The position numbers were made by a program, and so were the translations under genes. Positions 1 through 64,000 of a stretch of 64,000 bases of DNA are shown here, one piece after another (the stretch's first letter is position 1; each line of letters begins with the position of its first letter). The DNA comes from Methanosarcina sp. KYL-1. Its GTDB lineage: Archaea; Halobacteriota; Methanosarcinia; Methanosarcinales; Methanosarcinaceae. The stretch spans positions 62,001 through 126,000 of the forward strand of contig NZ_VOUA01000006.1 of assembly GCF_024372725.1 (NCBI RefSeq), given 5' to 3'. The notes under the pieces were generated by a model. It saw only the letters and a list, made by a program, of their open reading frames with translations, did no database searches and was not told where the DNA came from.

Positions 1-312
1 GGACTGAATTTCCGGGACCACTCCGTTTTTGGGGGCCAGCTCCATAAGGGTGAATTTCTTGTCTCCCACAGCCTGGACAAGGGGCTTTTTCTGGTGTATC
101 GACTTGACATCAACGGACTTCCCGTAAGGAAGGTAATCGAGCACCCATACGTATTCCTCTCTGTCCTGAGGACTCTCCGAGGCTTTTCCGGATGAGCGCG
201 GGGCTCGTTCTGATTGCGGTCTGCCTGTCGGACGTCTGACAGAAGGAGTTTTTTCAGCAGCATATCTGCTGCCAGTTTGCGGTCTACCGGATTGTAACTT
301 ATCTTCTTTCAT
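1..312 (-). CDS. DUF655 family protein, 3' end cut by window edge
   Basis: The first 104 codons of a protein that continues past position 1. An N-terminal tail of about 50 residues rich in Arg, Ser, Pro and Gln precedes the recognisable domain start EEYVWVLDYLPYG, typical of the archaeal DUF655 family (predicted nucleic-acid-binding, OB-fold/HhH type). The ATG at 312 is preceded by a GGGTG Shine-Dalgarno sequence and, about 25 bases further up, an AT-rich TATA-like stretch, so it may have its own promoter. DUF655 follows rpl21e and rpoF in many archaeal genomes, which matches the order here. The exact biochemical role is not established. Confidence 0.85.
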   Translation of the reverse strand, partial: MKEDKLQSGRPQTGSRYAAEKTPSVRRPTGRPQSERAPRSSGKASESPQDREEYVWVLDYLPYGKSVDVKSIHQKKPLVQAVGDKKFTLMELAPKNGVVPEIQS

Positions 313-757
313 CAGCACCCATCCTATCAATAAATATGAAACCCCATAGAGATGTTTTATGAATTTAAGGGATACCCTACTCGGGACGCCCTGCTCAACC
401 AGACCTTCCCTTCAAGATCTTCCCTTCAGGTCCGGGACCTATCCCCGATTACCAGGCCTATTTGATTACCCCGGATGTTTCATTCCTGACGCTATCGGAA
501 CCTGCCTGGATTTACGGATATTCCCTTATCCATTCCCTATCCGGGGTTTTTCCTTCCCTTTCGAATTTCCAAAGGTCAGGATACTCCCTGAAACTTTAAT
601 ATTTTCCTGAGTCTCAGGAACTGCCCTCATGAATAACAAGATAGAAACTGATATATAGCTTATTCCATTGCATCTTACAAAAACTGAGTTATAGCTTTAT
701 TCTACAGCTTTATTCCACTGCCTTTTCCAAAACAGAGCTATAACTTATTTTTGCACT
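313..757. other. Intergenic region, no gene seen
   Basis: A 445-base gap between rpoF and the DUF655 gene. A plus-strand open frame at 359-610 is Pro/Phe-rich, lacks a convincing ribosome binding site and resembles no family. The part at 655-765 is an imperfect repeat of a unit containing TTATTCCA(C/T)TGC and AAAACNGAG-TTATA. I see no RNA gene. Confidence 0.6.
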
Positions 758-1111
758 TTATTCCATTGCCTCGGCGACATACTCGAGGATCTGGTCCATT
801 TCTTCATTTTCCAGGGTGTACTTTTCTTTTGCATAAATTGCCCTGAGTTCGTCCCGGGACTGGGGCAGGATATCCGCAATCCGGATTGCAATCTGGGGCT
901 TCATTTTCTCAAGTTCGAGCAGCTTGTTGATCAGTTCCCTGGCCTTCTCTCCGCTGACTTTGGCAAACAGTTCCGCGTGGTGCAGGGCTTTTCGGAACTC
1001 ATATGCCACTTCCATATCTCTTTCTCTGCGCTCTTCAGCGATCCTGGTCAGTATTTCCTTGACTTCAGCCAACGTCAATAACTCTTCGTTCAGGACTTCC
1101 TTAACTATCAT
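758..1111 (-). CDS. rpoF: DNA-directed RNA polymerase subunit F (Rpb4 homologue)
   Basis: A 117-residue protein of normal length for archaeal RpoF/Rpb4, the subunit that pairs with RpoE/Rpb7 to form the RNA polymerase stalk. The N-terminal motif VLNEELLTLAEVKEIL and the C-terminal HRDC-like helices (KPQIAIRIADILPQSRDELRAIY) are diagnostic. The ATG at 1111 follows a weak Shine-Dalgarno sequence. It lies between rpl21e and the DUF655 gene on the same strand, as in many euryarchaea, but here 567 bases separate it from rpl21e, so a separate promoter is likely. A TATA-like element lies at about 1389-1400 on the minus strand. Confidence 0.95.
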   Translation of the reverse strand: MIVKEVLNEELLTLAEVKEILTRIAEERRERDMEVAYEFRKALHHAELFAKVSGEKARELINKLLELEKMKPQIAIRIADILPQSRDELRAIYAKEKYTLENEEMDQILEYVAEAME

Positions 1112-1678
1112 TGGAATACACTCTTTTGGAATTAAAAATTTTCAGGTAGCTACCGTTAGTACAGAGCAATCCACCCGGTCCTTTGCTTCAATATCCCTTT
1201 CGATCTTTTTGCCTTCAATTCTTCCTGGCTGCCAGGTTTTCTGCCAATTTCTCCTCAGGTCAGCGGGTTCCCGGATTCAAGAGCCTCATCCCGACCCCTT
1301 GCTCTGCACAAACCTGTCTTTCGTCCATAAGCCAGGCTTATCCCGAATAAGGTTATCCAGAGATAACTCTGCTATATGTTCCGCAAACGATATATAATTA
1401 TAGATGTTCCCGTGCCGGAATGAGCGATCAAGTTTTCAAAAGCAGTTTTGGCAAATCCCTCTCTTAACTCCCCGTGTTAGCCCTGAAGTTTTTTCAAGGG
1501 ACCTGGGTTATTTAAGCATAACCTTGATTCTTATATCTACATTATATGGCAAGTTCCTCAGGCACGCTTACCTGAACTCTCCAGTAAGAATCCGGACTTC
1601 CGGAAAATGGGTGCAGGCGGATATTTCCGGGGATAAAAGCGAGTTAGGTTGTATGAACCTAACTGCCTGCAAAGGAAA
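1112..1678. other. Long intergenic gap between rpl21e and rpoF
   Basis: These 567 bases separate two genes that are normally adjacent and cotranscribed. No open frame on either strand looks like a protein family, and no tRNA-like cloverleaf is visible. The gap holds a hairpin just after rpl21e (1642-1664) and AT-rich TATA-like elements near 1390 and 1535. Confidence 0.55.
1642..1664 (-). terminator. Hairpin after rpl21e, probable terminator
   Basis: A perfect 9-bp stem (AGTTAGGTT/AACCTAACT) with a 5-base loop starts 15 bases past the rpl21e stop codon. On the minus strand it is followed by CGCTTTTATC. It could end the pus10-rpl21e transcript and would explain why rpoF needs a separate promoter. 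Confidence 0.5.
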
Positions 1679-2002
<324 letters not shown>

Positions 2003-2121
2003 TTAAATATTTTCTCTCTAATAATTCTTTTTAATGATTGAGTGTTGATTCTCTGATAAGACGTATTCTCTCTAATAAGATGTATTGTATTTAAACAAGA
2101 CGTTCGGCCAGCTAATCTATT

Positions 2122-3417
2122 TCAGATATCTACGTTGACCACGTCAAGTTCTTCTACCAGTGCAGGGACTCCTAATAGCCCTGTAAGGCTCGGGTTTGTC
2201 CTGCCCTCGTCTCCGGAAACCAGCTCCTTCACATAGAGCCCGCCTTCGCAGTGTACAGTGATTATGGCATATCCGGCTTCGGCAAGTTCCACAAGTTCCG
2301 TGTCATGCACGTATCTCTTCCGGACCAGGTCGGCCCGCCTGTGCACCACACGCCTGGGGGTTTGCTGGGATATCTCTGCGCCACTCAAAGTTTCAAGGCA
2401 GGATATAAGCTTTTCCTCTGAAACAGGCTCCTTAAATGTAACTTTAAGCTTATAAGTTTTATCCGCCTTCGAGCTTTTCAGGGTCTCTACCATACCCTTT
2501 GCAACGAAGCGCAGGTCCCTTACCTCGACTTTCCCGGAAGCTTTCTCGTTGATCTCCTGCATGAGTTTTTCAAGATCAGCAGAGCGTTTTTTCGGGAATT
2601 TTGCTTCTACTACAAAGGGCCTTCCGCTTCCAACCATAAGGGCATCGATGTCTTCCCTGCCCGAACCATGGAAAGCAGTGTCACCTGCCTCGAACGCCTC
2701 TACAACAGGCTCTTTTATAAGCTCGTCCACGGATTCGGGGTACTGCTTGCCTGTGAAGTTACAGCTTTCGCAGCCCCTCCCGCGGCACTTCCGGCAGGGC
2801 CAGCGGGTCTGGGGGATGCCCCTTACCAGCTTGCGGTAGCGCCCGTAGACGTAGACCGAGCGGACCTGGAGTTCCATCGTGCTTTTCGCAAGGTCAAGGG
2901 TGATAACGATGTCCGGGTTTTCGAAATCCACATCCTTTTCAACCTTTTCTGCGACAAGTTTTCCGACTTCCCGGTTAAGTTCGGTCTTCAGCTGCTCGGC
3001 ATAGGCAGTCCCTGCCTCAGCCCAGAGGATCTCTTCGTTTTCGCTCAGAAGCCCGCTCATCTTCGTGCCCACAAGGAAGGTAGAATACTCAAGCCCTTTA
3101 AGCTGCCGGGCCGCTTCTTCAGCCAATCCGTCCAGCTTTTTGAACTGGTCAAGGCAGACCCAGCACTGCTCGTCCTCCCCTCCGATCCCGAGCACCTTTC
3201 GGGCATAGGCGCTGCAGGGGGCAAGTTCTTTTAAGAGGGAGTCGTCCTTTTCACTTTTGTAGATGCGGTCCCCTTCCAGGGCAAGGGCAAGCTTCAGGGC
3301 CTGTCCCCGTTCCCTGTTGCTCAGGCCTGTGGACAGTTTTGCAAACTGCCGGCCGAGGCAATGGTCGCAGACCGGGCCTTCCTGAAGTATCTTTTTTGAA
3401 AGTTCAAGTACATCCAT
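2122..3417 (-). CDS. pus10: tRNA pseudouridine(54/55) synthase Pus10
   Basis: A 431-residue archaeal Pus10, the stand-alone enzyme that converts U54 and U55 of the tRNA T-loop to pseudouridine. The N-terminal half has the zinc-binding pairs C17-x2-C20 and C85-x2-C88 and a THUMP-like region. The catalytic domain carries GSGREDIDALMVGSGRPF (about 251-268), whose Asp residues 256/258 include the catalytic Asp. A Cys-rich segment at 208-219 (CRKCRGRGCESC) looks like a small zinc knuckle. It starts with ATG at 3417. The upstream gene on the same strand is trmY, which methylates the pseudouridine made at position 54, so the two form a pathway pair. Confidence 0.95.
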   Translation of the reverse strand: MDVLELSKKILQEGPVCDHCLGRQFAKLSTGLSNRERGQALKLALALEGDRIYKSEKDDSLLKELAPCSAYARKVLGIGGEDEQCWVCLDQFKKLDGLAEEAARQLKGLEYSTFLVGTKMSGLLSENEEILWAEAGTAYAEQLKTELNREVGKLVAEKVEKDVDFENPDIVITLDLAKSTMELQVRSVYVYGRYRKLVRGIPQTRWPCRKCRGRGCESCNFTGKQYPESVDELIKEPVVEAFEAGDTAFHGSGREDIDALMVGSGRPFVVEAKFPKKRSADLEKLMQEINEKASGKVEVRDLRFVAKGMVETLKSSKADKTYKLKVTFKEPVSEEKLISCLETLSGAEISQQTPRRVVHRRADLVRKRYVHDTELVELAEAGYAIITVHCEGGLYVKELVSGDEGRTNPSLTGLLGVPALVEELDVVNVDI

Positions 3418-3506
3418 TTGCTTTCACATTCTGTAAGCTCGTTGTTCGGGAAATAGACCTGAGGGATGAATGGTGAGTGATAAAGGGTAAATCCCCAATT
3501 GTCTAA

Positions 3507-3602
3507 GGTTTCTATCCTGATAGATTTCTATCCTGATAGGTTTCTATCCTGATAGATTTCTATCCTGATAGGTTTCTATCCTATAGGTTTCTATCCTGAT
3601 AG
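3507..3602. repeat. 17-bp tandem repeat, about 6 copies
   Basis: The unit TTTCTATCCTGATAG(A/G)(T/G) is repeated head to tail between trmY and pus10; the fifth unit has lost a few bases. Unit length and AT-rich character match several other intergenic arrays in this window. Confidence 0.9.
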
Positions 3603-3668
3603 AGGGAAATGGAATATAACTTTTTGGATTAAACTGCAGCTGGAGTCGGCAGTCTGCCGAAACCGGCC

Positions 3669-4310
3669 TCAGTCCTCAACGGAAGGCGTGCCTGCCTCAG
3701 CTTCTAAGCCCTCTCCTGCTTCAGCCTCAACCCGGTCCAGCTCGTTGTGGATAAGGGTTATGCAGTGGTTGGAATGCAGGGAAATTGGGCCCACGGAGAT
3801 GATTTCCGCCCCTGCCTCCAGAAGCTCTTTTTCCTCTTCTTCGGTAACGCCTGTGTGGTCGCCCAGGATGAAGACCGGGTCTTTTATTTCCCTGGCAATT
3901 TCCCTTATGTCTTTTCCGTCTTCCCGGAGGTAAAGGAGAGTACGCCCTTCAAACTGTTTCAGGAGGGTCTTTAAGTCTCCCCTGCGGACCCAGACTCCCG
4001 GAGTGGACCGGATGTCTTTTTCGCCCGCCTCTTTCTGGAGGGCTTTCTGGATTAACGACCCGCTGCTCCTCTCATCGGGGTTCAGGTACCTGAGGTACAT
4101 GCCCTCAAACCGCACTATTTTCGCCGGGTCCGGCTCGCCGAGTAAAAGCAGGTGCACATTCACATCCCTGCGCATCCCGAAAGACAGAAAAAGGGAGGCA
4201 CTCACGCAGCGGCAGAGGATGTCCATTCTTCCCGCAGAACCTGGAAGGTCGTTTAAGGAAAAATCGCCGCTCGTCATTGCCTTATGCCCTATGATAACGA
4301 TATCGCGCAT
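3669..4310 (-). CDS. trmY: tRNA (pseudouridine(54)-N1)-methyltransferase TrmY
   Basis: A 213-residue SPOUT-class methyltransferase that uses S-adenosylmethionine to make N1-methylpseudouridine at tRNA position 54. The N-terminus (MRDIVIIGHKA), the glycine-containing strand FILGDHTGVTEEE and the C-terminal knot segment ISVGPISLHSNHCITLIHNELDR are family signatures. The last 15 or so residues are an acidic, low-complexity tail. It is followed after a repeat array by pus10, which makes its substrate. Confidence 0.95.
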   Translation of the reverse strand: MRDIVIIGHKAMTSGDFSLNDLPGSAGRMDILCRCVSASLFLSFGMRRDVNVHLLLLGEPDPAKIVRFEGMYLRYLNPDERSSGSLIQKALQKEAGEKDIRSTPGVWVRRGDLKTLLKQFEGRTLLYLREDGKDIREIAREIKDPVFILGDHTGVTEEEEKELLEAGAEIISVGPISLHSNHCITLIHNELDRVEAEAGEGLEAEAGTPSVED

Positions 4311-4397
4311 GGGACTCTATAATTACGTAAGGGATATAAAACATGTGTGCATGTTCACAGGCATCCACATATTATAAAATACACAAGAGATTACAGG

Positions 4398-4560
4398 CAA
4401 CGATCACAGGTTATTAACTAAAGGTAATTACATTACAGCTTAACATAAAGGTAATTAAATTACGGCTTAAACTAAAAGCAGTAATATTACAGCTTAAACT
4501 AAAAGCAGTTAAATTACATCTAAACCAGGTGCATTAGAATTGCATCTAAACTAAAAACAA
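4398..4560. repeat. Degenerate tandem repeat upstream of phosphoesterase
   Basis: Four to five diverged units of about 28-32 bases built around (A/G)TAATTA(C/A)ATTACAGCTTAA(A)CTAAA. The array fills most of the divergent intergenic region between trmY and the phosphoesterase gene at 4585. Confidence 0.7.
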
Positions 4561-4584
4561 TCGAGATCATAAGGACTGATTCGG

Positions 4585-5244
4585 ATGAAGATACTCGCCA
4601 TTTCCGACCCCCACGGGGATTACTCGAAAATAAAGAAGATTATGGAAAGAGCCGGAGACTTCGACCTTGCAGTGGTAGTCGGCGACCTGACCCATTTCGG
4701 GCCTGACGAAAAGGTCGAGGAACTTATGGAAATGTTTGATAAACCCGTGCTGGCAATTCCCGGCAACTGTGACCAGAAAAGCATCCTGAAGGCCCTTGAC
4801 GCTTCAAAAGCCACCAACCTTCACGGGAAAGCCGAGCAGATCGGAAAAATCCGTTTCATAGGACTGGGCGGCTCAAATCCCACTCCTTTCAACACACCTT
4901 TCGAGATTCCGGAAGAGGAGATTGAGGGCGCCCTGGAAGGAATGGTCTGCTCTGCCGAAAATGAAGGGGAATGCGGGACCATAGTGCTTCTTACCCACGC
5001 TCCTCCCCACGGTGCAAGGGACGAACTTCCTTTCGGGCATGTGGGCAGCACTGCCATCCAGAAGTTTCTGGACAGGGTGGACCTGATCGTTTGCGGGCAC
5101 ATCCACGAAGCCAGGGGCATGGAGAAAGTCGGAAAGACCACTGTCGTGAACCCCGGTGAAGCCTGTAAAGGGTCCTGCGCCCTGATCACAATCGAAGAAT
5201 CTGAAGACGGAAAACCAATAGAAGTCGAACTTGTGGAGGTCTGA
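4585..5244 (+). CDS. Calcineurin-like metallophosphoesterase
   Basis: A 219-residue single-domain metallophosphoesterase. The two-metal active site is complete: DPHGDY (Asp7, His9), GDLTHFG, GNCD, THAPPHG and CGHIHEA, in canonical order and spacing. Such enzymes (YfcE/MJ0936-like) hydrolyse phosphodiesters or nucleotides; the substrate cannot be read from sequence. It has no signal peptide, so it is cytoplasmic. The ATG at 4585 is preceded by AAGGACTGATTCGG, with AAGGA as a possible ribosome binding site. Confidence 0.9.
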   Translation: MKILAISDPHGDYSKIKKIMERAGDFDLAVVVGDLTHFGPDEKVEELMEMFDKPVLAIPGNCDQKSILKALDASKATNLHGKAEQIGKIRFIGLGGSNPTPFNTPFEIPEEEIEGALEGMVCSAENEGECGTIVLLTHAPPHGARDELPFGHVGSTAIQKFLDRVDLIVCGHIHEARGMEKVGKTTVVNPGEACKGSCALITIEESEDGKPIEVELVEV

Positions 5245-5296
5245 ACCCTCCAACTAACTTTTTTTCACATCCAAACCATCTTACCTGGTTTCATCC

Positions 5297-5385
5297 TTCT
5301 ACATTGTTCCACCTTTCTAAATTGTTCCACCTTTCTAAATTGTTCCACCCTTCTACATTGTTCCACCCTTCTACATTGTTCCAGA
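5297..5385. repeat. 18-bp tandem repeat, 5 copies
   Basis: The unit TTCTA(C/A)ATTGTTCCACC(C/T) is repeated about five times directly after the phosphoesterase gene. The copies differ by single substitutions. Confidence 0.9.
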
Positions 5386-5484
5386 CCTTTTTATCCGGTT
5401 TTGCCTGAACGGAATACTTAAAATAAATTAAAACCGAATTCTACACATTGAATTTTTAAATGCAGAAAGCTCTGAGGTTGAGTT

Positions 5485-6774
5485 ACGGACGTAATCCAGG
5501 AATTCGGTTTTGACCCTGTATTCCTTGATTTCCTGAAAAAGCTGGGCATCGCCTTTCTGATAGGGATCCTGGTCGGGATAGAAAGGGAGCACAGGAGCCA
5601 GGAACATGACATCTTTGCAGGCGTAAGGACCTACAGCATAACCTGCATCACAGGGATGGTAACAGCCCTGCTGGCAGCCTCCACGGGGTCCGGGATAGTG
5701 TACGTAGCCGCGCTCTTCTTTGCGGCGGTCTGTTCTATCATCACCTACGCCAAGATCTTTCTCTTCAAGCGGATAGGGGTAACCAGCCCGATTACCCTCT
5801 TTTTTATTTTCATAATGGGGGTCCTTGTGGGGTATGATTACGGCCTGTTTGCAATCGTCTCTTCTATTGTTGTGACCTTCCTGCTGATCCAGAAAAAAAC
5901 CCTCCATGAGTTTGCGGGAAGCCTGAACAGGGAAGAGCTTTTCAATGCCATGCAGTTCCTGGCCGTGGCCTTCATCCTCTATCCCGTGATGCCCGGGAAA
6001 AAGTTTTTCGGGCTTGTCAACCTCAAGTCCGCAATCCTCATTGTTGTTCTGGTTTCCCTTATCAGTTTCCTGAGTTACGTGCTCCTGAAAAGGTACGGGA
6101 CAAAACGCGGGCTCTCTTATTCAGGCTTTTTAGGCGGGTTTGTGAACAGCGAGGCCACCACGGGAGCCCTTGCCGGGATATCAAAGAAATCCCCTGAAAT
6201 GGCAGACCCGGTCCTGATCGGGATTTTGCTCTGCAACACTTCGATGCTGGTCAGGAACCTTGTGGTGGCATTGATAGTTGACCCGAGCGGAAAGACGACC
6301 CTTTTGATGCTCCCACCGCAGATTGTTATCATCCTGCTCTCCGGAATTATCGTGCTCAAGCGCAACAGGAGACTCTGTGCTATCGGGAAAGAGACCCTGG
6401 AAATCCAGTCTCCCTTCTCCCTGGGCCCGGCGTTTAAGTTCGGCACCGCCTTCACCCTCATCCTCATCATAGGAAACGCTGCCTATGACTTTGCAGGCAC
6501 AATCGGGATCTACGCCACCGCCCTCGGGGCCTTCGTAAGCAGTTCGGGGGTCATCGTGTCCGTAACCCTCCTTGCGGTAAACGGAAACATCTCCTACGCA
6601 ACCGCAGCAGAAACGGCCGTGCTCGCAAGCCTCATCAGCACGGTAAACAAGATTCTCCTCTCTAAAATTTCCGGCTCCGCAGAACTTTTCTCCCTGGCAA
6701 AGAACATTTTCGGGCTTATCACCCTCACAGGGGCTGCAGCCCTTTTGTTGTGGAGCCGCATGGGAGGGGTGTGA
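5485..6774 (+). CDS. MgtC/DUF4010 membrane protein with non-canonical start
   Basis: A multi-spanning membrane protein with an N-terminal MgtC-type segment (FLDFLKKLGIAFLIGILVGIEREH) and a C-terminal DUF4010 domain with many hydrophobic helices (GGFVNSEATTGALAG). Its function is unknown, though MgtC relatives are linked to magnesium or acid stress. The first ATG in frame (5656) would remove the conserved GIERE segment. The frame is open back to a TGA at 5479 and contains no ATG, GTG or TTG before 5656. An ACG at 5485 has a GAGGT Shine-Dalgarno sequence (5474-5478) with a 6-base spacer and is where the family N-terminus should lie. From there the protein is 429 residues. I place the start at this ACG with moderate confidence. 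Confidence 0.75.
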   Translation, partial: TDVIQEFGFDPVFLDFLKKLGIAFLIGILVGIEREHRSQEHDIFAGVRTYSITCITGMVTALLAASTGSGIVYVAALFFAAVCSIITYAKIFLFKRIGVTSPITLFFIFIMGVLVGYDYGLFAIVSSIVVTFLLIQKKTLHEFAGSLNREELFNAMQFLAVAFILYPVMPGKKFFGLVNLKSAILIVVLVSLISFLSYVLLKRYGTKRGLSYSGFLGGFVNSEATTGALAGISKKSPEMADPVLIGILLCNTSMLVRNLVVALIVDPSGKTTLLMLPPQIVIILLSGIIVLKRNRRLCAIGKETLEIQSPFSLGPAFKFGTAFTLILIIGNAAYDFAGTIGIYATALGAFVSSSGVIVSVTLLAVNGNISYATAAETAVLASLISTVNKILLSKISGSAELFSLAKNIFGLITLTGAAALLLWSRMGGV

Positions 6775-7127
6775 GGGGCTTTTTGGAATTCACTCTTTTT
6801 TATTATTTTTATATACTTGGCCCGGAATATACATAAATATAAATGAGGGGATAAAATATATTTATATGTACATTGGGCCATAAAATAAGATAACCCTTTG
6901 AAACATAAATCAGCTAATCGGATCAGCTGATCGAATGCGATATTGAATCAACTAATCGGATCGGCTGATTGAATGAGCTAATCTAATGAGATCATTGAAT
7001 CAGCTCATTGAAACACAATTGCTGCAAAAATCCGGAAACGAAAAATTGATGCAGCAAAATACCCGAAAATAATGTGACTTAGATATGAATTTCAGGATTG
7101 TATGTGCATAATCCCGGAATTTCTTAA
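6775..7127. other. Intergenic region with degenerate repeats, no gene seen
   Basis: An AT-rich gap after the MgtC-like gene. The part at 6905-7015 is built from diverged units of the type (A/G)ATCAGCTNAT(C/T)GAAT. There are TATA-like stretches near 6805 and 6855. I see no open frame or structural RNA. Confidence 0.6.
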
Positions 7128-7151
7128 TTGTTAAAGTGGGGATGTATTAAG

Positions 7152-7673
7152 ATGAAAACAAAGATCATTGTTCTGCTTCTTGTCTTGAGCGCCGTGCTAC
7201 TCTCGGGGTGTGTGGGAGAAGAACAGCCAGCTCCGGAACCTGAAGAAAACGTAACAGAGGAAGAAACGGTAACGCCTGAAGAAACGGTTACAGAGGAAGA
7301 AACAGTAACAGAGGAAGAAACGGAAATACCGGAAGAAACTGTAACAGAGGAAGAAACGGAAACACCTGAAGAAAACGTAACAGAGGAAGAAGCGGAGACT
7401 CCCGCTCCTATACGGACAACTCCCTATACAATAAGGCTGGAAAACTACAGGGCAACGCCTTCAAGCCTTGATATCAAACAGGGAGAAATCGTTGCCTGGA
7501 TAAATTTCCAGGACAGGATATTTACTCTGGTTAGTGAAGAAGGGCTCTTTGAGAACACAAACCTGGTCTACAGGCGCTCCTTTGCCTATACGTTTAACGA
7601 AACCGGCACCTATACTTTCACTGTAATCGGGCAGCCCAAGATGACCGTTACAATTGATGTAACAGAGCCCTGA
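7152..7673 (+). CDS. Lipoprotein with Glu/Thr-rich linker and degenerate cupredoxin domain
   Basis: A 173-residue predicted lipoprotein anchored on the outer face of the cell membrane. The signal peptide ends in a lipobox (VLLSGC). A linker of about 65 residues is made of repeats such as TVTEEE and TPEE, encoded by near-repeats of 15-18 bases. The C-terminal 80 residues have a cupredoxin-like layout (WINFQDRIFTL...FAYTFNETGTYTFTVIGQPKMTVTIDV). However, the His and Cys copper ligands of plastocyanin-like proteins are replaced (Phe where the first His is expected, no Cys-x2-His before the final Met), so copper binding is doubtful. I chose the ATG at 7152 over the upstream TTG at 7128 because it directly precedes the signal peptide. 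Confidence 0.8.
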   Translation: MKTKIIVLLLVLSAVLLSGCVGEEQPAPEPEENVTEEETVTPEETVTEEETVTEEETEIPEETVTEEETETPEENVTEEEAETPAPIRTTPYTIRLENYRATPSSLDIKQGEIVAWINFQDRIFTLVSEEGLFENTNLVYRRSFAYTFNETGTYTFTVIGQPKMTVTIDVTEP

Positions 7674-7802
7674 ACTAAACTTGTTCATAAAATAAATCCT
7701 GAATCCGAAATCACCTGAGTCTAAAAATACTAAGTCTTCCTGCCTGTGATTTCAAAAAGCAGGCAGACGAAGATATATACGAAGGTAGATGCAAAATGCA
7801 GG

Positions 7803-7838
7803 CCGGAAAAGAAAACAGGCCTTTTCCGGAAAATCTTT
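7803..7838 (+). terminator. Terminator-like hairpin after the lipoprotein gene
   Basis: A 9-bp perfect stem (CCGGAAAAG/CTTTTCCGG) with a 9-base loop is followed by AAAATC and a run of seven T. It lies 130 bases past the lipoprotein stop codon. Confidence 0.6.
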
Positions 7839-8032
7839 TTTTATGTCTTATTTGCTGTCTGATTAATCGGGTTCTGAATATTATGAAGAGAACCTGAATA
7901 CCATATAGATACTTCCGTTTTTCCCTTACACGTTTTTAAGTCCGGGCATTATAATGTGCCCCCCCAGCTTTTTTCTGTATAATACTTCCATTAATCCTAA
8001 AGCATTTTTGCAATCCAATTTATATCGGAAAA

Positions 8033-8069
8033 CCCCGCCAGCTTGCCTGGCGGCGCCTCTCCAAAAAAA
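8033..8069 (+). repeat. 37-base dispersed hairpin repeat, copy 1
   Basis: This element is identical over 37 bases to the reverse complement of 33178-33214. It contains a hairpin CGCCAG-CTTGC-CTGGCG followed by GCGCCTCTCC and seven A. Both copies lie in noncoding DNA beside unusual genes. It may be the end of a mobile element or a processing or terminator structure. Confidence 0.85.
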
Positions 8070-8281
8070 CGACGTAGAATCTATTCAAAAAACGACGTAA
8101 GATGACGAATTCCGGTTGTAAGGACCAGAATTCAGGATTTCAGGCCATGATTATTCTTTTTATCGTCCAGACCCTGCATCCCTGTTATTTCTTGATTTCA
8201 TCCCAAATATTTTCACGGAAATGTTATTATTTATAAAGGACTTATATTAAAAAGGAGTGGAAAAAGAAAGTGCAGAGGGGG

Positions 8282-8568
8282 ATGATTAGAACAAATAAAT
8301 TCTCCCTTATTCCGGCCCTGGCTTTAGCATCGGGGCCATTATTCATGTCAGCATTCCTTTCCGGCTATCTTGCTCCTGAAGAGGAAGCGCAGCAAAATGG
8401 AAACCTTGCTGAATACCCGGAAGATACAGATGTTCGTAAGGTGCAGATTTTCGGAAGATACAGGAGTCCCGGAAGAAACACCTCACTTTCGCATTAAATG
8501 AGGGTGGGACCTGTAATTTCCTCCTGGAAAGGTATCCGGAAATGCAGATGACCATCACTATAAAATAA
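8282..8568 (+). pseudogene. Decayed paralogue of the neighbouring cupredoxin-like lipoprotein
   Basis: The open frame 8282-8497 starts with a hydrophobic signal-like segment ending FLSGY, where the intact neighbour at 7152 has LLSGC, so the lipid-attachment Cys is lost. Past about 8440 the protein resemblance moves to the next frame. That frame, open from 8440 to the TAA at 8566-8568, encodes LTFALNEGGTCNFLLE and then PEMQMTITIK, which aligns with FAYTFNETGTYTFTVI and PKMTVTIDV of the neighbour. Most of the linker is also missing. This indicates an internal deletion and a frameshift in a duplicated gene. The frameshift could also be a sequence error, but the lost Cys argues for decay. Confidence 0.65.
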
Positions 8569-8591
8569 GATATCAATGAATAGCATTCCAG

Positions 8592-9752
8592 ATGATCTGC
8601 AAGATTATAACGGAAGGCACAACAAAGGTTTCGGTCCCGGTCCCTCCCCGGGACGCGGCCTTCCCTCCCTCGGCAGCCCCTGTATTCTACAACCCGGAAA
8701 TGGAGCTCAACCGCGATATTAATGTCGCAGCTACGGCAGTTTTCGTGGAAAGGTTACTCGGGAAGAAGGACCTCCAGAGAGAAGAAGTCCGCTACCTGGA
8801 CGCCTTCTCAGCTTCAGGAATCCGCGGGCTCCGGGTTGCAGGGGAGGTAGGAGTCCGTGCGACTTTAAACGACTGGAGCCCGGAAGCAGTCGAGCTTATA
8901 CAGGAGAACATCAAACTCAACGGGCTGGAAGGAAGGGCAGAGGCTACCCGGAAAAATGCAAACGTGCTGCTCCACGAGCAAAAATTCCATATCGTGGACA
9001 TCGACCCCTTCGGGACTCCCTCACCTTTCCTGGATGCGGCCTCGATGTCGGCCTACAACCTGCTCTCCGTCACGGCAACCGATACGGCTCCCCTCTGCGG
9101 GGCGCACCTGAATTCGGGGATAAGGAAGTATGCGGCTGTGCCCCTGAATAAGGAGTACCACAGTGAAATGGGGATGAGGGTCCTGCTCGGGGCCTGTGCG
9201 CGGGAACTTGCAAAACACGAGAAAGGAATGGTCCCGCTGCTCTCCCATGCCACCAGGCACTATGTCCGCAGCTACCTGGAAATCCGCCACGGGGCCCAGC
9301 AGACTGACAGGACCCTTAAATCCATGGGCTTCTTTGTCCACTGCCCGAAATGCGGCTTTCGGGCGCCGGTCTACGGGCTTGCCCCGCATATTGCCCGGGA
9401 ATGCCCTGCCTGCGGGGGAATAACCCAGGTCGCAGGCCCACTCTGGCTCGGCCCCCTTCGGGAAACCGGGTTCTGTGACGAGGTGCTTGCAGAACTTGAA
9501 AGTCGCCCCCTGAACACAAAAGAAAAAGCACAGAAGCTAGTCACCTTCTGCAGGGACGAACTCGATATCCCCATGTTCTACGACCAGCACGTGATCTGCA
9601 AGGAACTGGGGGCATCGGCTACGGGAATCGAGATCCTGATAGAGGCCCTCAGGGCCCGGGGGTATGAAGCCTCAAGAACCCATTTCAGCGGGACCTCGTT
9701 CAAGACCGATGCGCCACTAGCTGAAATTAAGGAGATTATCCGGACCCTGTAA
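8592..9752 (+). CDS. trm1: tRNA (guanine(26)-N2)-dimethyltransferase
   Basis: A 386-residue Trm1 that methylates G26 of tRNA to N2,N2-dimethylguanosine using S-adenosylmethionine. Family signatures include [17 protein letters not shown] near the N-terminus, [13 protein letters not shown] (SAM binding), the catalytic-region motif [15 protein letters not shown] and the C-terminal zinc-ribbon pairs CPKCGF and CPACGG. Length and domain order are normal for archaea. The ATG at 8592 lies 24 bases after the end of the pseudogene. Confidence 0.97.
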
Positions 9753-9966
9753 GAAAAGCGGCTTCAGGGGAATGGATAATTCCAGGGAATGTTAATTCCA
9801 GGAACTTCGAATCCCCGTGATTTAGGTCCCCTTGATTGTGATCCCCATGATTGAGGTCCCCGTGGCTATCAATCTGCATGCCCGGTTGAAAGACCTGGTT
9901 GAAAAGCCTGGTTGAAAAGCTTTAAAGACAGAAACTGTATAAATATCATGCAAAAATTATTGAATA

Positions 9967-10659
9967 ATGAAAAATACTTCAGACCTGTCAGATCCTCAAG
10001 TAATCCGCAAAAAAGCGTTCCAATGTGATATCATGTCCGATGAAGATGCAGAGAAGTTGTTTTTGCAGGAAAAACCCACCCTCGCGCTGCTATTTATAGG
10101 CTCGAAGGAAAAGACCTATGCCTCCGTGATTTCGAAGGAGATAGACTCCACTTTTGCCCACACCACGAGAATCCTCTCGAAAATGGAACAGTGCGGACTC
10201 ATCAGATTCACATTCGAAGGGCGGATCAAATTTGTCGAACTTACGGAATACGGAAGGAAAGTGGAAGCTGCCCTGAAAGAGTTCCGGGACATAATCGGGG
10301 ATGAAAAAGAGGCTCTGAAAGAAGAGGAACCCGGGAGGAGCGGAGAAGGGGAATTTTCGGAACTCAGGGAAAACCCCGATGAAGGGGAAGGATCCGAACC
10401 CGAAAAAGAGCTTGACCCGGTAAACTCCGAACTCCTGGATAAAATCCGGAACTTCAGGAGCAGGATCGAGCACATCCACAGGGAAGCAGTCGGGCAGGGA
10501 GAGAGCCGGGATACGATTTCCCGGAAACTCGGCCCCTACAGCCGGGACATCAAAAAGCTCCGGAACCAGGTGGATACGGCAGAAAGCCCTATTGACGAAA
10601 CAGTTAATGAAGCCCTGGAAGAAAGTGCAGGGCTCCTTGAATCATACCTCAAAGGCTGA
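9967..10659 (+). CDS. Winged-helix protein with charged helical C-terminus
   Basis: A 230-residue protein with a MarR-like winged-helix domain in roughly residues 25-110. YASVISKEIDSTFAHTTRILSKMEQCGLIRF gives the helix-turn-helix, and GRIKFVELTEYGRKV the wing. A Glu/Pro-rich linker follows, then a helical region (ELLDKIRNFRSRIEHIHREA) that could be a coiled coil. It probably binds DNA; the target is unknown. A TATA-like GTATAAATATC lies just upstream, so the leader is short. Only 66 bases separate it from the DUF2110 gene, suggesting possible cotranscription. Confidence 0.8.
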   Translation: MKNTSDLSDPQVIRKKAFQCDIMSDEDAEKLFLQEKPTLALLFIGSKEKTYASVISKEIDSTFAHTTRILSKMEQCGLIRFTFEGRIKFVELTEYGRKVEAALKEFRDIIGDEKEALKEEEPGRSGEGEFSELRENPDEGEGSEPEKELDPVNSELLDKIRNFRSRIEHIHREAVGQGESRDTISRKLGPYSRDIKKLRNQVDTAESPIDETVNEALEESAGLLESYLKG

Positions 10660-10725
10660 TCCTTATCAGGACAGTCCTTATCTTATACATTGAAGCGCTG
10701 ATATTTGTAAAGCGGCAGGAAGAAC

Positions 10726-11421
10726 ATGAAAAAAGTTGTAACACTCCAGCACGTATACGGAAAAAACAAGGAAAAAACCATCGGTTCAATTAAAACCCTG
10801 GTTGAGAACGAGTTAAAAGACCTTGATGTGAAGCTTGAAATTTCGGTTACTCCGGAAAACTGGGCCGAGTTTTCCCTTGAGGGGGACGACGAGGAGGTCT
10901 CGGCAAACTTTCTGGTTTCCAGGTACGGGACCCCGGCAGCAAGAGCCGAACCCGGGAAAGTTTACATAGGTTTTCTCCAGACCTTCGAAGAGGGAGCCTT
11001 CCTGGTCAATATCGGGGTCCCGGTGCGGGTCGAAGCCGGGGAACTGGTAGCCCTGGGCCCGGGAAAGCCAAAACAGCTTGCAGCCAGGTTCGGGCTGGTC
11101 CCTCACCTGCCGGTTGAAATCGAGGTCTTTGTGGCAAACGGAAAGCAAAAAGCCCGCTTTACCAAAAAGCAGCTTGACCTCTGGTGGAGCTGGAAAAAAG
11201 CGGCTACCGACAGGGTTATCGTGAACGGCGCAACCCGCTCGGAAATCAAAAGCGCAATCAAAAAGACCGGGCACGGAAGGGATATTTACGAAGTCGAGCG
11301 CCTGGGGATCCTGGAGCATGCAATTATCTGCCGGGAAAAGACTGACGGGCCGGGAATCGTGGCGGCAATCGGGCCGCGCATGAAATCGGAAATGGGAGTC
11401 GTAATCGGAGATTCAAAGTAA
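10726..11421 (+). CDS. DUF2110 family protein
   Basis: A 231-residue archaeal protein recognisable as DUF2110 from the N-terminal VVTLQHVYGKN and the long conserved central part (ANFLVSRYGTPA, GFLQTFEEGAFLVNIG). The central region resembles an RNA-binding beta domain, and the C-terminal part has charged helices (TRSEIKSAIKKTGHGRDIYEVERLG). There is no signal peptide or membrane segment. The function is not established. It follows the winged-helix gene on the same strand with a clear AGGAAG ribosome binding site. Confidence 0.85.
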   Translation: MKKVVTLQHVYGKNKEKTIGSIKTLVENELKDLDVKLEISVTPENWAEFSLEGDDEEVSANFLVSRYGTPAARAEPGKVYIGFLQTFEEGAFLVNIGVPVRVEAGELVALGPGKPKQLAARFGLVPHLPVEIEVFVANGKQKARFTKKQLDLWWSWKKAATDRVIVNGATRSEIKSAIKKTGHGRDIYEVERLGILEHAIICREKTDGPGIVAAIGPRMKSEMGVVIGDSK

Positions 11422-11628
11422 GAACGGTTTCCAGCCAGGCTTTAAGAACAGTTTTCATCCAGGCAGGTTTCGGTTGGGAAAGTTCCGGCCGAAAAAACCT
11501 GGAATCCCTTAATATTTTCCTTTTGGATTTTTTACGCAGCAGCCGGCCAGGAGAGAAAAGTTTCCGGAAAACTCCGGCTGCCTACATCAAAAAACCAGGA
11601 TGTTATGCTGAATTTCTGAAAAAATAGT
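11422..11628. other. Convergent intergenic region
   Basis: It lies between two convergent genes (DUF2110 and the MsvR-like regulator). It contains a T-rich stretch at 11510-11535 that could terminate the rightward transcript. Nothing else is seen. Confidence 0.5.
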
Positions 11629-12372
11629 TTACAGTGTAATCTCAAAAAGGCAGTGCCCGTGTCCGGTCCCGTAGCATTCCGTTTCCCGGACCCTGTACTC
11701 CTGTCCCAGCTTTTCTCTGAGAATCCCTTCGATCAGGCCTTCATTGAAAGCACAGAAGGGTTTTCCGATCACGGGCAGAGATTCGGCCTTGAAGGGGTTT
11801 TCGACCCGGAATGAAACAGGTTCTGTCCCGGAGACTGAAACGCGGCATTTCCAGTGTGATTCCAGAAAAACGCCTATCTCTTTCAGGAGTTCTTCAGGGG
11901 CCCTGGCTTCGAATGTCGGGGCGAGGCGTCTTCCTACGTCGTTTCCTATCATCTTCACAACCGGTGCGTTGTCTATTCCGTAGGCTTCAAAACCGAAACG
12001 AAGGGTGTGGAAAAGGGCTTCCATGAAGTAGGACCTGTCCACCATCCCGTTTCCGGCAACCTTTTCAAGCAGGCTGTTGTAGTGCTCAAAAACGGGTTTC
12101 TGGGAGCAGCCCATGTAGTAAGACGTAAGGGAATATATTTTCCGGCGCCTGTCCTCCGGGTCGACTCTTTCTTCCACAAGCTCGCAGGACCTGAGGTTAT
12201 TAAGGTGTACAGAAACCGTGGACTTGGCCTTTGAGGTGTATTTCACGATTTCATCAAAGGACCTCGGTTCTTCCCTTAGCAGGTCGAGGATCTGGAGCTT
12301 TACGGGACTGTCCACGGCAACAAGACCTGAATCAGTATAAAAAAATTCTGTTTTATTTTCGGGCCTTCCCAT
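11629..12372 (-). CDS. msvR: MsvR-like redox-sensing regulator (ArsR-type HTH plus V4R domain)
   Basis: A 247-residue regulator. Residues 18-85 form an ArsR-type winged helix (DSPVKLQILDLLREEPRSFDEIVKYT, then the recognition helix KSTVSVHLNNLRSC). Residues 105-247 form a V4R domain with Cys176, Cys207, Cys233 and Cys241; the last pair lies in ECYGTGHGHC. MsvR proteins are methanogen-specific regulators whose V4R cysteines control DNA binding by redox state. The promoter carries an inverted repeat at 12413-12428 that fits the box found in front of msvR genes, supporting this call and autoregulation. Other HTH-V4R paralogues exist in Methanosarcina, so the exact orthologue remains uncertain. 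Confidence 0.75.
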   Translation of the reverse strand: MGRPENKTEFFYTDSGLVAVDSPVKLQILDLLREEPRSFDEIVKYTSKAKSTVSVHLNNLRSCELVEERVDPEDRRRKIYSLTSYYMGCSQKPVFEHYNSLLEKVAGNGMVDRSYFMEALFHTLRFGFEAYGIDNAPVVKMIGNDVGRRLAPTFEARAPEELLKEIGVFLESHWKCRVSVSGTEPVSFRVENPFKAESLPVIGKPFCAFNEGLIEGILREKLGQEYRVRETECYGTGHGHCLFEITL

Positions 12373-12400
12373 AATATCTTTAGATAAGTTAGATTATTCA

Positions 12401-12428
12401 ATATATAAAACGTTCGCAAAACCACGAA
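12401..12428 (-). promoter_or_regulatory. MsvR-type operator and TATA box
   Basis: On the minus strand TTCGTGGTTTTGCGAA (12428-12413) is an imperfect palindrome with outer arms TTCG/CGAA. It is followed directly by TTTATATATT (12410-12401), a good TATA box 28-38 bases before the ATG. A second AT-rich box lies at about 12440-12450. A protein bound here would overlap the TFB/TBP site, which suits autorepression. Confidence 0.6.
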
Positions 12429-12605
12429 TAATCGCGCTTAATATATAATTTAAAAGATATTCTATTACCCGGTCCTGATTCCTGAAGGCTCCTTTTTTCC
12501 GGGAGATAGCATGAAGAGATAGAATAAAATATGACCCGCTACAAAACTGTTAGGCAGGAAAAAGGCGCCTGAAGTGGCAGAAAATTACCTTTAATCAATA
12601 AGATA

Positions 12606-12812
12606 CGAATATTGTTCAGATACTGTTCAGATACTGTTCGTGTTCAGGTACTGTTCAGGTACTGTTCAGGTACTGTTCGGACACTTTTCGGGTACTGTTC
12701 AGGTACTGTTCGTGTTCGGATACTGTTCGGACACTTTTCGGGTACTATTTAAGAAATTGATTTTAGAAATCGATTTAAGAAATTGATTTTAGAAATTGAT
12801 TTTAAAATCAAA
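12606..12812. repeat. Two nested repeat arrays upstream of pspA
   Basis: At 12606-12745 a unit of 11 bases (TACTGTTCAGG and variants) is repeated about ten times, with a larger repeated block (ACTGTTCGGACACTTTTCGG) appearing twice. At 12746-12808 a 13-14-base unit (AAGAAATTGATTTTAG) follows. The 11-base period is close to one helical turn, so equivalent bases face the same side of the DNA. Confidence 0.85.
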
Positions 12813-12823
12813 GGGGTGAAAGC

Positions 12824-13543
12824 ATGGGGTTGCTGAAACGCATGGAAACGGTGTTCAAATCGAAGATGAACAAAGTTGTCAACAGAATGGAAGACCCGCG
12901 GGAAACGCTAGATTACTCTTATGAAAAGCAGCTGGAACTGCTCCAGAACGTGAAGAGGGGCGTAGCAGAGGTTGCAAGCTCGAAAAAGCGCCTCCAGCTC
13001 CAGCGGGCAAAACTGCTGCAGAGCACGGACAAACTTGAAAAACAGGCAAAAGATGCGCTTGCGGCAGATAGGGAAGACCTGGCAAGGCTTGCCCTTGAAC
13101 GAAAAGCCGCTCTTATGCAGCAGGTTGAGGGCATTGACGGGGAGATTGCCGAACTTGAAAAGCAGGAAGAAAAGCTGATAGCTTCGGAAAAGCGCCTCTC
13201 CACCAAAGTCGAGATCTTCAGGACCCGGAAGGAGTCCATCAAGGCCCAGTATTCCGCAGCTGAAGCCCAGGTCAGGATCAACGAGTCCGTAACCGGGATC
13301 AGCGAGGAGATGGCCGACGTGGGCCTTGCCCTGGAAAGGGCCGAAAACAAGACCGATGAGATGAAAGCCCGTGCCGAGGCCATTGATGAGCTGATGGAAG
13401 CCGGAACCCTCGAAGACCTCACGGGCAGCAGGGACGAAATCGAACGGGAACTTGCAAAAATCAGCACCCAGAGCAGTGTCGAATCCGAACTTACAAGGCT
13501 GAAGGCAGAATCCGGCAAGGAACCTGAGGAGGCGGGAAAATGA
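12824..13543 (+). CDS. pspA: PspA/IM30 family membrane-associated protein
   Basis: A 239-residue, almost fully helical protein of the PspA/IM30/Vipp1 family. It has the N-terminal amphipathic helix (MGLLKRMETVFKSKMNKVVNRMEDPRE), followed by long coiled coils with few prolines. These proteins form ESCRT-III-like assemblies on the inner membrane surface and protect it during stress. An AGGGGTGA ribosome binding site lies 7 bases before the ATG. The next gene, pspAA, overlaps by 4 bases (ATGA), so the two are translationally coupled. A large repeat array occupies the promoter region. Confidence 0.92.
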   Translation: MGLLKRMETVFKSKMNKVVNRMEDPRETLDYSYEKQLELLQNVKRGVAEVASSKKRLQLQRAKLLQSTDKLEKQAKDALAADREDLARLALERKAALMQQVEGIDGEIAELEKQEEKLIASEKRLSTKVEIFRTRKESIKAQYSAAEAQVRINESVTGISEEMADVGLALERAENKTDEMKARAEAIDELMEAGTLEDLTGSRDEIERELAKISTQSSVESELTRLKAESGKEPEEAGK

Positions 13544-13818
13544 TTATCAGGATCATAGGCGAAGGGCAGTTCCGGGTGCGTGGGGCCCTCTGCGATGAAC
13601 TGAACCAGATTGACAACCGGATCGTGGGCCTTGTTGCGGAAGGAAAAGCCGAAGAATTCCGAAAGGAGCTTGTGAAGCTGATTGCCTCCATCCGGGAAAA
13701 TGGAGAACCGTTAAAAGCGGAAGAAATAGTTGAGTCCGATATCATAGTGCCCCCGGAAGACCTGAGCCTTGAAGAGGCAAGAGACGTATTTACGGGATCC
13801 GGGATTTTTGAGGATTGA
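13540..13818 (+). CDS. pspAA: PspA-associated protein PspAA
   Basis: A 92-residue protein matching the PspAA domain in full: MIIRIIGEGQFRV, then LNQIDNRIVGLVAEGKAEEFRKEL and the conserved C-terminal SDIIVPPEDLSLEEA. PspAA is found next to PspA in many archaea and bacteria and is thought to be a partner or regulator of it. The start overlaps the pspA stop in ATGA. Confidence 0.92.
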   Translation: MIIRIIGEGQFRVRGALCDELNQIDNRIVGLVAEGKAEEFRKELVKLIASIRENGEPLKAEEIVESDIIVPPEDLSLEEARDVFTGSGIFED

Positions 13819-13953
13819 ACAGTTGCAGCCTCAGGGAAGCCTCATTGATCCGGATATGAATATTAGCTATCAGCTGAATACTGGTGAAAATTAGCTATCA
13901 GCTGAATACCAATGAAAATTAGCTGAAAATTAGCAGGCCTTCCGGGCCTGCAT

Positions 13954-14397
13954 TCACCGCACAACCATTACCGGAACTTTTGAATGCCTGAGGACATTCT
14001 CTGCAACGCTCCCGATAAGGAACCGTTTGATCCCTGTCAGGCCCTGTGTACCCATTACTATCAGGTCAATATCACTTTTCTCTGCATATTCAAGGATTTC
14101 TTCAGCCGGGCTGCCTTTTAGCACTACGGGCTCCACCTTAACTCCGGCATCTTTTCCAAGTTTTTCTACATGGCCGGTTGCAGCTTCTCCCCTATCGGCC
14201 AGGTATTTTTCAAATGCTTCGGTCCAGCCCATAACCGTCCGTGCAGTTGCTGCATGCTCGGTAGAAATAATATACAGGGCGTACACATCAGCTCCGGTTG
14301 CCTTTGCAATATTTATTCCGTAAGAAACTGCATTCCTGGCATTTTCCGAACCGTCGGTTGCAATAAGGATTTTTTTGAAAAGATTTCCCTGTGTCGT
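13954..14397 (-). CDS. Universal stress protein with non-canonical start
   Basis: A UspA-family protein of about 147 residues. The canonical N-terminus KKILIATDGSENARNAVSYG lies upstream of the first ATG-type codon (14286), and the nucleotide-binding loop GTQGLTGIKRFLIGSVAENVLRHSKVPVMVV is intact. In this frame there is no ATG, GTG or TTG between a TAG at 14416-14418 and 14286. An ACG at 14397-14395 lies 5 bases after GGGGGAG (14409-14403), a strong Shine-Dalgarno sequence, and gives the expected length. Alternatively, a TTG at 14402 in another frame could be joined by a frameshift in the seven-A tract at 14370-14376. Confidence 0.8.
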   Translation of the reverse strand, partial: TTQGNLFKKILIATDGSENARNAVSYGINIAKATGADVYALYIISTEHAATARTVMGWTEAFEKYLADRGEAATGHVEKLGKDAGVKVEPVVLKGSPAEEILEYAEKSDIDLIVMGTQGLTGIKRFLIGSVAENVLRHSKVPVMVVR

Positions 14398-14501
14398 ATC
14401 AACTCCCCCTAAGTCCTATAATATAAAATATGCCTTATTACTATTAAAATTTCATCCCGAATTGGATTGTAAATCGGCTTCGGCTTATTTTAGCAGCCTG
14501 T

Positions 14502-16703
14502 CTACCCGTGTCCCTGGCAGCCTCCACCCCCCATCTGCTTTTCAGTTTGTTCCCCTGGCCTGACCCTGAATTTGATAGTAAACTTCGTGCCTTCATTTCT
14601 CTCTAGCCCGAGGCTTCCCTCAATCTGGGCTACAAGGGCATTTACGAGTTGCAAGCCAAGAGTACCCGGGTTTTTGAAATCTATTTCTTCCGGAAAACCT
14701 ACCCCGGAATCCTCATAAATCAGTGTAAATTCTTCTTCAGGGAGAGGGCCTTTCCGGGAACTTTCGAAGATAGAAGCCGGTTTTGAGGTCCCGTTTTCGT
14801 TTGTTTTGGCCCGGGACAGTGCTATATGAATTTTCCCTCCGGTCCCTGCCGGAAATGCGTATTTCAGGGAGTTTGTGAAGAGTTCGTTAATTATGATGCC
14901 CAGGGAAATTGCCGTGTCGACCCCGAGAAAAACCCTGCCCACCTCCAGGTTCACCCGGACATTCGAACTCCCCAGCCTGTATGATTTGAGCAGGTCTGCT
15001 ATCAATTTACGGATATAAGAGGAAAAATCAAGGAAATCAAGGTCCCCGGATTCGTATAGTTCCTCGTGGATGAGAGACATTGACACTATCCGGTTTTCAC
15101 TGTCTAAAAAGGCTTCTGCAACCTTCTTATCCGTGAACTTTTCCGCCTGCAGGTCCAGCAGGGAAGAGACAATCTGCAGGTTATTCTTGATCCTGTGGTT
15201 GATCTCCTTTTTCCGGAGCTGCTCAGCCTTTGCCAGGGCTTCTTCTGCAACTTTCCTCTCGGTAATGTCAATGACCACGCCCTGGAAATACGTGGCCCTG
15301 CCTTCCGAATCCCGCTGGATGAAGGTCCTCTCGTCAACCCAGCGCATTTTTCCGTCCCTGGTGAAGATCCGGTATTCCATCTTGAAACTTTCATACCCGG
15401 CTTCAATGCAGTAGTCGAGCCCTTCCCTGACCCTGTCTATATCTTCCCTGTGAACGATGTCCCCGTAAAGGACTTTTCCCGAAGTGAAGTCTTCTACCGC
15501 ATACCCGAACTGTGACACGTTTTCGGAAACGAAATCCGCAGGCCAGTTTTCCTCATTCCGCCATAAAAAGACCACTGCAGGGCTGTTGTTGATTATGGTC
15601 CAGAGCACTTTCTGCACTTCAAGGACTATTTTAAGGGCTTCTTCGCTTTCCCTGGGCCCGCTGAGCTCCGGCATTACCCCTAAAAGTCCTGCATTTTCCC
15701 TTGAAATGTCCCCACATTTCTTTTTATAAATCGCCGTAAGCCCTTCGGGAATCACATCTTCCAGCTCAAGCATGGAATGCCTCAAGGCGTTTCTCTTCGA
15801 AAAGGACTCCGTCTGCCCCTCAAAGAGTTCTTCATTGCCCTGAAGAACCCATTTCCTGTCCTTAAAATAGATTGGAGCGGGAATGGTATCAAGCAGGGTC
15901 TCAAGAAAACGTACCCTGTTTTGAAGTCTCTGGTTGATCTTACCGCATTCAAGGATTTTCGTGACCAGATCCAGGACAGACCTGAGAAAATATACCTCTT
16001 CAGGGGCAAAATCTCTGGGTTCCAGGCTTTGAAGCGTCATAAGCAGACGGGAGCTGTCCTGGGTTTCTACGGGAATGCAGATCCCGCCTTCAAACTCCCG
16101 TGATGGGCAGGTTTCATCTACCTCCGCACTCAGGTCTGGCTCTCTTCCGGAAGGAAGGTCGTAAGAGGGAAAAAAACCAGCTTGAGGATATTTCAAAATT
16201 TTACAGGACTCTACTTCAAGGGTTGAAGTAACCATTGCTGCGGCATTATCCAGCAGTTCCCGGATGCCTGCGGATGAGAGGGAGAGCTCCCCGTATCTGG
16301 AAAGTACTTCGTGCTGTTTGTCTTTCACATGCAGCTTTTCTTCTTCCTGTTTTCCTGAACTGGTCTCAAGCCCGTGGATGTGTACGTATTCTTCCCCCAG
16401 GGGGGTAAACATGAGTGAGTATTTCCTTTCCTCCTCATCTACCTCAAAGTTCAGGGTGCTCTTTTCCATGAGCGCCTTCCGGACAAAACAGATAATTCTT
16501 GAAGGAAGTTTTTTTCCCGTGCAGGTCCCCCAGACCTCCATCAAAGGAACCCCTGCTTCGTTTGCGTAGAGCACAGTCCCATCTTTCCCAACCCTGAGGA
16601 CGGGGGCGGGACTCGTTGAGAGGAGCTGCTTCATCCAGGTAAGCTCGTTTTCTTCGTCCTTAACTGAAGCCCTTTTTGTCCTGAAAACACCCTCTTTATG
16701 CAA
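14502..16703 (-). CDS. PAS/GAF sensor histidine kinase, HisKA_2 type
   Basis: A 733-residue soluble sensor kinase. Order: an N-terminal PAS-like domain (about 25-125), a GAF-like region (about 150-270), a short PAS remnant (about 280-350), a full PAS_3/PAC domain (about 375-490, ending VVIDITERK), the dimerisation domain with phospho-acceptor His in EINHRIKNNLQIVSSLLDLQ, and an HATPase_c domain (NELFTNSLKYAFP, EDSGVGFPEEID, GTLGLQLVNALV). There are no transmembrane helices, so it senses a cytoplasmic signal. The Gly-rich C-terminus is probably unstructured. No response regulator lies beside it. Kinases of this HHRIKNN type are strongly expanded in Methanosarcina. Confidence 0.9.
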   Translation of the reverse strand: MHKEGVFRTKRASVKDEENELTWMKQLLSTSPAPVLRVGKDGTVLYANEAGVPLMEVWGTCTGKKLPSRIICFVRKALMEKSTLNFEVDEEERKYSLMFTPLGEEYVHIHGLETSSGKQEEEKLHVKDKQHEVLSRYGELSLSSAGIRELLDNAAAMVTSTLEVESCKILKYPQAGFFPSYDLPSGREPDLSAEVDETCPSREFEGGICIPVETQDSSRLLMTLQSLEPRDFAPEEVYFLRSVLDLVTKILECGKINQRLQNRVRFLETLLDTIPAPIYFKDRKWVLQGNEELFEGQTESFSKRNALRHSMLELEDVIPEGLTAIYKKKCGDISRENAGLLGVMPELSGPRESEEALKIVLEVQKVLWTIINNSPAVVFLWRNEENWPADFVSENVSQFGYAVEDFTSGKVLYGDIVHREDIDRVREGLDYCIEAGYESFKMEYRIFTRDGKMRWVDERTFIQRDSEGRATYFQGVVIDITERKVAEEALAKAEQLRKKEINHRIKNNLQIVSSLLDLQAEKFTDKKVAEAFLDSENRIVSMSLIHEELYESGDLDFLDFSSYIRKLIADLLKSYRLGSSNVRVNLEVGRVFLGVDTAISLGIIINELFTNSLKYAFPAGTGGKIHIALSRAKTNENGTSKPASIFESSRKGPLPEEEFTLIYEDSGVGFPEEIDFKNPGTLGLQLVNALVAQIEGSLGLERNEGTKFTIKFRVRPGEQTEKQMGGGGCQGHG

Positions 16704-16776
16704 AGTTATTCTTCCTGTGTATAATATCGGGGTTTCTGTATTAAAAATATTGCATTAAATATAAAGTTTCAATCCC

Positions 16777-17011
16777 TGTGAAACTGTTGGAAGTTTGAGG
16801 AGAACTTTGTGAAACTGTTGGATATTAGGGTAAATATTTGTGAAGCTGTTGGATTTTAGGGTAAATATTTGTGAAGCTGTTGGGTGCCCCTAAAAAGAGG
16901 TAGATCCTTAAAAGAGGTAGATCCTTAAAAGAGGTAGATCCTTAAAAGAGGTAGATCCTTAAAAGAGGTAGATCCTTAAAAGAGGTAGATCCTTAAAAGA
17001 GGTAGATCCTT
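16777..17011. repeat. Two adjacent tandem repeats; 17-bp array with 7 copies
   Basis: At 16893-17011 the 17-base unit AAAAGAGGTAGATCCTT occurs seven times with almost no variation. Just before it (16777-16884) are four diverged copies of a unit containing TGTGAA(A/G)CTGTTGGA. There are no spacers, so this is not a CRISPR array. It sits between the divergent kinase and lipoprotein genes. Confidence 0.95.
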
Positions 17012-17138
17012 AATAAAAAACGGATGTTTGCCGGTCAAAAACCTGAAAATCTGCCCTAATGTAGAATAATTTTTTATGGGTTCTCTTCCATCTGTAATTG
17101 AAAAAAAATATTTTGAATACATCCAGGTGGGATATAAC

Positions 17139-17573
17139 TTGTCAAAAAAACAAATTATGCTTATTTTGTTCCTCACAACCGTACTCCTGGCTTCCGGCTG
17201 TCTCAGCGACGGCGGGACAAAATTCCAGATTTCCGGTAACGACACCGAAATTGCAGTAGACCTCCCCGGGACCGCGGAGGGAGAATGGTGCCCCGTAGGC
17301 TCTCATATCCAGGTCAAGAACCCTGCCACCGGCAAGACCCTTGACATGAATATAGTCGGTACCGAAGAGTTCGAAGGCAAAACCCTCTGCAAAGCCCTGC
17401 TTGAAACCGGAAGTGAAGAAGGCACTTCGAAGTTCGAATACATGTGGTCCGAAGACAAGAACACAACCGTATGGACAAAATATGATACCGGGGGAAACGT
17501 GTCCGTGAAATACATCTCCAGGGACGGAAAGACCACGATTATTGACGGAGAGGGAAGGACACTGGAGTTTTGA
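17139..17573 (+). CDS. Predicted lipoprotein, Methanosarcina-type
   Basis: A 144-residue protein with a signal peptide and lipobox (TVLLASGC), followed by a mature domain of about 120 residues that I do not recognise. The mature part has two Cys (EWCPVG, KTLCKA) and a beta-rich, hydrophilic composition, suggesting an extracellular beta domain. I chose the TTG at 17139 because AGGTGGG lies 7 bases before it and it places the signal peptide at the N-terminus; an upstream ATG at 17076 would add 21 residues of unlikely sequence. Confidence 0.7.
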   Translation: MSKKQIMLILFLTTVLLASGCLSDGGTKFQISGNDTEIAVDLPGTAEGEWCPVGSHIQVKNPATGKTLDMNIVGTEEFEGKTLCKALLETGSEEGTSKFEYMWSEDKNTTVWTKYDTGGNVSVKYISRDGKTTIIDGEGRTLEF

Positions 17574-17703
17574 GAATCAGGACCAAGGCCTGTGAAACCG
17601 GGCAAAGGCTATGAAATATTTCAATATCCGGGAGTTTTTCTGCCCGGGCCCTATCCGTTTGTCGCGATGGGTCCCGTGCAGGTCCTTCCGTACCGGTCGT
17701 AAG

Positions 17704-17754
17704 TTTTCATAGTATTCTGATTTTCATAGTATTCTGATTTTCATAGTATTCTGA
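17704..17754. repeat. 17-bp tandem repeat, 3 copies, running into a gene end
   Basis: Three exact copies of TTTTCATAGTATTCTGA. The last copy contains the stop codon and final codons of the Fe-S protein gene, so the array may have grown out of the gene end. Confidence 0.95.
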
Positions 17755-18427
17755 TATCTTCAAGCCGGATGTGAAGCCCTGAGGGTTTCTGGAAGATCCT
17801 GTTCACCAGGGCCGTATGGGCAAGGCCGATCATGCAGTTGGCAGGCAGGAAGTACTGGCGGGTCCCAAGGACAGGGGGGGCTTTTATGGCACTGGCAATT
17901 CCTTCGAAAGCGTGGACATGATAAGCCTGGACATCATGAGCCTCTTCTTTTCTGGCGGCGAGGGGGCCTACGGTATGGCATTCGATCACACCTGTGACCG
18001 GGTTTGCGCTCAGGACCCTCAAGGCATGGTAGACAGGACACCCGGGACCCGCAGGCCTTCCGGTCACAAGGTCTCCTTTTTTAATTCCCCATTTTTCCAC
18101 AAGGTCTGCCCTGAACGGCACTATGAATTTGCGTGCCGACGGCTCACCTGGCAACGGGAGGAGGACGAAGTCATATTCTTTCCCGACCACATCGGTTCCG
18201 GAGTAAGCTGGACTTTTCAGCGGGATTACGACCTTCTCCCGTCCCGCAATATTTTCCGGAGCCGCAAAATTCTCCCGGCTCACAAGATTTTCTTTATTGA
18301 TATTGTGGAACGGGCAGAGGCCTATCTCTGTTAATCCGGCTCTCAGGCGGGAAGCAAAGTCCGAACAGGTCTGAGAACCGCAAGCCCCGCAGTTTTTGCC
18401 CGGAGGGGTCCATTCAATCACCCTCAA
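17741..18427 (-). CDS. Fe-S (Fe4-domain) protein of a putative metallocentre operon
   Basis: A 228-residue protein whose N-terminus has a four-Cys cluster motif, PPGKNCGACGSQTCSDF then GLCPF (C-x2-C-x4-C-x16-C), as in the Fe4 domain of RnfB and of the CO dehydrogenase/acetyl-CoA synthase corrinoid protein. The rest (from about residue 60) is a beta-rich domain I do not recognise, with HVHAFEG and a GPGCPVYHAL segment. It is the last gene of a three-gene operon; its start overlaps the stop of the GTPase gene by 4 bases. Its role is probably in metal-cluster or corrinoid-protein maturation, but this is inferred only from domains and neighbours. Confidence 0.6.
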   Translation of the reverse strand: MRVIEWTPPGKNCGACGSQTCSDFASRLRAGLTEIGLCPFHNINKENLVSRENFAAPENIAGREKVVIPLKSPAYSGTDVVGKEYDFVLLPLPGEPSARKFIVPFRADLVEKWGIKKGDLVTGRPAGPGCPVYHALRVLSANPVTGVIECHTVGPLAARKEEAHDVQAYHVHAFEGIASAIKAPPVLGTRQYFLPANCMIGLAHTALVNRIFQKPSGLHIRLEDIRIL

Positions 18428-19128
18428 TCACCTCTGTATACGGGCTCCTGCATATCCAGCGGCCGGAGGACCCCAAAGTGGTTTTTCCACCCGATTTCTT
18501 TTTTACCGATGCATATCGTGCATACGCCGAGCGGAGGAGACCCCCTGAGCATGACAGGTTCTGCCCCTGCCTCCGGCTGCCCGGAAACCCGTCTCATCAG
18601 GTACCTCAAGCCGGTCCCCTGAATTGCGTTCGTCTCCACGATGTCAATACCGGGGACAACTTTCCGGATGCTCTCCCTGAAGACTTCCTTTTCTGCCTGC
18701 GACACAAGGTCGGTCTTGGTAACAACCGCCACATCCGCAAGGGCGAGCAAAGGTGCCATCTTGAAAGGGGAATTTGTCCCTGAGATCGAGCTGATAACCG
18801 CAATCCCGAGAGAGCCCGTTGTATATGGGGTACACCTGAGGCAGAGGCCTGCACTTTCAATTATCAGGACGTTCCTTGAAAGGTCCTCAGCCCAGCGCAA
18901 TGCATCCTCAAGGACCAGAATTCCCATGTGGTCGGGGCAGAGGTCTCCTGAATATACCTTTTTGGCCGGGATTCCGAACTCTTCTGCAAGTTCCTCGTCT
19001 TCAGTTGCATGCACAACATCAATTTTCAGGAAAGCAGGAAGTGCCCCTTCCGGGAGGTTTCTTATAATCTGGCGTATCACAGCGGTTTTCCCTCCGCTTG
19101 GAGGGCCTGCGACTATGAGAAGCTTCAT
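18424..19128 (-). CDS. HypB/UreG-like metal-chaperone GTPase
   Basis: A 234-residue SIMIBI-class P-loop NTPase. Walker A is GPPSGGKT (residues 8-15), switch-type acidic residues follow, and the guanine-specificity motif is TKTD. Two CxxC pairs are visible: CLRC in the middle and CTIC near the C-terminus, which could bind a metal. Family relatives (HypB, UreG, CobW) load nickel or other metals into enzymes. It is flanked by 4-base ATGA overlaps with an ABC ATPase upstream and an Fe-S protein downstream, so the three products probably act together. Confidence 0.7.
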   Translation of the reverse strand: MKLLIVAGPPSGGKTAVIRQIIRNLPEGALPAFLKIDVVHATEDEELAEEFGIPAKKVYSGDLCPDHMGILVLEDALRWAEDLSRNVLIIESAGLCLRCTPYTTGSLGIAVISSISGTNSPFKMAPLLALADVAVVTKTDLVSQAEKEVFRESIRKVVPGIDIVETNAIQGTGLRYLMRRVSGQPEAGAEPVMLRGSPPLGVCTICIGKKEIGWKNHFGVLRPLDMQEPVYRGD

Positions 19129-19997
19129 TTGTAGCTCACCCCCCGTTCAACTGCAGCCATCGAAACTCCTGAGGAACCGGAGGACAGAGAGTCTGAGGAC
19201 AGAGAGTCTGAGGACAGAGAGTCTGAGGACAGAGAACCCGAGGAAAAAGCAGCTCCGTCTCTGAGCAGCTCCCTGATCCGGTGGAGCCTGGCTTCGATTC
19301 CTGCAAGGTCTTCAATAAGGTGCTGTTCGTCTCCCATAGGTTCAATCACGGAAGAGACGCCTCCGTGCCTCATCACTATGCGCCTGCCGGCCGTAAGGGC
19401 AAGGTATGGGTCGTGTGTTACGAGGATAACAGCCTTATCTCCTCCCTGAAGCGACCGGATGACCCTGTCTTTGAAGATCCCGGCATTTTCGATCTCGTCG
19501 AGGAGCAGGATAGGGGTATCGCCGATTACCAGTGCATCTGCAATCATGAGAGACCGGGTCTGGCCCCCGGAGAGGCCGCTCATCCGGGTTTTAGGGGAAA
19601 TCTCTTCTCCGGTAAATGTATTTGCAAGCTCTATTGTTTCATCAACCAAATCCTCCCTTCCAGGCTTCCGTGCCCTTATGTGCATCAGGAGGAAGGCTTC
19701 GACCGAGAGGTCTGCCAGGCAGCGTGTGTTCTGGGTAATAAGGGCAATCGGTTTGAAAGCCGGTTCCCGTATGAAGGCCTCGGGAGGTTCCTCGCCATCA
19801 ATGAGAATCCTTCTCCCGGTTACGGTATCTCCCTGTGCAAGAGTTTCAATATCATTGATTAAGGCTGATTTTCCCGAACCTGTCGGGCCTACTATTGACA
19901 GGGTATCCCCTGGCCTGATCTCGATCCTGTCAAATCCTTCAGTTTCTCCTAACCTGTTTTTTCCGGACTGGATGGTAAGAGTGAATTGGTGTGTCAT
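19125..19997 (-). CDS. ABC-type ATPase without membrane partner, with Ser-repeat tail
   Basis: A 290-residue ABC ATPase: Walker A GPTGSGKS, signature LSGGQTRS, Walker B ILLLDEIEN and H-loop VTHD are all present. No permease gene is nearby, so it may be a soluble ABC ATPase that remodels or activates a protein, like those found with metallocentre genes. The C-terminal tail contains the unit SSDSL repeated three to four times, encoded by a 15-base DNA repeat at 19183-19245. It is the first gene of the operon with the GTPase and the Fe-S protein. The promoter-proximal TATA-like element AATATTTATAATATT lies just before the ATG. Confidence 0.75.
   Translation of the reverse strand: MTHQFTLTIQSGKNRLGETEGFDRIEIRPGDTLSIVGPTGSGKSALINDIETLAQGDTVTGRRILIDGEEPPEAFIREPAFKPIALITQNTRCLADLSVEAFLLMHIRARKPGREDLVDETIELANTFTGEEISPKTRMSGLSGGQTRSLMIADALVIGDTPILLLDEIENAGIFKDRVIRSLQGGDKAVILVTHDPYLALTAGRRIVMRHGGVSSVIEPMGDEQHLIEDLAGIEARLHRIRELLRDGAAFSSGSLSSDSLSSDSLSSDSLSSGSSGVSMAAVERGVSYK
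19183..19245. repeat. 15-bp in-frame tandem repeat, about 4 copies
   Basis: The unit GAGGACAGAGAGTCT is repeated inside the 3' part of the ABC ATPase gene and encodes Ser-Asp/Gly-Ser-Leu repeats. A change in copy number would keep the frame. Confidence 0.95.
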
Positions 19998-20195
19998 GTA
20001 CTCAGAAGTTCGGGCACGAATATTATAAATATTTTCCTAAAAAAGAATAACTTTATCCTTTTAAGCAAAAAATGTGAAATATATTTTCCTTAAATGGCTA
20101 ATTTTACTAATATTTTGGTAAATATGCTTAGTTTGAACTATCCGGGAATGTCCCTGGAGAATTTTTCGAACTGAATTTCTGCAGTTTCATCCTTC

Positions 20196-20312
20196 TGTAA
20201 AAATGCGGGCGTTTTTACAAATTGAGCCGTCTGTAGAACGGCCCTTTTATTCACAATTGTGAATATGGGTTATAATATTAAAACTTGTGGTCTAACGATG
20301 CCTTTACGCATC
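20196..20312. other. Cluster of three hairpins flanking an operator
   Basis: Three hairpins lie close together: 20196-20219 (11-bp stem TGTAAAAATGC/GCGTTTTTACA with a 2-base loop and one G-T pair), 20226-20242 (GCCGT/ACGGC, then CCTTTTATT on the plus strand) and 20297-20312 (GATGC/GCATC). The palindrome TCACAATTGTGA lies between the second and third. This could be a structured leader of the leftward ABC ATPase operon, a terminator, or a small RNA gene. Confidence 0.5.
20251..20262. promoter_or_regulatory. TCACAATTGTGA palindrome upstream of the ABC/GTPase/Fe-S operon
   Basis: A perfect 12-base palindrome identical to those at 34133 and 38025/38046. On the minus strand it lies about 10-25 bases after a TATA-like TTAATATTATAAC, so it could overlap a start site for a leader of roughly 250 bases in front of the operon beginning at 19997. 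Confidence 0.5.
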
Positions 20313-20425
20313 TACGGGAAAAAATTTAAGGTATAATTAATTTCCCGATAATGGAAAAAAAGAATTTATAAAAGAATACATTTTCAAATAATATAATATG
20401 AAAAATTAAAGAAAAGAGTCAGGAT

Positions 20426-21079
20426 TTACGCCGTCTTATTCCCCAGGATGATCTCTATAAATTCCTTTGTTTCCCTTTTTACATCATCACTGCATACTAT
20501 TGCAGAAATTGCAACCAGGCTGTCAGCCCCGCTTTCAACTACAATCCTGCAGTTTTCCCTGTTTATTCCGCCGATAGCGACTACGGGAATTTTTATGGCA
20601 CTTTTAACTTCCCTTATCATATCAGGCCCGATTCCATTTCCAGCATCCTTTTTGGTAGACGTATTGAATATGGGTCCGAGCCCGACATAATCAGCCCCGT
20701 TTTTTTCGGCTTCAATAGCCTCATCCCTGTTATGGACGGTAAGCCCAATTATCTTCCCGGCCCCGAGAAGTCTTCTTGCGGTATCAATTGGCATGTCATC
20801 CTGGCCGATATGCACCCCGTCGGCACCAACCGCTAAAGCAACATCGATTCTGTCGTTCACCAGAAATATTGCATTTTCCCTGCATATGCTCCTGATTTCG
20901 GATGCTTCGTTTATCATTTCTTTTGTGCTTTTGTTTTTCTCCCGGTACTGGATAATCCTGCAGCCTGATTCAACTGCCGCTTTTACATCGGATAAAGTAC
21001 CTTTCTTTGAGAGTTCGGAATCCGTCACAAGGTAAAAGTCAATCTCTTCTAACAGGAGTTTCTGGTTCATTGCTGGCAT
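20426..21079 (-). CDS. thiE: Thiamine phosphate synthase
   Basis: A 217-residue ThiE, a TIM-barrel enzyme that joins hydroxymethylpyrimidine diphosphate and thiazole phosphate to make thiamine phosphate. Signatures: [64 protein letters not shown] and [11 protein letters not shown]. Length is typical. It is the second gene after thiM, 45 bases downstream on the same strand. Confidence 0.97.
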
Positions 21080-21124
21080 GTTTATCAGAGTCGAAATTTT
21101 GTGGAAGGTCAGGTTTATTCCAGG

Positions 21125-21910
21125 TTAGCATTCTTCAAAGTTCATCTTATTTTTTACCATTTCATCCGTGAGGTTGAATACCTCATCATACAAATTCACC
21201 TTAAAGCTCCCGGGACCGTTTGCCTTTTCGGCTGCAAGTTCCCCGGCAACTCCAAAGCAGCAAAGGGCATCTCTGGCAGCACCGCAGTAATCGGGATTGA
21301 CCGCAGCAAAGGAACCGATTATCGAGGCAGCCACGCACCCGGTCCCGACAATTGACCCCATCAGCTCATGCCCGTTCTTTACGATAAATGTCTTTTCTCC
21401 GTCACTTACTATGTCTTCTTTTCCTGTCATCACGACAGTGCAGGCCTTTGCTTTTGCAAGCCCTTTTGCAACCTGCCTGGGGTCGGCATCGATTGAAGTT
21501 GCTTCAACTCCTTTCGTCTCAGCGTTTTCGCCTGCCAGTTTTGCGATTTCGGAATAGTTGCCCTTGATGACATCGATGCGGACGGAGTCAAGGATTTTTG
21601 CAGCCATCTCGTCCCTGAACTTCGTAGCCCCGACCCCCACTGCATCGAGCACAACCGGGATTCCCTTCTCGTTTGCAGCAGCAGCAGAGAGAAGCATAGA
21701 ATCGATGATTTCAACTGTCAGGGTCCCGATATTGAGCACGAGAGCAGACGAGATCCCGGTCATGTCGGCACATTCTTCAGGGGCATGAGCCATCACGGGG
21801 AGGGCTCCTATTGCCCTTGTCATGTTTGCGCAGTCGTAAATGGTTACCCAGTTGGTGATGTGGTGGACCAGGGGTTTTGTTTCCCTTATTGTTTTTAGCG
21901 GGTTTTGCAT
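21125..21910 (-). CDS. thiM: Hydroxyethylthiazole kinase
   Basis: A 261-residue ThiM, a ribokinase-like enzyme that phosphorylates 4-methyl-5-(2-hydroxyethyl)thiazole in thiamine salvage. Signatures: [61 protein letters not shown] and the anion-hole region [17 protein letters not shown] chose the ATG at 21910 rather than one at 21967 because CGAGGAAT stands 5 bases before it and homologues begin near [15 protein letters not shown]. The bases between contain three copies of GAGGAA(T/C)AT, which look like repeated ribosome binding sites. Confidence 0.95.
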
Positions 21911-22586
21911 AAGTATTCCTCGATGTTCCTCAATGTTCCTCGATATTCCTCGGTAAGCCGGAAGCATTCGTCCGTTATGAACCTCATAAACAGTTATTTA
22001 AATATTATTATAGGGCATGTCCAGAGGCAGATAATATCAACATGATAAATATAAAATATAAATTATATAAACTTCTTCCTCGTACCGGTTAAGCTTCTCA
22101 GCTTTACAAAACCATAACTTTACAAAACCGGAGATGTAAGTTGCAAAGGAATTCGATACGAAAAATCTTTTGCTTTTCTATAGTGGTCTTCAGATTTCCT
22201 TTCCGGTAATCCTTTTTATTCTTCACTTCGCTGATCCCCGGGCTCTCACCGGGTGCCGAAGGCAGCCGGCCTTTTCCAGATGTAAAAGAAAAGACAAAAA
22301 ACCGAATAGAATGACCCCGCCAGTTCAGGGTTTCAGGCTACAATAACCCAAAATCAGTTTTAATTTTAAAGAATTTTTAACGTTAAGGAGCAGACTTAGC
22401 CTGTGCCTGACCTGCTTCATATGAAGGCACTGGAAGGAAAAGAACGATTTAAGATAGAGAAATCTATCCTTAAATTTGAGAATATTGTGAAAAAGAGCAA
22501 AGGTTAAAAAGATTAGCGAGTATACCTGAACAGAAAATCTTGAAAGAATAAAAATCGAAGCCAATCGAAACCCTCATTATAATACA
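21911..22586. other. Left flank of the defence island, no gene seen
   Basis: An AT-rich stretch of about 675 bases between thiM and the restriction system. A minus-strand open frame at 22325-22564 is Leu/Phe-rich without a ribosome binding site, and I do not accept it. Near 22240-22280 there is a GC-rich inverted-repeat patch (CCGGGTGCCGAAGGCAGCCGG). No integrase or tRNA marks the boundary. Confidence 0.5.
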
Positions 22587-22688
22587 ATGAAAACAGACGT
22601 CAGGCTAAAAATGATTGAAAATAACGTTAACCTTACCACAATAGACGAGCAGCATCCGAAGCTGCAAGCCGGGATTACAGAGGAATAA
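22587..22688 (+). CDS. Possible 33-residue leader peptide before hsdM
   Basis: A short open frame (MKTDVRLKMIENNVNLTTIDEQ and onward) ends 2 bases before the hsdM ATG and contains the hsdM Shine-Dalgarno sequence (AGAGG) within its last codons. It may be a remnant of an upstream gene or a translated leader. The sequence resembles no family I know, and its own ribosome binding site is weak. Confidence 0.3.
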   Translation: MKTDVRLKMIENNVNLTTIDEQHPKLQAGITEE

Positions 22689-22690
22689 AA

Positions 22691-24229
22691 ATGATAAACG
22701 GTGAACTGAAAAACAAAATCGACCGCATCTGGGACGTTTTCTGGTCAAGCGGCATCTCCAACCCCCTTGAAGTTATCGAGCAAATTACTTACCTTCTATT
22801 TTTACGGCGGCTGGACGAACTCCACACGCTGGAAGAAAACAGATCAGCCCGCCTCAAACGCCCCATGGAGCGCCGCATTTTCCCCGAAGGCGAGGACCAG
22901 AAAGGCCTCCCTTACGAATCGATGCGCTGGTCACGCTTCAAGAACTCCTCTCCGGCTGAGATGTATACAATAGTGGGCGAGCACGTCTTCCCCTTCCTCC
23001 GCACCCTCGGCGGGGACAATTCCACCTATGCCCACCACATGAAAGACGCCCGCTTCACCATCCCCACGCCTGCCCTGCTGTCCAGAGTCGTAGACATGCT
23101 CGACGACGTGCCCATGGAAGACCGCGATACCAAAGGCGACCTCTATGAATACATGCTCGGCAAGATCGCAACAGCCGGGCAGAACGGCCAGTTCCGTACC
23201 CCGCGCCACATCATCCAGCTTATGGTTGAGCTGACTGCCCCCCAGCCAACCGACATAATCTGCGACCCCGCATGCGGCACAGCCGGCTTTCTCGTAGCTG
23301 CCGGCGAAAACCTGCGTAAGCACCACCCCCAGCTCCTCCACGACGCAAAGTTAAAACAGCACTTCCACCACGGTATGTTCCACGGCTTCGACTTCGACAA
23401 CACCATGCTCCGCATCGGCAGCATGAACATGCTCCTGCACGGCGTGGAAAACCCCGACATCCGCTACCGCGACTCCCTTGCCCAGGACTATGCCAGCGAC
23501 GAAGAAGCTTACACGCTCGTCCTTGCAAATCCGCCCTTTGCCGGCAGCCTGGACTATGAGAGCACTTCCAAAGAACTCCAGAAGGTCGTCAAGACCAAAA
23601 AGACCGAACTGCTTTTCGTAGCCCTTTTCATGCGCCTGCTCAAACCCGGCGGCCGGGCAGCCGTAATCGTCCCCGACGGCGTGCTCTTCGGCTCCAGCAA
23701 AGCCCACAAGGAACTTCGCCGCATGCTTGTTGAAGAGCAGAAGCTTGATGCGATTGTTTCACTTCCGAGCGGCGTTTTCAAGCCCTATGCCGGCGTTTCG
23801 ACTGCCATCCTCCTTTTCACCAAAACCAACTCCGGAGGCACAGACAATGTCTGGTTCTACGACATGAAAGCTGACGGCTGGAGCCTTGACGATAAGCGCA
23901 ATCCTCTCCTGAGCGAGGACAAACTGGGCCCTGTTCCCTCAACCGAACTTTCCGGGGACGAGCACGCCAGAAACAACCTTCCCGATGTCCTTGCCCGCTG
24001 GCAGGAACGCAATAACAGCGAACTCAAACGTGCCAGAACCGAGAAGAGCTTCTGCGTGCCAAAAGCCGACATCGCAATCCAGGGCTACGACCTTTCCCTC
24101 AACCGCTACAAGGAAGTTGTGCATGAGGAAGTGGAATACAGAGCCCCGAAAGAGATACTTGAAAGCCTCGCAAAGCTGGAAGCCGAGATTCAGCAGGGGA
24201 TGAAAGAACTGGAAGGGATGCTGAAGTGA
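22691..24229 (+). CDS. hsdM: Type I restriction-modification DNA methyltransferase subunit
   Basis: A 512-residue HsdM, the N6-adenine methyltransferase subunit of a type I system. The N-terminal HsdM_N helical domain (LKNKIDRIWDVFWSSGISNPLEVIEQITYLLFLRRLD) precedes the catalytic domain with SAM-binding motif I DPACGTAGF (192-200) and catalytic NPPF (280-283). Codon use is GC-rich, unlike the neighbouring hsdS. The stop overlaps the GTG start of hsdS by 4 bases. With HsdS and HsdR it forms the complex that methylates or cuts DNA. Confidence 0.96.
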   Translation: MINGELKNKIDRIWDVFWSSGISNPLEVIEQITYLLFLRRLDELHTLEENRSARLKRPMERRIFPEGEDQKGLPYESMRWSRFKNSSPAEMYTIVGEHVFPFLRTLGGDNSTYAHHMKDARFTIPTPALLSRVVDMLDDVPMEDRDTKGDLYEYMLGKIATAGQNGQFRTPRHIIQLMVELTAPQPTDIICDPACGTAGFLVAAGENLRKHHPQLLHDAKLKQHFHHGMFHGFDFDNTMLRIGSMNMLLHGVENPDIRYRDSLAQDYASDEEAYTLVLANPPFAGSLDYESTSKELQKVVKTKKTELLFVALFMRLLKPGGRAAVIVPDGVLFGSSKAHKELRRMLVEEQKLDAIVSLPSGVFKPYAGVSTAILLFTKTNSGGTDNVWFYDMKADGWSLDDKRNPLLSEDKLGPVPSTELSGDEHARNNLPDVLARWQERNNSELKRARTEKSFCVPKADIAIQGYDLSLNRYKEVVHEEVEYRAPKEILESLAKLEAEIQQGMKELEGMLK

Positions 24230-25416
24230 AAGCTAAGTGGCCAACAGTGCGTCTTGATGAGTGTTGTGAGATTGTTTCTGGTGCAACACCTAGAACTTCG
24301 AATGATGAGTACTGGGATGGTGACATCTACTGGGCTACACCAAAGGATTTGAGTGATCTTGATGGTGCATATATTTCAGATACGCCTCGAAAGTTAACCC
24401 GCTCTGGATTGGAGAGCTGTGCAGCGGCGATTCTTCCAGCAGGTTCTGTGTTATTCAGTTCCCGAGCTCCCATAGGTCATGTAGCAATAAACACAATACC
24501 AATGGCAACAAACCAAGGTTTCAAAAGTTTCGTTCCAAAAACCGACAAAATTCATGCAAAATTTTTGTATTATTGGCTCCGCACTAAGCGGTCTTATCTG
24601 GAAAGTCTCGGAAATGGTGCAACTTTCAAAGAAGTCTCAAAATCTGTAATTTCACGTGTTAAAATTGCTCTCCCTCCTTTAGAGGAACAAAGAAGAATTG
24701 CAGATATTCTGGACCGTGCGGAGGCTCTCCGGGCCAAACGTCGAGCAGCCCTTGCCCAGCTCGATGAGCTCACAGAAGCCGTTTTTATCGAGATGTTCGG
24801 TGATCCTGTAGCTAATCCCAAAGGATGGCAATGTGTTCTACTTGGTAAGTACACTACAAAAATTGGTAGTGGAGCTACACCAACAGGTGGAGAATCCGCG
24901 TACAAAAAATCTGGAATCTCATTAATTCGCAGCCTAAACGTTCGAGATGGAGAATTTACATATAAAGATCTTGCATTCATAGACGAACAACAAGCCAGAA
25001 AACTCGCGAATGTACAGGTTGAAGAAAACGATGTTCTTTTGAATATTACTGGAGCCTCAGTTGCTCGTGTATGTAGAGTTCCTAAAACAATTTTGCCAGC
25101 ACGAGTAAATCAGCACGTCTCTATAATTAGACCGAACTCCAATCTAAATTTTATATTCCTTGAGCAATTGCTGCTATCACCTAGTATGAAAAGAAAACTA
25201 CTGAGAATCAGCGGGGCTGGTGCAACACGAGAAGCAATCACCAAAGCACAACTTGAAGAGTTTGAAGTGATTCTTCCTCCACTCATTCTCCAAAAAGAAT
25301 TTGCTCACAGAATTGCTACTATGGAAAAGCTAAAAGCTGTGCACAAAGCCTCTTTAGCAGAACTGGATGAGCTTTTTGCGTCTCTCCAGCACCGCGCTTT
25401 CAGGGGGGAACTGTAA
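24226..25416 (+). CDS. hsdS: Type I restriction-modification specificity subunit
   Basis: A 396-residue HsdS with two target-recognition domains, each about 150 residues (first WPTVRLDECCEIVSGATPRTS; second GWQCVLLGKYTTKIGSGATPTGG). A conserved central helix separates them (PPLEEQRRIADILDRAEALRAKRRAALAQLDELTEAVF) and another closes the protein. It sets the DNA sequence recognised by the complex. The recognition domains are AT-rich while the conserved spacer is GC-rich like hsdM and hsdR, a sign of domain exchange. The start is GTG overlapping the hsdM stop. Confidence 0.95.
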   Translation: MKAKWPTVRLDECCEIVSGATPRTSNDEYWDGDIYWATPKDLSDLDGAYISDTPRKLTRSGLESCAAAILPAGSVLFSSRAPIGHVAINTIPMATNQGFKSFVPKTDKIHAKFLYYWLRTKRSYLESLGNGATFKEVSKSVISRVKIALPPLEEQRRIADILDRAEALRAKRRAALAQLDELTEAVFIEMFGDPVANPKGWQCVLLGKYTTKIGSGATPTGGESAYKKSGISLIRSLNVRDGEFTYKDLAFIDEQQARKLANVQVEENDVLLNITGASVARVCRVPKTILPARVNQHVSIIRPNSNLNFIFLEQLLLSPSMKRKLLRISGAGATREAITKAQLEEFEVILPPLILQKEFAHRIATMEKLKAVHKASLAELDELFASLQHRAFRGEL

Positions 25417-25461
25417 GATGGACACCGCTGCCCATAAACTCAGCTCCAACGGAGGAGATCT

Positions 25462-28400
25462 ATGACCAACTTTGCCTTTCTCGAAGCCGAATGGCCTTCT
25501 TTGTATGAGGCAGCCGAAAAAGTCTCAAATGCAGTTTATCCTGACCCTCGTACTGCCTGTTTTTACGCTCGCAGGGCGCTGGAGCTGGCTGTGCAGTGGA
25601 TGTATAAGCACGACTCTGCACTGCTCCTGCCGTATCAGGACAATTTGAGTGCTCTTATCCATGAGCCTACATTCAAGGAAGTTGCGGGAGAGGCAATTTT
25701 CAACAAGGCACGGGTCATTACCCGGCTTGGAAACCAGGCCGTGCACAGCAACCGTGCCATCCTGGAATACGATTCAGTGACAGCCGTGCGTGAACTTTTC
25801 CATATAAGCTACTGGCTGGCACGCACCTATGCCAGGGAAGGGAAGCCTGAACCGGGACTGGGCTTTAACCCTGAAGACCTGCCAAAAACAACTGTCCCGA
25901 AGCAGACGATAGAGCAGCTCCAGAAGCTGGAAACAAACCTGCGGGAAAAGGACGAAAAACTTTCCGGGCTGCTTGCCGACAAATCCGCACTGGACGAAGA
26001 ACTCAAACGCCTGCGGGCTGAGGTTGCGAAAGCAAAGAAAGCGGCAGCAGCACAGCCGGATACCCACGATTATTCCGAAGCTCAGACCAGGGACTACTTT
26101 ATCGACCTGCTGCTCAAGGAGGCTGGCTGGGCGCTGGACCAGCCCCGCGACCGGGAGTTTGAAGTCTCAGGCATGCCGAACGGAAGCGGGGTCGGTTTTG
26201 TAGATTACGTGCTCTGGGGCGACGACGGGAAGCCCCTTGCCCTCGTGGAAGCAAAACGTACCAGGCGCGATCCTCGGATTGGCCAGCAGCAGGCAAAACT
26301 CTACGCCGACTGCCTGGAAAAACAGTTCGGGCAGAGGCCGGTGATCTTCTACTCAAACGGGTACGAAAACTGGATATGGGATGATGCCAGCTATCCTCCG
26401 AGGCAGGTGCAGGGCTTCTACAAAAAAGCTGAACTGGAACTGCTTATCCAGCGGCGCAGGAGCCGGCGGTCCCTCTGCAAAGCCGAGATTGATTCCTCCA
26501 TTGTCGAACGCTACTATCAGACCCGTGCCATCCGCCGCATCGGGGAAGCTTTTGAACAGGACAATGACCGGAAAGCCCTGGTAGTAATGGCAACAGGCGC
26601 AGGCAAGACCCGAACTGTAATTGCACTCTGCGATCTGCTTATGCGCTGCAACTGGGTCAAAAGGGTGCTGTTCCTTGCCGACCGGGTGGCGCTTGTCAAC
26701 CAGGCGGTAAATGCCTTCAAGCTTCACCTGCCCGATTCCTCACCTGTAAACCTTGTCACGGAAAAGGATACAGAGGGGCGCGTGTTCGTTTCGACCTATC
26801 CGACAATGATGAAACAGATAGAAGAGATGAACAACGGGCAGCGCCGCTTTGGAGTCGGGCACTTCGACCTCGTGATCATCGACGAGGCACACCGATCGGT
26901 TTTCAAGAAATACAAAGCTATTTTCGACTACTTCGATTCCCTGCTTGTGGGCCTTACGGCAACGCCAAAAAATGAAATCGAGCGCAATACCTACAGCCTC
27001 TTTGACCTCGAAAACGGCGTTCCCACCGATGCCTACCATCTGGATGAAGCCGTAAAAGACGGTTTTCTGGTCCCGGCAAAAGCGGTTTCGGTGCCGCTGA
27101 AATTCCAGCGCCAGGGGATCAATTACGACGAGCTTTCCGACGAAGATAAAGAGCAGTGGGACGCGCTGGAGTGGGACGAGGACGGGGAAATCCCTGACCG
27201 GGTAGAAGCCGAAGCCGTGAACAGGTGGCTGTTTAACAAGGATACCGTGGACAAAGTGCTGGCGCACCTGATGACCCGGGGGCTGAAAGTCGCCGGAGGC
27301 GACCGCCTGGGCAAGACCATCCTCTTTGCCAAAAACCAGGCTCATGCTGAATATATTGCCGAACGGTTCAATGCCAATTATCCGCATTACAAGGGTGAGT
27401 TTGCCCGTGCTATCACTTTCAAGATCGAGTACGCCCAGAGCCTGATAGACAATTTCTCAACCAGGGAAAAAGCCCCGCATATTGCCCTCTCGGTGGACAT
27501 GCTCGACACCGGGATCGACGTACCGGAGGTCGTGAACCTGGTGTTCTTCAAACTTGTCCGTTCCAAAACAAAGTTCTGGCAGATGGTGGGACGCGGAACC
27601 AGGCTCTGTCCGGACCTTTTCGAACCTGGAAAAGACAAACAGTTCTTTTATCTTTTCGATTACTGCCAGAACCTGGAGTTCTTCAGCCAGGATCCGGAAA
27701 CCACCGACGGCACAATTGGGGAGTCTCTGGGCACACGCCTGTTCAAGTCCCGGCTTGATTTAATTTCCGAGCTGGACAGCAGGCTTGAGAATTATATCGA
27801 CTGCGAAGTCGGCGTGGAGACCCGGGAAATATATGGTGAGCCAAAAACGGAAGCCGAAGTCCGCTGCTCGGTTGCCAGAATGCTGCACAGTGAAATTGCC
27901 TCGATGAACGTGGAAAACTTCGTCGTCAGGCCAAAGAGAAAGCTGGTAGAGAAATATTCCAGTCCCGATGCCTGGGTGAAGCTCTCCCGCGAAGAACTCT
28001 CTGAGCTTTCCTATGAAGTAGCCGGCCTGCCCTCGGAACTGGAACCTGAAGCGGAAGAAGCTAAGCGTTTTGACCACCTGGTACTGAACCTGCAGCTGGC
28101 TTTACTGCGTGCGGAACCCGCCTTTGAGCGCCTGTGCAGGCAGGTGAGGGAAATTGCAGGCCTGCTGGAAGAGAAATCAGCCATCCCGATGGTAAGGGAC
28201 CAGATGGCTCTGATTCTGGATGTGCAGACCGATGAATGGTGGGAGAATGTGACAACTCCCATGCTGGAAACGCTTCGACGGCGCCTGCGCGACCTGGTAA
28301 AGCTGATCGAAAAGCGCCACCGGAAGCCCATTTACACCGACTTCGAGGACGTTATGGGCGGCGAAACCGATGTGGAGCTGCCGGGCTTTGTTTCAGCCGG

Positions 28401-28899
28401 AGATTTCGAGAAATTCCGTGCCAAGACCCGGGCTTTCCTCCTTGAACACCAGGACCTTCCAGTCATTCATAAGCTCAGGATGAACATAGCTCTAACTGCG
28501 GATGACCTTGAAGAATTGGAGCAGATACTCTCTAAAAGCGGCCTGGGCGGACCTGAAGAAATCGCCCGCGCCAGAGAGGAATCGCACGGGCTTGGCCTTT
28601 TCGTGCGTTCAATGGTGGGGCTGGATAGGGAAGCTGCAAAGCAGGCGCTTTCCATATTCCTTTTAGGCAAGACTCTTAACGCAAACCAGATCGAATTCAT
28701 AAACCATATCATAAACCATCTTACCGAACACGGCGCAATAGATGCTGCCCTGCTTTACGAATCCCCCTTCACAGACCTTACGCCGCTGGGCCCTGACGGG
28801 CTCTTTACCTCCACTCAGGTGGATGAGTTGATAGCGGCTCTGGAGCACATTACGGCAACAGCACTGGCATCATCGGGTTCGCAAGAAACTATAGCTTGA
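25462..28899 (+). CDS. hsdR: Type I restriction enzyme, motor/endonuclease subunit
   Basis: A 1145-residue HsdR of the EcoEI-like group. Residues 1-140 form a DUF4145-like helical domain, 150-195 a coiled coil, and about 205-300 the HSDR_N endonuclease with D248 and E263-A-K265 as the PD-(D/E)xK core. The SF2 translocase follows (Walker A ATGAGKT near 377-383, then DEAH, TATPKN, and the C-terminal motor motif MVGRGTRLCPDL), and finally an EcoEI_R_C-type helical tail. It cuts unmodified DNA after ATP-driven translocation. Start: ATG with GGAGGAG 5-6 bases upstream. The gene lies 45 bases after hsdS. Confidence 0.95.
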   Translation: MTNFAFLEAEWPSLYEAAEKVSNAVYPDPRTACFYARRALELAVQWMYKHDSALLLPYQDNLSALIHEPTFKEVAGEAIFNKARVITRLGNQAVHSNRAILEYDSVTAVRELFHISYWLARTYAREGKPEPGLGFNPEDLPKTTVPKQTIEQLQKLETNLREKDEKLSGLLADKSALDEELKRLRAEVAKAKKAAAAQPDTHDYSEAQTRDYFIDLLLKEAGWALDQPRDREFEVSGMPNGSGVGFVDYVLWGDDGKPLALVEAKRTRRDPRIGQQQAKLYADCLEKQFGQRPVIFYSNGYENWIWDDASYPPRQVQGFYKKAELELLIQRRRSRRSLCKAEIDSSIVERYYQTRAIRRIGEAFEQDNDRKALVVMATGAGKTRTVIALCDLLMRCNWVKRVLFLADRVALVNQAVNAFKLHLPDSSPVNLVTEKDTEGRVFVSTYPTMMKQIEEMNNGQRRFGVGHFDLVIIDEAHRSVFKKYKAIFDYFDSLLVGLTATPKNEIERNTYSLFDLENGVPTDAYHLDEAVKDGFLVPAKAVSVPLKFQRQGINYDELSDEDKEQWDALEWDEDGEIPDRVEAEAVNRWLFNKDTVDKVLAHLMTRGLKVAGGDRLGKTILFAKNQAHAEYIAERFNANYPHYKGEFARAITFKIEYAQSLIDNFSTREKAPHIALSVDMLDTGIDVPEVVNLVFFKLVRSKTKFWQMVGRGTRLCPDLFEPGKDKQFFYLFDYCQNLEFFSQDPETTDGTIGESLGTRLFKSRLDLISELDSRLENYIDCEVGVETREIYGEPKTEAEVRCSVARMLHSEIASMNVENFVVRPKRKLVEKYSSPDAWVKLSREELSELSYEVAGLPSELEPEAEEAKRFDHLVLNLQLALLRAEPAFERLCRQVREIAGLLEEKSAIPMVRDQMALILDVQTDEWWENVTTPMLETLRRRLRDLVKLIEKRHRKPIYTDFEDVMGGETDVELPGFVSAGDFEKFRAKTRAFLLEHQDLPVIHKLRMNIALTADDLEELEQILSKSGLGGPEEIARAREESHGLGLFVRSMVGLDREAAKQALSIFLLGKTLNANQIEFINHIINHLTEHGAIDAALLYESPFTDLTPLGPDGLFTSTQVDELIAALEHITATALASSGSQETIA

Positions 28900-28941
28900 G
28901 GGTCGTTGAAATGTTTAAAATTGAAGTATGGAAGTGAAGTG

Positions 28942-30567
28942 ATGTTACAGCCTCAAAACCAAAACAAAAAATATGAACATTTGTTTTCAGATATAGATCA
29001 GGGATATCTAAAGATCCCCAAATTCCAGAGAGATTTTGTTTGGAGTCAAGCTAAAACAGCCAGGTTAATTGACAGTATCATCAAAGGTTTTCCAATTGGA
29101 ACTTTTATATTCTGGAAAACTCGTGAGGAATTACGCCATGTAAGAAACCTGGGAAATATCGATCTTCCAGAAACACCAAAAGGTGATGCTGTTTCATATG
29201 TTTTGGATGGGCAGCAACGTATTACTTCACTATATGCTCTAAGGAAAGGTCTGAAAATCACAACAAATGATAAAAAAGATGTTGACTACAAAGATATCTA
29301 TGTCAACCTTGGATTTGAGCCGGATTCTGATGAAGAAGTTGTTTCCGTAGAAAAACCTGAAGAGTATTCTTCAATTTCTGTTTACGATCTTTTAAATTCA
29401 AGTCTCGTAAACTTAATGAAAAAATACAATGACTATGAACTGGAAAAGATCGAAAAATACCAGAAACGTCTTACTAATTACGATTTTTCAACTATAGTAA
29501 TCTCTGATTACCCTATCGATATTGCCTGTGAAATATTTACCCGCATCAATACCAGCGGACAGGAACTAACTCTTTTTGAAATCATGGTTGCAAAAACCTA
29601 TGATCAGGAACTTAATTTTGACCTTGCCAGAGAATATTCCAATCTTATTTGCAATGAAGCAGGCGAAAAAGATCTTAAAGATGCCGGATTTGATACGATA
29701 CCTTCCTCTACGGTTCTTCAATGTGTATCGGCACATCTCTGCCAGCAGGTCAGGCGGAAAGACATTTTAAAACTAAACAAGCGTGAATTCATAGATAGTT
29801 GGTATACTGTGAAAGAAGGAATATTTTCTGCAGTTGACTATGTAAGGACTCAACTGCGAATTCCCGTATCCAAACTATTACCTTACAATGCTTTACTGGT
29901 CCCGCTTTCATATTTCTTTATCAGAAATGGAGGAGAAAGCCCAACAAACCTTCAAAACAAGCTTCTTACTCAATATTTCTGGTGGGCATCTCTTTCAAAT
30001 CGTTTTTCCTCGGGAGCCGAGGGAAAAATTGACACTGATTTAAAAAAGATGGATGATATCCTAAACAAACAACCCCCCAGTTATCGCGGAGAAGAATTAG
30101 ACCTGACAATTGATAAGTTGAGATGGTACTGGTTCAGCACCGGGGATGCTTTTTGTAAAGCGATCTTATGTCTTTACGCTTATTTCGAGCCAAAATCTTT
30201 CAGATCCAACAGTATTGTAAAAATCGATAACTCATGGCTGAAAGTTTCAACAAGCAAAAATTATCACCATTTCTTCCCAAAAAGTTACGTGAAAAAACAA
30301 GGTATCGAGGAGTGGAAAGGGAATTCAATTCTGAATGTAACCATAGTAGACGATTACCTGAATAAGAGTGAAATTGGGTCCAAAGCTCCTGGATATTACA
30401 TGAAGAAATTTGAAGAAAGTAATCCTGAACTTCAAAACACCATGAAAACACATCTTATTGATGATATGGAACTTTATGGGGTATGGGGGAACGATTACGA
30501 GACATTTATAGAAAAACGCGGAGAAAGGATCCTTGAGGAAATCAATAAAAGAATTGAGCCAATTTAA
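28942..30567 (+). CDS. DUF262/HNH protein, GmrSD-like defence nuclease
   Basis: A 541-residue protein. The N-terminal DUF262 (ParB-like NTPase) domain shows IPKFQRDFVW, FPIGTFIFWK and DGQQRITSLYALR. The middle is helical and FTRINTSGQELTLFEIMVAKTY is conserved in the family. The C-terminal segment YHHFFPKSY followed by NSILNVTIVDDYLNKSEIG fits an HNH/DUF1524-type nuclease. This arrangement is shared by GmrSD-type IV enzymes that attack modified DNA. It begins 42 bases after hsdR. I chose the ATG at 28942; an upstream TTG at 28906 would add 12 residues. Base composition drops sharply to AT-rich compared with hsdR, suggesting separate acquisition. Confidence 0.8.
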   Translation: MLQPQNQNKKYEHLFSDIDQGYLKIPKFQRDFVWSQAKTARLIDSIIKGFPIGTFIFWKTREELRHVRNLGNIDLPETPKGDAVSYVLDGQQRITSLYALRKGLKITTNDKKDVDYKDIYVNLGFEPDSDEEVVSVEKPEEYSSISVYDLLNSSLVNLMKKYNDYELEKIEKYQKRLTNYDFSTIVISDYPIDIACEIFTRINTSGQELTLFEIMVAKTYDQELNFDLAREYSNLICNEAGEKDLKDAGFDTIPSSTVLQCVSAHLCQQVRRKDILKLNKREFIDSWYTVKEGIFSAVDYVRTQLRIPVSKLLPYNALLVPLSYFFIRNGGESPTNLQNKLLTQYFWWASLSNRFSSGAEGKIDTDLKKMDDILNKQPPSYRGEELDLTIDKLRWYWFSTGDAFCKAILCLYAYFEPKSFRSNSIVKIDNSWLKVSTSKNYHHFFPKSYVKKQGIEEWKGNSILNVTIVDDYLNKSEIGSKAPGYYMKKFEESNPELQNTMKTHLIDDMELYGVWGNDYETFIEKRGERILEEINKRIEPI

Positions 30568-30642
30568 TGATAAGATAATTTCAAGAGGAAGACGATCATC
30601 CTTCAAATGAGATGATGATAACCGAAGATTCCTGTAGAAGGA

Positions 30643-30776
30643 AATTGTCGCTGAACTGCGGTGACAATTCGTTGAGCAAATTGTCTACTCACTGCTTAGA
30701 CAATTGAGCCTGAAAAATTAAGCAGATCATCTGCTAGAAAGTCCCCCCTAAATTGTGCAGCGGCTTGCTGCACAAT
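30643..30776. other. Four consecutive inverted repeats between defence genes
   Basis: Hairpins at 30643-30669 (AATTGTC/GACAATT), 30679-30705 (AATTGTCTA/TAGACAATT), 30721-30735 (AGCAGAT/ATCTGCT) and 30752-30776 (ATTGTGCAGC/GCTGCACAAT, 5-base loop). Three of the four share the ATTGT/ACAAT edge. They fill the gap before the QueC-like cassette and could be terminators, operators or a structured RNA. Confidence 0.75.
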
Positions 30777-30877
30777 CTACCTCATTCTGCCTGAAACCTG
30801 ATAGAAACTACCTGTAAGAATGTTTTAACATAACAAAATGAAAAGAGTTATAAAGTATACCGATAACTCTTAAAATA

Positions 30878-31324
30878 ATGGGTGGAAGAAAAAGTTATTC
30901 TGCTAATGCTTTATTGGGAAGTGGAAGAGCTACAAATCAGAGAGTAGAAAAACTTCAGTCCACACTAAAAGAAGAAGATAACGAAAAAGCTGTGTTACAA
31001 CTTCTTCAAGTCTTAGCTAGCTCAGATCCAGCCCTAAGTACTATTTTGTTAACAGCTAAAATTCTAACTTTAGCCTATAAGATCTACACTGAAGTTGAAA
31101 GCGAATATAAAGAAAGTGGTGATTATGCCACTGCAGTACCCAATGCAATTTTGAAAGTTGCGGGAGATTCAATAGGAAATAAAAAACAGATAATCATTGA
31201 AAACGGAGTGAAAATTTGTTGGAATAAAGTAAAAGAAGAAAATGATATAGATGTAAAAAATTCGGAGGTTGATGAAGTTGTGACTTCAGTAGCCACCGAG
31301 ACAATTTTGGAGATTCTTCAATGA
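30878..31324 (+). CDS. Unrecognised small protein with Met-Gly-Gly N-terminus, QueC-like cassette
   Basis: A 148-residue protein I cannot assign to a family. It starts MGGRKSYSANALLGSG; removal of Met would expose an N-terminal Gly. The rest is mostly helical, with a Leu/Ala-rich segment (VLQLLQVLASSDPALSTILLTAKILTLAYK) that could be an amphipathic or membrane-associated helix pair. The Gly/Ser-rich start recalls QatB proteins of the Qat defence system, which also begin with Met-Gly, but similarity beyond that is not evident and it is shorter. A TATA-like TTATAAAGTATACC lies about 25-30 bases before the ATG, giving a near-leaderless start. The stop overlaps the next gene by 4 bases. Confidence 0.65.
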   Translation: MGGRKSYSANALLGSGRATNQRVEKLQSTLKEEDNEKAVLQLLQVLASSDPALSTILLTAKILTLAYKIYTEVESEYKESGDYATAVPNAILKVAGDSIGNKKQIIIENGVKICWNKVKEENDIDVKNSEVDEVVTSVATETILEILQ

Positions 31325-31608
31325 CCACATTAAGTTTTGAAGATTTTATGATAAAAGCATATTCTAACAGCATTTATAAGATACTAAAAGCGACAATTGA
31401 ATCTAAGGAAGTAAAAGGAGCTTATCTTGAAAAAGAATCTCAAGATAGAGATGATATAGATTCTTTACTTAAAGTTGAATCAAATGAAGTTGCTAAGGAT
31501 TTTGTTGAAGTTTTAAAATCCAAAGGATTTCCGCAAAAAGAGATTTCTGAGGGCGAACAGAAAAAATTACTTAAGGAAATAATCGATGAACATGTCAACA
31601 AGAAGTGA
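31321..31608 (+). CDS. Unrecognised 95-residue protein, QueC-like cassette
   Basis: A small, charged, probably all-helical protein (many Glu and Lys, no Cys or Trp). It resembles no family I know. It overlaps the preceding gene by 4 bases (ATGA) and the following QueC-like gene by 23 bases, so the three are translated as a unit. Such tight coupling of a small helical protein to an enzyme suggests an adaptor or inhibitor role, but the sequence itself gives no catalytic motif. Confidence 0.65.
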   Translation: MTTLSFEDFMIKAYSNSIYKILKATIESKEVKGAYLEKESQDRDDIDSLLKVESNEVAKDFVEVLKSKGFPQKEISEGEQKKLLKEIIDEHVNKK

Positions 31609-32917
31609 AAATCTCGCCTATTTTGAATTCTATACAGCAGATGGTAAAGTAACTTCCATTAAAACCCATCAGTTTAATGAAACTTTTCTCTATGAACTTG
31701 ATCCTTCTTGTAGAACCAGTAAATTTGACCTTTATAACATTGCAATTGCCTTTTTTGAACTTGAAAGACAACTGATCTTGAAGAAGAAAGTAGTAAAAAT
31801 TGTCATACCAATCACCAGTAGTACATTTAATAGAATAGACCAGAAAAATGTGTTAAAAATATTAAAAAGTATTTCGTTATTTATATTTAACAAAAATATA
31901 ATTTTTGAACTTAATCCTTGCTTGAATGTGAATTACCAATCAAATATGATTGAAACTGACCAAAAGTATGATTCTATCTGCCTTTTTTCAGGAGGAGCCG
32001 ATAGTTTTGTAGGAGTTTTGAACGCAAAGAAAAGAAAGGATAAGGTCCTTTCGTTGTTTATATGGCATAAGAGCTCAAAGAAGCTTTGCTCTTATATAAA
32101 AACGCTAAAGACTGAATTACTAGATCAAGAGAAGATATCTTTCGAAAAAGTAAATGTTCCAGATCAGATAAAATATGGATATTCACAATCAAGAGGTTTA
32201 TTGTATCTAATATGTGGTGGAATATATGCCAGCATGTATAAATCAAATAATCTTATTTTGAGTGAATGCGGAGTTACTATTTATCAACCACGTTTCGGCG
32301 AGCTTGATAAAACTACATATACATCTCACCCAGAAATACAAGCATATAGCAGGGAATTGATTAAAGAATTTCTTGGTTTAGAAATCAATATTGAAACTCC
32401 TTTTGAAAACAACACAAAATCCGAAATGTTTGCGATGGCAAGTCGAAAAGAACTCTTAAAAAACACACATTCTTGCATAACCTCGATGTATGGTAAAAAC
32501 ATCGGAACTTGCTATGGTTGTATGATTCGGAGAATAGGCTTTATAGTTGCCGATATTGAAGATTGTGATTATTTACATGATATTTTTACACTTGAAGATG
32601 ATTCGTTTTTAGAGTATGCTAGGACTTATGGGGAAAGAAGAGTTAACGATTTTCTGGAACTCATGAAGTTCTCATTTGATGTTTTGGTCAACTACCAAAA
32701 AATGGATTACAGAAAAAAAGAAAAAATAGAAACTTATGGAAAATACGATCTTTTCAGGCGCTTTTCTCTAGACACTTTTGCTGCAATTTATATCCTTTAT
32801 GAGGAAAAAAATGTCACTCTAAACCCAAGAATTAAAAATGCCTATCTGGATGCTATCAAGTATATAAGTAAAAAAGAAATTGAAGACAGAATAAGTTATG
32901 TAAGAAATCTGAAGTGA
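31586..32917 (+). CDS. QueC-like (QatC-like) ATP-pyrophosphatase family protein
   Basis: A 443-residue protein with an N-terminal extension of about 125 residues before the PP-loop SGGADS (135-140), the ATP site of QueC, the 7-cyano-7-deazaguanine synthase. The zinc region has C297, C309 and C312 (SCITSMYGKNIGTCYGC), but the fourth ligand position holds Ile306. The segment SECGVTIYQPRFGELDKTTYTSHPE differs from housekeeping QueC and resembles the defence-associated QatC branch (R-x-T-THP-like). The protein is much longer than QueC (about 230). It is the last gene of a three-gene overlapping set in a defence island, with no QueD/QueE genes nearby, so a role in queuosine or archaeosine synthesis is unlikely. 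Codon use is very AT-rich. Confidence 0.75.
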   Translation: MNMSTRSENLAYFEFYTADGKVTSIKTHQFNETFLYELDPSCRTSKFDLYNIAIAFFELERQLILKKKVVKIVIPITSSTFNRIDQKNVLKILKSISLFIFNKNIIFELNPCLNVNYQSNMIETDQKYDSICLFSGGADSFVGVLNAKKRKDKVLSLFIWHKSSKKLCSYIKTLKTELLDQEKISFEKVNVPDQIKYGYSQSRGLLYLICGGIYASMYKSNNLILSECGVTIYQPRFGELDKTTYTSHPEIQAYSRELIKEFLGLEINIETPFENNTKSEMFAMASRKELLKNTHSCITSMYGKNIGTCYGCMIRRIGFIVADIEDCDYLHDIFTLEDDSFLEYARTYGERRVNDFLELMKFSFDVLVNYQKMDYRKKEKIETYGKYDLFRRFSLDTFAAIYILYEEKNVTLNPRIKNAYLDAIKYISKKEIEDRISYVRNLK

Positions 32918-33386
32918 AGAATTTAATTCACCTTTGATCTCATATTCGTTGTACTGTTCTACTGTAAGTTTAGGGATGAAGATGTGAAACTGAGATAATT
33001 GAGAACCTGAAGCTGGTCCTGCGGGGGTAAAGGCTTAGGGAGATCCTACTTTTGAAGAAATAGAAGTAAAAGGCTAAGTATGTGTGGGGTTGAGATACCT
33101 CTTTAGCTATCCGTCAGCTGAGAAAAAATCTTATTGTTGTTTTGGAAATTACGTTTTTCCAAATCTCTTTTTCTACATTTTTTTGGAGAGGCGCCGCCAG
33201 GCAAGCTGGCGGGGGCATTTATCTCGATCGGATTCAAAAACGTTCTCGTGGTAAGGAAATCTCCCTCAATTAAGCCGGGGGCATAAACATTTTACAAAAG
33301 AGAAAAATACAACGCGAATGAAACGATTGGGTTTTTTACATTTTGGAAAAGTTCGGAAATTTACCCGGCCCCAAACTTTTGTCCCC
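32918..33386. other. Right flank of the defence island
   Basis: About 470 bases without a gene. It contains a hairpin at 33142-33162 (TTGGAAA/TTTTCCAA) and the second copy of the 37-base dispersed repeat. The plus-strand Phe-rich open frame starting at 33318 is the antisense of the charged tail of the regulator gene. Confidence 0.6.
33178..33214 (-). repeat. 37-base dispersed hairpin repeat, copy 2
   Basis: The reverse complement is identical to 8033-8069. It lies at the right edge of the AT-rich defence island, about 260 bases past the QueC-like gene. Confidence 0.85.
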
Positions 33387-33869
33387 TCATTCTTTTGCTT
33401 TCTCGTTTTTTTGCTTTCCTGTCTTTTTACTGCCTTTTTCCTTTTCTTCTTTTTTTTCTGCTTCCTTTTCTGTTTTTACTTCCTTTTCTGTTTTTACTTC
33501 CTTTTCTGCTTCTGCTTCCTTTTCTACTTCTTTTTCTTCTGCTTTCTTCTCCGGGCCACAGCTGCTGGCACAGCTGCTTTCAATCCCTCTTGCACTCGTG
33601 CAGATTTCACAGGCCCTTGCCACAAAGTCGTCCACTTTATTGTCGATCAGGTCCTGGGCAAGTTTTTCGATCAATTCCTTCGTCTCGCCCTGGAATTCGA
33701 TCCTGTACCCTCTTTTTCCCGAAATATACTGGGAAACTGCCGACGGTGCAATCCCGAGCAACTTTGCAGAAGTTGCCTGCGACTGGCCTCTATTTACAAG
33801 TTCGATTGCAAGACTGGCCCTTATTGCGGGGACCAGATCCCACACAATCTTTTGACACGGAGTTTCCAT
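33387..33869 (-). CDS. HTH regulator with Cys4 motif, divergent from iscS
   Basis: A 160-residue COG2522-type regulator. Residues 5-75 form an XRE-like helix-turn-helix (QATSAKLLGIAPSAVSQYISGKRGYRI). Near residues 100-120 is a four-Cys motif C-x2-C-x9-C-x3-C (CEICTSARGIESSCASSC) that could hold an Fe-S cluster or zinc. The last 50 residues are a Lys/Glu-repeat tail (KEVKTEKE). It is transcribed away from iscS-iscU, and palindromes TCACAATTGTGA lie at both start sites, suggesting that it regulates itself and the ISC genes. I chose the third in-frame ATG (METPCQK) because GTGATGA precedes it; 33881 is an alternative. Confidence 0.8.
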   Translation of the reverse strand: METPCQKIVWDLVPAIRASLAIELVNRGQSQATSAKLLGIAPSAVSQYISGKRGYRIEFQGETKELIEKLAQDLIDNKVDDFVARACEICTSARGIESSCASSCGPEKKAEEKEVEKEAEAEKEVKTEKEVKTEKEAEKKEEKEKGSKKTGKQKNEKAKE

Positions 33870-33892
33870 GATTATCATCACTTTTTGAGGTA

Positions 33893-33904
33893 TTACAATT
33901 GTGA
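33893..33904. promoter_or_regulatory. TCACAATTGTGA-type operator of the regulator gene
   Basis: TTACAATTGTGA (11 of 12 match) lies 24 bases before the regulator start codon. TATA-like AT stretches are upstream of it on the minus strand (33910-33935). Its position at or near the transcription start suits autorepression. Confidence 0.6.
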
Positions 33905-34113
33905 CTTACTTATATCGTTTGTGCATATATATTTTTTTATAAGATTTAAAAATAATAATAAGTTCAGGCCCGGAACATCGGGGCCCGATCCAGCCACAGG
34001 TTGTGGCATATCTGATTGGGATGATATGGGGATCTGTTAAGAAGATATTCATATAAAATTTTTTTATGCATCTCTGGCTGCTCGAGAGAAGTTGCGGGAT
34101 TAAATTTATATAG

Positions 34114-34144
34114 TCACAATTGTTATGTTTATTCACAATTGTGA
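34114..34144. promoter_or_regulatory. Double TCACAATTGTGA operator in the iscS promoter
   Basis: TCACAATTGTTA (34114-34125) and the perfect TCACAATTGTGA (34133-34144) have centres 19 bases apart. A TATA-like TTTATATAG (34104-34112) sits directly before the first. The second ends 10 bases before the GTG start codon, so bound protein would block initiation. Confidence 0.65.
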
Positions 34145-34154
34145 AGGTGACGCA

Positions 34155-35339
34155 GTGACAATTGAAAACAAGCTCATTTACATGGACAACTCTGCTACGA
34201 CCCCTGTAAGAAAAGAAGTTGTTGAAGAAATGCTCCCCTACATGACAGAGAATTTCGGAAACCCTTCTTCTATCTATGAGATCGGAAAAATCTCCGGACG
34301 CGCTGTCGAAAAAGCAAGAAAGCAGGTTGCAGATGCCATAGGTGCCGAAGAGAATGAGGTCTTTTTTACATCAGGAGGCACCGAATCCGATAACTGGGCA
34401 TTGAAAGGGATAGCCTTTGCAAACAGGGACAGAGGAAAGCACATAATCACCTCCTCCATCGAGCACCACGCCGTCCTGCACGCCTCTGCCTGGCTGGAGG
34501 GGCAGGGGTTTGAGATTACCTACCTCCCGGTCGATAAATACGGCATGATTTCAATTGAGGAACTGAAGAATGCAATCAGAGACGACACCATCCTCATCTC
34601 CGTAATGCTTGCAAACAATGAGATCGGGACCATTCAGCCCGTTGAAGAGATCGGAAAAATCGCACGGGAGAAAAGGATCTATTTCCACACCGATGCTGTC
34701 CAGGCAATCGGGCACGTTCCCATAGACGTCAAAAAAATGAAGCTTGACCTCCTGTCCCTTTCAGGCCACAAGTTTGAAGGGCCAAAGGGCTGCGGGGCGC
34801 TCTACATCAGGAAAGGGACAAAAATCGAAACCCTCCTTCACGGCGGGGCCCAGGAAAGAAAGCACAGGGCCGGGACCGAGAACGTCCCCGGGATCGTGGG
34901 GCTCGGGAAAGCCATCGAGCTTGCAGCAGGTGAACTTGAGGAGACGAATAAACACCTCCTGCAACTGAGATCCCGCCTGGTTGAAGGCCTCCTGAAGGTC
35001 CCAAAAACCCACCTTAACGGGCACCCCACCCGGAGGCTTGCAAACAACGTGAATGTCACGTTCGAATACATAGAGGGGGAATCCCTCCTGCTCCTGTTGA
35101 ATGCAACCGGGATTTTTGCATCCACGGGAAGTGCGTGTAACTCGTCTTCGCTCGAACCCTCACATGTGCTTACAGCCTGCGGAGTCCCGCATGAGATCGT
35201 GCACGGTTCCCTGAGGCTGAGTCTCGGGAGGCTGAATACGGAAAAAGATGTTGACCGGGTGCTTGAAGCCCTGCCTGAAATAGTGCAGCGGCTCAGGAAT
35301 ATGTCGCCGCTGACCCCTCAGGAATACAGGACCCTGTGA
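34155..35339 (+). CDS. iscS: Cysteine desulfurase (IscS/NifS)
   Basis: A 394-residue PLP enzyme that takes sulfur from cysteine for Fe-S cluster assembly. It begins IYMDNSATTPVR and contains the PLP-binding Lys in SLSGHKFEGPKG and the persulfide Cys in STGSACNSSS. I chose the GTG at 34155, preceded by AAGGTGA with a 4-base spacer. An ATG at 34125 would lie inside the operator and add the unlikely segment FIHNCEGDA. The gene is followed by iscU, making a two-gene core ISC module. Expression is probably controlled by the divergent Cys-motif regulator. Confidence 0.95.
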   Translation: MTIENKLIYMDNSATTPVRKEVVEEMLPYMTENFGNPSSIYEIGKISGRAVEKARKQVADAIGAEENEVFFTSGGTESDNWALKGIAFANRDRGKHIITSSIEHHAVLHASAWLEGQGFEITYLPVDKYGMISIEELKNAIRDDTILISVMLANNEIGTIQPVEEIGKIAREKRIYFHTDAVQAIGHVPIDVKKMKLDLLSLSGHKFEGPKGCGALYIRKGTKIETLLHGGAQERKHRAGTENVPGIVGLGKAIELAAGELEETNKHLLQLRSRLVEGLLKVPKTHLNGHPTRRLANNVNVTFEYIEGESLLLLLNATGIFASTGSACNSSSLEPSHVLTACGVPHEIVHGSLRLSLGRLNTEKDVDRVLEALPEIVQRLRNMSPLTPQEYRTL

Positions 35340-35433
35340 TGAATAAGAGGGAAGCCTGAAGGTGAAGACTGAATACAAGATGAAGGCTTTGAAACAACCT
35401 GAATATTGAAAAGCAGCACTGGAGGAAAAATCG

Positions 35434-35844
35434 ATGGACTACAGCAAAAAGGTGATGGACCATTTCATGAACCCCCGAAACATGGGGACCCTTGAAAACT
35501 GTGATGGGATAGGAGAGGTCGGAAACGCAAAGTGCGGGGATATTATGAAGATATACCTCAGGGTCGAAGAAAATAATCTCAGGGTCGAAGATGGCAGGAT
35601 CGTGGACGTGAAGTTCCAGACCTTCGGGTGCGGGGCTGCAGTTGCATCGAGCAGCATGGCAACCGAGCTTATCAAAGGAAAAACCCTGAAAGAAGCCTGG
35701 GACCTTTCAAACAAAGCCGTTGCAGAAGCCCTGGACGGGCTCCCCCCAATAAAAATGCACTGTTCAATGCTCGCAGAAGAAGCCATCCATGAGGCAATTA
35801 ACGACTATCTCCTGAAAAAGGGGCTTGAGCCCTGGGAAGACTGA
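35434..35844 (+). CDS. iscU: Fe-S cluster assembly scaffold IscU
   Basis: A 136-residue scaffold protein on which Fe-S clusters are built with sulfur from IscS. The three cluster-ligand cysteines are in NAKCGD, FGCGAA and MHCSML; the Asp after the first Cys is also present. Start: ATG with a TGGAGGA ribosome binding site. The gene lies 94 bases after iscS and 17 bases before nadA, so the set is probably one operon. Confidence 0.96.
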   Translation: MDYSKKVMDHFMNPRNMGTLENCDGIGEVGNAKCGDIMKIYLRVEENNLRVEDGRIVDVKFQTFGCGAAVASSSMATELIKGKTLKEAWDLSNKAVAEALDGLPPIKMHCSMLAEEAIHEAINDYLLKKGLEPWED

Positions 35845-35861
35845 TCCCTTAACAGGAAAAC

Positions 35862-36806
35862 ATGGACAGGAATGAGAGAATTATGGAAATTATGGAAAAC
35901 GGGTTAATTGCAGAAGAAATAAAAAGACTCAAAAAAGAAAGGAACGCAATAATCCTTTCACATTTTTACACCCGCAGGGAAGTCCAGGAAGTTGCGGATT
36001 TTGTTGGGGACTCCCTTTCCCTCTGCAGGGCGGCAGTGGACTCAAAAGCTGAGGTCATAGTTTTTGCAGGCGTCCATTTCATGGCAGAATCAGCTTCAAT
36101 CCTTTGCCCTGAAAAACGCGTCCTTTTGCCCGTCCCGGACGCGGGATGCCCGATGGCAGACATGGTCACCGCAAAAGCCCTCCGGGAAGAAAAAGAAAAA
36201 CACCCCGATGCCGCAGTCGTCTGCTATGTGAACAGTTCGGCTGCCGTAAAAGCGGAATCGGATATCTGCTGCACCTCTGCAAATGCGGTAAATGTGGTAA
36301 ATTCAATCGAAAATAGGGAGATTATCTTTGTCCCGGACCAGAACCTGGGCGCGTTTGTGTCCCTTCACACAGATAAAAAAATACACCTCTGGCCGGGGTT
36401 CTGCCACGTCCACCACAACATCGATGAAGAAGAGATAAAAAAGCTGCAGGATATGCACCCTGATGCGGAATTTCTTGCACACCCCGAATGCAGGCCCGAA
36501 GTCCTGCGCCTTGCAGACCACATCCTCAGCACCACCGGGATAATGAAAGAGGTGGAAAGGTCAGGTGCCGGAGAATTCATAATCGGGACTGAAAAAGAGC
36601 TTTATGCGAAACTGAAACGGAAATACCCGGATAAAAAATTCTATCCCGCCTCCGGGAAGGCTGTTTGCTATAATATGAAAAAAATCACCCTGGAATCAAT
36701 CCTTAACAGCCTCCGGAATATGGAATATGAAGTCCGTGTTTCCGGGCAAGTAAGGGAAAAAGCGAAGAAAGCGCTTGACAGGATGCTTGAAATCAGCGGG
36801 AATTGA
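35862..36806 (+). CDS. nadA: Quinolinate synthase A
   Basis: A 314-residue NadA, the [4Fe-4S] enzyme that condenses iminoaspartate and dihydroxyacetone phosphate in NAD synthesis. Motifs: LSHFYTRREVQEVADFVGDSL, the cluster cysteines in DAGCPMAD, PGFCHVHHN and KAVCYNMKK, and CYVNSSAAVKAESD. The position directly after iscSU fits its need for an Fe-S cluster. No nadB or nadC gene lies next to it in this window. Confidence 0.95.
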   Translation: MDRNERIMEIMENGLIAEEIKRLKKERNAIILSHFYTRREVQEVADFVGDSLSLCRAAVDSKAEVIVFAGVHFMAESASILCPEKRVLLPVPDAGCPMADMVTAKALREEKEKHPDAAVVCYVNSSAAVKAESDICCTSANAVNVVNSIENREIIFVPDQNLGAFVSLHTDKKIHLWPGFCHVHHNIDEEEIKKLQDMHPDAEFLAHPECRPEVLRLADHILSTTGIMKEVERSGAGEFIIGTEKELYAKLKRKYPDKKFYPASGKAVCYNMKKITLESILNSLRNMEYEVRVSGQVREKAKKALDRMLEISGN

Positions 36807-36856
36807 ATCGAGGGAATTGAATCGAGGGAATTGAAACTTAAGAATGAGGAAAAACC

Positions 36857-37867
36857 ATGGACAATGAAAGTATGTCCCCGGAAATGACGGCTGAATTAAA
36901 AGCGCTCTTACTTGCAACAGGTTCGGTTAATATTGACCCCTCCCTGCTTCCGAAGGGCCGGGCTTCGACTGCGGGCCCCGGGGCGGGCATGAGATCGGTA
37001 TTTTTTAATTCCGGGGGAAAAAGGGTAAAACTCTCCATGAACAGCAGCTCCCCTTTTTCCATAGTTGAGGCTGAAAGGGAAAGCGGGAGGGTACTTCTCA
37101 GAAAGGACGGAAAAACACTTGCTGTCGGCACAATAGAACCGGCTCCTGCCCACTGCCCGAAGCAGGCTTTTGTCACCCTGTCCGAAAAATGCATTTTCGA
37201 CTGCAAATACTGCCCGGTTCCCAAAATGCAGGGGCAGGTCAAAACGGATGCTGAGGTTTTGCAGGTAATTGATGAAGTGTACGAAAGAGGCGAACTGCAG
37301 GCAATCTCTATAACCTCAGGCATTGAAGAGTCCATGGAAGGCGAAGTCCTGCGCGTCCTCAGACTCCTGCCCTCCCTCAAAAAGTACGATGTTCCTGTGG
37401 GGGTCTCGGTCTATCCCACTGAAAAGTGCTCGGAACGCTTAAAAGCAGCCGGGGTTTCGGAAGTCAAGTACAATGTGGAGAGCATGGACCCCGAAATCTT
37501 CAAACTGGCCTGCGGAGAACTTTCACTGGACTATGTCCTGGATAAACTTGAAGAGGCTGTGGGGATTTTCGGGAAAAACCGGGTCTTCAGCAATTTTATC
37601 ATAGGGCTAGGGGAGTCCGATGAATGTGTCGAAAAAGGAGTTGAAAAACTGGCATCAATGGGCGTGATCCCCGTCCTCCGCCCGGCAAACCCGCACCCCC
37701 TCCGGGCAGGAGATTTCACTTTCAACCGGCCTGACCAGCAGCGCCTCCTCAAACTCGCCAGCATGGAAAAGCATATCCTTTTAAAATATGGGCTGCGCCC
37801 GGACCTTGCACGGACCATGTGCTTAAAATGCACAGGCTGCGACCTTGTTCCTTTTGTAGACATCTGA
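36857..37867 (+). CDS. Radical SAM protein of unknown substrate
   Basis: A 336-residue radical SAM enzyme. The [4Fe-4S] motif is CIFDCKYC (C-x3-C-x2-C, about 113-120), followed by SAM-binding segments (SITSGIEES, NVESMDPEIF, IIGLGESDE). An N-terminal region of about 100 residues precedes it. The C-terminus ends in a further Cys motif, CLKCTGCD, which may bind a second cluster. It is cotranscribed with iscSU and nadA. The biotin-synthase-like layout suggests a small-molecule or cofactor substrate, which cannot be read from sequence. Confidence 0.8.
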   Translation: MDNESMSPEMTAELKALLLATGSVNIDPSLLPKGRASTAGPGAGMRSVFFNSGGKRVKLSMNSSSPFSIVEAERESGRVLLRKDGKTLAVGTIEPAPAHCPKQAFVTLSEKCIFDCKYCPVPKMQGQVKTDAEVLQVIDEVYERGELQAISITSGIEESMEGEVLRVLRLLPSLKKYDVPVGVSVYPTEKCSERLKAAGVSEVKYNVESMDPEIFKLACGELSLDYVLDKLEEAVGIFGKNRVFSNFIIGLGESDECVEKGVEKLASMGVIPVLRPANPHPLRAGDFTFNRPDQQRLLKLASMEKHILLKYGLRPDLARTMCLKCTGCDLVPFVDI

Positions 37868-37923
37868 GCTTTTAACTAAATTTCACATAATTTTTTGAGT
37901 CCCGAGTTTCGAACGTGTTTCCA

Positions 37924-37976
37924 CAGTCCCTGAGGATTGTTCAGTCCCTGAGGATTGTTCAGTCCCTGAAGATTGC
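37924..37976. repeat. 18-bp tandem repeat, 3 copies
   Basis: The unit CAGTCCCTGAGGATTGTT occurs three times (the last with one change), between the radical SAM gene and the tRNA-Cys promoter. Confidence 0.95.
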
Positions 37977-38010
37977 CGGGCCACCTGCACTGCTCCGGTG
38001 GACGGATAAT

Positions 38011-38087
38011 TATTTATATGAAAATCACAATTGTGATTTATGTCATCACAATTGTGAATTCGGCGCACGAGATCGTAACAATTGTGA
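38011..38087 (+). promoter_or_regulatory. Triple TCACAATTGTGA operator upstream of tRNA-Cys and SepCysS
   Basis: Perfect TCACAATTGTGA sites lie at 38025-38036 and 38046-38057, and TAACAATTGTGA at 38076-38087. The centres are 21 and 30 bases apart, close to 2 and 3 helical turns. A TATA-like TATTTATATG (38011-38020) precedes them, so they cover the expected start site of a transcript entering the first tRNA gene at 38112. Confidence 0.7.
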
Positions 38088-38111
38088 ACATCTTGAATAT
38101 TATCAAAAGCT

Positions 38112-38183
38112 GTCAGAATGGCAGAGTGGCTATGCTTCCGGCTGCAACCCGGAATTATGTGAGTTCGATTCTCACTTCTGACT
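38112..38183 (+). tRNA. tRNA-Cys (GCA), copy 1
   Basis: A 72-base cloverleaf. The acceptor stem GTCAGAA/TTCTGAC is fully paired, the anticodon stem is TCCGG/CCGGA with loop CTGCAAC (anticodon GCA), and the T arm is GTGAG/CTCAC. The discriminator base is T73, a tRNA-Cys identity element. CCA is not encoded. Confidence 0.95.
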
Positions 38184-38210
38184 TTAAAACGTAAACAATG
38201 CAACAAAAGT

Positions 38211-38281
38211 GTCAGAATGGCAGAGTGGCTATGCATCCGGCTGCAGACCGGAAGATGTGAGTTCGATTCTCACTTCTGACT
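38211..38281 (+). tRNA. tRNA-Cys (GCA), copy 2
   Basis: A 71-base near-copy of the first tRNA-Cys, 27 bases downstream. Acceptor, anticodon and T stems are intact, the anticodon is GCA (loop CTGCAGA), and the discriminator is T73. The variable region is one base shorter (AGAT instead of ATTAT). It lies 36 bases before SepCysS, the enzyme that acts on this tRNA. Confidence 0.95.
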
Positions 38282-38317
38282 CTATTGAAACCGGAGAAAA
38301 AGAGGTAAAAATACAGA

Positions 38318-39697
38318 ATGGTGCAGGATATCAGGATACAGAAGACCTTTGAAGCGTTATTTGCCCTTGAGGATATAAGGGAGATTTTCAGGGAAGCTTT
38401 GCCCACGGGCCTGGATGAAACCGAAGACCGGGAATTTATGAAAAAGGTGTCAGAGCTCAAGGAAATCATAAGCGAGCTTGAAAGCGGGAAAGGAAATGTT
38501 AAAGTTTCCCGGCTTGCAGGAAACCTTCCGATCCGGGACAAAGAGGAGTCCTTCATCAATATCCAGCCAATCCAGGCAGCCGGAAGGCTTACGGTTGAGG
38601 CAAGGAAAGCTCTGATCGCATACGGGGACGGCTATTCTACCTGCGATTCATGCAAGAAGCCTTTCAGGCTGGATAAGATCACAAAACCCGGCATTGCGGA
38701 CTTCCATACCGAACTTGCGGAATTCCTGAATATGGATGAAGCCAGGGTGGTCCCCGGGGCAAGAAGGGGATTTCAGGCTGTTGCCTCCTCACTGGTTGAG
38801 AAAGGGGATATTGCAATCGTTTCCGCACTTTCCCATTATACGGAATTCCTTTCGGTGGAAAACGCAGGCGGCATTGTAAAAGAGGTCCCCCTTAACGAAA
38901 ACAATGTAATTACGGCCGAAGCAACCGCAGAGAAGATCGAAGCCGTAATAAGGGAGACCGGAAAGGTCCCCAAAATCGTGATGATGGACCACTTCGATTA
39001 CCTGTTTGCAAACGAGCACGAGATAAAGGAAATCGCAAAGGTATCCCACCAGTACGACATTCCCCTCCTCTACAACGGGGCCTATACTGTAGGGGTAATG
39101 CCTGTTGACGGAAAAGCCCTCGGGGCGGACTTTGTTGTAGGTTCGGGCCACAAGAGCATGGCTTCGGTTGCACCCTCAGGGGTCCTTGCAACAACCGAAG
39201 AATGGGCTCCTGTTGTTTTCAGGACCACGCAGATGAAAGGCGACCTTACGGCCCGCAAGTTTGGCATAAAAGAGGTCGAGATGCTGGGCTGCACCCTGAT
39301 GGGAGGAACGCTCTTCTCAATGATGGCGTCTTTTCCCGCAGTGCAGGAACGGGTAAAACACTGGGACGAAGAGGTTAACAAGTCCAATTACCTGGTCGAT
39401 AAAATCCTTTCGATTTCGGGGAGCAGGGTACTATCCGAATACCCGAGAAAACACGCCCTCACGAAAATCGATACCACTGACAGCTTTGATACGGTTGCGA
39501 AAACCCACCCCAAAAGGGGTTATTACCTGCATGACGAACTTTCAAAAAGAGGCATTACCGGCGTATTTCCCGGAGCCACAAAGGCCTGGAAACTGAGCAC
39601 TTACGGGCTTTCCTGGCCGAAGGTAAGGTACCTGGCCGATTCATTTGCCGAGATCGCAGAAAAATACGGGCTGGAGGTCAGAGAAAATGGAGAATGA
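38318..39697 (+). CDS. pscS: O-phosphoseryl-tRNA:cysteinyl-tRNA synthase (SepCysS)
   Basis: A 459-residue PLP enzyme that converts phosphoseryl-tRNA-Cys to cysteinyl-tRNA-Cys, the tRNA-dependent cysteine route of methanogens. An N-terminal extension precedes [15 protein letters not shown]. The essential Cys pair is in [11 protein letters not shown], and the PLP Lys is in [15 protein letters not shown] third Cys ([10 protein letters not shown]) is also conserved. It lies directly behind two tRNA-Cys genes and overlaps the next gene (metY) by 11 bases, so tRNA-dependent and homocysteine-related sulfur genes are joined in one unit. The partner SepRS is not in this window. Confidence 0.96.
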
Positions 39698-41132
39698 ACC
39701 TGAAAAACAAAATGTAGAGACACAAAATGTAGAGACACAAAATGTAGACGGAAACCAGACCGGAGATGGAAACCAGACCGGAAATGGAAATCAAACCGGA
39801 AATGGAAACCAGACCGGAAATGGAAATCAAACCGGAAGGAAAAGTTTAAGGAAAAAAACCCTCGAAAACCCCGGAATTTCCACCCTTGCGGTACATGCCG
39901 GAGCAAAACCGGACCCTGCTACGGGGGCAAGGTCCGTTCCGATTTACCAGACCGCAGCGTATGTATTTAACGACACGGAGCATGCGGCTGACCTTTTCGG
40001 GCTCAGGAAAGAAGGCAATATATATACCCGCCTGATGAACCCCACAACCGATGTCTTTGAGAAAAGGATCACTGCCCTTGAAAGGGGTATAGGCGCCCTT
40101 GCAACGGCTTCGGGGATGGCTGCAATCACAACAGCCCTGCTCACCTTTACGAGGCCAGGGGACGAAATCGTTTCAGGGGACAAACTCTATGGGGGAACTT
40201 ACGAGCTGTTCAACTACACTTTCCCCAAACTCGGAAGGACGGTAAAATTTGTTGATTCCAGAAGGCCGGAAGAATTTGAAAATGCAATTTCGGAGAATAC
40301 AAAGGCCCTCTATGTGGAATCAATCGGAAACCCGGGGCTTGATGTGGCTGACCTCGAAAAACTTGCGGGGATTGCCCACGGGGCGGGAATCCCCCTTGTT
40401 GTGGACAACACAGTCGCTCCTTTAATCTCAAAGCCGTTCGAACACGGGGTGGATATAGTCGTATATTCCGCAACAAAATTCATAGGCGGGCACGGGACTT
40501 CCATCGGAGGAGTCATTGTGGACTCCGGAAACTTTGACTGGAGCCCTGAGAAGTTCCCCGAAATCTGCGAGCCTGACCCCGGGTACCACGGCCTGGAATA
40601 TAAGGAAGCCTTCGGAAAGGCAGCCTTCATTGCAAAGGCAAGGGTGCAGTTCATGAGGGATACCGGCGCCTGCATTTCCCCGTTCAACTCCTTCCTGCTG
40701 GCCCTGGGGCTTGAGACCCTCCCGCTCAGGATAAAAAAACACTGTGACAACGCCCTCGAAGTTGCAAAATACCTGGAACAGCACCCGAAGGTTTCCTGGG
40801 TCTCCTACCCGGGGCTTGAGTCCCACGGGAGCCATGCCCTTGCAAAGAAATACCTGCCAGCCGGTTCCGGAGCAATAATCGGGTTCGGGATCAAGGGCGG
40901 AGCCGCTGAGTGCAGGAAGTTTATTGAAAACCTTGAGGTCTTTTCCCACCTTGCAAACATAGGGGACGCAAAAAGCCTGGTGATCCACCCGGCTTCAACA
41001 ACCCACGAACAGCTCTCAAAAGAAGAACAGCTTGCCTGCGGAGTAACCGAGGACTTTATCCGGCTTTCCATCGGGATCGAGGACGAAAAAGACCTGATCT
41101 TCGATATCGAACAGGCCCTTTCAGAGGTATGA
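39687..41132 (+). CDS. metY: O-acetylhomoserine sulfhydrylase with repeat-bearing N-terminus
   Basis: A 481-residue Cys/Met-metabolism PLP enzyme that makes homocysteine from O-acetylhomoserine and sulfide. The catalytic part starts at about residue 58 ([26 protein letters not shown]), with the PLP Lys in [11 protein letters not shown] and the C-terminal [14 protein letters not shown]. The first 50 residues are low complexity: two or three copies of VETQN and five copies of a GNQTG(N/D) unit encoded by an 18-base DNA repeat. The start ATG at 39687 overlaps the SepCysS stop by 11 bases. metX, which supplies its substrate, follows with an overlap of 4 bases. Confidence 0.93.
39750..39838. repeat. 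18-bp in-frame tandem repeat, 5 copies, in metY
   Basis: The unit GGAAA(C/T)CA(G/A)ACCGGAAAT encodes Gly-Asn-Gln-Thr-Gly-Asn. A copy-number change leaves the reading frame intact. It lies in the nonconserved N-terminal extension. Confidence 0.95.
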
Positions 41133-42766
41133 GCATGTCAGGTTCGGCCCATAGTCCTGCTATTAAAAGCATTTTCTCGGAAAAAAATGGCCGGAATCCC
41201 GGGATGAATCTCGGGATAGTCAGCTCAATGAACTATGAAATCCCCGGCACCTTCAGGCTCGAGAGCGGAAAAACCCTTTCCGGCGTCAGGATAGAGTACG
41301 AGATGTACGGGAAAATGAACGCGGACAAAAGCAACGTTATCCTGGTCTGCCACGCCCTTACGGGAAACGCCCATGCTGCGGGCTGGCACGAAGGGGATAA
41401 GAAGCCCGGCTGGTGGGACAGTGTAATCGGCCCCAATAAGGCCTTTGACACTGAAAAATACTGCGTTATCTGTTCAAACATACTCGGGGGCTGTAAGGGC
41501 TCAACAGGCCCTTCCTCGATAAACCCGGAAACCGGAAAAACATACGGCATCTCCTTTCCCGTGATCACCATAGGGGACATGGTAAATGCCCAGAAAAAGC
41601 TGGTCGAACACCTCGGGATAAAACAGCTTTTTGCAGTTGCAGGCGGCTCCATGGGCGGGATGCAGGTGCTCCAGTGGACGGTCAGCTATCCCGGAATGGT
41701 AAAAAAAGCAATAGCGATAGCGACCACTGCCTGCACCACTCCCCAGCAGATAGCATTCGGGGCTATCGGCAGGAAAGCCATAACGGATGACCCCAGATGG
41801 AACGGAGGGGATTATTACGGAAAAGAAATCCCGTCCCAGGGGCTTTCCCTTGCCCGGATGATAGGGCATATTACATACCTCAGCGACGTTTCGATGCAAA
41901 AGAAGTTCGGAAGGGTCCAGCAGGACAAGAACGGCAGGGATAAGAACGGCAGGGATAAGAACGGCAGGGATAAGAACGGCAGGGATAAGAACGGAGGGAA
42001 TCCTTCTCCAGAGGATCTTTCTCCAGAGGACCTTTCTCAGAATGATCTTTCTCCCAATTTTCAGGTTGAGAGTTACCTGAATTACCAGGGAGATAATTTT
42101 ACGAAGCGTTTTGATGCCAATTCATACCTGTATATCACAAAAGCCGTTGATTTCTTTGACCTTTCAAAGAACGGGTCCCTTATTGAGGGTTTTTCCGGGG
42201 TTACTGCAAAGTATCTGGTGATCTCCGTAAGCTCGGACTGGCTCTACCCTCCTTACCAGTCCCAGGATATCGCATCGTCTCTGATTGCAAACGGGGTCGA
42301 TGCAAGATACGAGGAAATCAGGTCCCAGTACGGGCACGACGCTTTCCTGCTCGAAGAGGGCCAGCTGAACTACCTGATCAGGGGCTTTCTCTCCCATATT
42401 CTCGTCCAGGACATCATGAACCGGGACTTTTGTCCCGTTTCCAGAAACGAGACAATAGAACATGCTTCAAAGCTGATGGTAAAAAAACGTGTGAACCACC
42501 TGCCGGTCGTATCGGAAGCCGGGAGGCTTGAAGGCATCGTCACCTCCTGGGATATTACAAAAGCCGTTGCCTGCAAGATAACGGAGTTGAGAGAAATAAT
42601 CACTGGAGACGTCAGATACGTATTCGAAGATGAGAAAATCGAAACCGCGTCCTCAATAATGGAAAAGTACTCAATTTCCGCCCTTCCCGTCATAGACTCC
42701 GATTCCCGGGTAATAGGCATGGTTACAAGCGAGAGCATAAGCGCCCTTATCGGCAGGTTCAGTTAA
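41129..42766 (+). CDS. metX: Homoserine O-acetyltransferase with C-terminal CBS pair
   Basis: A 545-residue protein. The alpha/beta hydrolase domain (about 30-415) has the nucleophile motif AGGSMGGMQ, the catalytic Asp in SSDWLYPP and His in YGHDAFLLE, typical of MetX, which acetylates homoserine with acetyl-CoA. Two CBS domains follow (about 420-545; [21 protein letters not shown] and [21 protein letters not shown]), likely an adenosyl-ligand or AMP sensor regulating the enzyme. An insertion of about 40 residues near 265-310 is made of DKNGR repeats (15-base DNA repeat at 41926-42000) and SPEDL repeats. It overlaps metY by 4 bases. Confidence 0.93.
41926..42000. repeat. 15-bp in-frame tandem repeat, 5 copies, in metX
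   Basis: The unit TAAGAACGGCAGGGA encodes Asp-Lys-Asn-Gly-Arg. It lies in a surface insertion of the hydrolase domain, between conserved segments. Confidence 0.95.
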
Positions 42767-42824
42767 GATTCAGCTAAGATTCGACTAAGATTCAACTAAT
42801 TTCGATTTACGGGAGGTGCCGGAA

Positions 42825-43364
42825 ATTAGGATAGTTTTTGTCCATGTGGATTATGCGCGATACTGTGCCAGAAAAAGAGCAAAAGCAGCAGAACCCATCA
42901 ATATAAAAAGCGATTCGATGGAAGAAGGAGTCGTCCTTTACTGCTGCGTGGAGAAAAACGATGAGGACAGCCCGGCAAGTGTCATTGAAAATTCTACCGG
43001 GGAGATCATCAGGCGCCTTGAAATGATAAAGGCAAAAAGGGTCATGATATACCCTTATGCCCACCTTGCAAACGACCTGAGCAGCCCTGAAACTGCAATC
43101 GAAATACTAACCGGCCTTGAAAATTCCCTGAAAGATAGGGGCCTTGAAGTAAAAAGAGCTCCCTTCGGCTGGTACAAGGAACTGGAAACAAAAAGCAAAG
43201 GGCACCCCCTATCCGACCTTTCAATCACCGTCTGCCCCGTCGTCTGTCCTACCACTGCCTGTCCTACCACCGCCTGTCCGGAAAATGAACAGGAATGTGG
43301 AATGCTCTGCCCGTTTTGCCATAAGCAAATCGAAAAAAAGGATGCAGTTTCGTCAATTCTGTGA
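42825..43364 (+). CDS. Free-standing archaeal ThrRS-type editing domain
   Basis: About 179 residues matching the N-terminal editing domain of archaeal threonyl-tRNA synthetase, a D-aminoacyl-tRNA deacylase fold that removes Ser from tRNA-Thr. Signatures: RIVFVHVDYARY, VMIYPYAHLANDLSSPETA and RAPFGWYKELETKSKGHPLSDL. The synthetase part is absent; after about residue 135 there is a Cys-rich tail (CPVVCPTTACPTTACP, CGMLCPFCHK) that may bind zinc. The expected start codon is ATT at 42825, 6 bases after GGAGGTG, whereas the only standard start, GTG at 42816, overlaps that Shine-Dalgarno sequence. It follows metX by 58 bases. Confidence 0.8.
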   Translation: MRIVFVHVDYARYCARKRAKAAEPINIKSDSMEEGVVLYCCVEKNDEDSPASVIENSTGEIIRRLEMIKAKRVMIYPYAHLANDLSSPETAIEILTGLENSLKDRGLEVKRAPFGWYKELETKSKGHPLSDLSITVCPVVCPTTACPTTACPENEQECGMLCPFCHKQIEKKDAVSSIL

Positions 43365-43641
43365 GTAATTTCCTGTAAGTTTTTTCTTTAACTTTTTTGT
43401 TTACTTCTTTTTCTTTAACCTCTTTTTGTTTGTATAAGTTGGAGTGGGAAAGGTTCGGAAATTAACGCCATTCTGCAATAAAAATTTTGTATTTTTATAT
43501 TTTGATTTTTGATTTTTGATTTTTATATATTTGTTTTCGATACCTTTTCAACTACATTTATATATTTAACTTGAAGTTTGAGCCGATGGTCAGGTTGGTT
43601 TCGGGAAAAAATTAAAAACATAAGCTGCAAAAGAATTCAAC
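43365..43641. other. AT-rich intergenic region
   Basis: A T-rich stretch follows the editing-domain gene and could terminate it (TTTTTTCTTTAACTTTTTTG). GATTTTT direct repeats lie near 43500. A TATA-like ATTTATATATTTAAC lies at about 43555-43570, some 70 bases before the next gene. Confidence 0.5.
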
Positions 43642-44358
43642 ATGAAAATCCACGTCCTCCAGCACTCCGCCCTAAACACCCTCGGCACCATCGAAGAATA
43701 CGCCGAAAGCAAAAACCACCCCCTTGAGTCGACCCGCTTTTACGAAACAAAAAACCCGCCAGCCCTCAACACCTTCGACCTCCTCGTAATCATGGGCGGG
43801 CCCATGGGGATCTACGACTACGCCGAAAACCCCTGGCTGAAAGACGAAAAAGCCTTCATCAAGCAGGCCATCGGAGCGGGAAAGCCCTTGCTCGGGATCT
43901 GCCTGGGGGCGCAGCTGCTCGCCGACGTCCTCGGGGCCAGCGTCTATGAAAACGGGCACAGGGAAATGGGCTGGTTCCCTATAAGAGCAGCCCGGAAGGA
44001 TGAACAGAAGCCTGAATTCCTGGAAGGGCTGCCGGAAGAGATCACAGTCTTTCACTGGCATTCCCGGACTTTTGATTTGCCGGCGGGGGCCGTGCACCTT
44101 TATGAAAGTGAGGGGTGCAGGAACCAGGCTTTCATATATGATGGAAGGGTTGTTGCGATGCAGTTCCACCCTGAAGTTCACGAAGAGAGGGTTGAATCTA
44201 TGATCAGGCGGTTCGGAGACGAGATGGGAGAAGGACCGTATATTCTGAAAAAGGAGAAGATGCTCGGGCAGGAGGAGTATCTGGCCGGGACGAAGAGGTT
44301 TATTTTTTCGGTTCTGGATAAGTTTGAAAAACTGGTCAGGCGTGAAAATAAGGAATAA
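43642..44358 (+). CDS. Class I glutamine amidotransferase-like protein
   Basis: A 238-residue GATase1 protein of the free-standing GuaA/YfeJ-like type. The nucleophile Cys is in LLGICLGAQLLA, and the catalytic His-x-Glu is in QFHPEVHEE; both are intact. The N-terminus VLQHSALNTLGTIEEYAE is typical of this group. The amide acceptor is unknown because no synthetase domain is fused or adjacent. The first third uses unusually C-rich codons. A fragmented copy of its 3' third lies at 50877-51076. Confidence 0.88.
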   Translation: MKIHVLQHSALNTLGTIEEYAESKNHPLESTRFYETKNPPALNTFDLLVIMGGPMGIYDYAENPWLKDEKAFIKQAIGAGKPLLGICLGAQLLADVLGASVYENGHREMGWFPIRAARKDEQKPEFLEGLPEEITVFHWHSRTFDLPAGAVHLYESEGCRNQAFIYDGRVVAMQFHPEVHEERVESMIRRFGDEMGEGPYILKKEKMLGQEEYLAGTKRFIFSVLDKFEKLVRRENKE

Positions 44359-44368
44359 ATTCCAGACT

Positions 44369-44452
44369 TTTGTTTTCCTTCTGTTTTCCCTCTTGTTTTC
44401 CTTCTGTTTTCCCTCTTGTTTTCCTTCTGTTTTCTCTCTTGTTTTCCTTTTA
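44369..44452. repeat. Pyrimidine-rich tandem repeat after the amidotransferase
   Basis: About four to five copies of a 17-18-base unit (TTTTCCTTCTGTTTTCCC/TCTTG). On the plus strand the T-rich run could serve as an archaeal terminator. Confidence 0.85.
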
Positions 44453-44552
44453 GTTTTTGACTTTTTGGGATATGCCGTATGCGTAACAAAACGTAAAAGT
44501 TTTATAATGTAGGGATGGAACTTATCTCAAAATATCAGGTTTTGAGGGACTT

Positions 44553-46475
44553 ATGAATGGAATAATGGCAGGTATGGCTTTCGTACTTGTTTTTCTTTTA
44601 TTGGTGGTCCTGGCAGCCCCGGCTTCTGGAAAGGTAATAACGGTTGACTTTGGCGGGAACGGAGACTTTTCAACCATATCGGAAGCTGTATCTTATGCTC
44701 TGGATGGGGATAAGGTAGTTGTTTATCCCGGAACCTATGAGGATAACGTTAGGGTTACAAAGTCCCTGAACATTGCCGCAAAAAATGAATACTCAAAATA
44801 CCTTGCTCTAGAAGATGCAGCCATAATCAGGGAGAGCAAAAATGATCCTCTTTTTCATGTCACTGCAGATGAAGTGCGCCTCAGCGGCTTTGTGCTCATA
44901 GTCAGCTCCAGTGAAAATACCGGGATATTCCTTGAGGGGGCAAATAACTGTACCATTACCGACAACACAATCTCAGCATACGGGTCGGATGTAAATTGCA
45001 TAAATCTTGAAAACTCATCGTATAACCTGATAGCATACAATAACCTGGACCCTGAAAGTATAGAGGAAAACCCCGATACATCCGAAAGCAGTACATTGCT
45101 TTTGAACTCTACTCATAACCTTCTCCATGAAAACCGGAACATAAAGAACAATGTAATATTGTATCGCTCCTCCCACAACACGATAACAAATAGTGAAAAT
45201 TACAAAAGCTACATACATCTTGATCTCTCGGACAATAACACGTTAAAAGAAAACCTTGTCCAGAGGAGCAAGTGGAACGGGATATGGCTCACCCGTTCGA
45301 ACAACAATACACTGATCGGCAATTCTGTAAAGTCCGGTAGCCTGGAGCCTATAGGTCCCTTAGACCCTGAAGAAAAAACTCCGGGAAATTTAGCCGGGAT
45401 ACAGCTTTCACATTCAAATAATAATGTTCTCCGGGATAACAGCGTCCTTTCTAACTGGCAGGACGGGATAGGGCTTGCACATTCGGACCGCAACGAACTC
45501 TACAATAACATGGTGGAGTACAACTTCGGGTTGGGAATAGTAATACATGACTCCCGTGGAAATACTGTTGAAGGCAACAGTTTAAAAGGGGCTGAAAAGA
45601 CTGGAGCCGGTATCGACCTGGAGAATTTACAGGAAAACAAAATTTCCAATAACACCATATCGAATTTCAAGTATGGAGTCCTGTTTGAAAAACCTGCAAA
45701 CCCATTCGATAAAAGCCTGGCAGAAAATAACTATTTCTCGGATAACCGGAAGGACTTAAAAGTAATTCCCCTCGACCTTGCCCTGGCCTTGCTGCTTGCA
45801 GGATTGCTGGGAGGGGCATTTGCGTACAGGATATACGGAAGAAAGCTTTCCCCTCAAAGAATTAAGATGCTGCTGGTCCTCATCTCAGGGTTCTTTTTTT
45901 CGTATCTCACAGGACTCCTGCTGGACTATTGGCATTCGGGATGTGAGCTGGTAATTTTTAGCATAACGACAGTAATTTTCCTGGCTTTCACCTCAATTAT
46001 CGGGATTTCCTTATTCATATCTGCAACGAAAGACGTAATGAAAAAATGGTATTTCGAAATCCCCCTCGTTGTGAGTCTCATAGTGATTGTTCTATCGGTC
46101 CTGAGTCCTTATTTCCTGCCAGACATCTCTCATCCCTCCTATGCATTGAGGCTTCTTGCAGCGATTATTCCTGGAATGACAGTCCCCTTCTCCCTTTTAT
46201 TTTTCTTCATGTTTCCTGCAGATATAAGAAAGAAAATGAATAAAGTGATTTCTGTTTTAACTATCCTTACTGTTTTTACTCTTATCTGCTCTCTCTTTTC
46301 AGGGGTTCACCTTTTGCTTTACTCGGATGAGAATATTTTTACGGTGGGGCTGGGAATAATCTGGCTCCTGTTAATGCCTCTTACAGGAATTTGCTACTGG
46401 GCAGCTGCCCTTAATTCAGGTGTTATTTCGGAATTCTCCAGGGAGCTGGAACAGCAAGGGCAGGAAATTGGATGA
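44553..46475 (+). CDS. NosD-like beta-helix surface protein with C-terminal membrane domain
   Basis: A 640-residue protein. The signal peptide (residues 1-26) is followed by a right-handed parallel beta-helix (about 30-400) with repeats such as NNTLIGNSVKSG and NTVEGNSLKG, the CASH/NosD pattern of carbohydrate-binding or carbohydrate-degrading proteins. The last 230 residues contain about six or seven hydrophobic helices starting LDLALALLLAGLLGGAFAY. The beta-helix would face outside and the membrane domain anchors it; no transport motif is visible. The ATG at 44553 has GAGGG 5 bases upstream. Confidence 0.8.
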   Translation: MNGIMAGMAFVLVFLLLVVLAAPASGKVITVDFGGNGDFSTISEAVSYALDGDKVVVYPGTYEDNVRVTKSLNIAAKNEYSKYLALEDAAIIRESKNDPLFHVTADEVRLSGFVLIVSSSENTGIFLEGANNCTITDNTISAYGSDVNCINLENSSYNLIAYNNLDPESIEENPDTSESSTLLLNSTHNLLHENRNIKNNVILYRSSHNTITNSENYKSYIHLDLSDNNTLKENLVQRSKWNGIWLTRSNNNTLIGNSVKSGSLEPIGPLDPEEKTPGNLAGIQLSHSNNNVLRDNSVLSNWQDGIGLAHSDRNELYNNMVEYNFGLGIVIHDSRGNTVEGNSLKGAEKTGAGIDLENLQENKISNNTISNFKYGVLFEKPANPFDKSLAENNYFSDNRKDLKVIPLDLALALLLAGLLGGAFAYRIYGRKLSPQRIKMLLVLISGFFFSYLTGLLLDYWHSGCELVIFSITTVIFLAFTSIIGISLFISATKDVMKKWYFEIPLVVSLIVIVLSVLSPYFLPDISHPSYALRLLAAIIPGMTVPFSLLFFFMFPADIRKKMNKVISVLTILTVFTLICSLFSGVHLLLYSDENIFTVGLGIIWLLLMPLTGICYWAAALNSGVISEFSRELEQQGQEIG

Positions 46476-46576
46476 AAAGATTCGGGGGGACTTTCGAACT
46501 AAATTAAATAAGAAAGCATATTGTTCCTGAAGAAACAGAATCTCTTCTCTTTAAACAGAGCATCTTTCCTTTAATT

Positions 46577-49500
46577 TCAATGTTTTTTTCTTTTAAACAG
46601 GAAGAGGGCCAGGAGTAAGGAGGCTGAGATTACTGCAGTTACTGAAACAAAGCCTTCAAACCCCGGGATTCTGGCAGCCATATCCTCCACCGTTTCTTCT
46701 ATGCTTTCTGAAGGTTGAGAAGGAGATCCTGAATTTCCTGGTCTCTCATTTACATCCAGGGTAAGGGTGTTGCGCTGGGAATAGGTTTTGTCTTTTTCGA
46801 AAGAGTAGAAGACATCGGCTTCAATGTCGTGTTTTCCTTCTTCATTGCCGACCATTTCTAAGGATATGGTCCTGACGTCGCTTCCGGGCTCAAGCGTGTA
46901 TTCGGCCTGGTACATCCCCCCGCCGCTTGATGCAAAATAGGAGCCTGCAACCGAAACTCCGCTCGGGGGCTTGATTACGAGCTGGACGTTCATTTCTTTG
47001 CCGCCCACGGGGTTCATTACTCCAAGATCGAAAACCGCTGTCTCCCCGACAGAGATCTCTTTTTTAGTGCACTGGAAGGCTACGGAAGGGCCCCTGTTGG
47101 AAATCTCCAGCGGGATTTCCTTTATATTTTTATGCCCGTTTTCATCGAGGTCGCAGGCTTCGATTTTGATGAGGTGCTCCCCTGCAGATAAGGGGCCCAC
47201 GGTGCTCGAGAAGGCTCCCTCCTCATGGAAACTGTCTATTAAAGAGCCGTCAATTTTTACAAGGACGTCCTTGATCCCGCTTTCGTCGCTCACCCGGTAG
47301 TTAAGTTCCAGCTGCTCCCCGTCTTCATATATGGAATCACCGTCTCCGATTTCGGAAATCCCGGTTATTTCTATTGTAGGCGCCCGGGGGTCTTCCTGTT
47401 TCAGGGTAAGGGTGTAAAAGCCTTCCCCGGTCCCGACGTGGATGAGCCCTTCTGCAGGGTAGTAATTTTCTTTCTCAGCCCTGACCATTACGTCACTTTC
47501 CTGGAACAGCCGGATTTTCAGGGTTCCTTCGACATCCGTAGAACCCGCAAGCTCATCATCCACATAAATTTCAGCTTCACTCACAGGGAGGCCGGAAGAG
47601 TCCTCTACGCTTAAAGTCAGGGGGACTTTCAGGCACACGAGTTTTATTTCCTCTTCTGCCGTTTCCTCATACCCGTTTTCCACCTGCCGGACAGCCTCAA
47701 AATACTCGGGGTGCTTTATGTTTATGAGGTGGGTCTCCCCCTGGGCCGCCTCCGTGCGGACAATGCCCTCAGGGCCGGTAGTTCCTGCAAGCGTATTGTC
47801 CAGGTAAATTTCGGCCCCTTCAACTGGGCCGCCGGTACCTTCATCCGTGATTGATACTTCCAGTTCGCCGTAACTTTTGGTCTTCTCGACCTTAACTGTC
47901 CCGGAAAGCTCGTTGTTTGTTTCGGAGCTTTCCTCGATGCATGAGGAATACCCGTCCCTGTCCATCATGTCGATATAAGCCGTAACCGTATGGTCCCCAC
48001 CCTCCGCTTCCCTGTCAAGGGTCCAGGGGCATTCGTAGACAGCGGACTCGCCTGCCGGGAGATTATCAACGTATTTATACCCGAGCCGGGAGCCGTCGAC
48101 GTACAAACAGATGTAAAAATTATTTCCTGCACTGAGGCCTCCCCTGTTGCCGTACTTTACGGAAAAAGTTACTTCTTCGCCCGTTTTCGGGCTAGCAGGG
48201 TCCCATGTGATTTCTTCGATTGCCAGGTCCGGTTTCTGGCCTGCTACCCGGAACGTGCTCAAAAGTTCGTTGTTAGTCTCAACACTTTCCTCAACGCATG
48301 CCGCATTCCCGGCTTTATCTTTCATGTCAATATATGCGCTTACCGTATGGTCGCCGTCCATGGTGTCCCTGTCCGCAGTCCAGGAGCATTCATAAACCGC
48401 AGACTCTCCGGGCCGGAGGTCGGAGACCCACTCCGAAGCAATCCTTGACTCGTCGACATAGAGGCAGATGTAAAAATCTGTTCCAGGACTCAGGGTGCCC
48501 TGGTTGGCATACTTTACGGAAAGGGTCACCCGGTCTTCGGTTTTCGGGTTTTCGGGGTCCCAGCTAATGTCCCGGATTACCAGGTCCGGCTTTCCCTCGC
48601 TTACCTGAAAGGTTTTTGAAAGTATGTTGTTTGTTTCGGAACTCTCTGCAATCTGCTCCATGTCCCCGGCTTTATCTCCCATGTCAATACAGGCTGAAAC
48701 CTCATGGTCCCCGCCCAGCACACTCCGGTCAACAGTCCAGGCACACTCGTAAACGGCAGACTCACCCGCCTGAAGGGCATCGACCCATCCATAGGCGATT
48801 TGCGAATCATCGACATATAGACAGATGCAGAAATCCTGTCCCGAACTCCCGGTCCCCCTGTTGGCATACTCGACCGAAAAAACGACTTCGTCTTCCGTTT
48901 TCGGGGCATCCGGGCTCCAGCTTATTTCTTCAACGATTAGGTCAGGCTCTTCCGTGCCGGACTCTTCTACATCAGTCTCTTCTACATCAGTCTCTTCTAC
49001 ATCAGTCTCTTCTACATCAGTCTCTTCTACATCAGTCTCTTCTACATCAGTCTCTTCTACATCAGTCTCTTCTACATCAGTCTCTTCTACATCGGTTTCT
49101 TCTACATCAGTCTCTTCTACGTCAGTTTCTTCTACATCAGATTCTTCGGAGTTGCTTTCTTCTATTTCCGATTCATCCATGCCGTTTTTTTCTATTTCCG
49201 ACTCTTCTGTGTTTGTTTCTTCTACTTCATATTCTTCCATGCCGGTTTCTTCTATTTCCGGCTCTTCTATTTCCGTTTCTTCGATTTCAGCCACATAAAA
49301 GAATTCTGAGAATTCGTTGTTCCATTCATCACTTTCAGGTACCAGTTCCCCCGGATCGATCACTGCAGCAGCGGAGTGTTCCCCTCCTCCAAAATCGTTT
49401 TCAATGTGAATGAAAAAATCAGCGCTTTCGCTTTCTCCCGGGTCCAGGGGAAACACTTCCGTCTCTCCGGCCAACTCTCCATCGATAAAAAAGAGGATTA

Positions 49501-49690
49501 CAAAACTTTCATTCGTGCCTGAAGTCCCGATGTTTGCATATTCCACGGTAAAAATTACGTCATCTCCAGCCTGGGGTTCCGGGATGTCCGGGTAGATCTT
49601 TTCAACGCCCAGATCGGCCATTTCTTCGGCATCTGCAGGCGAAATAAAAAGAACAAAAAGAGTGAACACCACAAAAAATATGCTAAACAT
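46577..49690 (-). CDS. CARDB-repeat surface protein with VEETD repeats and PGF-type C-terminus
   Basis: A 1037-residue secreted protein. The signal peptide is followed by one CARDB domain (about 25-130), then an acidic linker of over 100 residues that includes twelve units of VEETD or VEESG. Three more CARDB domains follow (about 250-350, 365-475, 480-590; each with KTEDEVVFSVEYANRGT-like and AGESAVYEC-like motifs), then two PEGA-like or carboxypeptidase-regulatory-like domains (about 605-760) and further Ig-like beta domains. The C-terminus has PGFE, a hydrophobic helix and FKRKKH, which fits PGF-CTERM-type anchoring by archaeosortase. It is likely an adhesive or structural surface protein. 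Confidence 0.8.
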   Translation of the reverse strand: MFSIFFVVFTLFVLFISPADAEEMADLGVEKIYPDIPEPQAGDDVIFTVEYANIGTSGTNESFVILFFIDGELAGETEVFPLDPGESESADFFIHIENDFGGGEHSAAAVIDPGELVPESDEWNNEFSEFFYVAEIEETEIEEPEIEETGMEEYEVEETNTEESEIEKNGMDESEIEESNSEESDVEETDVEETDVEETDVEETDVEETDVEETDVEETDVEETDVEETDVEETDVEETDVEESGTEEPDLIVEEISWSPDAPKTEDEVVFSVEYANRGTGSSGQDFCICLYVDDSQIAYGWVDALQAGESAVYECAWTVDRSVLGGDHEVSACIDMGDKAGDMEQIAESSETNNILSKTFQVSEGKPDLVIRDISWDPENPKTEDRVTLSVKYANQGTLSPGTDFYICLYVDESRIASEWVSDLRPGESAVYECSWTADRDTMDGDHTVSAYIDMKDKAGNAACVEESVETNNELLSTFRVAGQKPDLAIEEITWDPASPKTGEEVTFSVKYGNRGGLSAGNNFYICLYVDGSRLGYKYVDNLPAGESAVYECPWTLDREAEGGDHTVTAYIDMMDRDGYSSCIEESSETNNELSGTVKVEKTKSYGELEVSITDEGTGGPVEGAEIYLDNTLAGTTGPEGIVRTEAAQGETHLINIKHPEYFEAVRQVENGYEETAEEEIKLVCLKVPLTLSVEDSSGLPVSEAEIYVDDELAGSTDVEGTLKIRLFQESDVMVRAEKENYYPAEGLIHVGTGEGFYTLTLKQEDPRAPTIEITGISEIGDGDSIYEDGEQLELNYRVSDESGIKDVLVKIDGSLIDSFHEEGAFSSTVGPLSAGEHLIKIEACDLDENGHKNIKEIPLEISNRGPSVAFQCTKKEISVGETAVFDLGVMNPVGGKEMNVQLVIKPPSGVSVAGSYFASSGGGMYQAEYTLEPGSDVRTISLEMVGNEEGKHDIEADVFYSFEKDKTYSQRNTLTLDVNERPGNSGSPSQPSESIEETVEDMAARIPGFEGFVSVTAVISASLLLALFLFKRKKH
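48969..49140. repeat. 15-bp in-frame tandem repeat, about 12 copies
   Basis: The unit ACATCAGTCTCTTCT (minus strand encodes Glu-Glu-Thr-Asp-Val) is nearly identical over most of the array; single substitutions appear toward its right end. It lies in the linker of the CARDB protein and would change linker length without shifting the frame. Confidence 0.97.
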
Positions 49691-49900
49691 TATTCCGGTG
49701 TGATCTCTTCCGGTATGATCTCTTATGGTGTGATCTCTGTTTAATGCGGACTGCTATTTGTTTAATGTGCACTGCTCGAACGGCAGCGGGTTGAACGGCA
49801 GCAGGTTGAACGGCAGTAACGACCCCCCCAGGAACAGTAAATCTGTCAATAAAACTTGTCAATAGAAATAGGGTTTCTTTTTCATCGCTTTTCCGTAGCA
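49691..49900. other. Short-repeat intergenic region
   Basis: It contains direct repeats of TGATCTCTTCCGGTA (49698-49735) and of GTTGAACGGCAGCA (49785-49818). A minus-strand open frame (49683-49958) spans it, but its sequence is repeat-derived and not accepted as a gene. Confidence 0.6.
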
Positions 49901-50671
49901 TCAGGACTTTCTTTTGATCCTCACCGAGACAACCGCTGCAAGAGCCAGAAGCCCGCACAAAACCCCGAACCCGGGAGTTGTTTCCACCTCGGCGCTCACT
50001 CCACTGCCGGTTGAATCCCTATCATTATTGCTGTCTTCTCCCTCCGAATCAGGGACTTTCGTATCTTCGGAAGCTTCCGTTACGGTAAAGGGATGGGTAA
50101 GCGATATCGGGTAATAGCTGTCCTTATTGTTTTCAGGGTAGTACAGCCCGCTCAGGTGAAGGGTGAAAGTGCCCACCTGGTCCGCTTTAACATTTATGTA
50201 GACGGTCCTTGCTTCCCCCGGAGGCACCGTAAACATCCCGTGGACCGTTCCCGCAGCAGCCGCCTGCCCGAAGCCTTCCCCGTTCACATGGATGCCTGCA
50301 GGCACGCTGATCCTCATATCGACGCTCAGGTTAACCTCATTCACGGTCGGGTTATCCATGTACATCTCAATGAGCCCGTCTTTCCCCGACTCAATCACAT
50401 CATTTACCGGCCTGAGTTTGACAACCGGCCCGACCCTGAATTTCGGCTCGCTTACAGTTTTTGAGTCAACAGTGTCGTCAGAGTTGTCAGAGTTTTCAGA
50501 GTCGTCAGAGTCATCAGAAGTGGAATCATCCTCGTCGCTGTCGTCGCATAATTCAGAACTTTCTGTCTCAGATAAATCTGCTGAATTATCCCCGGTTCCT
50601 GCAACAGGAACTACAAGGACCGGAACTATAATTCCCACCAGACAAAAAACGATTAGAATAAACCTGTTCAT
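49901..50671 (-). CDS. PGF-CTERM surface protein
   Basis: A 256-residue secreted protein. The signal peptide (1-25) is followed by an Asp/Ser-rich segment (about 30-70), a beta-sandwich domain of about 130 residues (VVKLRPVNDVIESGKDGLIEMYMDN, FTVPPGEARTVYINVKADQVGTF) like extracellular DUF11/CARDB-type domains, and a second acidic linker. The end is TTPGFGVLCGLLALAAVVSVRIKRKS, a textbook PGF-CTERM tail: PGF motif, hydrophobic helix, basic cluster. An archaeosortase would remove the tail and attach the protein to a lipid. It is transcribed in the same direction as the CARDB gene and may share its role at the surface. Confidence 0.82.
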   Translation of the reverse strand: MNRFILIVFCLVGIIVPVLVVPVAGTGDNSADLSETESSELCDDSDEDDSTSDDSDDSENSDNSDDTVDSKTVSEPKFRVGPVVKLRPVNDVIESGKDGLIEMYMDNPTVNEVNLSVDMRISVPAGIHVNGEGFGQAAAAGTVHGMFTVPPGEARTVYINVKADQVGTFTLHLSGLYYPENNKDSYYPISLTHPFTVTEASEDTKVPDSEGEDSNNDRDSTGSGVSAEVETTPGFGVLCGLLALAAVVSVRIKRKS

Positions 50672-50876
50672 ATTCTCCCCAATAAGGAAGTAGTATTTTA
50701 GGTTATATACCTTTCGAAATCATATCTCTAAATTCGGCATCGGGAGAAATATATTTTATTAGATTCTATTTTATATCTATTATATATGTTCAATTTTATT
50801 TTACAGAAGGCACAGGTTTTTAAATTCTTCTTTACTGCCGTTTCGGTTATAAATTAGTTTTTCAATAATTTCTTGT
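50672..50876. other. AT-rich promoter region
   Basis: TATA-like elements in both directions (50750-50800). It lies between the PGF-CTERM gene and the amidotransferase fragment. Nothing else is seen. Confidence 0.4.
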
Positions 50877-51076
50877 GATGGCAGGGTTGTGGCTCTGCAG
50901 TTCCATCCGGAAGTGCATGAAGAAAGGGTCTAGTCAATGATCAGGCGGCTCGGATGTGAGGTGGGGGACGGGCAGTTTATCCCGAAAAAAGAGGAGATGC
51001 CCGGGCAGGGGAATATCTGGCCCGGACGAAGAAATTTATGTTTTCGATTTCGAGCAAATTCAAGAAAATGGTTTAA
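50877..51076 (+). pseudogene. Decayed fragment of the class I amidotransferase gene
   Basis: The sequence encodes DGRVVALQFHPEVHEERV, a TAG stop, then SMIRRLGCEVGDGQFIPKKEEMPGQG. After a frameshift it continues EYLARTKKFMFSISSKFKKMV and stops. It aligns with the last 65 codons of the gene at 43642 (DGRVVAMQFHPEVHEERV, SMIRRFG, EYLAGTKRF). The 5' two thirds are absent. It is a dead duplication remnant. Confidence 0.9.
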
Positions 51077-51124
51077 GATAGAAAATTAAAACCCGGAGGC
51101 CCATAAGAGTTAGGAAACCTGCTG

Positions 51125-51772
51125 TCAGTGCCGGTGTATCCGGGGGTCTTCGATTGTCTTTATTTTTACGGGCATATCGGCGGCATTTATATGCTCTTCT
51201 TTTTCTGCCCTGACAGACCTGTGCCCGCAGTGCTCGCACTGGCAGTAGCGGGTTATGATGAGGTCCGAGGTGGATGATGAGGTCTTCAATTCTTTTATGT
51301 CAGGGTCTTTGAATTCGGTATGGAGGGTGTTTTTCCGGCAGTGCCTGCAGGGGGACCTGAATGGGTCTGTGTTTCTATTTCCTTTCCTGGACTCGATGTT
51401 TTCCTGGCTTTCTGAACTGTCCTCGCAGCCGCAGTACCTGCATTTCCAGTGCCTGATTACGGTGACATAGTAGTAATCGGGAGTGCTTACTTCTTTTATG
51501 TCCGGCTTTTCCCTTTCTTCACAGGCAAACTCTTTTCCGCATTCGCTGCACCTTGCGGCTTTTACGTAATCGGTGCTTAAGAGCAGTTCGTGGCCGCAGG
51601 CTGTGAATGAGGAAAACAGGATTATGACTGCCAGGGACGCATGCAACCTGCCTTCAAGGGAGGGCTCGAACAGGAAAAAGATCTTCTCAATTGAGAGGAG
51701 TGATATAACCGCAAGCATGAGACAGAGCATGCCGCTAAGTTCCACGGCATTTCCCCCTAGAAGGCTGATCAA
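51125..51772 (-). CDS. Membrane protein with paired zinc ribbons
   Basis: A protein of at least 215 residues. Two N-terminal hydrophobic helices (GMLCLMLAVISLLSIEKIFFLF and LHASLAVIILFSSFTACGHEL) are followed by a cytoplasmic or external tail with four CxxC pairs (CSEC, CRYC, CRHC, CQCEHC), which should form two or more zinc ribbons. I do not know the family. The first possible start is a TTG at 51772; an ATG at 51730 is an alternative that keeps both helices. The frame is open for another 337 bases upstream with protein-like composition but no start codon, so the true N-terminus is uncertain. Confidence 0.6.
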   Translation of the reverse strand: MISLLGGNAVELSGMLCLMLAVISLLSIEKIFFLFEPSLEGRLHASLAVIILFSSFTACGHELLLSTDYVKAARCSECGKEFACEEREKPDIKEVSTPDYYYVTVIRHWKCRYCGCEDSSESQENIESRKGNRNTDPFRSPCRHCRKNTLHTEFKDPDIKELKTSSSTSDLIITRYCQCEHCGHRSVRAEKEEHINAADMPVKIKTIEDPRIHRH

Positions 51773-52147
51773 CGGAACTCTTTTTAATAGGGTCCGTTTT
51801 CGGATTTCTCCTTTGTACAGAAGGGTGTAGCTTTCATCGGTACATTCGGAGGCATACTCATCCGTACATTCGGCATCATGCCCGGCATCATGTCCGGCAT
51901 CATTCCTGGCAGCATACTCGGCACCATGCCCTCCAGTATTCTCAGCAGCATACCTGGTAGCATACTCAGCAGCATTCCAGGCATTGGATTTTTCATTATT
52001 TTTTGAAGTATGTCCGGCAACCTGTTCAAAAGTATAAGGATCAGTAGGTTCGGAAGTATATTCCTTGCCTGCAGCCAGAGAGCTTCCAGCTCTCTTTTTC
52101 TGCTCTTCCTATTCCCGGGTGATGGTACTTCCAGAAAACGTATTCAA
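51773..52147 (-). other. Start-less upstream extension of the zinc-ribbon frame with in-frame TAG
   Basis: The frame of the zinc-ribbon protein stays open from 51773 up to a TAG at 52109-52111 with no ATG, GTG or TTG. It encodes a hydrophilic stretch with repeats such as AEYA and DAGHDAGHDAEC. Reading through the TAG, it remains open to a TTG at 52145-52147 that has GAGGGT about 9 bases upstream. This may be a decayed N-terminus, a UAG read as pyrrolysine, or chance. Confidence 0.35.
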
Positions 52148-52366
52148 AGCCTCCGGACCCTCATTTTTCCAGTCAAACTAAGTGACACTAAGTGACAGGG
52201 ATTCAGCTTTTTTCCGTTTTCGAAATGAAAAGAAAAAGTCCCGGCCAGGCGGCCGAACTATATAAAATATGTTGTCTCCAAAGGATATAAACTGCACGAA
52301 ATTATTCGATGTCCAGCTTCAAATGCAGACTTCAGGAGGATCTATTCAAAGAAATTAGTGGACTAT

Positions 52367-53095
52367 TCAAAAGGTCCTACTTTTTTCAGCAGCCCTGGAA
52401 TTGACAAACCTGGTTTTCTCCTCAGCCTCTGCCTTCCCGCCCCTGAGGAATTCAAATTCCCTTGAAAGCATAACCAGTACCACCAGCAGCATGATGTACT
52501 CCGTGGCCGGCGATGCAGACCAGACCCCGTCCAGGCCGAAGAATAGAGGCAGGATGAACAGCAGGGGAAAGAGGAACAGGAAGATCTTTCCAAGATGGAT
52601 GAAGAGGGCTGCCCTGACCCGGTTTATTGACTGGTAATAGATGGCTGTGAGCAGTACGGTACCTTCGGCAAGCAGGGAGAACATGAAAATATTCATCCCC
52701 TGCACTGTGATTTTCAGAAGTTCGGGGTCGTTCCGGTTGAAGATCTGCACCACATTCCCGGGAAACAGGCAGATTAACAGAAATCCGAAAGCCCCTATGA
52801 GGATACAGGAGAGCATTGTCAGTTTCAGGGTCTTTGAAACCCTTCCATAGCATCGGGCCCCGTAATTGAAACCTATGATCGGCTGTACCCCCAGAGCTAT
52901 TCCTTCAAAAAGCATGTAGAAGATCGAAAACACATACCCTATGATGCCGTAGGCTGAAACCGCAAGCTCGGAGCCGTATCTTAACAGCATGTAATTGTGT
53001 ACGAAAAGCACAAGAGCCAGTGAAAACTGCATCACAAAAGACGGGAGACCGGCTTTAAGGATCTGCAGAAAGACGGCGGTTTTGAATTTCATGGC
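52367..53095 (-). CDS. Half-length MATE family transporter
   Basis: About 242 residues with six hydrophobic helices matching the C-terminal half of MATE multidrug exporters (GLPSFVMQFSLALVLFVHNYML, GIALGVQPIIGFNYGA). Full MATE proteins have twelve helices and about 450 residues; the N-terminal half is missing and the 290 bases upstream do not encode it. The start is preceded by GGGAGGGG, so the half may still be translated. It could be a pseudogene remnant or a stand-alone half that works as a dimer. An ATG at 53101 is an alternative start. Confidence 0.75.
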   Translation of the reverse strand, partial: AMKFKTAVFLQILKAGLPSFVMQFSLALVLFVHNYMLLRYGSELAVSAYGIIGYVFSIFYMLFEGIALGVQPIIGFNYGARCYGRVSKTLKLTMLSCILIGAFGFLLICLFPGNVVQIFNRNDPELLKITVQGMNIFMFSLLAEGTVLLTAIYYQSINRVRAALFIHLGKIFLFLFPLLFILPLFFGLDGVWSASPATEYIMLLVVLVMLSREFEFLRGGKAEAEEKTRFVNSRAAEKSRTF

Positions 53096-53390
53096 TTTCA
53101 TCCCCTCCCTGCCATTTCCGGCAAAGCCGGAACTAGTAAGGAAGGGGGTATTCTCGCCTTAAGAGATAAACTCTCATGCTTCAGGTTTATTGCATTTGTT
53201 ATACTATTAAAATAACGGTTAGTTCATCAATATACTTTTAATTCATGCACATATTTTTAGATTTATGTATGAGGGTTATAGTCAAACAAATATATACTCT
53301 ATAAAAAGAATTTAACATTGTTCAGGACGCAATGAATTCAAAAAAAATTAGTTGCAGACGTTATATATCAAGGAACAAAGGGACAAGCAT
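53096..53390. other. Divergent promoter region
   Basis: It contains a perfect hairpin TTCCGGC-AAA-GCCGGAA at 53116-53132 next to the half-MATE gene, and TATA-like stretches at 53200-53300. No gene is seen. Confidence 0.5.
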
Positions 53391-53843
53391 ATGGAAAAAG
53401 TTTTGTCAGTTCTGCCGGTTTTGCTTGTTCCGGCATTACTGACGGATTCGGTAAGTGTAGTTTCGGTGAAAGGCTCCGGAACAGATCTCAAGGAAGCCAG
53501 GGAAGGCCCTGAAGGCTCTGGTACTTTAGGTTTCAGTTACAAGGCCCTGATTTTCGACGGCAGGGATGTTTATCGCGACAGAGACATCAAAGCCGGAGAG
53601 GTCATGGGGAACAGTAATTCCTGGCATGGAAAACAACTTCCCATTTGCAGAAACAACTGTTCCGAAGGAACATGTTGTAGGGGGACGGGAGTTGTCCGAA
53701 ACGGGCTCTTTTTGCCTGAAGCAAACTACACAATTACCGAATCAATCATGATGAAACGAGTCGGAAACGACTTTAAAGAGTGGGGGATACATAAGGAAGG
53801 TGGCGCAGATTTAGCGGGTTGGGGAGACTCTAAAAACGGATAA
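53391..53843 (+). CDS. Small predicted secreted protein, unrecognised
   Basis: A 150-residue protein with a hydrophobic N-terminus (MEKVLSVLPVLLVPALLTDSVSVV) that looks like a signal peptide. The mature part has a Cys cluster (CRNNCSEGTCC) and a Trp/Gly-rich end. I do not recognise it. In the Cys-rich part another frame also stays open, so a frameshift in an older surface-protein gene is possible. I chose the ATG at 53391; the track of upstream codons from 53352 adds only a polar stretch. Confidence 0.4.
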   Translation: MEKVLSVLPVLLVPALLTDSVSVVSVKGSGTDLKEAREGPEGSGTLGFSYKALIFDGRDVYRDRDIKAGEVMGNSNSWHGKQLPICRNNCSEGTCCRGTGVVRNGLFLPEANYTITESIMMKRVGNDFKEWGIHKEGGADLAGWGDSKNG

Positions 53844-54081
53844 AAGGGTATCTTGTGTTCGTACTTAGGAAGCTTATCGGGGGAGAGGCTTCTTGCGGGA
53901 AGAATGCAAGCAGTGTGCCGCCTCTCCAAAAGGGCTTGGGAATATAATTTCTAAGCCCTGATCCTACTCTCTAACTTTCCTATTTTATAACCTGTTGTTT
54001 TTCACACTTTCGTTTTTCACACTTTCGTTTTCTCTTAAAGGGGACGTTTTTTGCATAAGGGCACAGGACGCACATCACCTG
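53844..54081. other. Intergenic region with partial hairpin repeat
   Basis: Near 53918-53932 GCCGCCTCTCCAAAA resembles the 3' part of the 37-base dispersed repeat at 8033. Two copies of TTTTTCACACTTTCG occur near 53998-54028. No gene is seen. Confidence 0.45.
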
Positions 54082-56751
54082 TTAGTTCGACATCAGGAGT
54101 TCTTTTGAGTCTTCATATGTGTTTGCCCTGAACTTATTCAGGAAACTCATAAGTTTTTCCCGGGTCAAGTCCCCTTTCTGCATAACGTATGAAACATTCC
54201 GGTTGAGCAGTTCCTTCTCCTCAAAGCTAAGGTCTTTTGCGGTGCAGACGATGATAGGGATGTCCACAGTTTCCGGATTTTCTTTGAGGGCCTTGATGAC
54301 GTCAAAGCCGGTAACTTCCGGCATCATCAGGTCAAGGATGAGCGCATCCGGAAGGAAGTTTAACGTTTTACTTATTGCTTCTTTGCCTCCGTATGCACAG
54401 AAGAATTCATACCCTTCCTGCTCGACAATGGATCCGAGAAGCTCTACTATTGCCGGCTCATCATCCACAATGAGAATTTTCGGGGAGGATTTTTCGGTTT
54501 TTTCTTTTACCTTTTCCAGGGTGGAGAGAAACAGGTCTTTTTGCACGGGTTTGACCAGATGGTCGAATGCGCCGCAGAGGAGGCTGCAGTTTTTGTCATC
54601 GTCCATAGAGATGACCAGGACGGGAATATCGGCTGTTGCGGAGTCCTCCTTCAGGTTTTTCAGGACATCCCAGCCGTTGATGCCGGGAAGCATTATGTCC
54701 AGGGTGATCAGGAAAGGTTTCATTTTATGGACAAGGAGGAGGGCCTCTTTCCCGCTGGAAACCGTAGCGACCCTGTATCCCGCATCATTGAGGGTGAACA
54801 CCAGAAGTTCCCGGGACATTTCATCATCTTCGACCACAAGCACCAGGGGTTCTGTCCCTCTGGCCCCCTCCGGCTCGATTATGAAAGGTATTTCGGTTTC
54901 TTCCCCTGCTTCAGCTTTTCTGGCTTCATCTCCTCCTGCTTCAGCTTTTCCCGCTTCGTTTCCCTTTGCATTACCTGCTGCATCATAAATTTCTGTTTCC
55001 GAACTACCTGTTCTTTCCAGGTATATTTCGGGCAGTTCTTCATATTTTGAGGACAGCTCGAATGTGAAGGTAGAGCCTTTTCCGGGTTCGCTCTCAACCC
55101 ATACCCTGCCCCCGTGGAGTTCCACGAATTTTTTTACTAGAGCCAGCCCGAGGCCGGTGCCCTCATACTGTCGGTTGATATCGGAGTCAACCTGCTTGAA
55201 GGGCTGGAAGAGGAGTTTCTGGGCTTCTTTTGAGATCCCTATCCCGGTATCCGAAACCGCGACCTTTACCACATCCCGGGTTTTTGAAGCCGAGATTCCC
55301 ACGTCTCCTCCCTCGGGAGTGAATTTTACAGCGTTGCTTACAAGGTTGTAGAGGACTTGTTTGAAGCGGATCCTGTCAGCGTTAATGAAAAAATTATCTT
55401 CGACGTTAAATTTCAGAGAGATGTTTTTCTTCAAAGCAAGGGCAGAGGTTACAGCCCTTGTATCGGCAAATACATCTTGAATTGAAAATTTTTCCAGTTC
55501 AAGTTCCATTTTTCCTGCTTCGATTTTGGACAGGTCAAGGATATTGTTGATAAGCGAAAGAAGGTGCTTCCCGCTGGTAGCGATATTGTTTACGAATCTT
55601 TTGTTCTGGTCGCCTAGTTCTCCGGTAATCCCCCCGAGCATCACATCCGAAAAGCCGATGATCGCAGTAAGAGGGGTACGCAGTTCATGGCTCATTGTGG
55701 CAAGGAACTCACTCTTGGCACGGTTTGCGCTTTCTGCAGTGAGTTTTGCCTCAAGCAGTTCCCTTTCTGCCTTTTTGCTTTCGGAAAGGTCCACAAAGCT
55801 TTCGATGAGATATTTTTTATCCCCGATCATTACAGGTACCACGCTCTTCAGGACGGGGAAGGACTCACCTTTTGCATTGAGGAGTAACTTCTCGGATTTG
55901 TCGATTTTTTGGCCCAGATTGCTTATGGGGCATCTCTCCTTTTCGGCGGGACAGATGAAACGGTGGCAGACTTTTCCTATGATCTGGTCTTCAGGTAGCC
56001 CGATAGCCCCGGATGCTGCCGGATTTACATCGACGATTTCATGTGTTGCGGCGTCGACCAGCAGTATCCCGCAAAGGGTGTTGTCCAGCAGTGTTTTCAA
56101 CCTCTCTCTGCTTTCCCTGTCCCATTTTTCTGCTTTTTTGCGTGAAGTTATGTCCTGGGCCACGAGCTGAATAACATTTTCCTCAATTTTCAGGAGGGAG
56201 GAACTGACTTCTACGTCAATAACACTTCCATCCGGTTTTTCAAACGTCATTTCAAAGCGCGCAGAACCTGTTTCAAGGGTATTCTTCAGGGCTTCTTCTG
56301 CCGCAGGCAGGAACTCCCCGGGAATCAGCGACATCAGCGAGACATTCTCGAGCCGGGCCTGTTTAATCCCGAGAGCTTCCCTGCATTTATTATTAAGATC
56401 CAGAACCTTTTCTTTATCCAGAATGATGATTGCATCGTTGGAATGCTCAAAAAGCGCCCTGTACCTTTCATCCTTTTCCCTGAGGTTTTCCTCTGCCTGT
56501 TTTTGGAGAAGCAGGGCATTTTCAAGCTCCATCCAGCGCCTCAGGGAGAATACCCCCAGGGCGAAGGTAAGGTATACGGAAAGAATAAGCAGGTTTCCCA
56601 GTTCCCATTGTTCATACTGCTCAACAAATACGACCACGGACTCAAAGAGGTCAAAGCCCGAGACTACCAGGATAAAAAGGAAGCCCAGGGATAAAATTAT
56701 AGTTAAATCATTCAATGTTTTTGTAAATCGAATTCTGGAAATATCCGGCAT
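54082..56751 (-). CDS. Hybrid sensor histidine kinase with two receiver domains
   Basis: An 889-residue membrane sensor. Two N-terminal transmembrane helices (about 13-32 and 50-68) are followed by a PAS domain (about 90-200), a second PAS domain (about 210-330; CGILLVDAATHEIVDVNPAA), and HisKA with phospho-acceptor His in ATMSHELRTPLTAIIGFSD. Then come HATPase_c (NLVSNAVKFTPEGGD, DTGIGISKEA, GTGLGLALVKKFVELHGG), a low-complexity linker (GNEAGKAEAGGDEARKAEAG), and two receiver domains (about 635-755, phospho-Asp in LITLDIMLPG; about 765-885, Asp in ALILDLMMPE). It signals through a phosphorelay. A single-domain response regulator lies 99 bases upstream on the same strand and is a likely partner. 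Confidence 0.93.
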   Translation of the reverse strand: MPDISRIRFTKTLNDLTIILSLGFLFILVVSGFDLFESVVVFVEQYEQWELGNLLILSVYLTFALGVFSLRRWMELENALLLQKQAEENLREKDERYRALFEHSNDAIIILDKEKVLDLNNKCREALGIKQARLENVSLMSLIPGEFLPAAEEALKNTLETGSARFEMTFEKPDGSVIDVEVSSSLLKIEENVIQLVAQDITSRKKAEKWDRESRERLKTLLDNTLCGILLVDAATHEIVDVNPAASGAIGLPEDQIIGKVCHRFICPAEKERCPISNLGQKIDKSEKLLLNAKGESFPVLKSVVPVMIGDKKYLIESFVDLSESKKAERELLEAKLTAESANRAKSEFLATMSHELRTPLTAIIGFSDVMLGGITGELGDQNKRFVNNIATSGKHLLSLINNILDLSKIEAGKMELELEKFSIQDVFADTRAVTSALALKKNISLKFNVEDNFFINADRIRFKQVLYNLVSNAVKFTPEGGDVGISASKTRDVVKVAVSDTGIGISKEAQKLLFQPFKQVDSDINRQYEGTGLGLALVKKFVELHGGRVWVESEPGKGSTFTFELSSKYEELPEIYLERTGSSETEIYDAAGNAKGNEAGKAEAGGDEARKAEAGEETEIPFIIEPEGARGTEPLVLVVEDDEMSRELLVFTLNDAGYRVATVSSGKEALLLVHKMKPFLITLDIMLPGINGWDVLKNLKEDSATADIPVLVISMDDDKNCSLLCGAFDHLVKPVQKDLFLSTLEKVKEKTEKSSPKILIVDDEPAIVELLGSIVEQEGYEFFCAYGGKEAISKTLNFLPDALILDLMMPEVTGFDVIKALKENPETVDIPIIVCTAKDLSFEEKELLNRNVSYVMQKGDLTREKLMSFLNKFRANTYEDSKELLMSN

Positions 56752-56850
56752 AACACCAACCCCAAGAAAAAACTTGTCTTCCCATTGACATTTTTTTCAT
56801 TTTTCACACATCCCGGCAAACGATTCATGTAAGACGGGAAACAACCCATA

Positions 56851-57213
56851 TCAGATGATAAACTGCTCTATAAGGAATTTGAACCTCTGGATGTCGATGG
56901 GCTTGGAAACATAGCCGCTGCACCCCGCTTTTAAAAACTTTTCTTCATCTCCGCGCATAGCATGGGCTGTAAGGGCGATGACAGGGATCTGCCGGGTTTC
57001 AGGATTTTCTTTTAATATTTTCAAAACTTCAAGTCCGTCAAGTCCTGGTAACTGTATATCTAATAATATAAGGTTAAAATCACTTTTTTCAATAAGTTTG
57101 ATTGCCTCAAATCCGTCTTCAGCCCCTCTAAACTCATATCCGAATGAAACCAGCAAAGTCTTTACAAGCTCCATGATAACGGAATTGTCTTCCACAACAA
57201 GTATGCTTTTCAT
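56851..57213 (-). CDS. Single-domain response regulator (receiver)
   Basis: A CheY-like receiver of about 120 residues with no output domain. Acidic pocket VEDN, phospho-Asp in LILLDIQLPGLDG, Thr in IALTAH and Lys in YVSKPID are present. I chose the ATG giving MKSILVVEDN; upstream ATGs at 57219 or 57267 would add residues not found in receivers. It is transcribed just before the hybrid kinase and probably belongs to the same phosphorelay. Confidence 0.9.
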   Translation of the reverse strand: MKSILVVEDNSVIMELVKTLLVSFGYEFRGAEDGFEAIKLIEKSDFNLILLDIQLPGLDGLEVLKILKENPETRQIPVIALTAHAMRGDEEKFLKAGCSGYVSKPIDIQRFKFLIEQFII

Positions 57214-57267
57214 AAGCATCAACCACTGTAACCCTTTTTCACCGGCCAGTCTCTGCCTTATCTGCAA

Positions 57268-57883
57268 ATCCGGATACGGGATCTAAGGTGAATAAGCAGA
57301 GAGTTAAATCGGCAGAATAGCCCGGATACACACCAACAAATTTGAATTTTATACTCAAGTTAAGTGAAATTTCTTTAGTATATATATCTGTTTTATTAAA
57401 ATAGTTTCTATTTTGATCGATTCTTGTTTTCAAGGGTTCCCCGTCCCAAAAATATGGGATTTTTTTACATTAAATCTTCCTCTATTTCCAAACCCTGTGA
57501 AATCTAAAAAAATGGTTGTTTTAAATTAATTCCTAAAAAAATAAAATTTCAGATTCAAATGACAATATTTATTTGTTGGCAAAGTGTGGATATTATACTT
57601 TATCATTTAATTAATTCAGATCTTGTGTAGATACTGGCAATTTTAGATCATTTCCCGATCAGGTCTCCAGAGAATGGCCTCAAAGAGGAGTCCCTTTTAT
57701 TTTGCAGATTTTTTAGCCATTTTAGGCTAATTTCTGCTATTTAATTATCATTATATGAAAAAGACAAAAACAGGTAGCTGGGTAGCTGGTATCAAAAAAG
57801 TGTGGATTTTTGAGCCAGGGTCCTGAACTGGGATTCTCACAAAAGGTGAGGATAGGTGAAAAAAGTTAAAAAAGGTGAATAAA
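57268..57883. other. Long AT-rich divergent intergenic region
   Basis: About 600 bases with several TATA-like boxes (57375-57385, 57590-57605) and a short direct repeat GGTAGCTG at 57771-57787. No gene or RNA structure is evident. Confidence 0.5.
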
Positions 57884-59185
57884 TTGAAAATACGAACGGC
57901 ATTTATAGCTACTTTACTGGTACTGCTCATAATTTCCGTACCTGCTTCTGCTGCAAAGGCTAAAAACCCGATGTGTAACATAAATGACCAGCTTGCTGAA
58001 CTGGAGATTGAATCCAGTCCCCTTTCAACCGGCATGCCTGAATGTTATCCTGCCGTGACTGAAGTTGATAGGACCGGAATTGTTTGCGACAACATGGCAA
58101 AGTATAAAATTAAAATAAGTGTTGGACCTGGGGAATATGACAGCATAACTCTTACCGGTTATGTGAGGGAGACAAAACCCTGGCATACCAGTTCAAATAA
58201 AAATTTAATAATCCTGCCCGGCCAGTCTTTAACTGAAAGTTTCTATTCTGACATGGCGATATACTATGCTCAGGAGGGATATTGTGTCTACGTCCTGGAT
58301 AGGAGAGAAACAAATGTTCCGGTAACCGAGACTGATTTCAGTTACATGGAAGGCTGGACCATTGACAAATACCTGAGTGACACTTACTGTGGTGTCGCAG
58401 TATCAAGGATCCAGACCTCTCTCTTAAATAACAGGCCTGCAGGAGAAGTAGAGGTTATGGCAATCGGGCACAGTCATGGAGCATTAATTCTTACAGCTTA
58501 TGAGGCGGGTGAATACGATGATTCGCTCCTGGGCAGTGTTGATAAGGTGGTGCCCGTTGAAATTATCATCAGGTACGACCCCGCATATCCGGAATTAATC
58601 CAGGCGCAGGCACAACAATTTGTGGAGATTTCCGAAAGTATCGAAATGGGAACATACAATGCAGACAATATGGCCGGGATGATGCAGTTAGCATATCTGG
58701 CTTCTGCTTCCCCGGATGACGAATCTCCTGTCCTGCCCGGACTTACGAACAGGCAGGTATTCAGGCTTATGGCCAGCCAGACGTATATGTTCAGTGAATA
58801 CCCCTATACAGAGGATTACCACTACTGGAGCGGGGATGTCGACGGACTCTATTATGTTGATGAAAACCGCGTACTAAATGCAGCTTTGAATGGTGGAGCC
58901 GTACCTTATGCGCCAATAAATATGGACCTGTATATGGCCGGTTTAATGGGCAATATGGAAGGATATGAAATTGACCCGGCCAGAGTGGACTCTCCGGTCC
59001 TCTATGTCGGATTAGGGGGTGGCTTTGGGGCTTATGGTTCATGGTGGTACGAAAATGAGGTCGGAAAAATAAATGGTAAGGTTAAGTCAATAATCTGGAA
59101 TGACCAGGGCCACGGCAGTATAGCCCTTGACTACAATTCCCCCGAGTTGTGGTCAGAGATAAATTGCTGGCTGGAAGACAATTAA
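57884..59185 (+). CDS. Secreted alpha/beta hydrolase-fold protein
   Basis: A 433-residue protein with a signal peptide (KIRTAFIATLLVLLIISVPASA). The fold is recognisable from the strand-turn segment NLIILPGQSLTESFYSDMAIYYAQEGYCVYVLDRRE, the nucleophile elbow AIGHSHGAL (Ser) and the late catalytic His in NDQGHGSIALD; an acidic residue from the region near SPVLYVGLGG may complete the triad. The substrate is unknown; it may be an extracellular lipase or peptidase. I chose the TTG at 57884 because AGGTGA lies 6 bases before it; a GTG at 57875 would overlap that site. Confidence 0.7.
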   Translation: MKIRTAFIATLLVLLIISVPASAAKAKNPMCNINDQLAELEIESSPLSTGMPECYPAVTEVDRTGIVCDNMAKYKIKISVGPGEYDSITLTGYVRETKPWHTSSNKNLIILPGQSLTESFYSDMAIYYAQEGYCVYVLDRRETNVPVTETDFSYMEGWTIDKYLSDTYCGVAVSRIQTSLLNNRPAGEVEVMAIGHSHGALILTAYEAGEYDDSLLGSVDKVVPVEIIIRYDPAYPELIQAQAQQFVEISESIEMGTYNADNMAGMMQLAYLASASPDDESPVLPGLTNRQVFRLMASQTYMFSEYPYTEDYHYWSGDVDGLYYVDENRVLNAALNGGAVPYAPINMDLYMAGLMGNMEGYEIDPARVDSPVLYVGLGGGFGAYGSWWYENEVGKINGKVKSIIWNDQGHGSIALDYNSPELWSEINCWLEDN

Positions 59186-59279
59186 CGATTTAAAATTGAA
59201 AGGAATCTTCTGTCATATCAAAGAATGGCGGTGCACCTCACTGTAAGCAAAGGGATGGCATTTACACCGCCTTTCTTTC

Positions 59280-59412
59280 TTTAGTGCTTCTTCTTCTTCT
59301 TCTTCTTCTTTTTCTTCTTCTTTAGTGCTTCTTTCTTTGGTATTTTTTTCTTTAGTGCTTCTTTCTTTAGTGCTTCTTTCTTTGGTATTTTTTTCTTTAA
59401 TGCTTCTATTAG
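59280..59412. repeat. Pyrimidine-rich tandem repeat
   Basis: A CTT microsatellite followed by four to five copies of units such as TTCTTTAGTGCTTCT and TTTGGTATTTTT. It lies between the two hydrolase genes and may terminate the first. Confidence 0.85.
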
Positions 59413-59487
59413 CAGGTGTTCTTAGGTAGTGTTTCTTTGGAGCCTGCAGGGAATGTTTATTCTATCATCAATGATTTAATACCCCCT

Positions 59488-60339
59488 ATGAATCTTAAGG
59501 CGTTCATGAATCTTAAAACGTTCATCATTCTCTTGCTGGCCCTCACAGTTCTTGCGAGTTCAGGATGTGCAGGTTTTCGCTCTGAAGGAGCCCAAAAAGA
59601 ATCTACTGATTTTTCCCTCAATTCTTTCCCTGTAAAGTACGCCTCCGTTAACGGCGTAGAGCTCGGGTACAGGGAGTTCGGTTCAGGAGAGCCCATCCTG
59701 CTGATCATGGGGTTCGGAGGGACCATGGACATGTGGAATGCGACTTTTGTCGAGCTTCTGGCACAGGACTACAGGGTTATAAGCTTCGACAACAGGGGGA
59801 TAGGTTTCTCTTCCGATGACGGTGAACCTTTTTCCCTGGACCTGCTGGCAGGGGATGCTGCAGGCCTGCTTGATGCCCTCGGGATCCAGCAAGCCCATGT
59901 TCTCGGGACGTCCATGGGTGCCTCGGTTGCCCAGGAAATGGCACTCAACTACCCGGAAAAAGTGGATAAACTTGTCTTCTCCTCGGCAACTTACAGTGTC
60001 AACACCCCGGAAACTGCACTCCTGAAAGACCTGCTTCAGTCCTGTGCCGCAAATTCAGGCCTGGATCCGGCGGTCCGGAAACAGGCAGATGCAAACCTGA
60101 AATGGAACGGCACATACGAGCGCCTGCCTGAAATCAGGAGCAAGACCCTGCTTTTAGTCGGGACGGACGACGAATTCACACCTCCCGTAATCACCCTTGA
60201 GATTGCAGAAAACCTGCCAGGGGCGCAGTTTATTGTATTTGAAGGAGCAAAGCACTGCGGAGAGCGGTATTTACCGGTTGAATATTCAAATGCGGTCCTG
60301 GACTTCCTGAATGAGGAGGAATCCTCAAAACTGAAATGA
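59488..60339 (+). CDS. Alpha/beta hydrolase lipoprotein
   Basis: A 283-residue predicted lipoprotein: signal peptide and lipobox (TVLASSGC), then an alpha/beta hydrolase domain with oxyanion region LIMGFGGTMDMW, nucleophile GTSMGAS (Ser), Asp in VGTDDEFTPP and His in GAKHCGERY. The complete triad suggests an esterase or peroxidase-like enzyme on the cell surface. The codons around the start are a tandem duplication (ATGAATCTTAAGGCGTTC and a variant), so 59506 is an equally possible start. No clear ribosome binding site is visible before either. Confidence 0.8.
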   Translation: MNLKAFMNLKTFIILLLALTVLASSGCAGFRSEGAQKESTDFSLNSFPVKYASVNGVELGYREFGSGEPILLIMGFGGTMDMWNATFVELLAQDYRVISFDNRGIGFSSDDGEPFSLDLLAGDAAGLLDALGIQQAHVLGTSMGASVAQEMALNYPEKVDKLVFSSATYSVNTPETALLKDLLQSCAANSGLDPAVRKQADANLKWNGTYERLPEIRSKTLLLVGTDDEFTPPVITLEIAENLPGAQFIVFEGAKHCGERYLPVEYSNAVLDFLNEEESSKLK

Positions 60340-60507
60340 AACATATCCTCAAAACTGGCATGAAATACACCCTTATAATACCATCCATTTTTTATGCGAA
60401 AAGCCCCTTTACGTTTTAAACCGGTTCTGAATTGATTTGCGTAAGCCCTTTTTCTTCATATTTGCCAAAACTTTCAGCTACCCGAAAAGAACAAACGCTG
60501 ATCTGAC

Positions 60508-63051
60508 ATGTCTGACAAAAATTCCACCTGCACCCCCCCCGAAATCCTCGCCCCTGCCGGCGACTACGACGCCTTGCTCGCTGCAATAAAAGGAGGAGCT
60601 GATGCCGTCTACCTTGGGGTCGGTGAGTTTAATGCCCGCCAGGGGGCAAAGAACTTCACTCTTGATGACCTGGAAGCCGCAGTGGACCTTGCCCACTCCC
60701 ACGGCGTTTCCGTATACCTTGCCCTGAACATCCCCATTAAACAAAAAGAACTTCAGGACGCCCTTGACATAATCGACCGCTCATACGCCGTCGGAATCGA
60801 CGCTGTCATCCTGCAGGACCTCGGGCTCCTCAGGCTTCTTACGGAAATCTATCCCGACCTCTCCCTTCATGCCAGCACCCAGATGACAATCCACAACAAG
60901 CCCGGGGTCGACTTTGCTTCCGGCCTCGGGGCAAAAAGGGTCATTGTTTCCAGGGAACTCTCCACCGAAGAGGTCAAAGACATAGTGGAGCACTCAAAAG
61001 TCGGAATCGAGATCTTCGTCCACGGTGCCCTCTGCTACTCCTATTCCGGGAGGTGCCTCTTCAGCAGCTTCCTCCACGACCGGAGCGCAAACCGGGGGGC
61101 CTGTGCCCAGCCCTGCCGCCGCCGCTACAGGTTTGTGGTAAACGGCAGGGAAGTGGACGAAAGGCATGTGGGGGGCAGCTACCCCATAAGCTGTGCCGAA
61201 CTCTGCACGCTCCCGGGGCTGGAAGATATCGTAAATACGGGGGTTGTAAGCCTCAAGATCGAAGGCCGGATGAAAAAGCCCGAATATGTTACGGCAAGTG
61301 CAGATGCCTACAAAACCGCAGTCGAAAGCATCTGCATGCCCGGGGAAAACCCGACCAGGGAAGAGCTTGAAGCAAAAGAAGCCGAGCTTGCAAAACTCTT
61401 TTACAGGGGCTTTACAAAGGGCTTCGTGCTCGGGGAAAAGGGTGTCTCCCACCCGAAATACAGCTCAAACTACGGGGCATACCTCGGGAAAGTCCTGGAC
61501 CTCTCCCGTTCACAGGGCACCACAAAGCTTACCCTGAGGCTGGATGAGGACCTCCACGTAAAAGACGGGGTCAGCATCTTTACGCGGGAACGCATGCTCG
61601 GCTCTGCGGTAACCGGGATCGTTACGATTGCAGGCGAGCGCGTTAAAAGTGCAAAGAAAGGCGAAAAAGTGGGGCTTGAGATCAGCTCCAAAACCGGAAG
61701 AGCCGTCCAGCGGGGAGACGAACTCTACCTCACAACAGACACCCAGCTCCTGGACACCCTCCAGAAAACAAAGCTAAAACCCCTTCCCGTAAGCCTTAAG
61801 GTGAGCGCCAGGACCGGAGAGCGGTTTACAGTCGAAATCGGAGATGAAGAAGGCAACAGCGCCGAATTTGCCGAGGATTATATTGTCCAGGAAGCCCAGA
61901 AATCCGCAACTACGGAAGAACAGGTCAGAAAGGCGATGGAGAGCCTTGGGGACACTCCTTTTGAAGCCAAAGACGTCGTAATCGAAGCCGGTGAGAACAT
62001 CTTTATCCCGGTAGGCGTGCTCAAGAACGCCAGGCGTAAGGCCGCCGACCTGCTGCTGGAAAAAAGGCTCCAGACCTATAAAAAAGAGCAAAAGCACCCC
62101 AAACTGACGGATTTCAGCCACCTGTGCATTGCGGAAGACAGCAAACCTGAAGCCAGCGGGAGCAGGGAAAGCAGAGGGAGCAAAAGAGAGGCAAACAAAA
62201 CCCTCCCTGCAAGAGATCTCCTCCTGAGTGTGGAAGTGCAGGATATTTTCTCCTTTTTCCAGGCAGCAGCCGCAGGTGCAGACATTGTCTATATCCTGAT
62301 TTCGCGCTTCGAAGATCTGATGGCCCCGGCAAATGCGGAAAAGCTCGAGGCCCTGAAAGCCGGGGGAGTCGAACTCGTCTTCCGTATCCCCAGGATTACC
62401 CATGACCGCGAACTTGAGGAACTGAGCCCCCTCCTCGAAAAAGTCAGGGACGCAGGCTTCAGTGTGGCATGTGCCAGCCTCGGGGCGGTCCAGCTTGCAA
62501 GAACACTTTCCGTACCCTTTGTCGTCCAGAAGGGCTTCAACATTTTCAACGCCTTTTCTGCCAGCACCTTCTACCGGGCTGGCGCGTACAGGGCAACCCT
62601 TTCAAGCGAACTGAACCTGAGTGAGATTAAGAACATCTGCGAAGCCCTCCAGACCTGCGAGGGTTCAGGCCAGACCGAAATTGTCGTGTACGGCCGGGAA
62701 CTTATGCTGATTACTGAAAATGACCTCATGAAGCCCCTCGTCGACAGGAAAATCGTAAGGAAAGACAGCGACGTGCTCCTTGCTGACCGGGACGGCTCCG
62801 AATTCCCCGTCATACGCCAGGGGACCAGGACCCTTATCTACAACTCAAAAGTGCTTGACATGCTGAAGTATGTTAAGAACCTGAAAGGGTATGGGGTGGA
62901 CGTGCTCCGGCTTGACCTTTCCCTGAGCAGCGCAGCCGAAGTAAAAGAGGTTACAGAGGCTTACAGGGAAGCACTTGCAGGAAAAGAGGCTAAGCTGAAG
63001 CCTGCAAGAGGCGTTGAATATACGACCGGGCATTATTTTAAGGGGATTTGA
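60508..63051 (+). CDS. U32 family peptidase-like protein with DUF3656-type C-terminal part
   Basis: An 847-residue member of the U32 family. The N-terminal TIM-barrel-like domain has APAGDYDALLAAIKGGADAVYLG, the U32 signature EIFVHGALCYSYSGRCLFSS and the Cys-rich NRGACAQPCRRRYRF. Bacterial relatives (RlhA, TrhP) are RNA hydroxylation enzymes, and the Cys residues may hold an Fe-S cluster. The middle and C-terminal regions form a second barrel-like domain. A charged low-complexity linker (SGSRESRGSKREA) joins them at about residues 550-565. The role in archaea is probably tRNA or rRNA modification rather than proteolysis, but this is inferred. Confidence 0.88.
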   Translation: MSDKNSTCTPPEILAPAGDYDALLAAIKGGADAVYLGVGEFNARQGAKNFTLDDLEAAVDLAHSHGVSVYLALNIPIKQKELQDALDIIDRSYAVGIDAVILQDLGLLRLLTEIYPDLSLHASTQMTIHNKPGVDFASGLGAKRVIVSRELSTEEVKDIVEHSKVGIEIFVHGALCYSYSGRCLFSSFLHDRSANRGACAQPCRRRYRFVVNGREVDERHVGGSYPISCAELCTLPGLEDIVNTGVVSLKIEGRMKKPEYVTASADAYKTAVESICMPGENPTREELEAKEAELAKLFYRGFTKGFVLGEKGVSHPKYSSNYGAYLGKVLDLSRSQGTTKLTLRLDEDLHVKDGVSIFTRERMLGSAVTGIVTIAGERVKSAKKGEKVGLEISSKTGRAVQRGDELYLTTDTQLLDTLQKTKLKPLPVSLKVSARTGERFTVEIGDEEGNSAEFAEDYIVQEAQKSATTEEQVRKAMESLGDTPFEAKDVVIEAGENIFIPVGVLKNARRKAADLLLEKRLQTYKKEQKHPKLTDFSHLCIAEDSKPEASGSRESRGSKREANKTLPARDLLLSVEVQDIFSFFQAAAAGADIVYILISRFEDLMAPANAEKLEALKAGGVELVFRIPRITHDRELEELSPLLEKVRDAGFSVACASLGAVQLARTLSVPFVVQKGFNIFNAFSASTFYRAGAYRATLSSELNLSEIKNICEALQTCEGSGQTEIVVYGRELMLITENDLMKPLVDRKIVRKDSDVLLADRDGSEFPVIRQGTRTLIYNSKVLDMLKYVKNLKGYGVDVLRLDLSLSSAAEVKEVTEAYREALAGKEAKLKPARGVEYTTGHYFKGI

Positions 63052-63629
63052 TTTTTAAGGGAGTCTGATAAGTAAAAATAAGGAGATTTCAGTCACTCAT
63101 TTTTAATGGGGCTGGCATGCGATAAAAGAAGACATGAGCTGGTTTGGAATTCATGAGCTGATTTGGAATTCATGAGCTGATTTGGAATTCATGAGCTGAT
63201 TTGGAATTCAAATTATGAATTCTAACCCAGGCAACGTCATTCGTTATACTGAACCGTTCTTGTACGCTCGACGCAGGAGAGCGGCCTTTCCCGTAATAAG
63301 AAAAAACGCACATGAAATTCTTTGAATAACAGGCACAAATAATGAAAGTACTTGAGAGCACTTTCATGCCAAGAAGAAAAATAAGAATAGGTAGATCATA
63401 ACCTAAATCTGTTTTTAGTAACTTTTATGGTCTCTCATAACTTCTTCTTCTTCCTGCTTTACCTCCTCTCAACTCGTTTTCTTCGACTTCTATTTGGGCT
63501 TTGTAGAAATCCTCTAAGTTATGTTTTTACCCAAAAAGTTATAAAAATAAAATTGTAAAAATGCTTCTTATTTTCAGAGGATTTCTACAGAGCCAGGATA
63601 AGTTCTATATAAAAATTCAAAAGGCTTTT
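63052..63629. other. Intergenic region with tandem repeat
   Basis: It includes the 19-base repeat array at 63133-63208. The remainder has no credible gene; a minus-strand open frame at 63170-63367 lacks any family resemblance. A T-rich stretch with inverted character (TAGAAATCCTCT...AGAGGATTTCTA) at about 63504-63590 could form a long hairpin loop. Confidence 0.5.
63133..63208. repeat. 19-bp tandem repeat, 4 copies
   Basis: The unit CATGAGCTG(A/G)TTTGGAATT is repeated four times with one substitution. Confidence 0.97.
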
Positions 63630-64000
63630 TTATTGAATAGAACTGATCAGCTCATAGAAGTATTTTGGGTCATGAGTGTAATAAAGGTTGTACCATGAAT
63701 CTAACGTTTGCAGTGAGAATAAACCCAGTTTCTTCAACACGTGAACAGTAAATTCCAATGGAGCTGTTCCGGAAGCAGTAATCAGATTCCCGTCTGTTAC
63801 CGCTGGCTCTTGCTTATAGTACATTTCTCCTGCATAATTTGGGCATGTCATTTTAAGAAATCCAAGATCGTTGCTAGTATGCCACCTTTTATTCAGCATC
63901 CCACTTTCAGCAAGTCCTATTGTAGCGCCGCAAATTGCTCCAACAATTACATCTTCCCGCAAAAATTCTTCAGCCTTTTTTAAAATAGGGTTGTGAATTG
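63630..64000 (-). CDS. DJ-1/PfpI family protein, 5' end cut by window edge
   Basis: The C-terminal 123 residues of a DJ-1/PfpI class I amidotransferase-like protein; the frame runs off the right edge. The nucleophile-elbow Cys is in GAICGATIGLAESG, followed by RWHTSND and the conserved ITASGTAPLEFTVHVLKKLG. Members include deglycases, proteases and YhbO/YajL-like stress proteins; the lack of the N-terminus prevents a finer call. Confidence 0.88.
   Translation of the reverse strand, partial: IHNPILKKAEEFLREDVIVGAICGATIGLAESGMLNKRWHTSNDLGFLKMTCPNYAGEMYYKQEPAVTDGNLITASGTAPLEFTVHVLKKLGLFSLQTLDSWYNLYYTHDPKYFYELISSIQ

Follow-up and report, generated by a model that had tools for sequence, protein, structure and literature searches.

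The tagging of proteins by QueC-family enzymes has only recently been found as a modification used in immunity (PMC13279940), and two bacterial systems built on such enzymes, QatABCD and type IV CBASS, have already been described. In the first, QatB and QatC alone protect against some phages, and both Gly2 of QatB and the ATP site of QatC are essential; QatC has T278 and T280 in place of the Tyr and Asp found in QueC and Cap9 (PMC13279940). In type IV CBASS, Cap9 and its partner CD-NTase bear a 7-amido-7-deazaguanine N-terminal conjugate (PMC11996544). Archaeal QueC-like clusters are mentioned in one paper, without analysis; clusters 7, 8 and 10 of archaeal QueC are uncharacterised and said to be prevalent in methanogens (PMC13329287).

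We describe here a cassette of three genes found in a stretch of 64,000 nucleotides from Methanosarcina sp. KYL-1 (contig NZ_VOUA01000006.1, positions 62,001 to 126,000 of the forward strand), hereafter called the window. The cassette is described in none of the open-access papers searched, and it encodes two small proteins, P1 and P2, followed by a QueC-family enzyme, P3. On balance, we consider it probable that this is an archaeal QatBC-like antiviral module, in which QatB is replaced by P1 and P2 jointly and P3 modifies the N-terminal glycine of P1.

Results

Gene organization and setting of the cassette

The first-pass annotation of the window had proposed three overlapping, AT-rich genes encoding 148, 95 and 443 residues. 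The ORF list bears this out, with a GC content of 31-37% in the cassette against about 45-53% across most of the surrounding DNA. The start of P2 lies on the stop codon of P1 (ATGA, 31321-31324), an overlap of 4 nt, and P3 starts inside the end of P2, an overlap of 23 nt. The features are as follows.

30848..30855, plus strand: TATA-like element TTATAAAG, 23-30 nt 5' of the P1 start codon, read by eye
30878..31324, plus strand: P1, 148 aa, presumed acceptor protein, N-terminus MGGRKSYS
30878..30883, plus strand: Met1-Gly2 codons of P1; Gly2, which is invariant, is the presumed modification site
31321..31608, plus strand: P2, 95 aa, helical, presumed docking subunit, of a family probably related to the QatB C-terminal domain
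31586..32917, plus strand: P3, 443 aa, QatC-like QueC-family enzyme
31988..32005, plus strand: PP-loop SGGADS of P3, residues 135-140, ATP pyrophosphate site
32312..32332, plus strand: TTYTSHP of P3, residues 243-249; T244 and T246 align with QatC T278 and T280 (PMC13279940)
32474..32521, plus strand: zinc-site region of P3, C297 to C312; Ile306 at 32501-32503, Cys in 12 other aligned P3
22691-24229: HsdM, upstream of the cassette
24226-25416: HsdS, upstream of the cassette
25462-28899: HsdR, upstream of the cassette
28906-30567: GmrSD, upstream of the cassette
21970..33440, no strand: island with HsdM, HsdS, HsdR, GmrSD and the cassette; approximate limits; unmatched in syntenic DNA from six Methanosarcina relatives

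The TATA-like element suggests a leaderless or short-leader transcript starting at P1. Similar elements were read by eye 5' of P1 at five other loci (L014, L018, L053, L055 and L056), at distances that, the window included, range over about 23-37 nt. Directly upstream of the cassette stand the type I restriction-modification genes and the GmrSD-like gene that had been noted there beforehand. The latter begins with a TTG codon directly after HsdR, and the top match of its product is the PADLOC candidate family PDC-M55C (189 bits).

No match to the region 21970-33440 was obtained in syntenic DNA from six Methanosarcina relatives. Four of these (L104-L107) have the thi genes and the HTH-nifS block less than 3 kb apart in a single stretch, and in the other two the match is at the nifS side alone. 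As these relatives have no counterpart of it, the segment with the R-M genes, the GmrSD gene and the cassette looks like an acquired island. Compared with the same four relatives, the thiE/thiM block of the window (20426-21967) is inverted relative to the nifS block; a rearrangement therefore accompanies the island. The window also holds a tandem pair of tRNA-Cys genes (38112-38282, anticodon GCA) with 27 bases between them.

The cassette recurs as a mobile unit in archaea

Intact P1-P2-P3 cassettes were found in 16 copies from 15 archaeal genomes, namely this one, two other methanogens and haloarchaea, and the gene order is the same in every copy (P1 148-161 aa, P2 94-148 aa, P3 409-489 aa). 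A distant genome of the same phylum has the same trio in the same order (152, 94 and 409 aa), with 28% identity in P3 and a P1 that reads MGSQ at an internal start. The trio is present on two plasmids of Natrinema sp. DC36 and in Haloferax gibbonsii, the sole match in one scan of genome contigs; the remaining copies came from profile searches of further archaeal genomes. On a Natrinema salinisoli plasmid (L113:7520-7741), a further copy has intact P1 and P3 and a P2 annotated at 222 bp, possibly through a frameshift.

Near the lineage of the window the cassette is rare: among 238 genomes of its class, two weak matches were obtained besides its own, one of them a housekeeping QueC. Archaeal QueC clusters 7, 8 and 10 are likewise archaeal members of the family; by description, they are prevalent in methanogens, whereas P3 is rare there. 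Single-protein scans of viral contigs gave no matches, and a scan with the P3 alignment gave 12 viral loci, the three-gene form being seen at none. Matches on bacterial plasmids were mostly complete Qat operons, and the cassette, unlike Qat, was found here in archaea only.

The association of the small genes with P3 is tight. When the P1 profile was run against 391 haloarchaeal genomes, strong matches appeared in 11, all 11 also P3-positive, together with one marginal match in G691 (E 8e-4). Two P3-positive genomes (G801 and G811) lacked P1, and in both P3 lies near a contig end. P1 was thus not confidently found without P3 in this set, and it is inherited with P3. In the relatives, too, P3 is accompanied by homologues of P1 and P2.

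Comparison of close copies delimits what moves. Plasmid copies from Halobiforma and Halolamina match at 94%, but only within some 2.9 kb that include the cassette; between N. salinisoli and Halobiforma the match is 98% and extends over 4.0 kb, with different neighbours beyond; and the two copies of Natrinema DC36 match over 3.9 kb, with flanks unlike. Because the matching stretch is limited to the cassette region while the neighbours differ beyond it, the three genes are the unit, and this unit is mobile. In pairs with unsaturated dS, dN/dS was 0.11-0.37 for P1 and 0.03-0.54 for P2, and both genes are under purifying selection. The same trio in the same order at 16 loci, together with the low dN/dS of the small genes, makes the cassette more than a chance arrangement.

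As had been claimed from the window alone, the KAP ATPase (QatA) and the TatD nuclease (QatD) are lacking: neither gene adjoins the cassette in the window or in those relatives that were read. The system, first taken as reduced or different, forms a conserved lineage of its own and is not one decayed Qat operon.

P3 is a QatC-like enzyme

P3 matches Pfam QueC (E 3e-10), PADLOC QatC (E 1e-16) and the NCBIfam QatC model NF041925 (E 6e-22), the last with 78 bits against a cut-off of 280 bits; P3 of three relatives reaches 95-142 bits, also below this cut-off. P3 has N- and C-terminal extensions that are absent from QueC, and it keeps the PP-loop, R203, the ExG, T-x-T and PFxxxTK motifs and the Cys residues of QatC. 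Invariant in 11 P3 are S135, G137, D139, S140, R203, E227, G229, T244, T246, P249, P272, F273, T277, K278, C297, C309, C312 and R315. T244 and T246, which line up with the QatC threonines, stand where QueC has Tyr and Asp, and the substrate-site residues of P3 are altogether nearer to those of QatC than to those of QueC or Cap9. Other QatC motifs are incomplete: of the two Arg in the RxR part of RxRxxxF/Y, P3 retains just the second, the WxR of D(x)4R(x)7WxR occurs in no P3 member, and in some members the second residue of the SGGxDS loop is D or E.

In the tree, bacterial QatC (99/98), haloarchaeal P3 (99/98) and QueC (90/76) each lie on one side of a branch, the QueC side consisting of seven QueC and QueC-like proteins and leaving P3 out. 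The P3 of the window and those of G233/G513 form long branches outside the haloarchaeal P3 group. A single clade of all 13 P3 was rejected (AU p 0.012); the branches concerned are long, and the result is perhaps a long-branch effect.

These data bear on the possibility that P3 is a metabolic paralogue of QueC, involved in preQ0 or archaeosine synthesis or in the amidation of a small molecule, with the small genes beside it by accident. P3 shares with housekeeping QueC the PP-loop ATPase core and the Cys-rich zinc region, and its match to Pfam QueC agrees with such a role. We nevertheless hold this to be extremely improbable: the genome already has its own QueC on another contig, T-x-T replaces the YPD substrate motif, the QueC branch leaves P3 out, and P1 is inherited together with P3. 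Moreover, housekeeping QueC is near 220 aa and carries YPDC, whereas P3 has 443 aa with long extensions, stands apart from it in the tree and is linked to small partners. The active-site residues and the tree rule out a housekeeping QueC identity, and the QatC models agree with both in making P3 QatC-like, as had been proposed. The genome's own housekeeping QueC (L003:1462-2163, contig C1) reads SSGLDS instead of SGGxDS and FPDN instead of YPDC.

The SGGADS loop, the QatC-like THP-type segment and the isoleucine in place of a zinc Cys that the first-pass annotation had pointed out are all present in P3. The zinc site of the window copy consists of three Cys and Ile306, and all four Cys occur in each of the 12 other aligned P3; Ile306 is therefore a peculiarity of the window copy. 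The D(x)4R residues are also lost in this copy, unlike in most relatives, and its branch is very long, as would be expected if the family were as described here and the window copy itself were decaying and inactive. Such decay has, in our estimation, a small probability, given that the three frames are open and still overlap and that the PP-loop, T-x-T, C297, C309 and C312 are all kept.

QatC-like enzymes also occurred in other layouts. On a plasmid of Bradyrhizobium japonicum USDA 123 (L012:638-6391), four genes in a row encode a 1041-aa CHAT-domain protein, a 274-aa protein with the N-terminus MGSGSFGGG, a QatC-like enzyme and an ASCH protein. Four viral contigs (L019:1269-3948, L028:1810-4384, L020 and L025) encode QatC-like enzymes that are 598-729 aa long and carry a long extension at the C-terminus, in L028 a Trans_reg_C winged-helix domain; the four enzymes form one clade (100/99), QatA and QatD were not seen adjoining, and in L019 and L028 the enzyme is preceded by a protein of about 265 aa that begins with MGH or MGT. 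L075:3219-5041, on a contig deposited as Listeria phage LM 4-14-1, has two genes, for a 206-aa protein with the N-terminus MGTNRAR and then a 400-aa QatC-like enzyme.

P1 has an invariant Met-Gly start

Window P1 is only 10-18% identical to the other P1, and in an alignment of 11 homologues no column is invariant except M1 and G2. All 13 non-redundant P1 proteins start with MG[GST]. In three of them (L002, L053 and L088) the MG start was chosen over an upstream start; for the copies on plasmids of Natrinema DC36, Halobiforma, Halolamina and N. salinisoli, RefSeq itself uses the MG start, and in L053 the TATA-like element about 23-37 nt 5' of the MG codon argues against the upstream start. In a profile comparison, methanogen and haloarchaeal P1 scored 22.3, against at most 18.5 in 150 shuffles, and on this measure the two are related. 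The invariant Met-Gly is as expected for a protein substrate of a QueC-family enzyme. QatB begins with MGTS and its Gly2 is essential; in P1, Met-Gly is followed by G, S or T.

Window P1 and P2 had no match above threshold in Pfam, NCBIfam or PADLOC, PDB sequence searches with the P1 and P2 profiles gave chance-level matches at most, and the AlphaFold2 model of P1 was unusable (pLDDT 33). Profile comparison of P1 with QatB matched nothing beyond the MG start. P1 might instead be a toxin or membrane effector that is restrained by P2 and switched by P3, perhaps not through Gly2, as in a toxin-antitoxin-like system. A strongly hydrophobic stretch in the P1 of G233/G513 (FFAIAVAAILLIAIL) and a weak match of window P1 to the NCBIfam SLATT family, far below its cut-off (E 0.019), fit this idea; yet the stretch is not kept in haloarchaeal P1, and a toxin would leave the invariant Met-Gly unexplained, so that we regard it as very unlikely.

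The P2 family shows a probable remote likeness to the C-terminal domain of QatB

Using hhalign, the P2 family profile matched the last ~85 columns of the QatB profile with a score of 33.2 (P 1.9e-4, probability 48%). Controls reached at most 17.9 in 146 column shuffles, which do not keep helical periodicity, and 17-18 for reversed profiles; P1, which is helical too, gave no such score against QatB. With half the QatB sequences the score fell to 21.8-29.5. The three methanogen P2 alone matched QatB and haloarchaeal P2 weakly; in global mode their scores nevertheless exceeded those of all shuffles. AlphaFold2, supplied with two sequences per alignment, gave a usable helical model of the Haloferax P2 (pLDDT 77), and a comparison with PDB folds returned no significant match; QatB entries were absent from the results and perhaps from that library. 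A PADLOC match of the L018 P2 to LeoA was weak (E 8e-5, 20 bits) and was rejected as a chance likeness between helices. These profile scores make a remote kinship between P2 and the helical domain at the C-terminus of QatB probable. Of the two small partners first called unknown, P2 thus probably has a counterpart in QatB.

A different origin of the cassette must be considered here. Glycine tagging could take place with P1 and P2 unrelated to QatB, a QueC-family enzyme having been recruited separately, in the manner of type IV CBASS, to act on a new substrate, and the likeness of P2 to QatB would then reflect amphipathic helices. The body of P1, unmatched in QatB, the modest hhalign probability and its fall with fewer QatB sequences, and the absence of QatB from the fold search all fit this scenario. 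However, the P2 score is far above the shuffled and reversed controls and falls at the same C-terminal place in QatB, helical P1 gives no such score, and the substrate site of P3 is nearer to QatC than to QueC or Cap9. Both the separate recruitment and the amphipathic origin of the likeness therefore seem rather unlikely to us.

Discussion

In the QatBC-like module that we favour, P3 would act as a QatC-type ATP pyrophosphatase and activate a carboxylate by adenylation, possibly that of a 7-deazaguanine such as CDG. After removal of the initiator Met of P1, P3 would join this carboxylate to the N-terminal glycine. P2 would dock P1 on P3 within a complex of the three proteins, the MG tail and body of P1 together with P2 standing in for QatB, and the tagged P1 would then act against virus. 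The genome probably has the 7-deazaguanine pathway, given that it encodes a QueC of its own. A CDG-derived tag is nevertheless uncertain, the CDG-recognising residues being replaced by T-x-T.

The defence neighbours of the cassette, in an island that is absent from relatives, count for an antiviral role. Against the QatBC-like reading stand the body of P1, unlike QatB; the weak match of methanogen P2; the missing Arg of RxR and WxR, the altered PP-loops of some members, the loss of a zinc Cys in the window copy and the lack of a single P3 clade; and the flanking genes outside this genome, which are only partly defence-like.

The cassette resembles Qat in its QueC-family enzyme with N- and C-terminal extensions, its T-x-T substrate site and the adjoining gene for a Met-Gly partner, and we infer that it works like QatBC. 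We do not file it as Qat, because QatA and QatD are absent, the QatC cut-off is missed by a wide margin and two QatC motifs, RxR (in its first Arg) and WxR, are missing; moreover, two small partners replace the single QatB. With type IV CBASS it shares a QueC-family enzyme and a partner starting with MGG or MGS, like the N-terminus of the CD-NTase. Nor is it type IV CBASS, however: there is no CD-NTase or Cap10, the neighbours are R-M, GmrSD, HTH and nifS genes, and P3 is about twice as long as Cap9 and has no YxDC substrate motif.

More tentatively, the cassette may stand next to QatABCD and type IV CBASS as a third form of immunity through QueC-based protein conjugation, this one archaeal, with the acceptor tail and the docking domain carried by two proteins, P1 and P2, and with a tag that is perhaps unlike the known ones. 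It would amount to a natural dissection of QatB into a tail carrier and a docking part. The tree hints that the three-gene form may be basal among these enzymes; in that case, a fusion of such components could have given rise to QatB. The minimal archaeal cassette, whose acceptor is a separate protein of about 150 residues, offers a compact target for mass spectrometry, and it is open to experiments in tractable archaea, among them Haloferax volcanii and Methanosarcina acetivorans.
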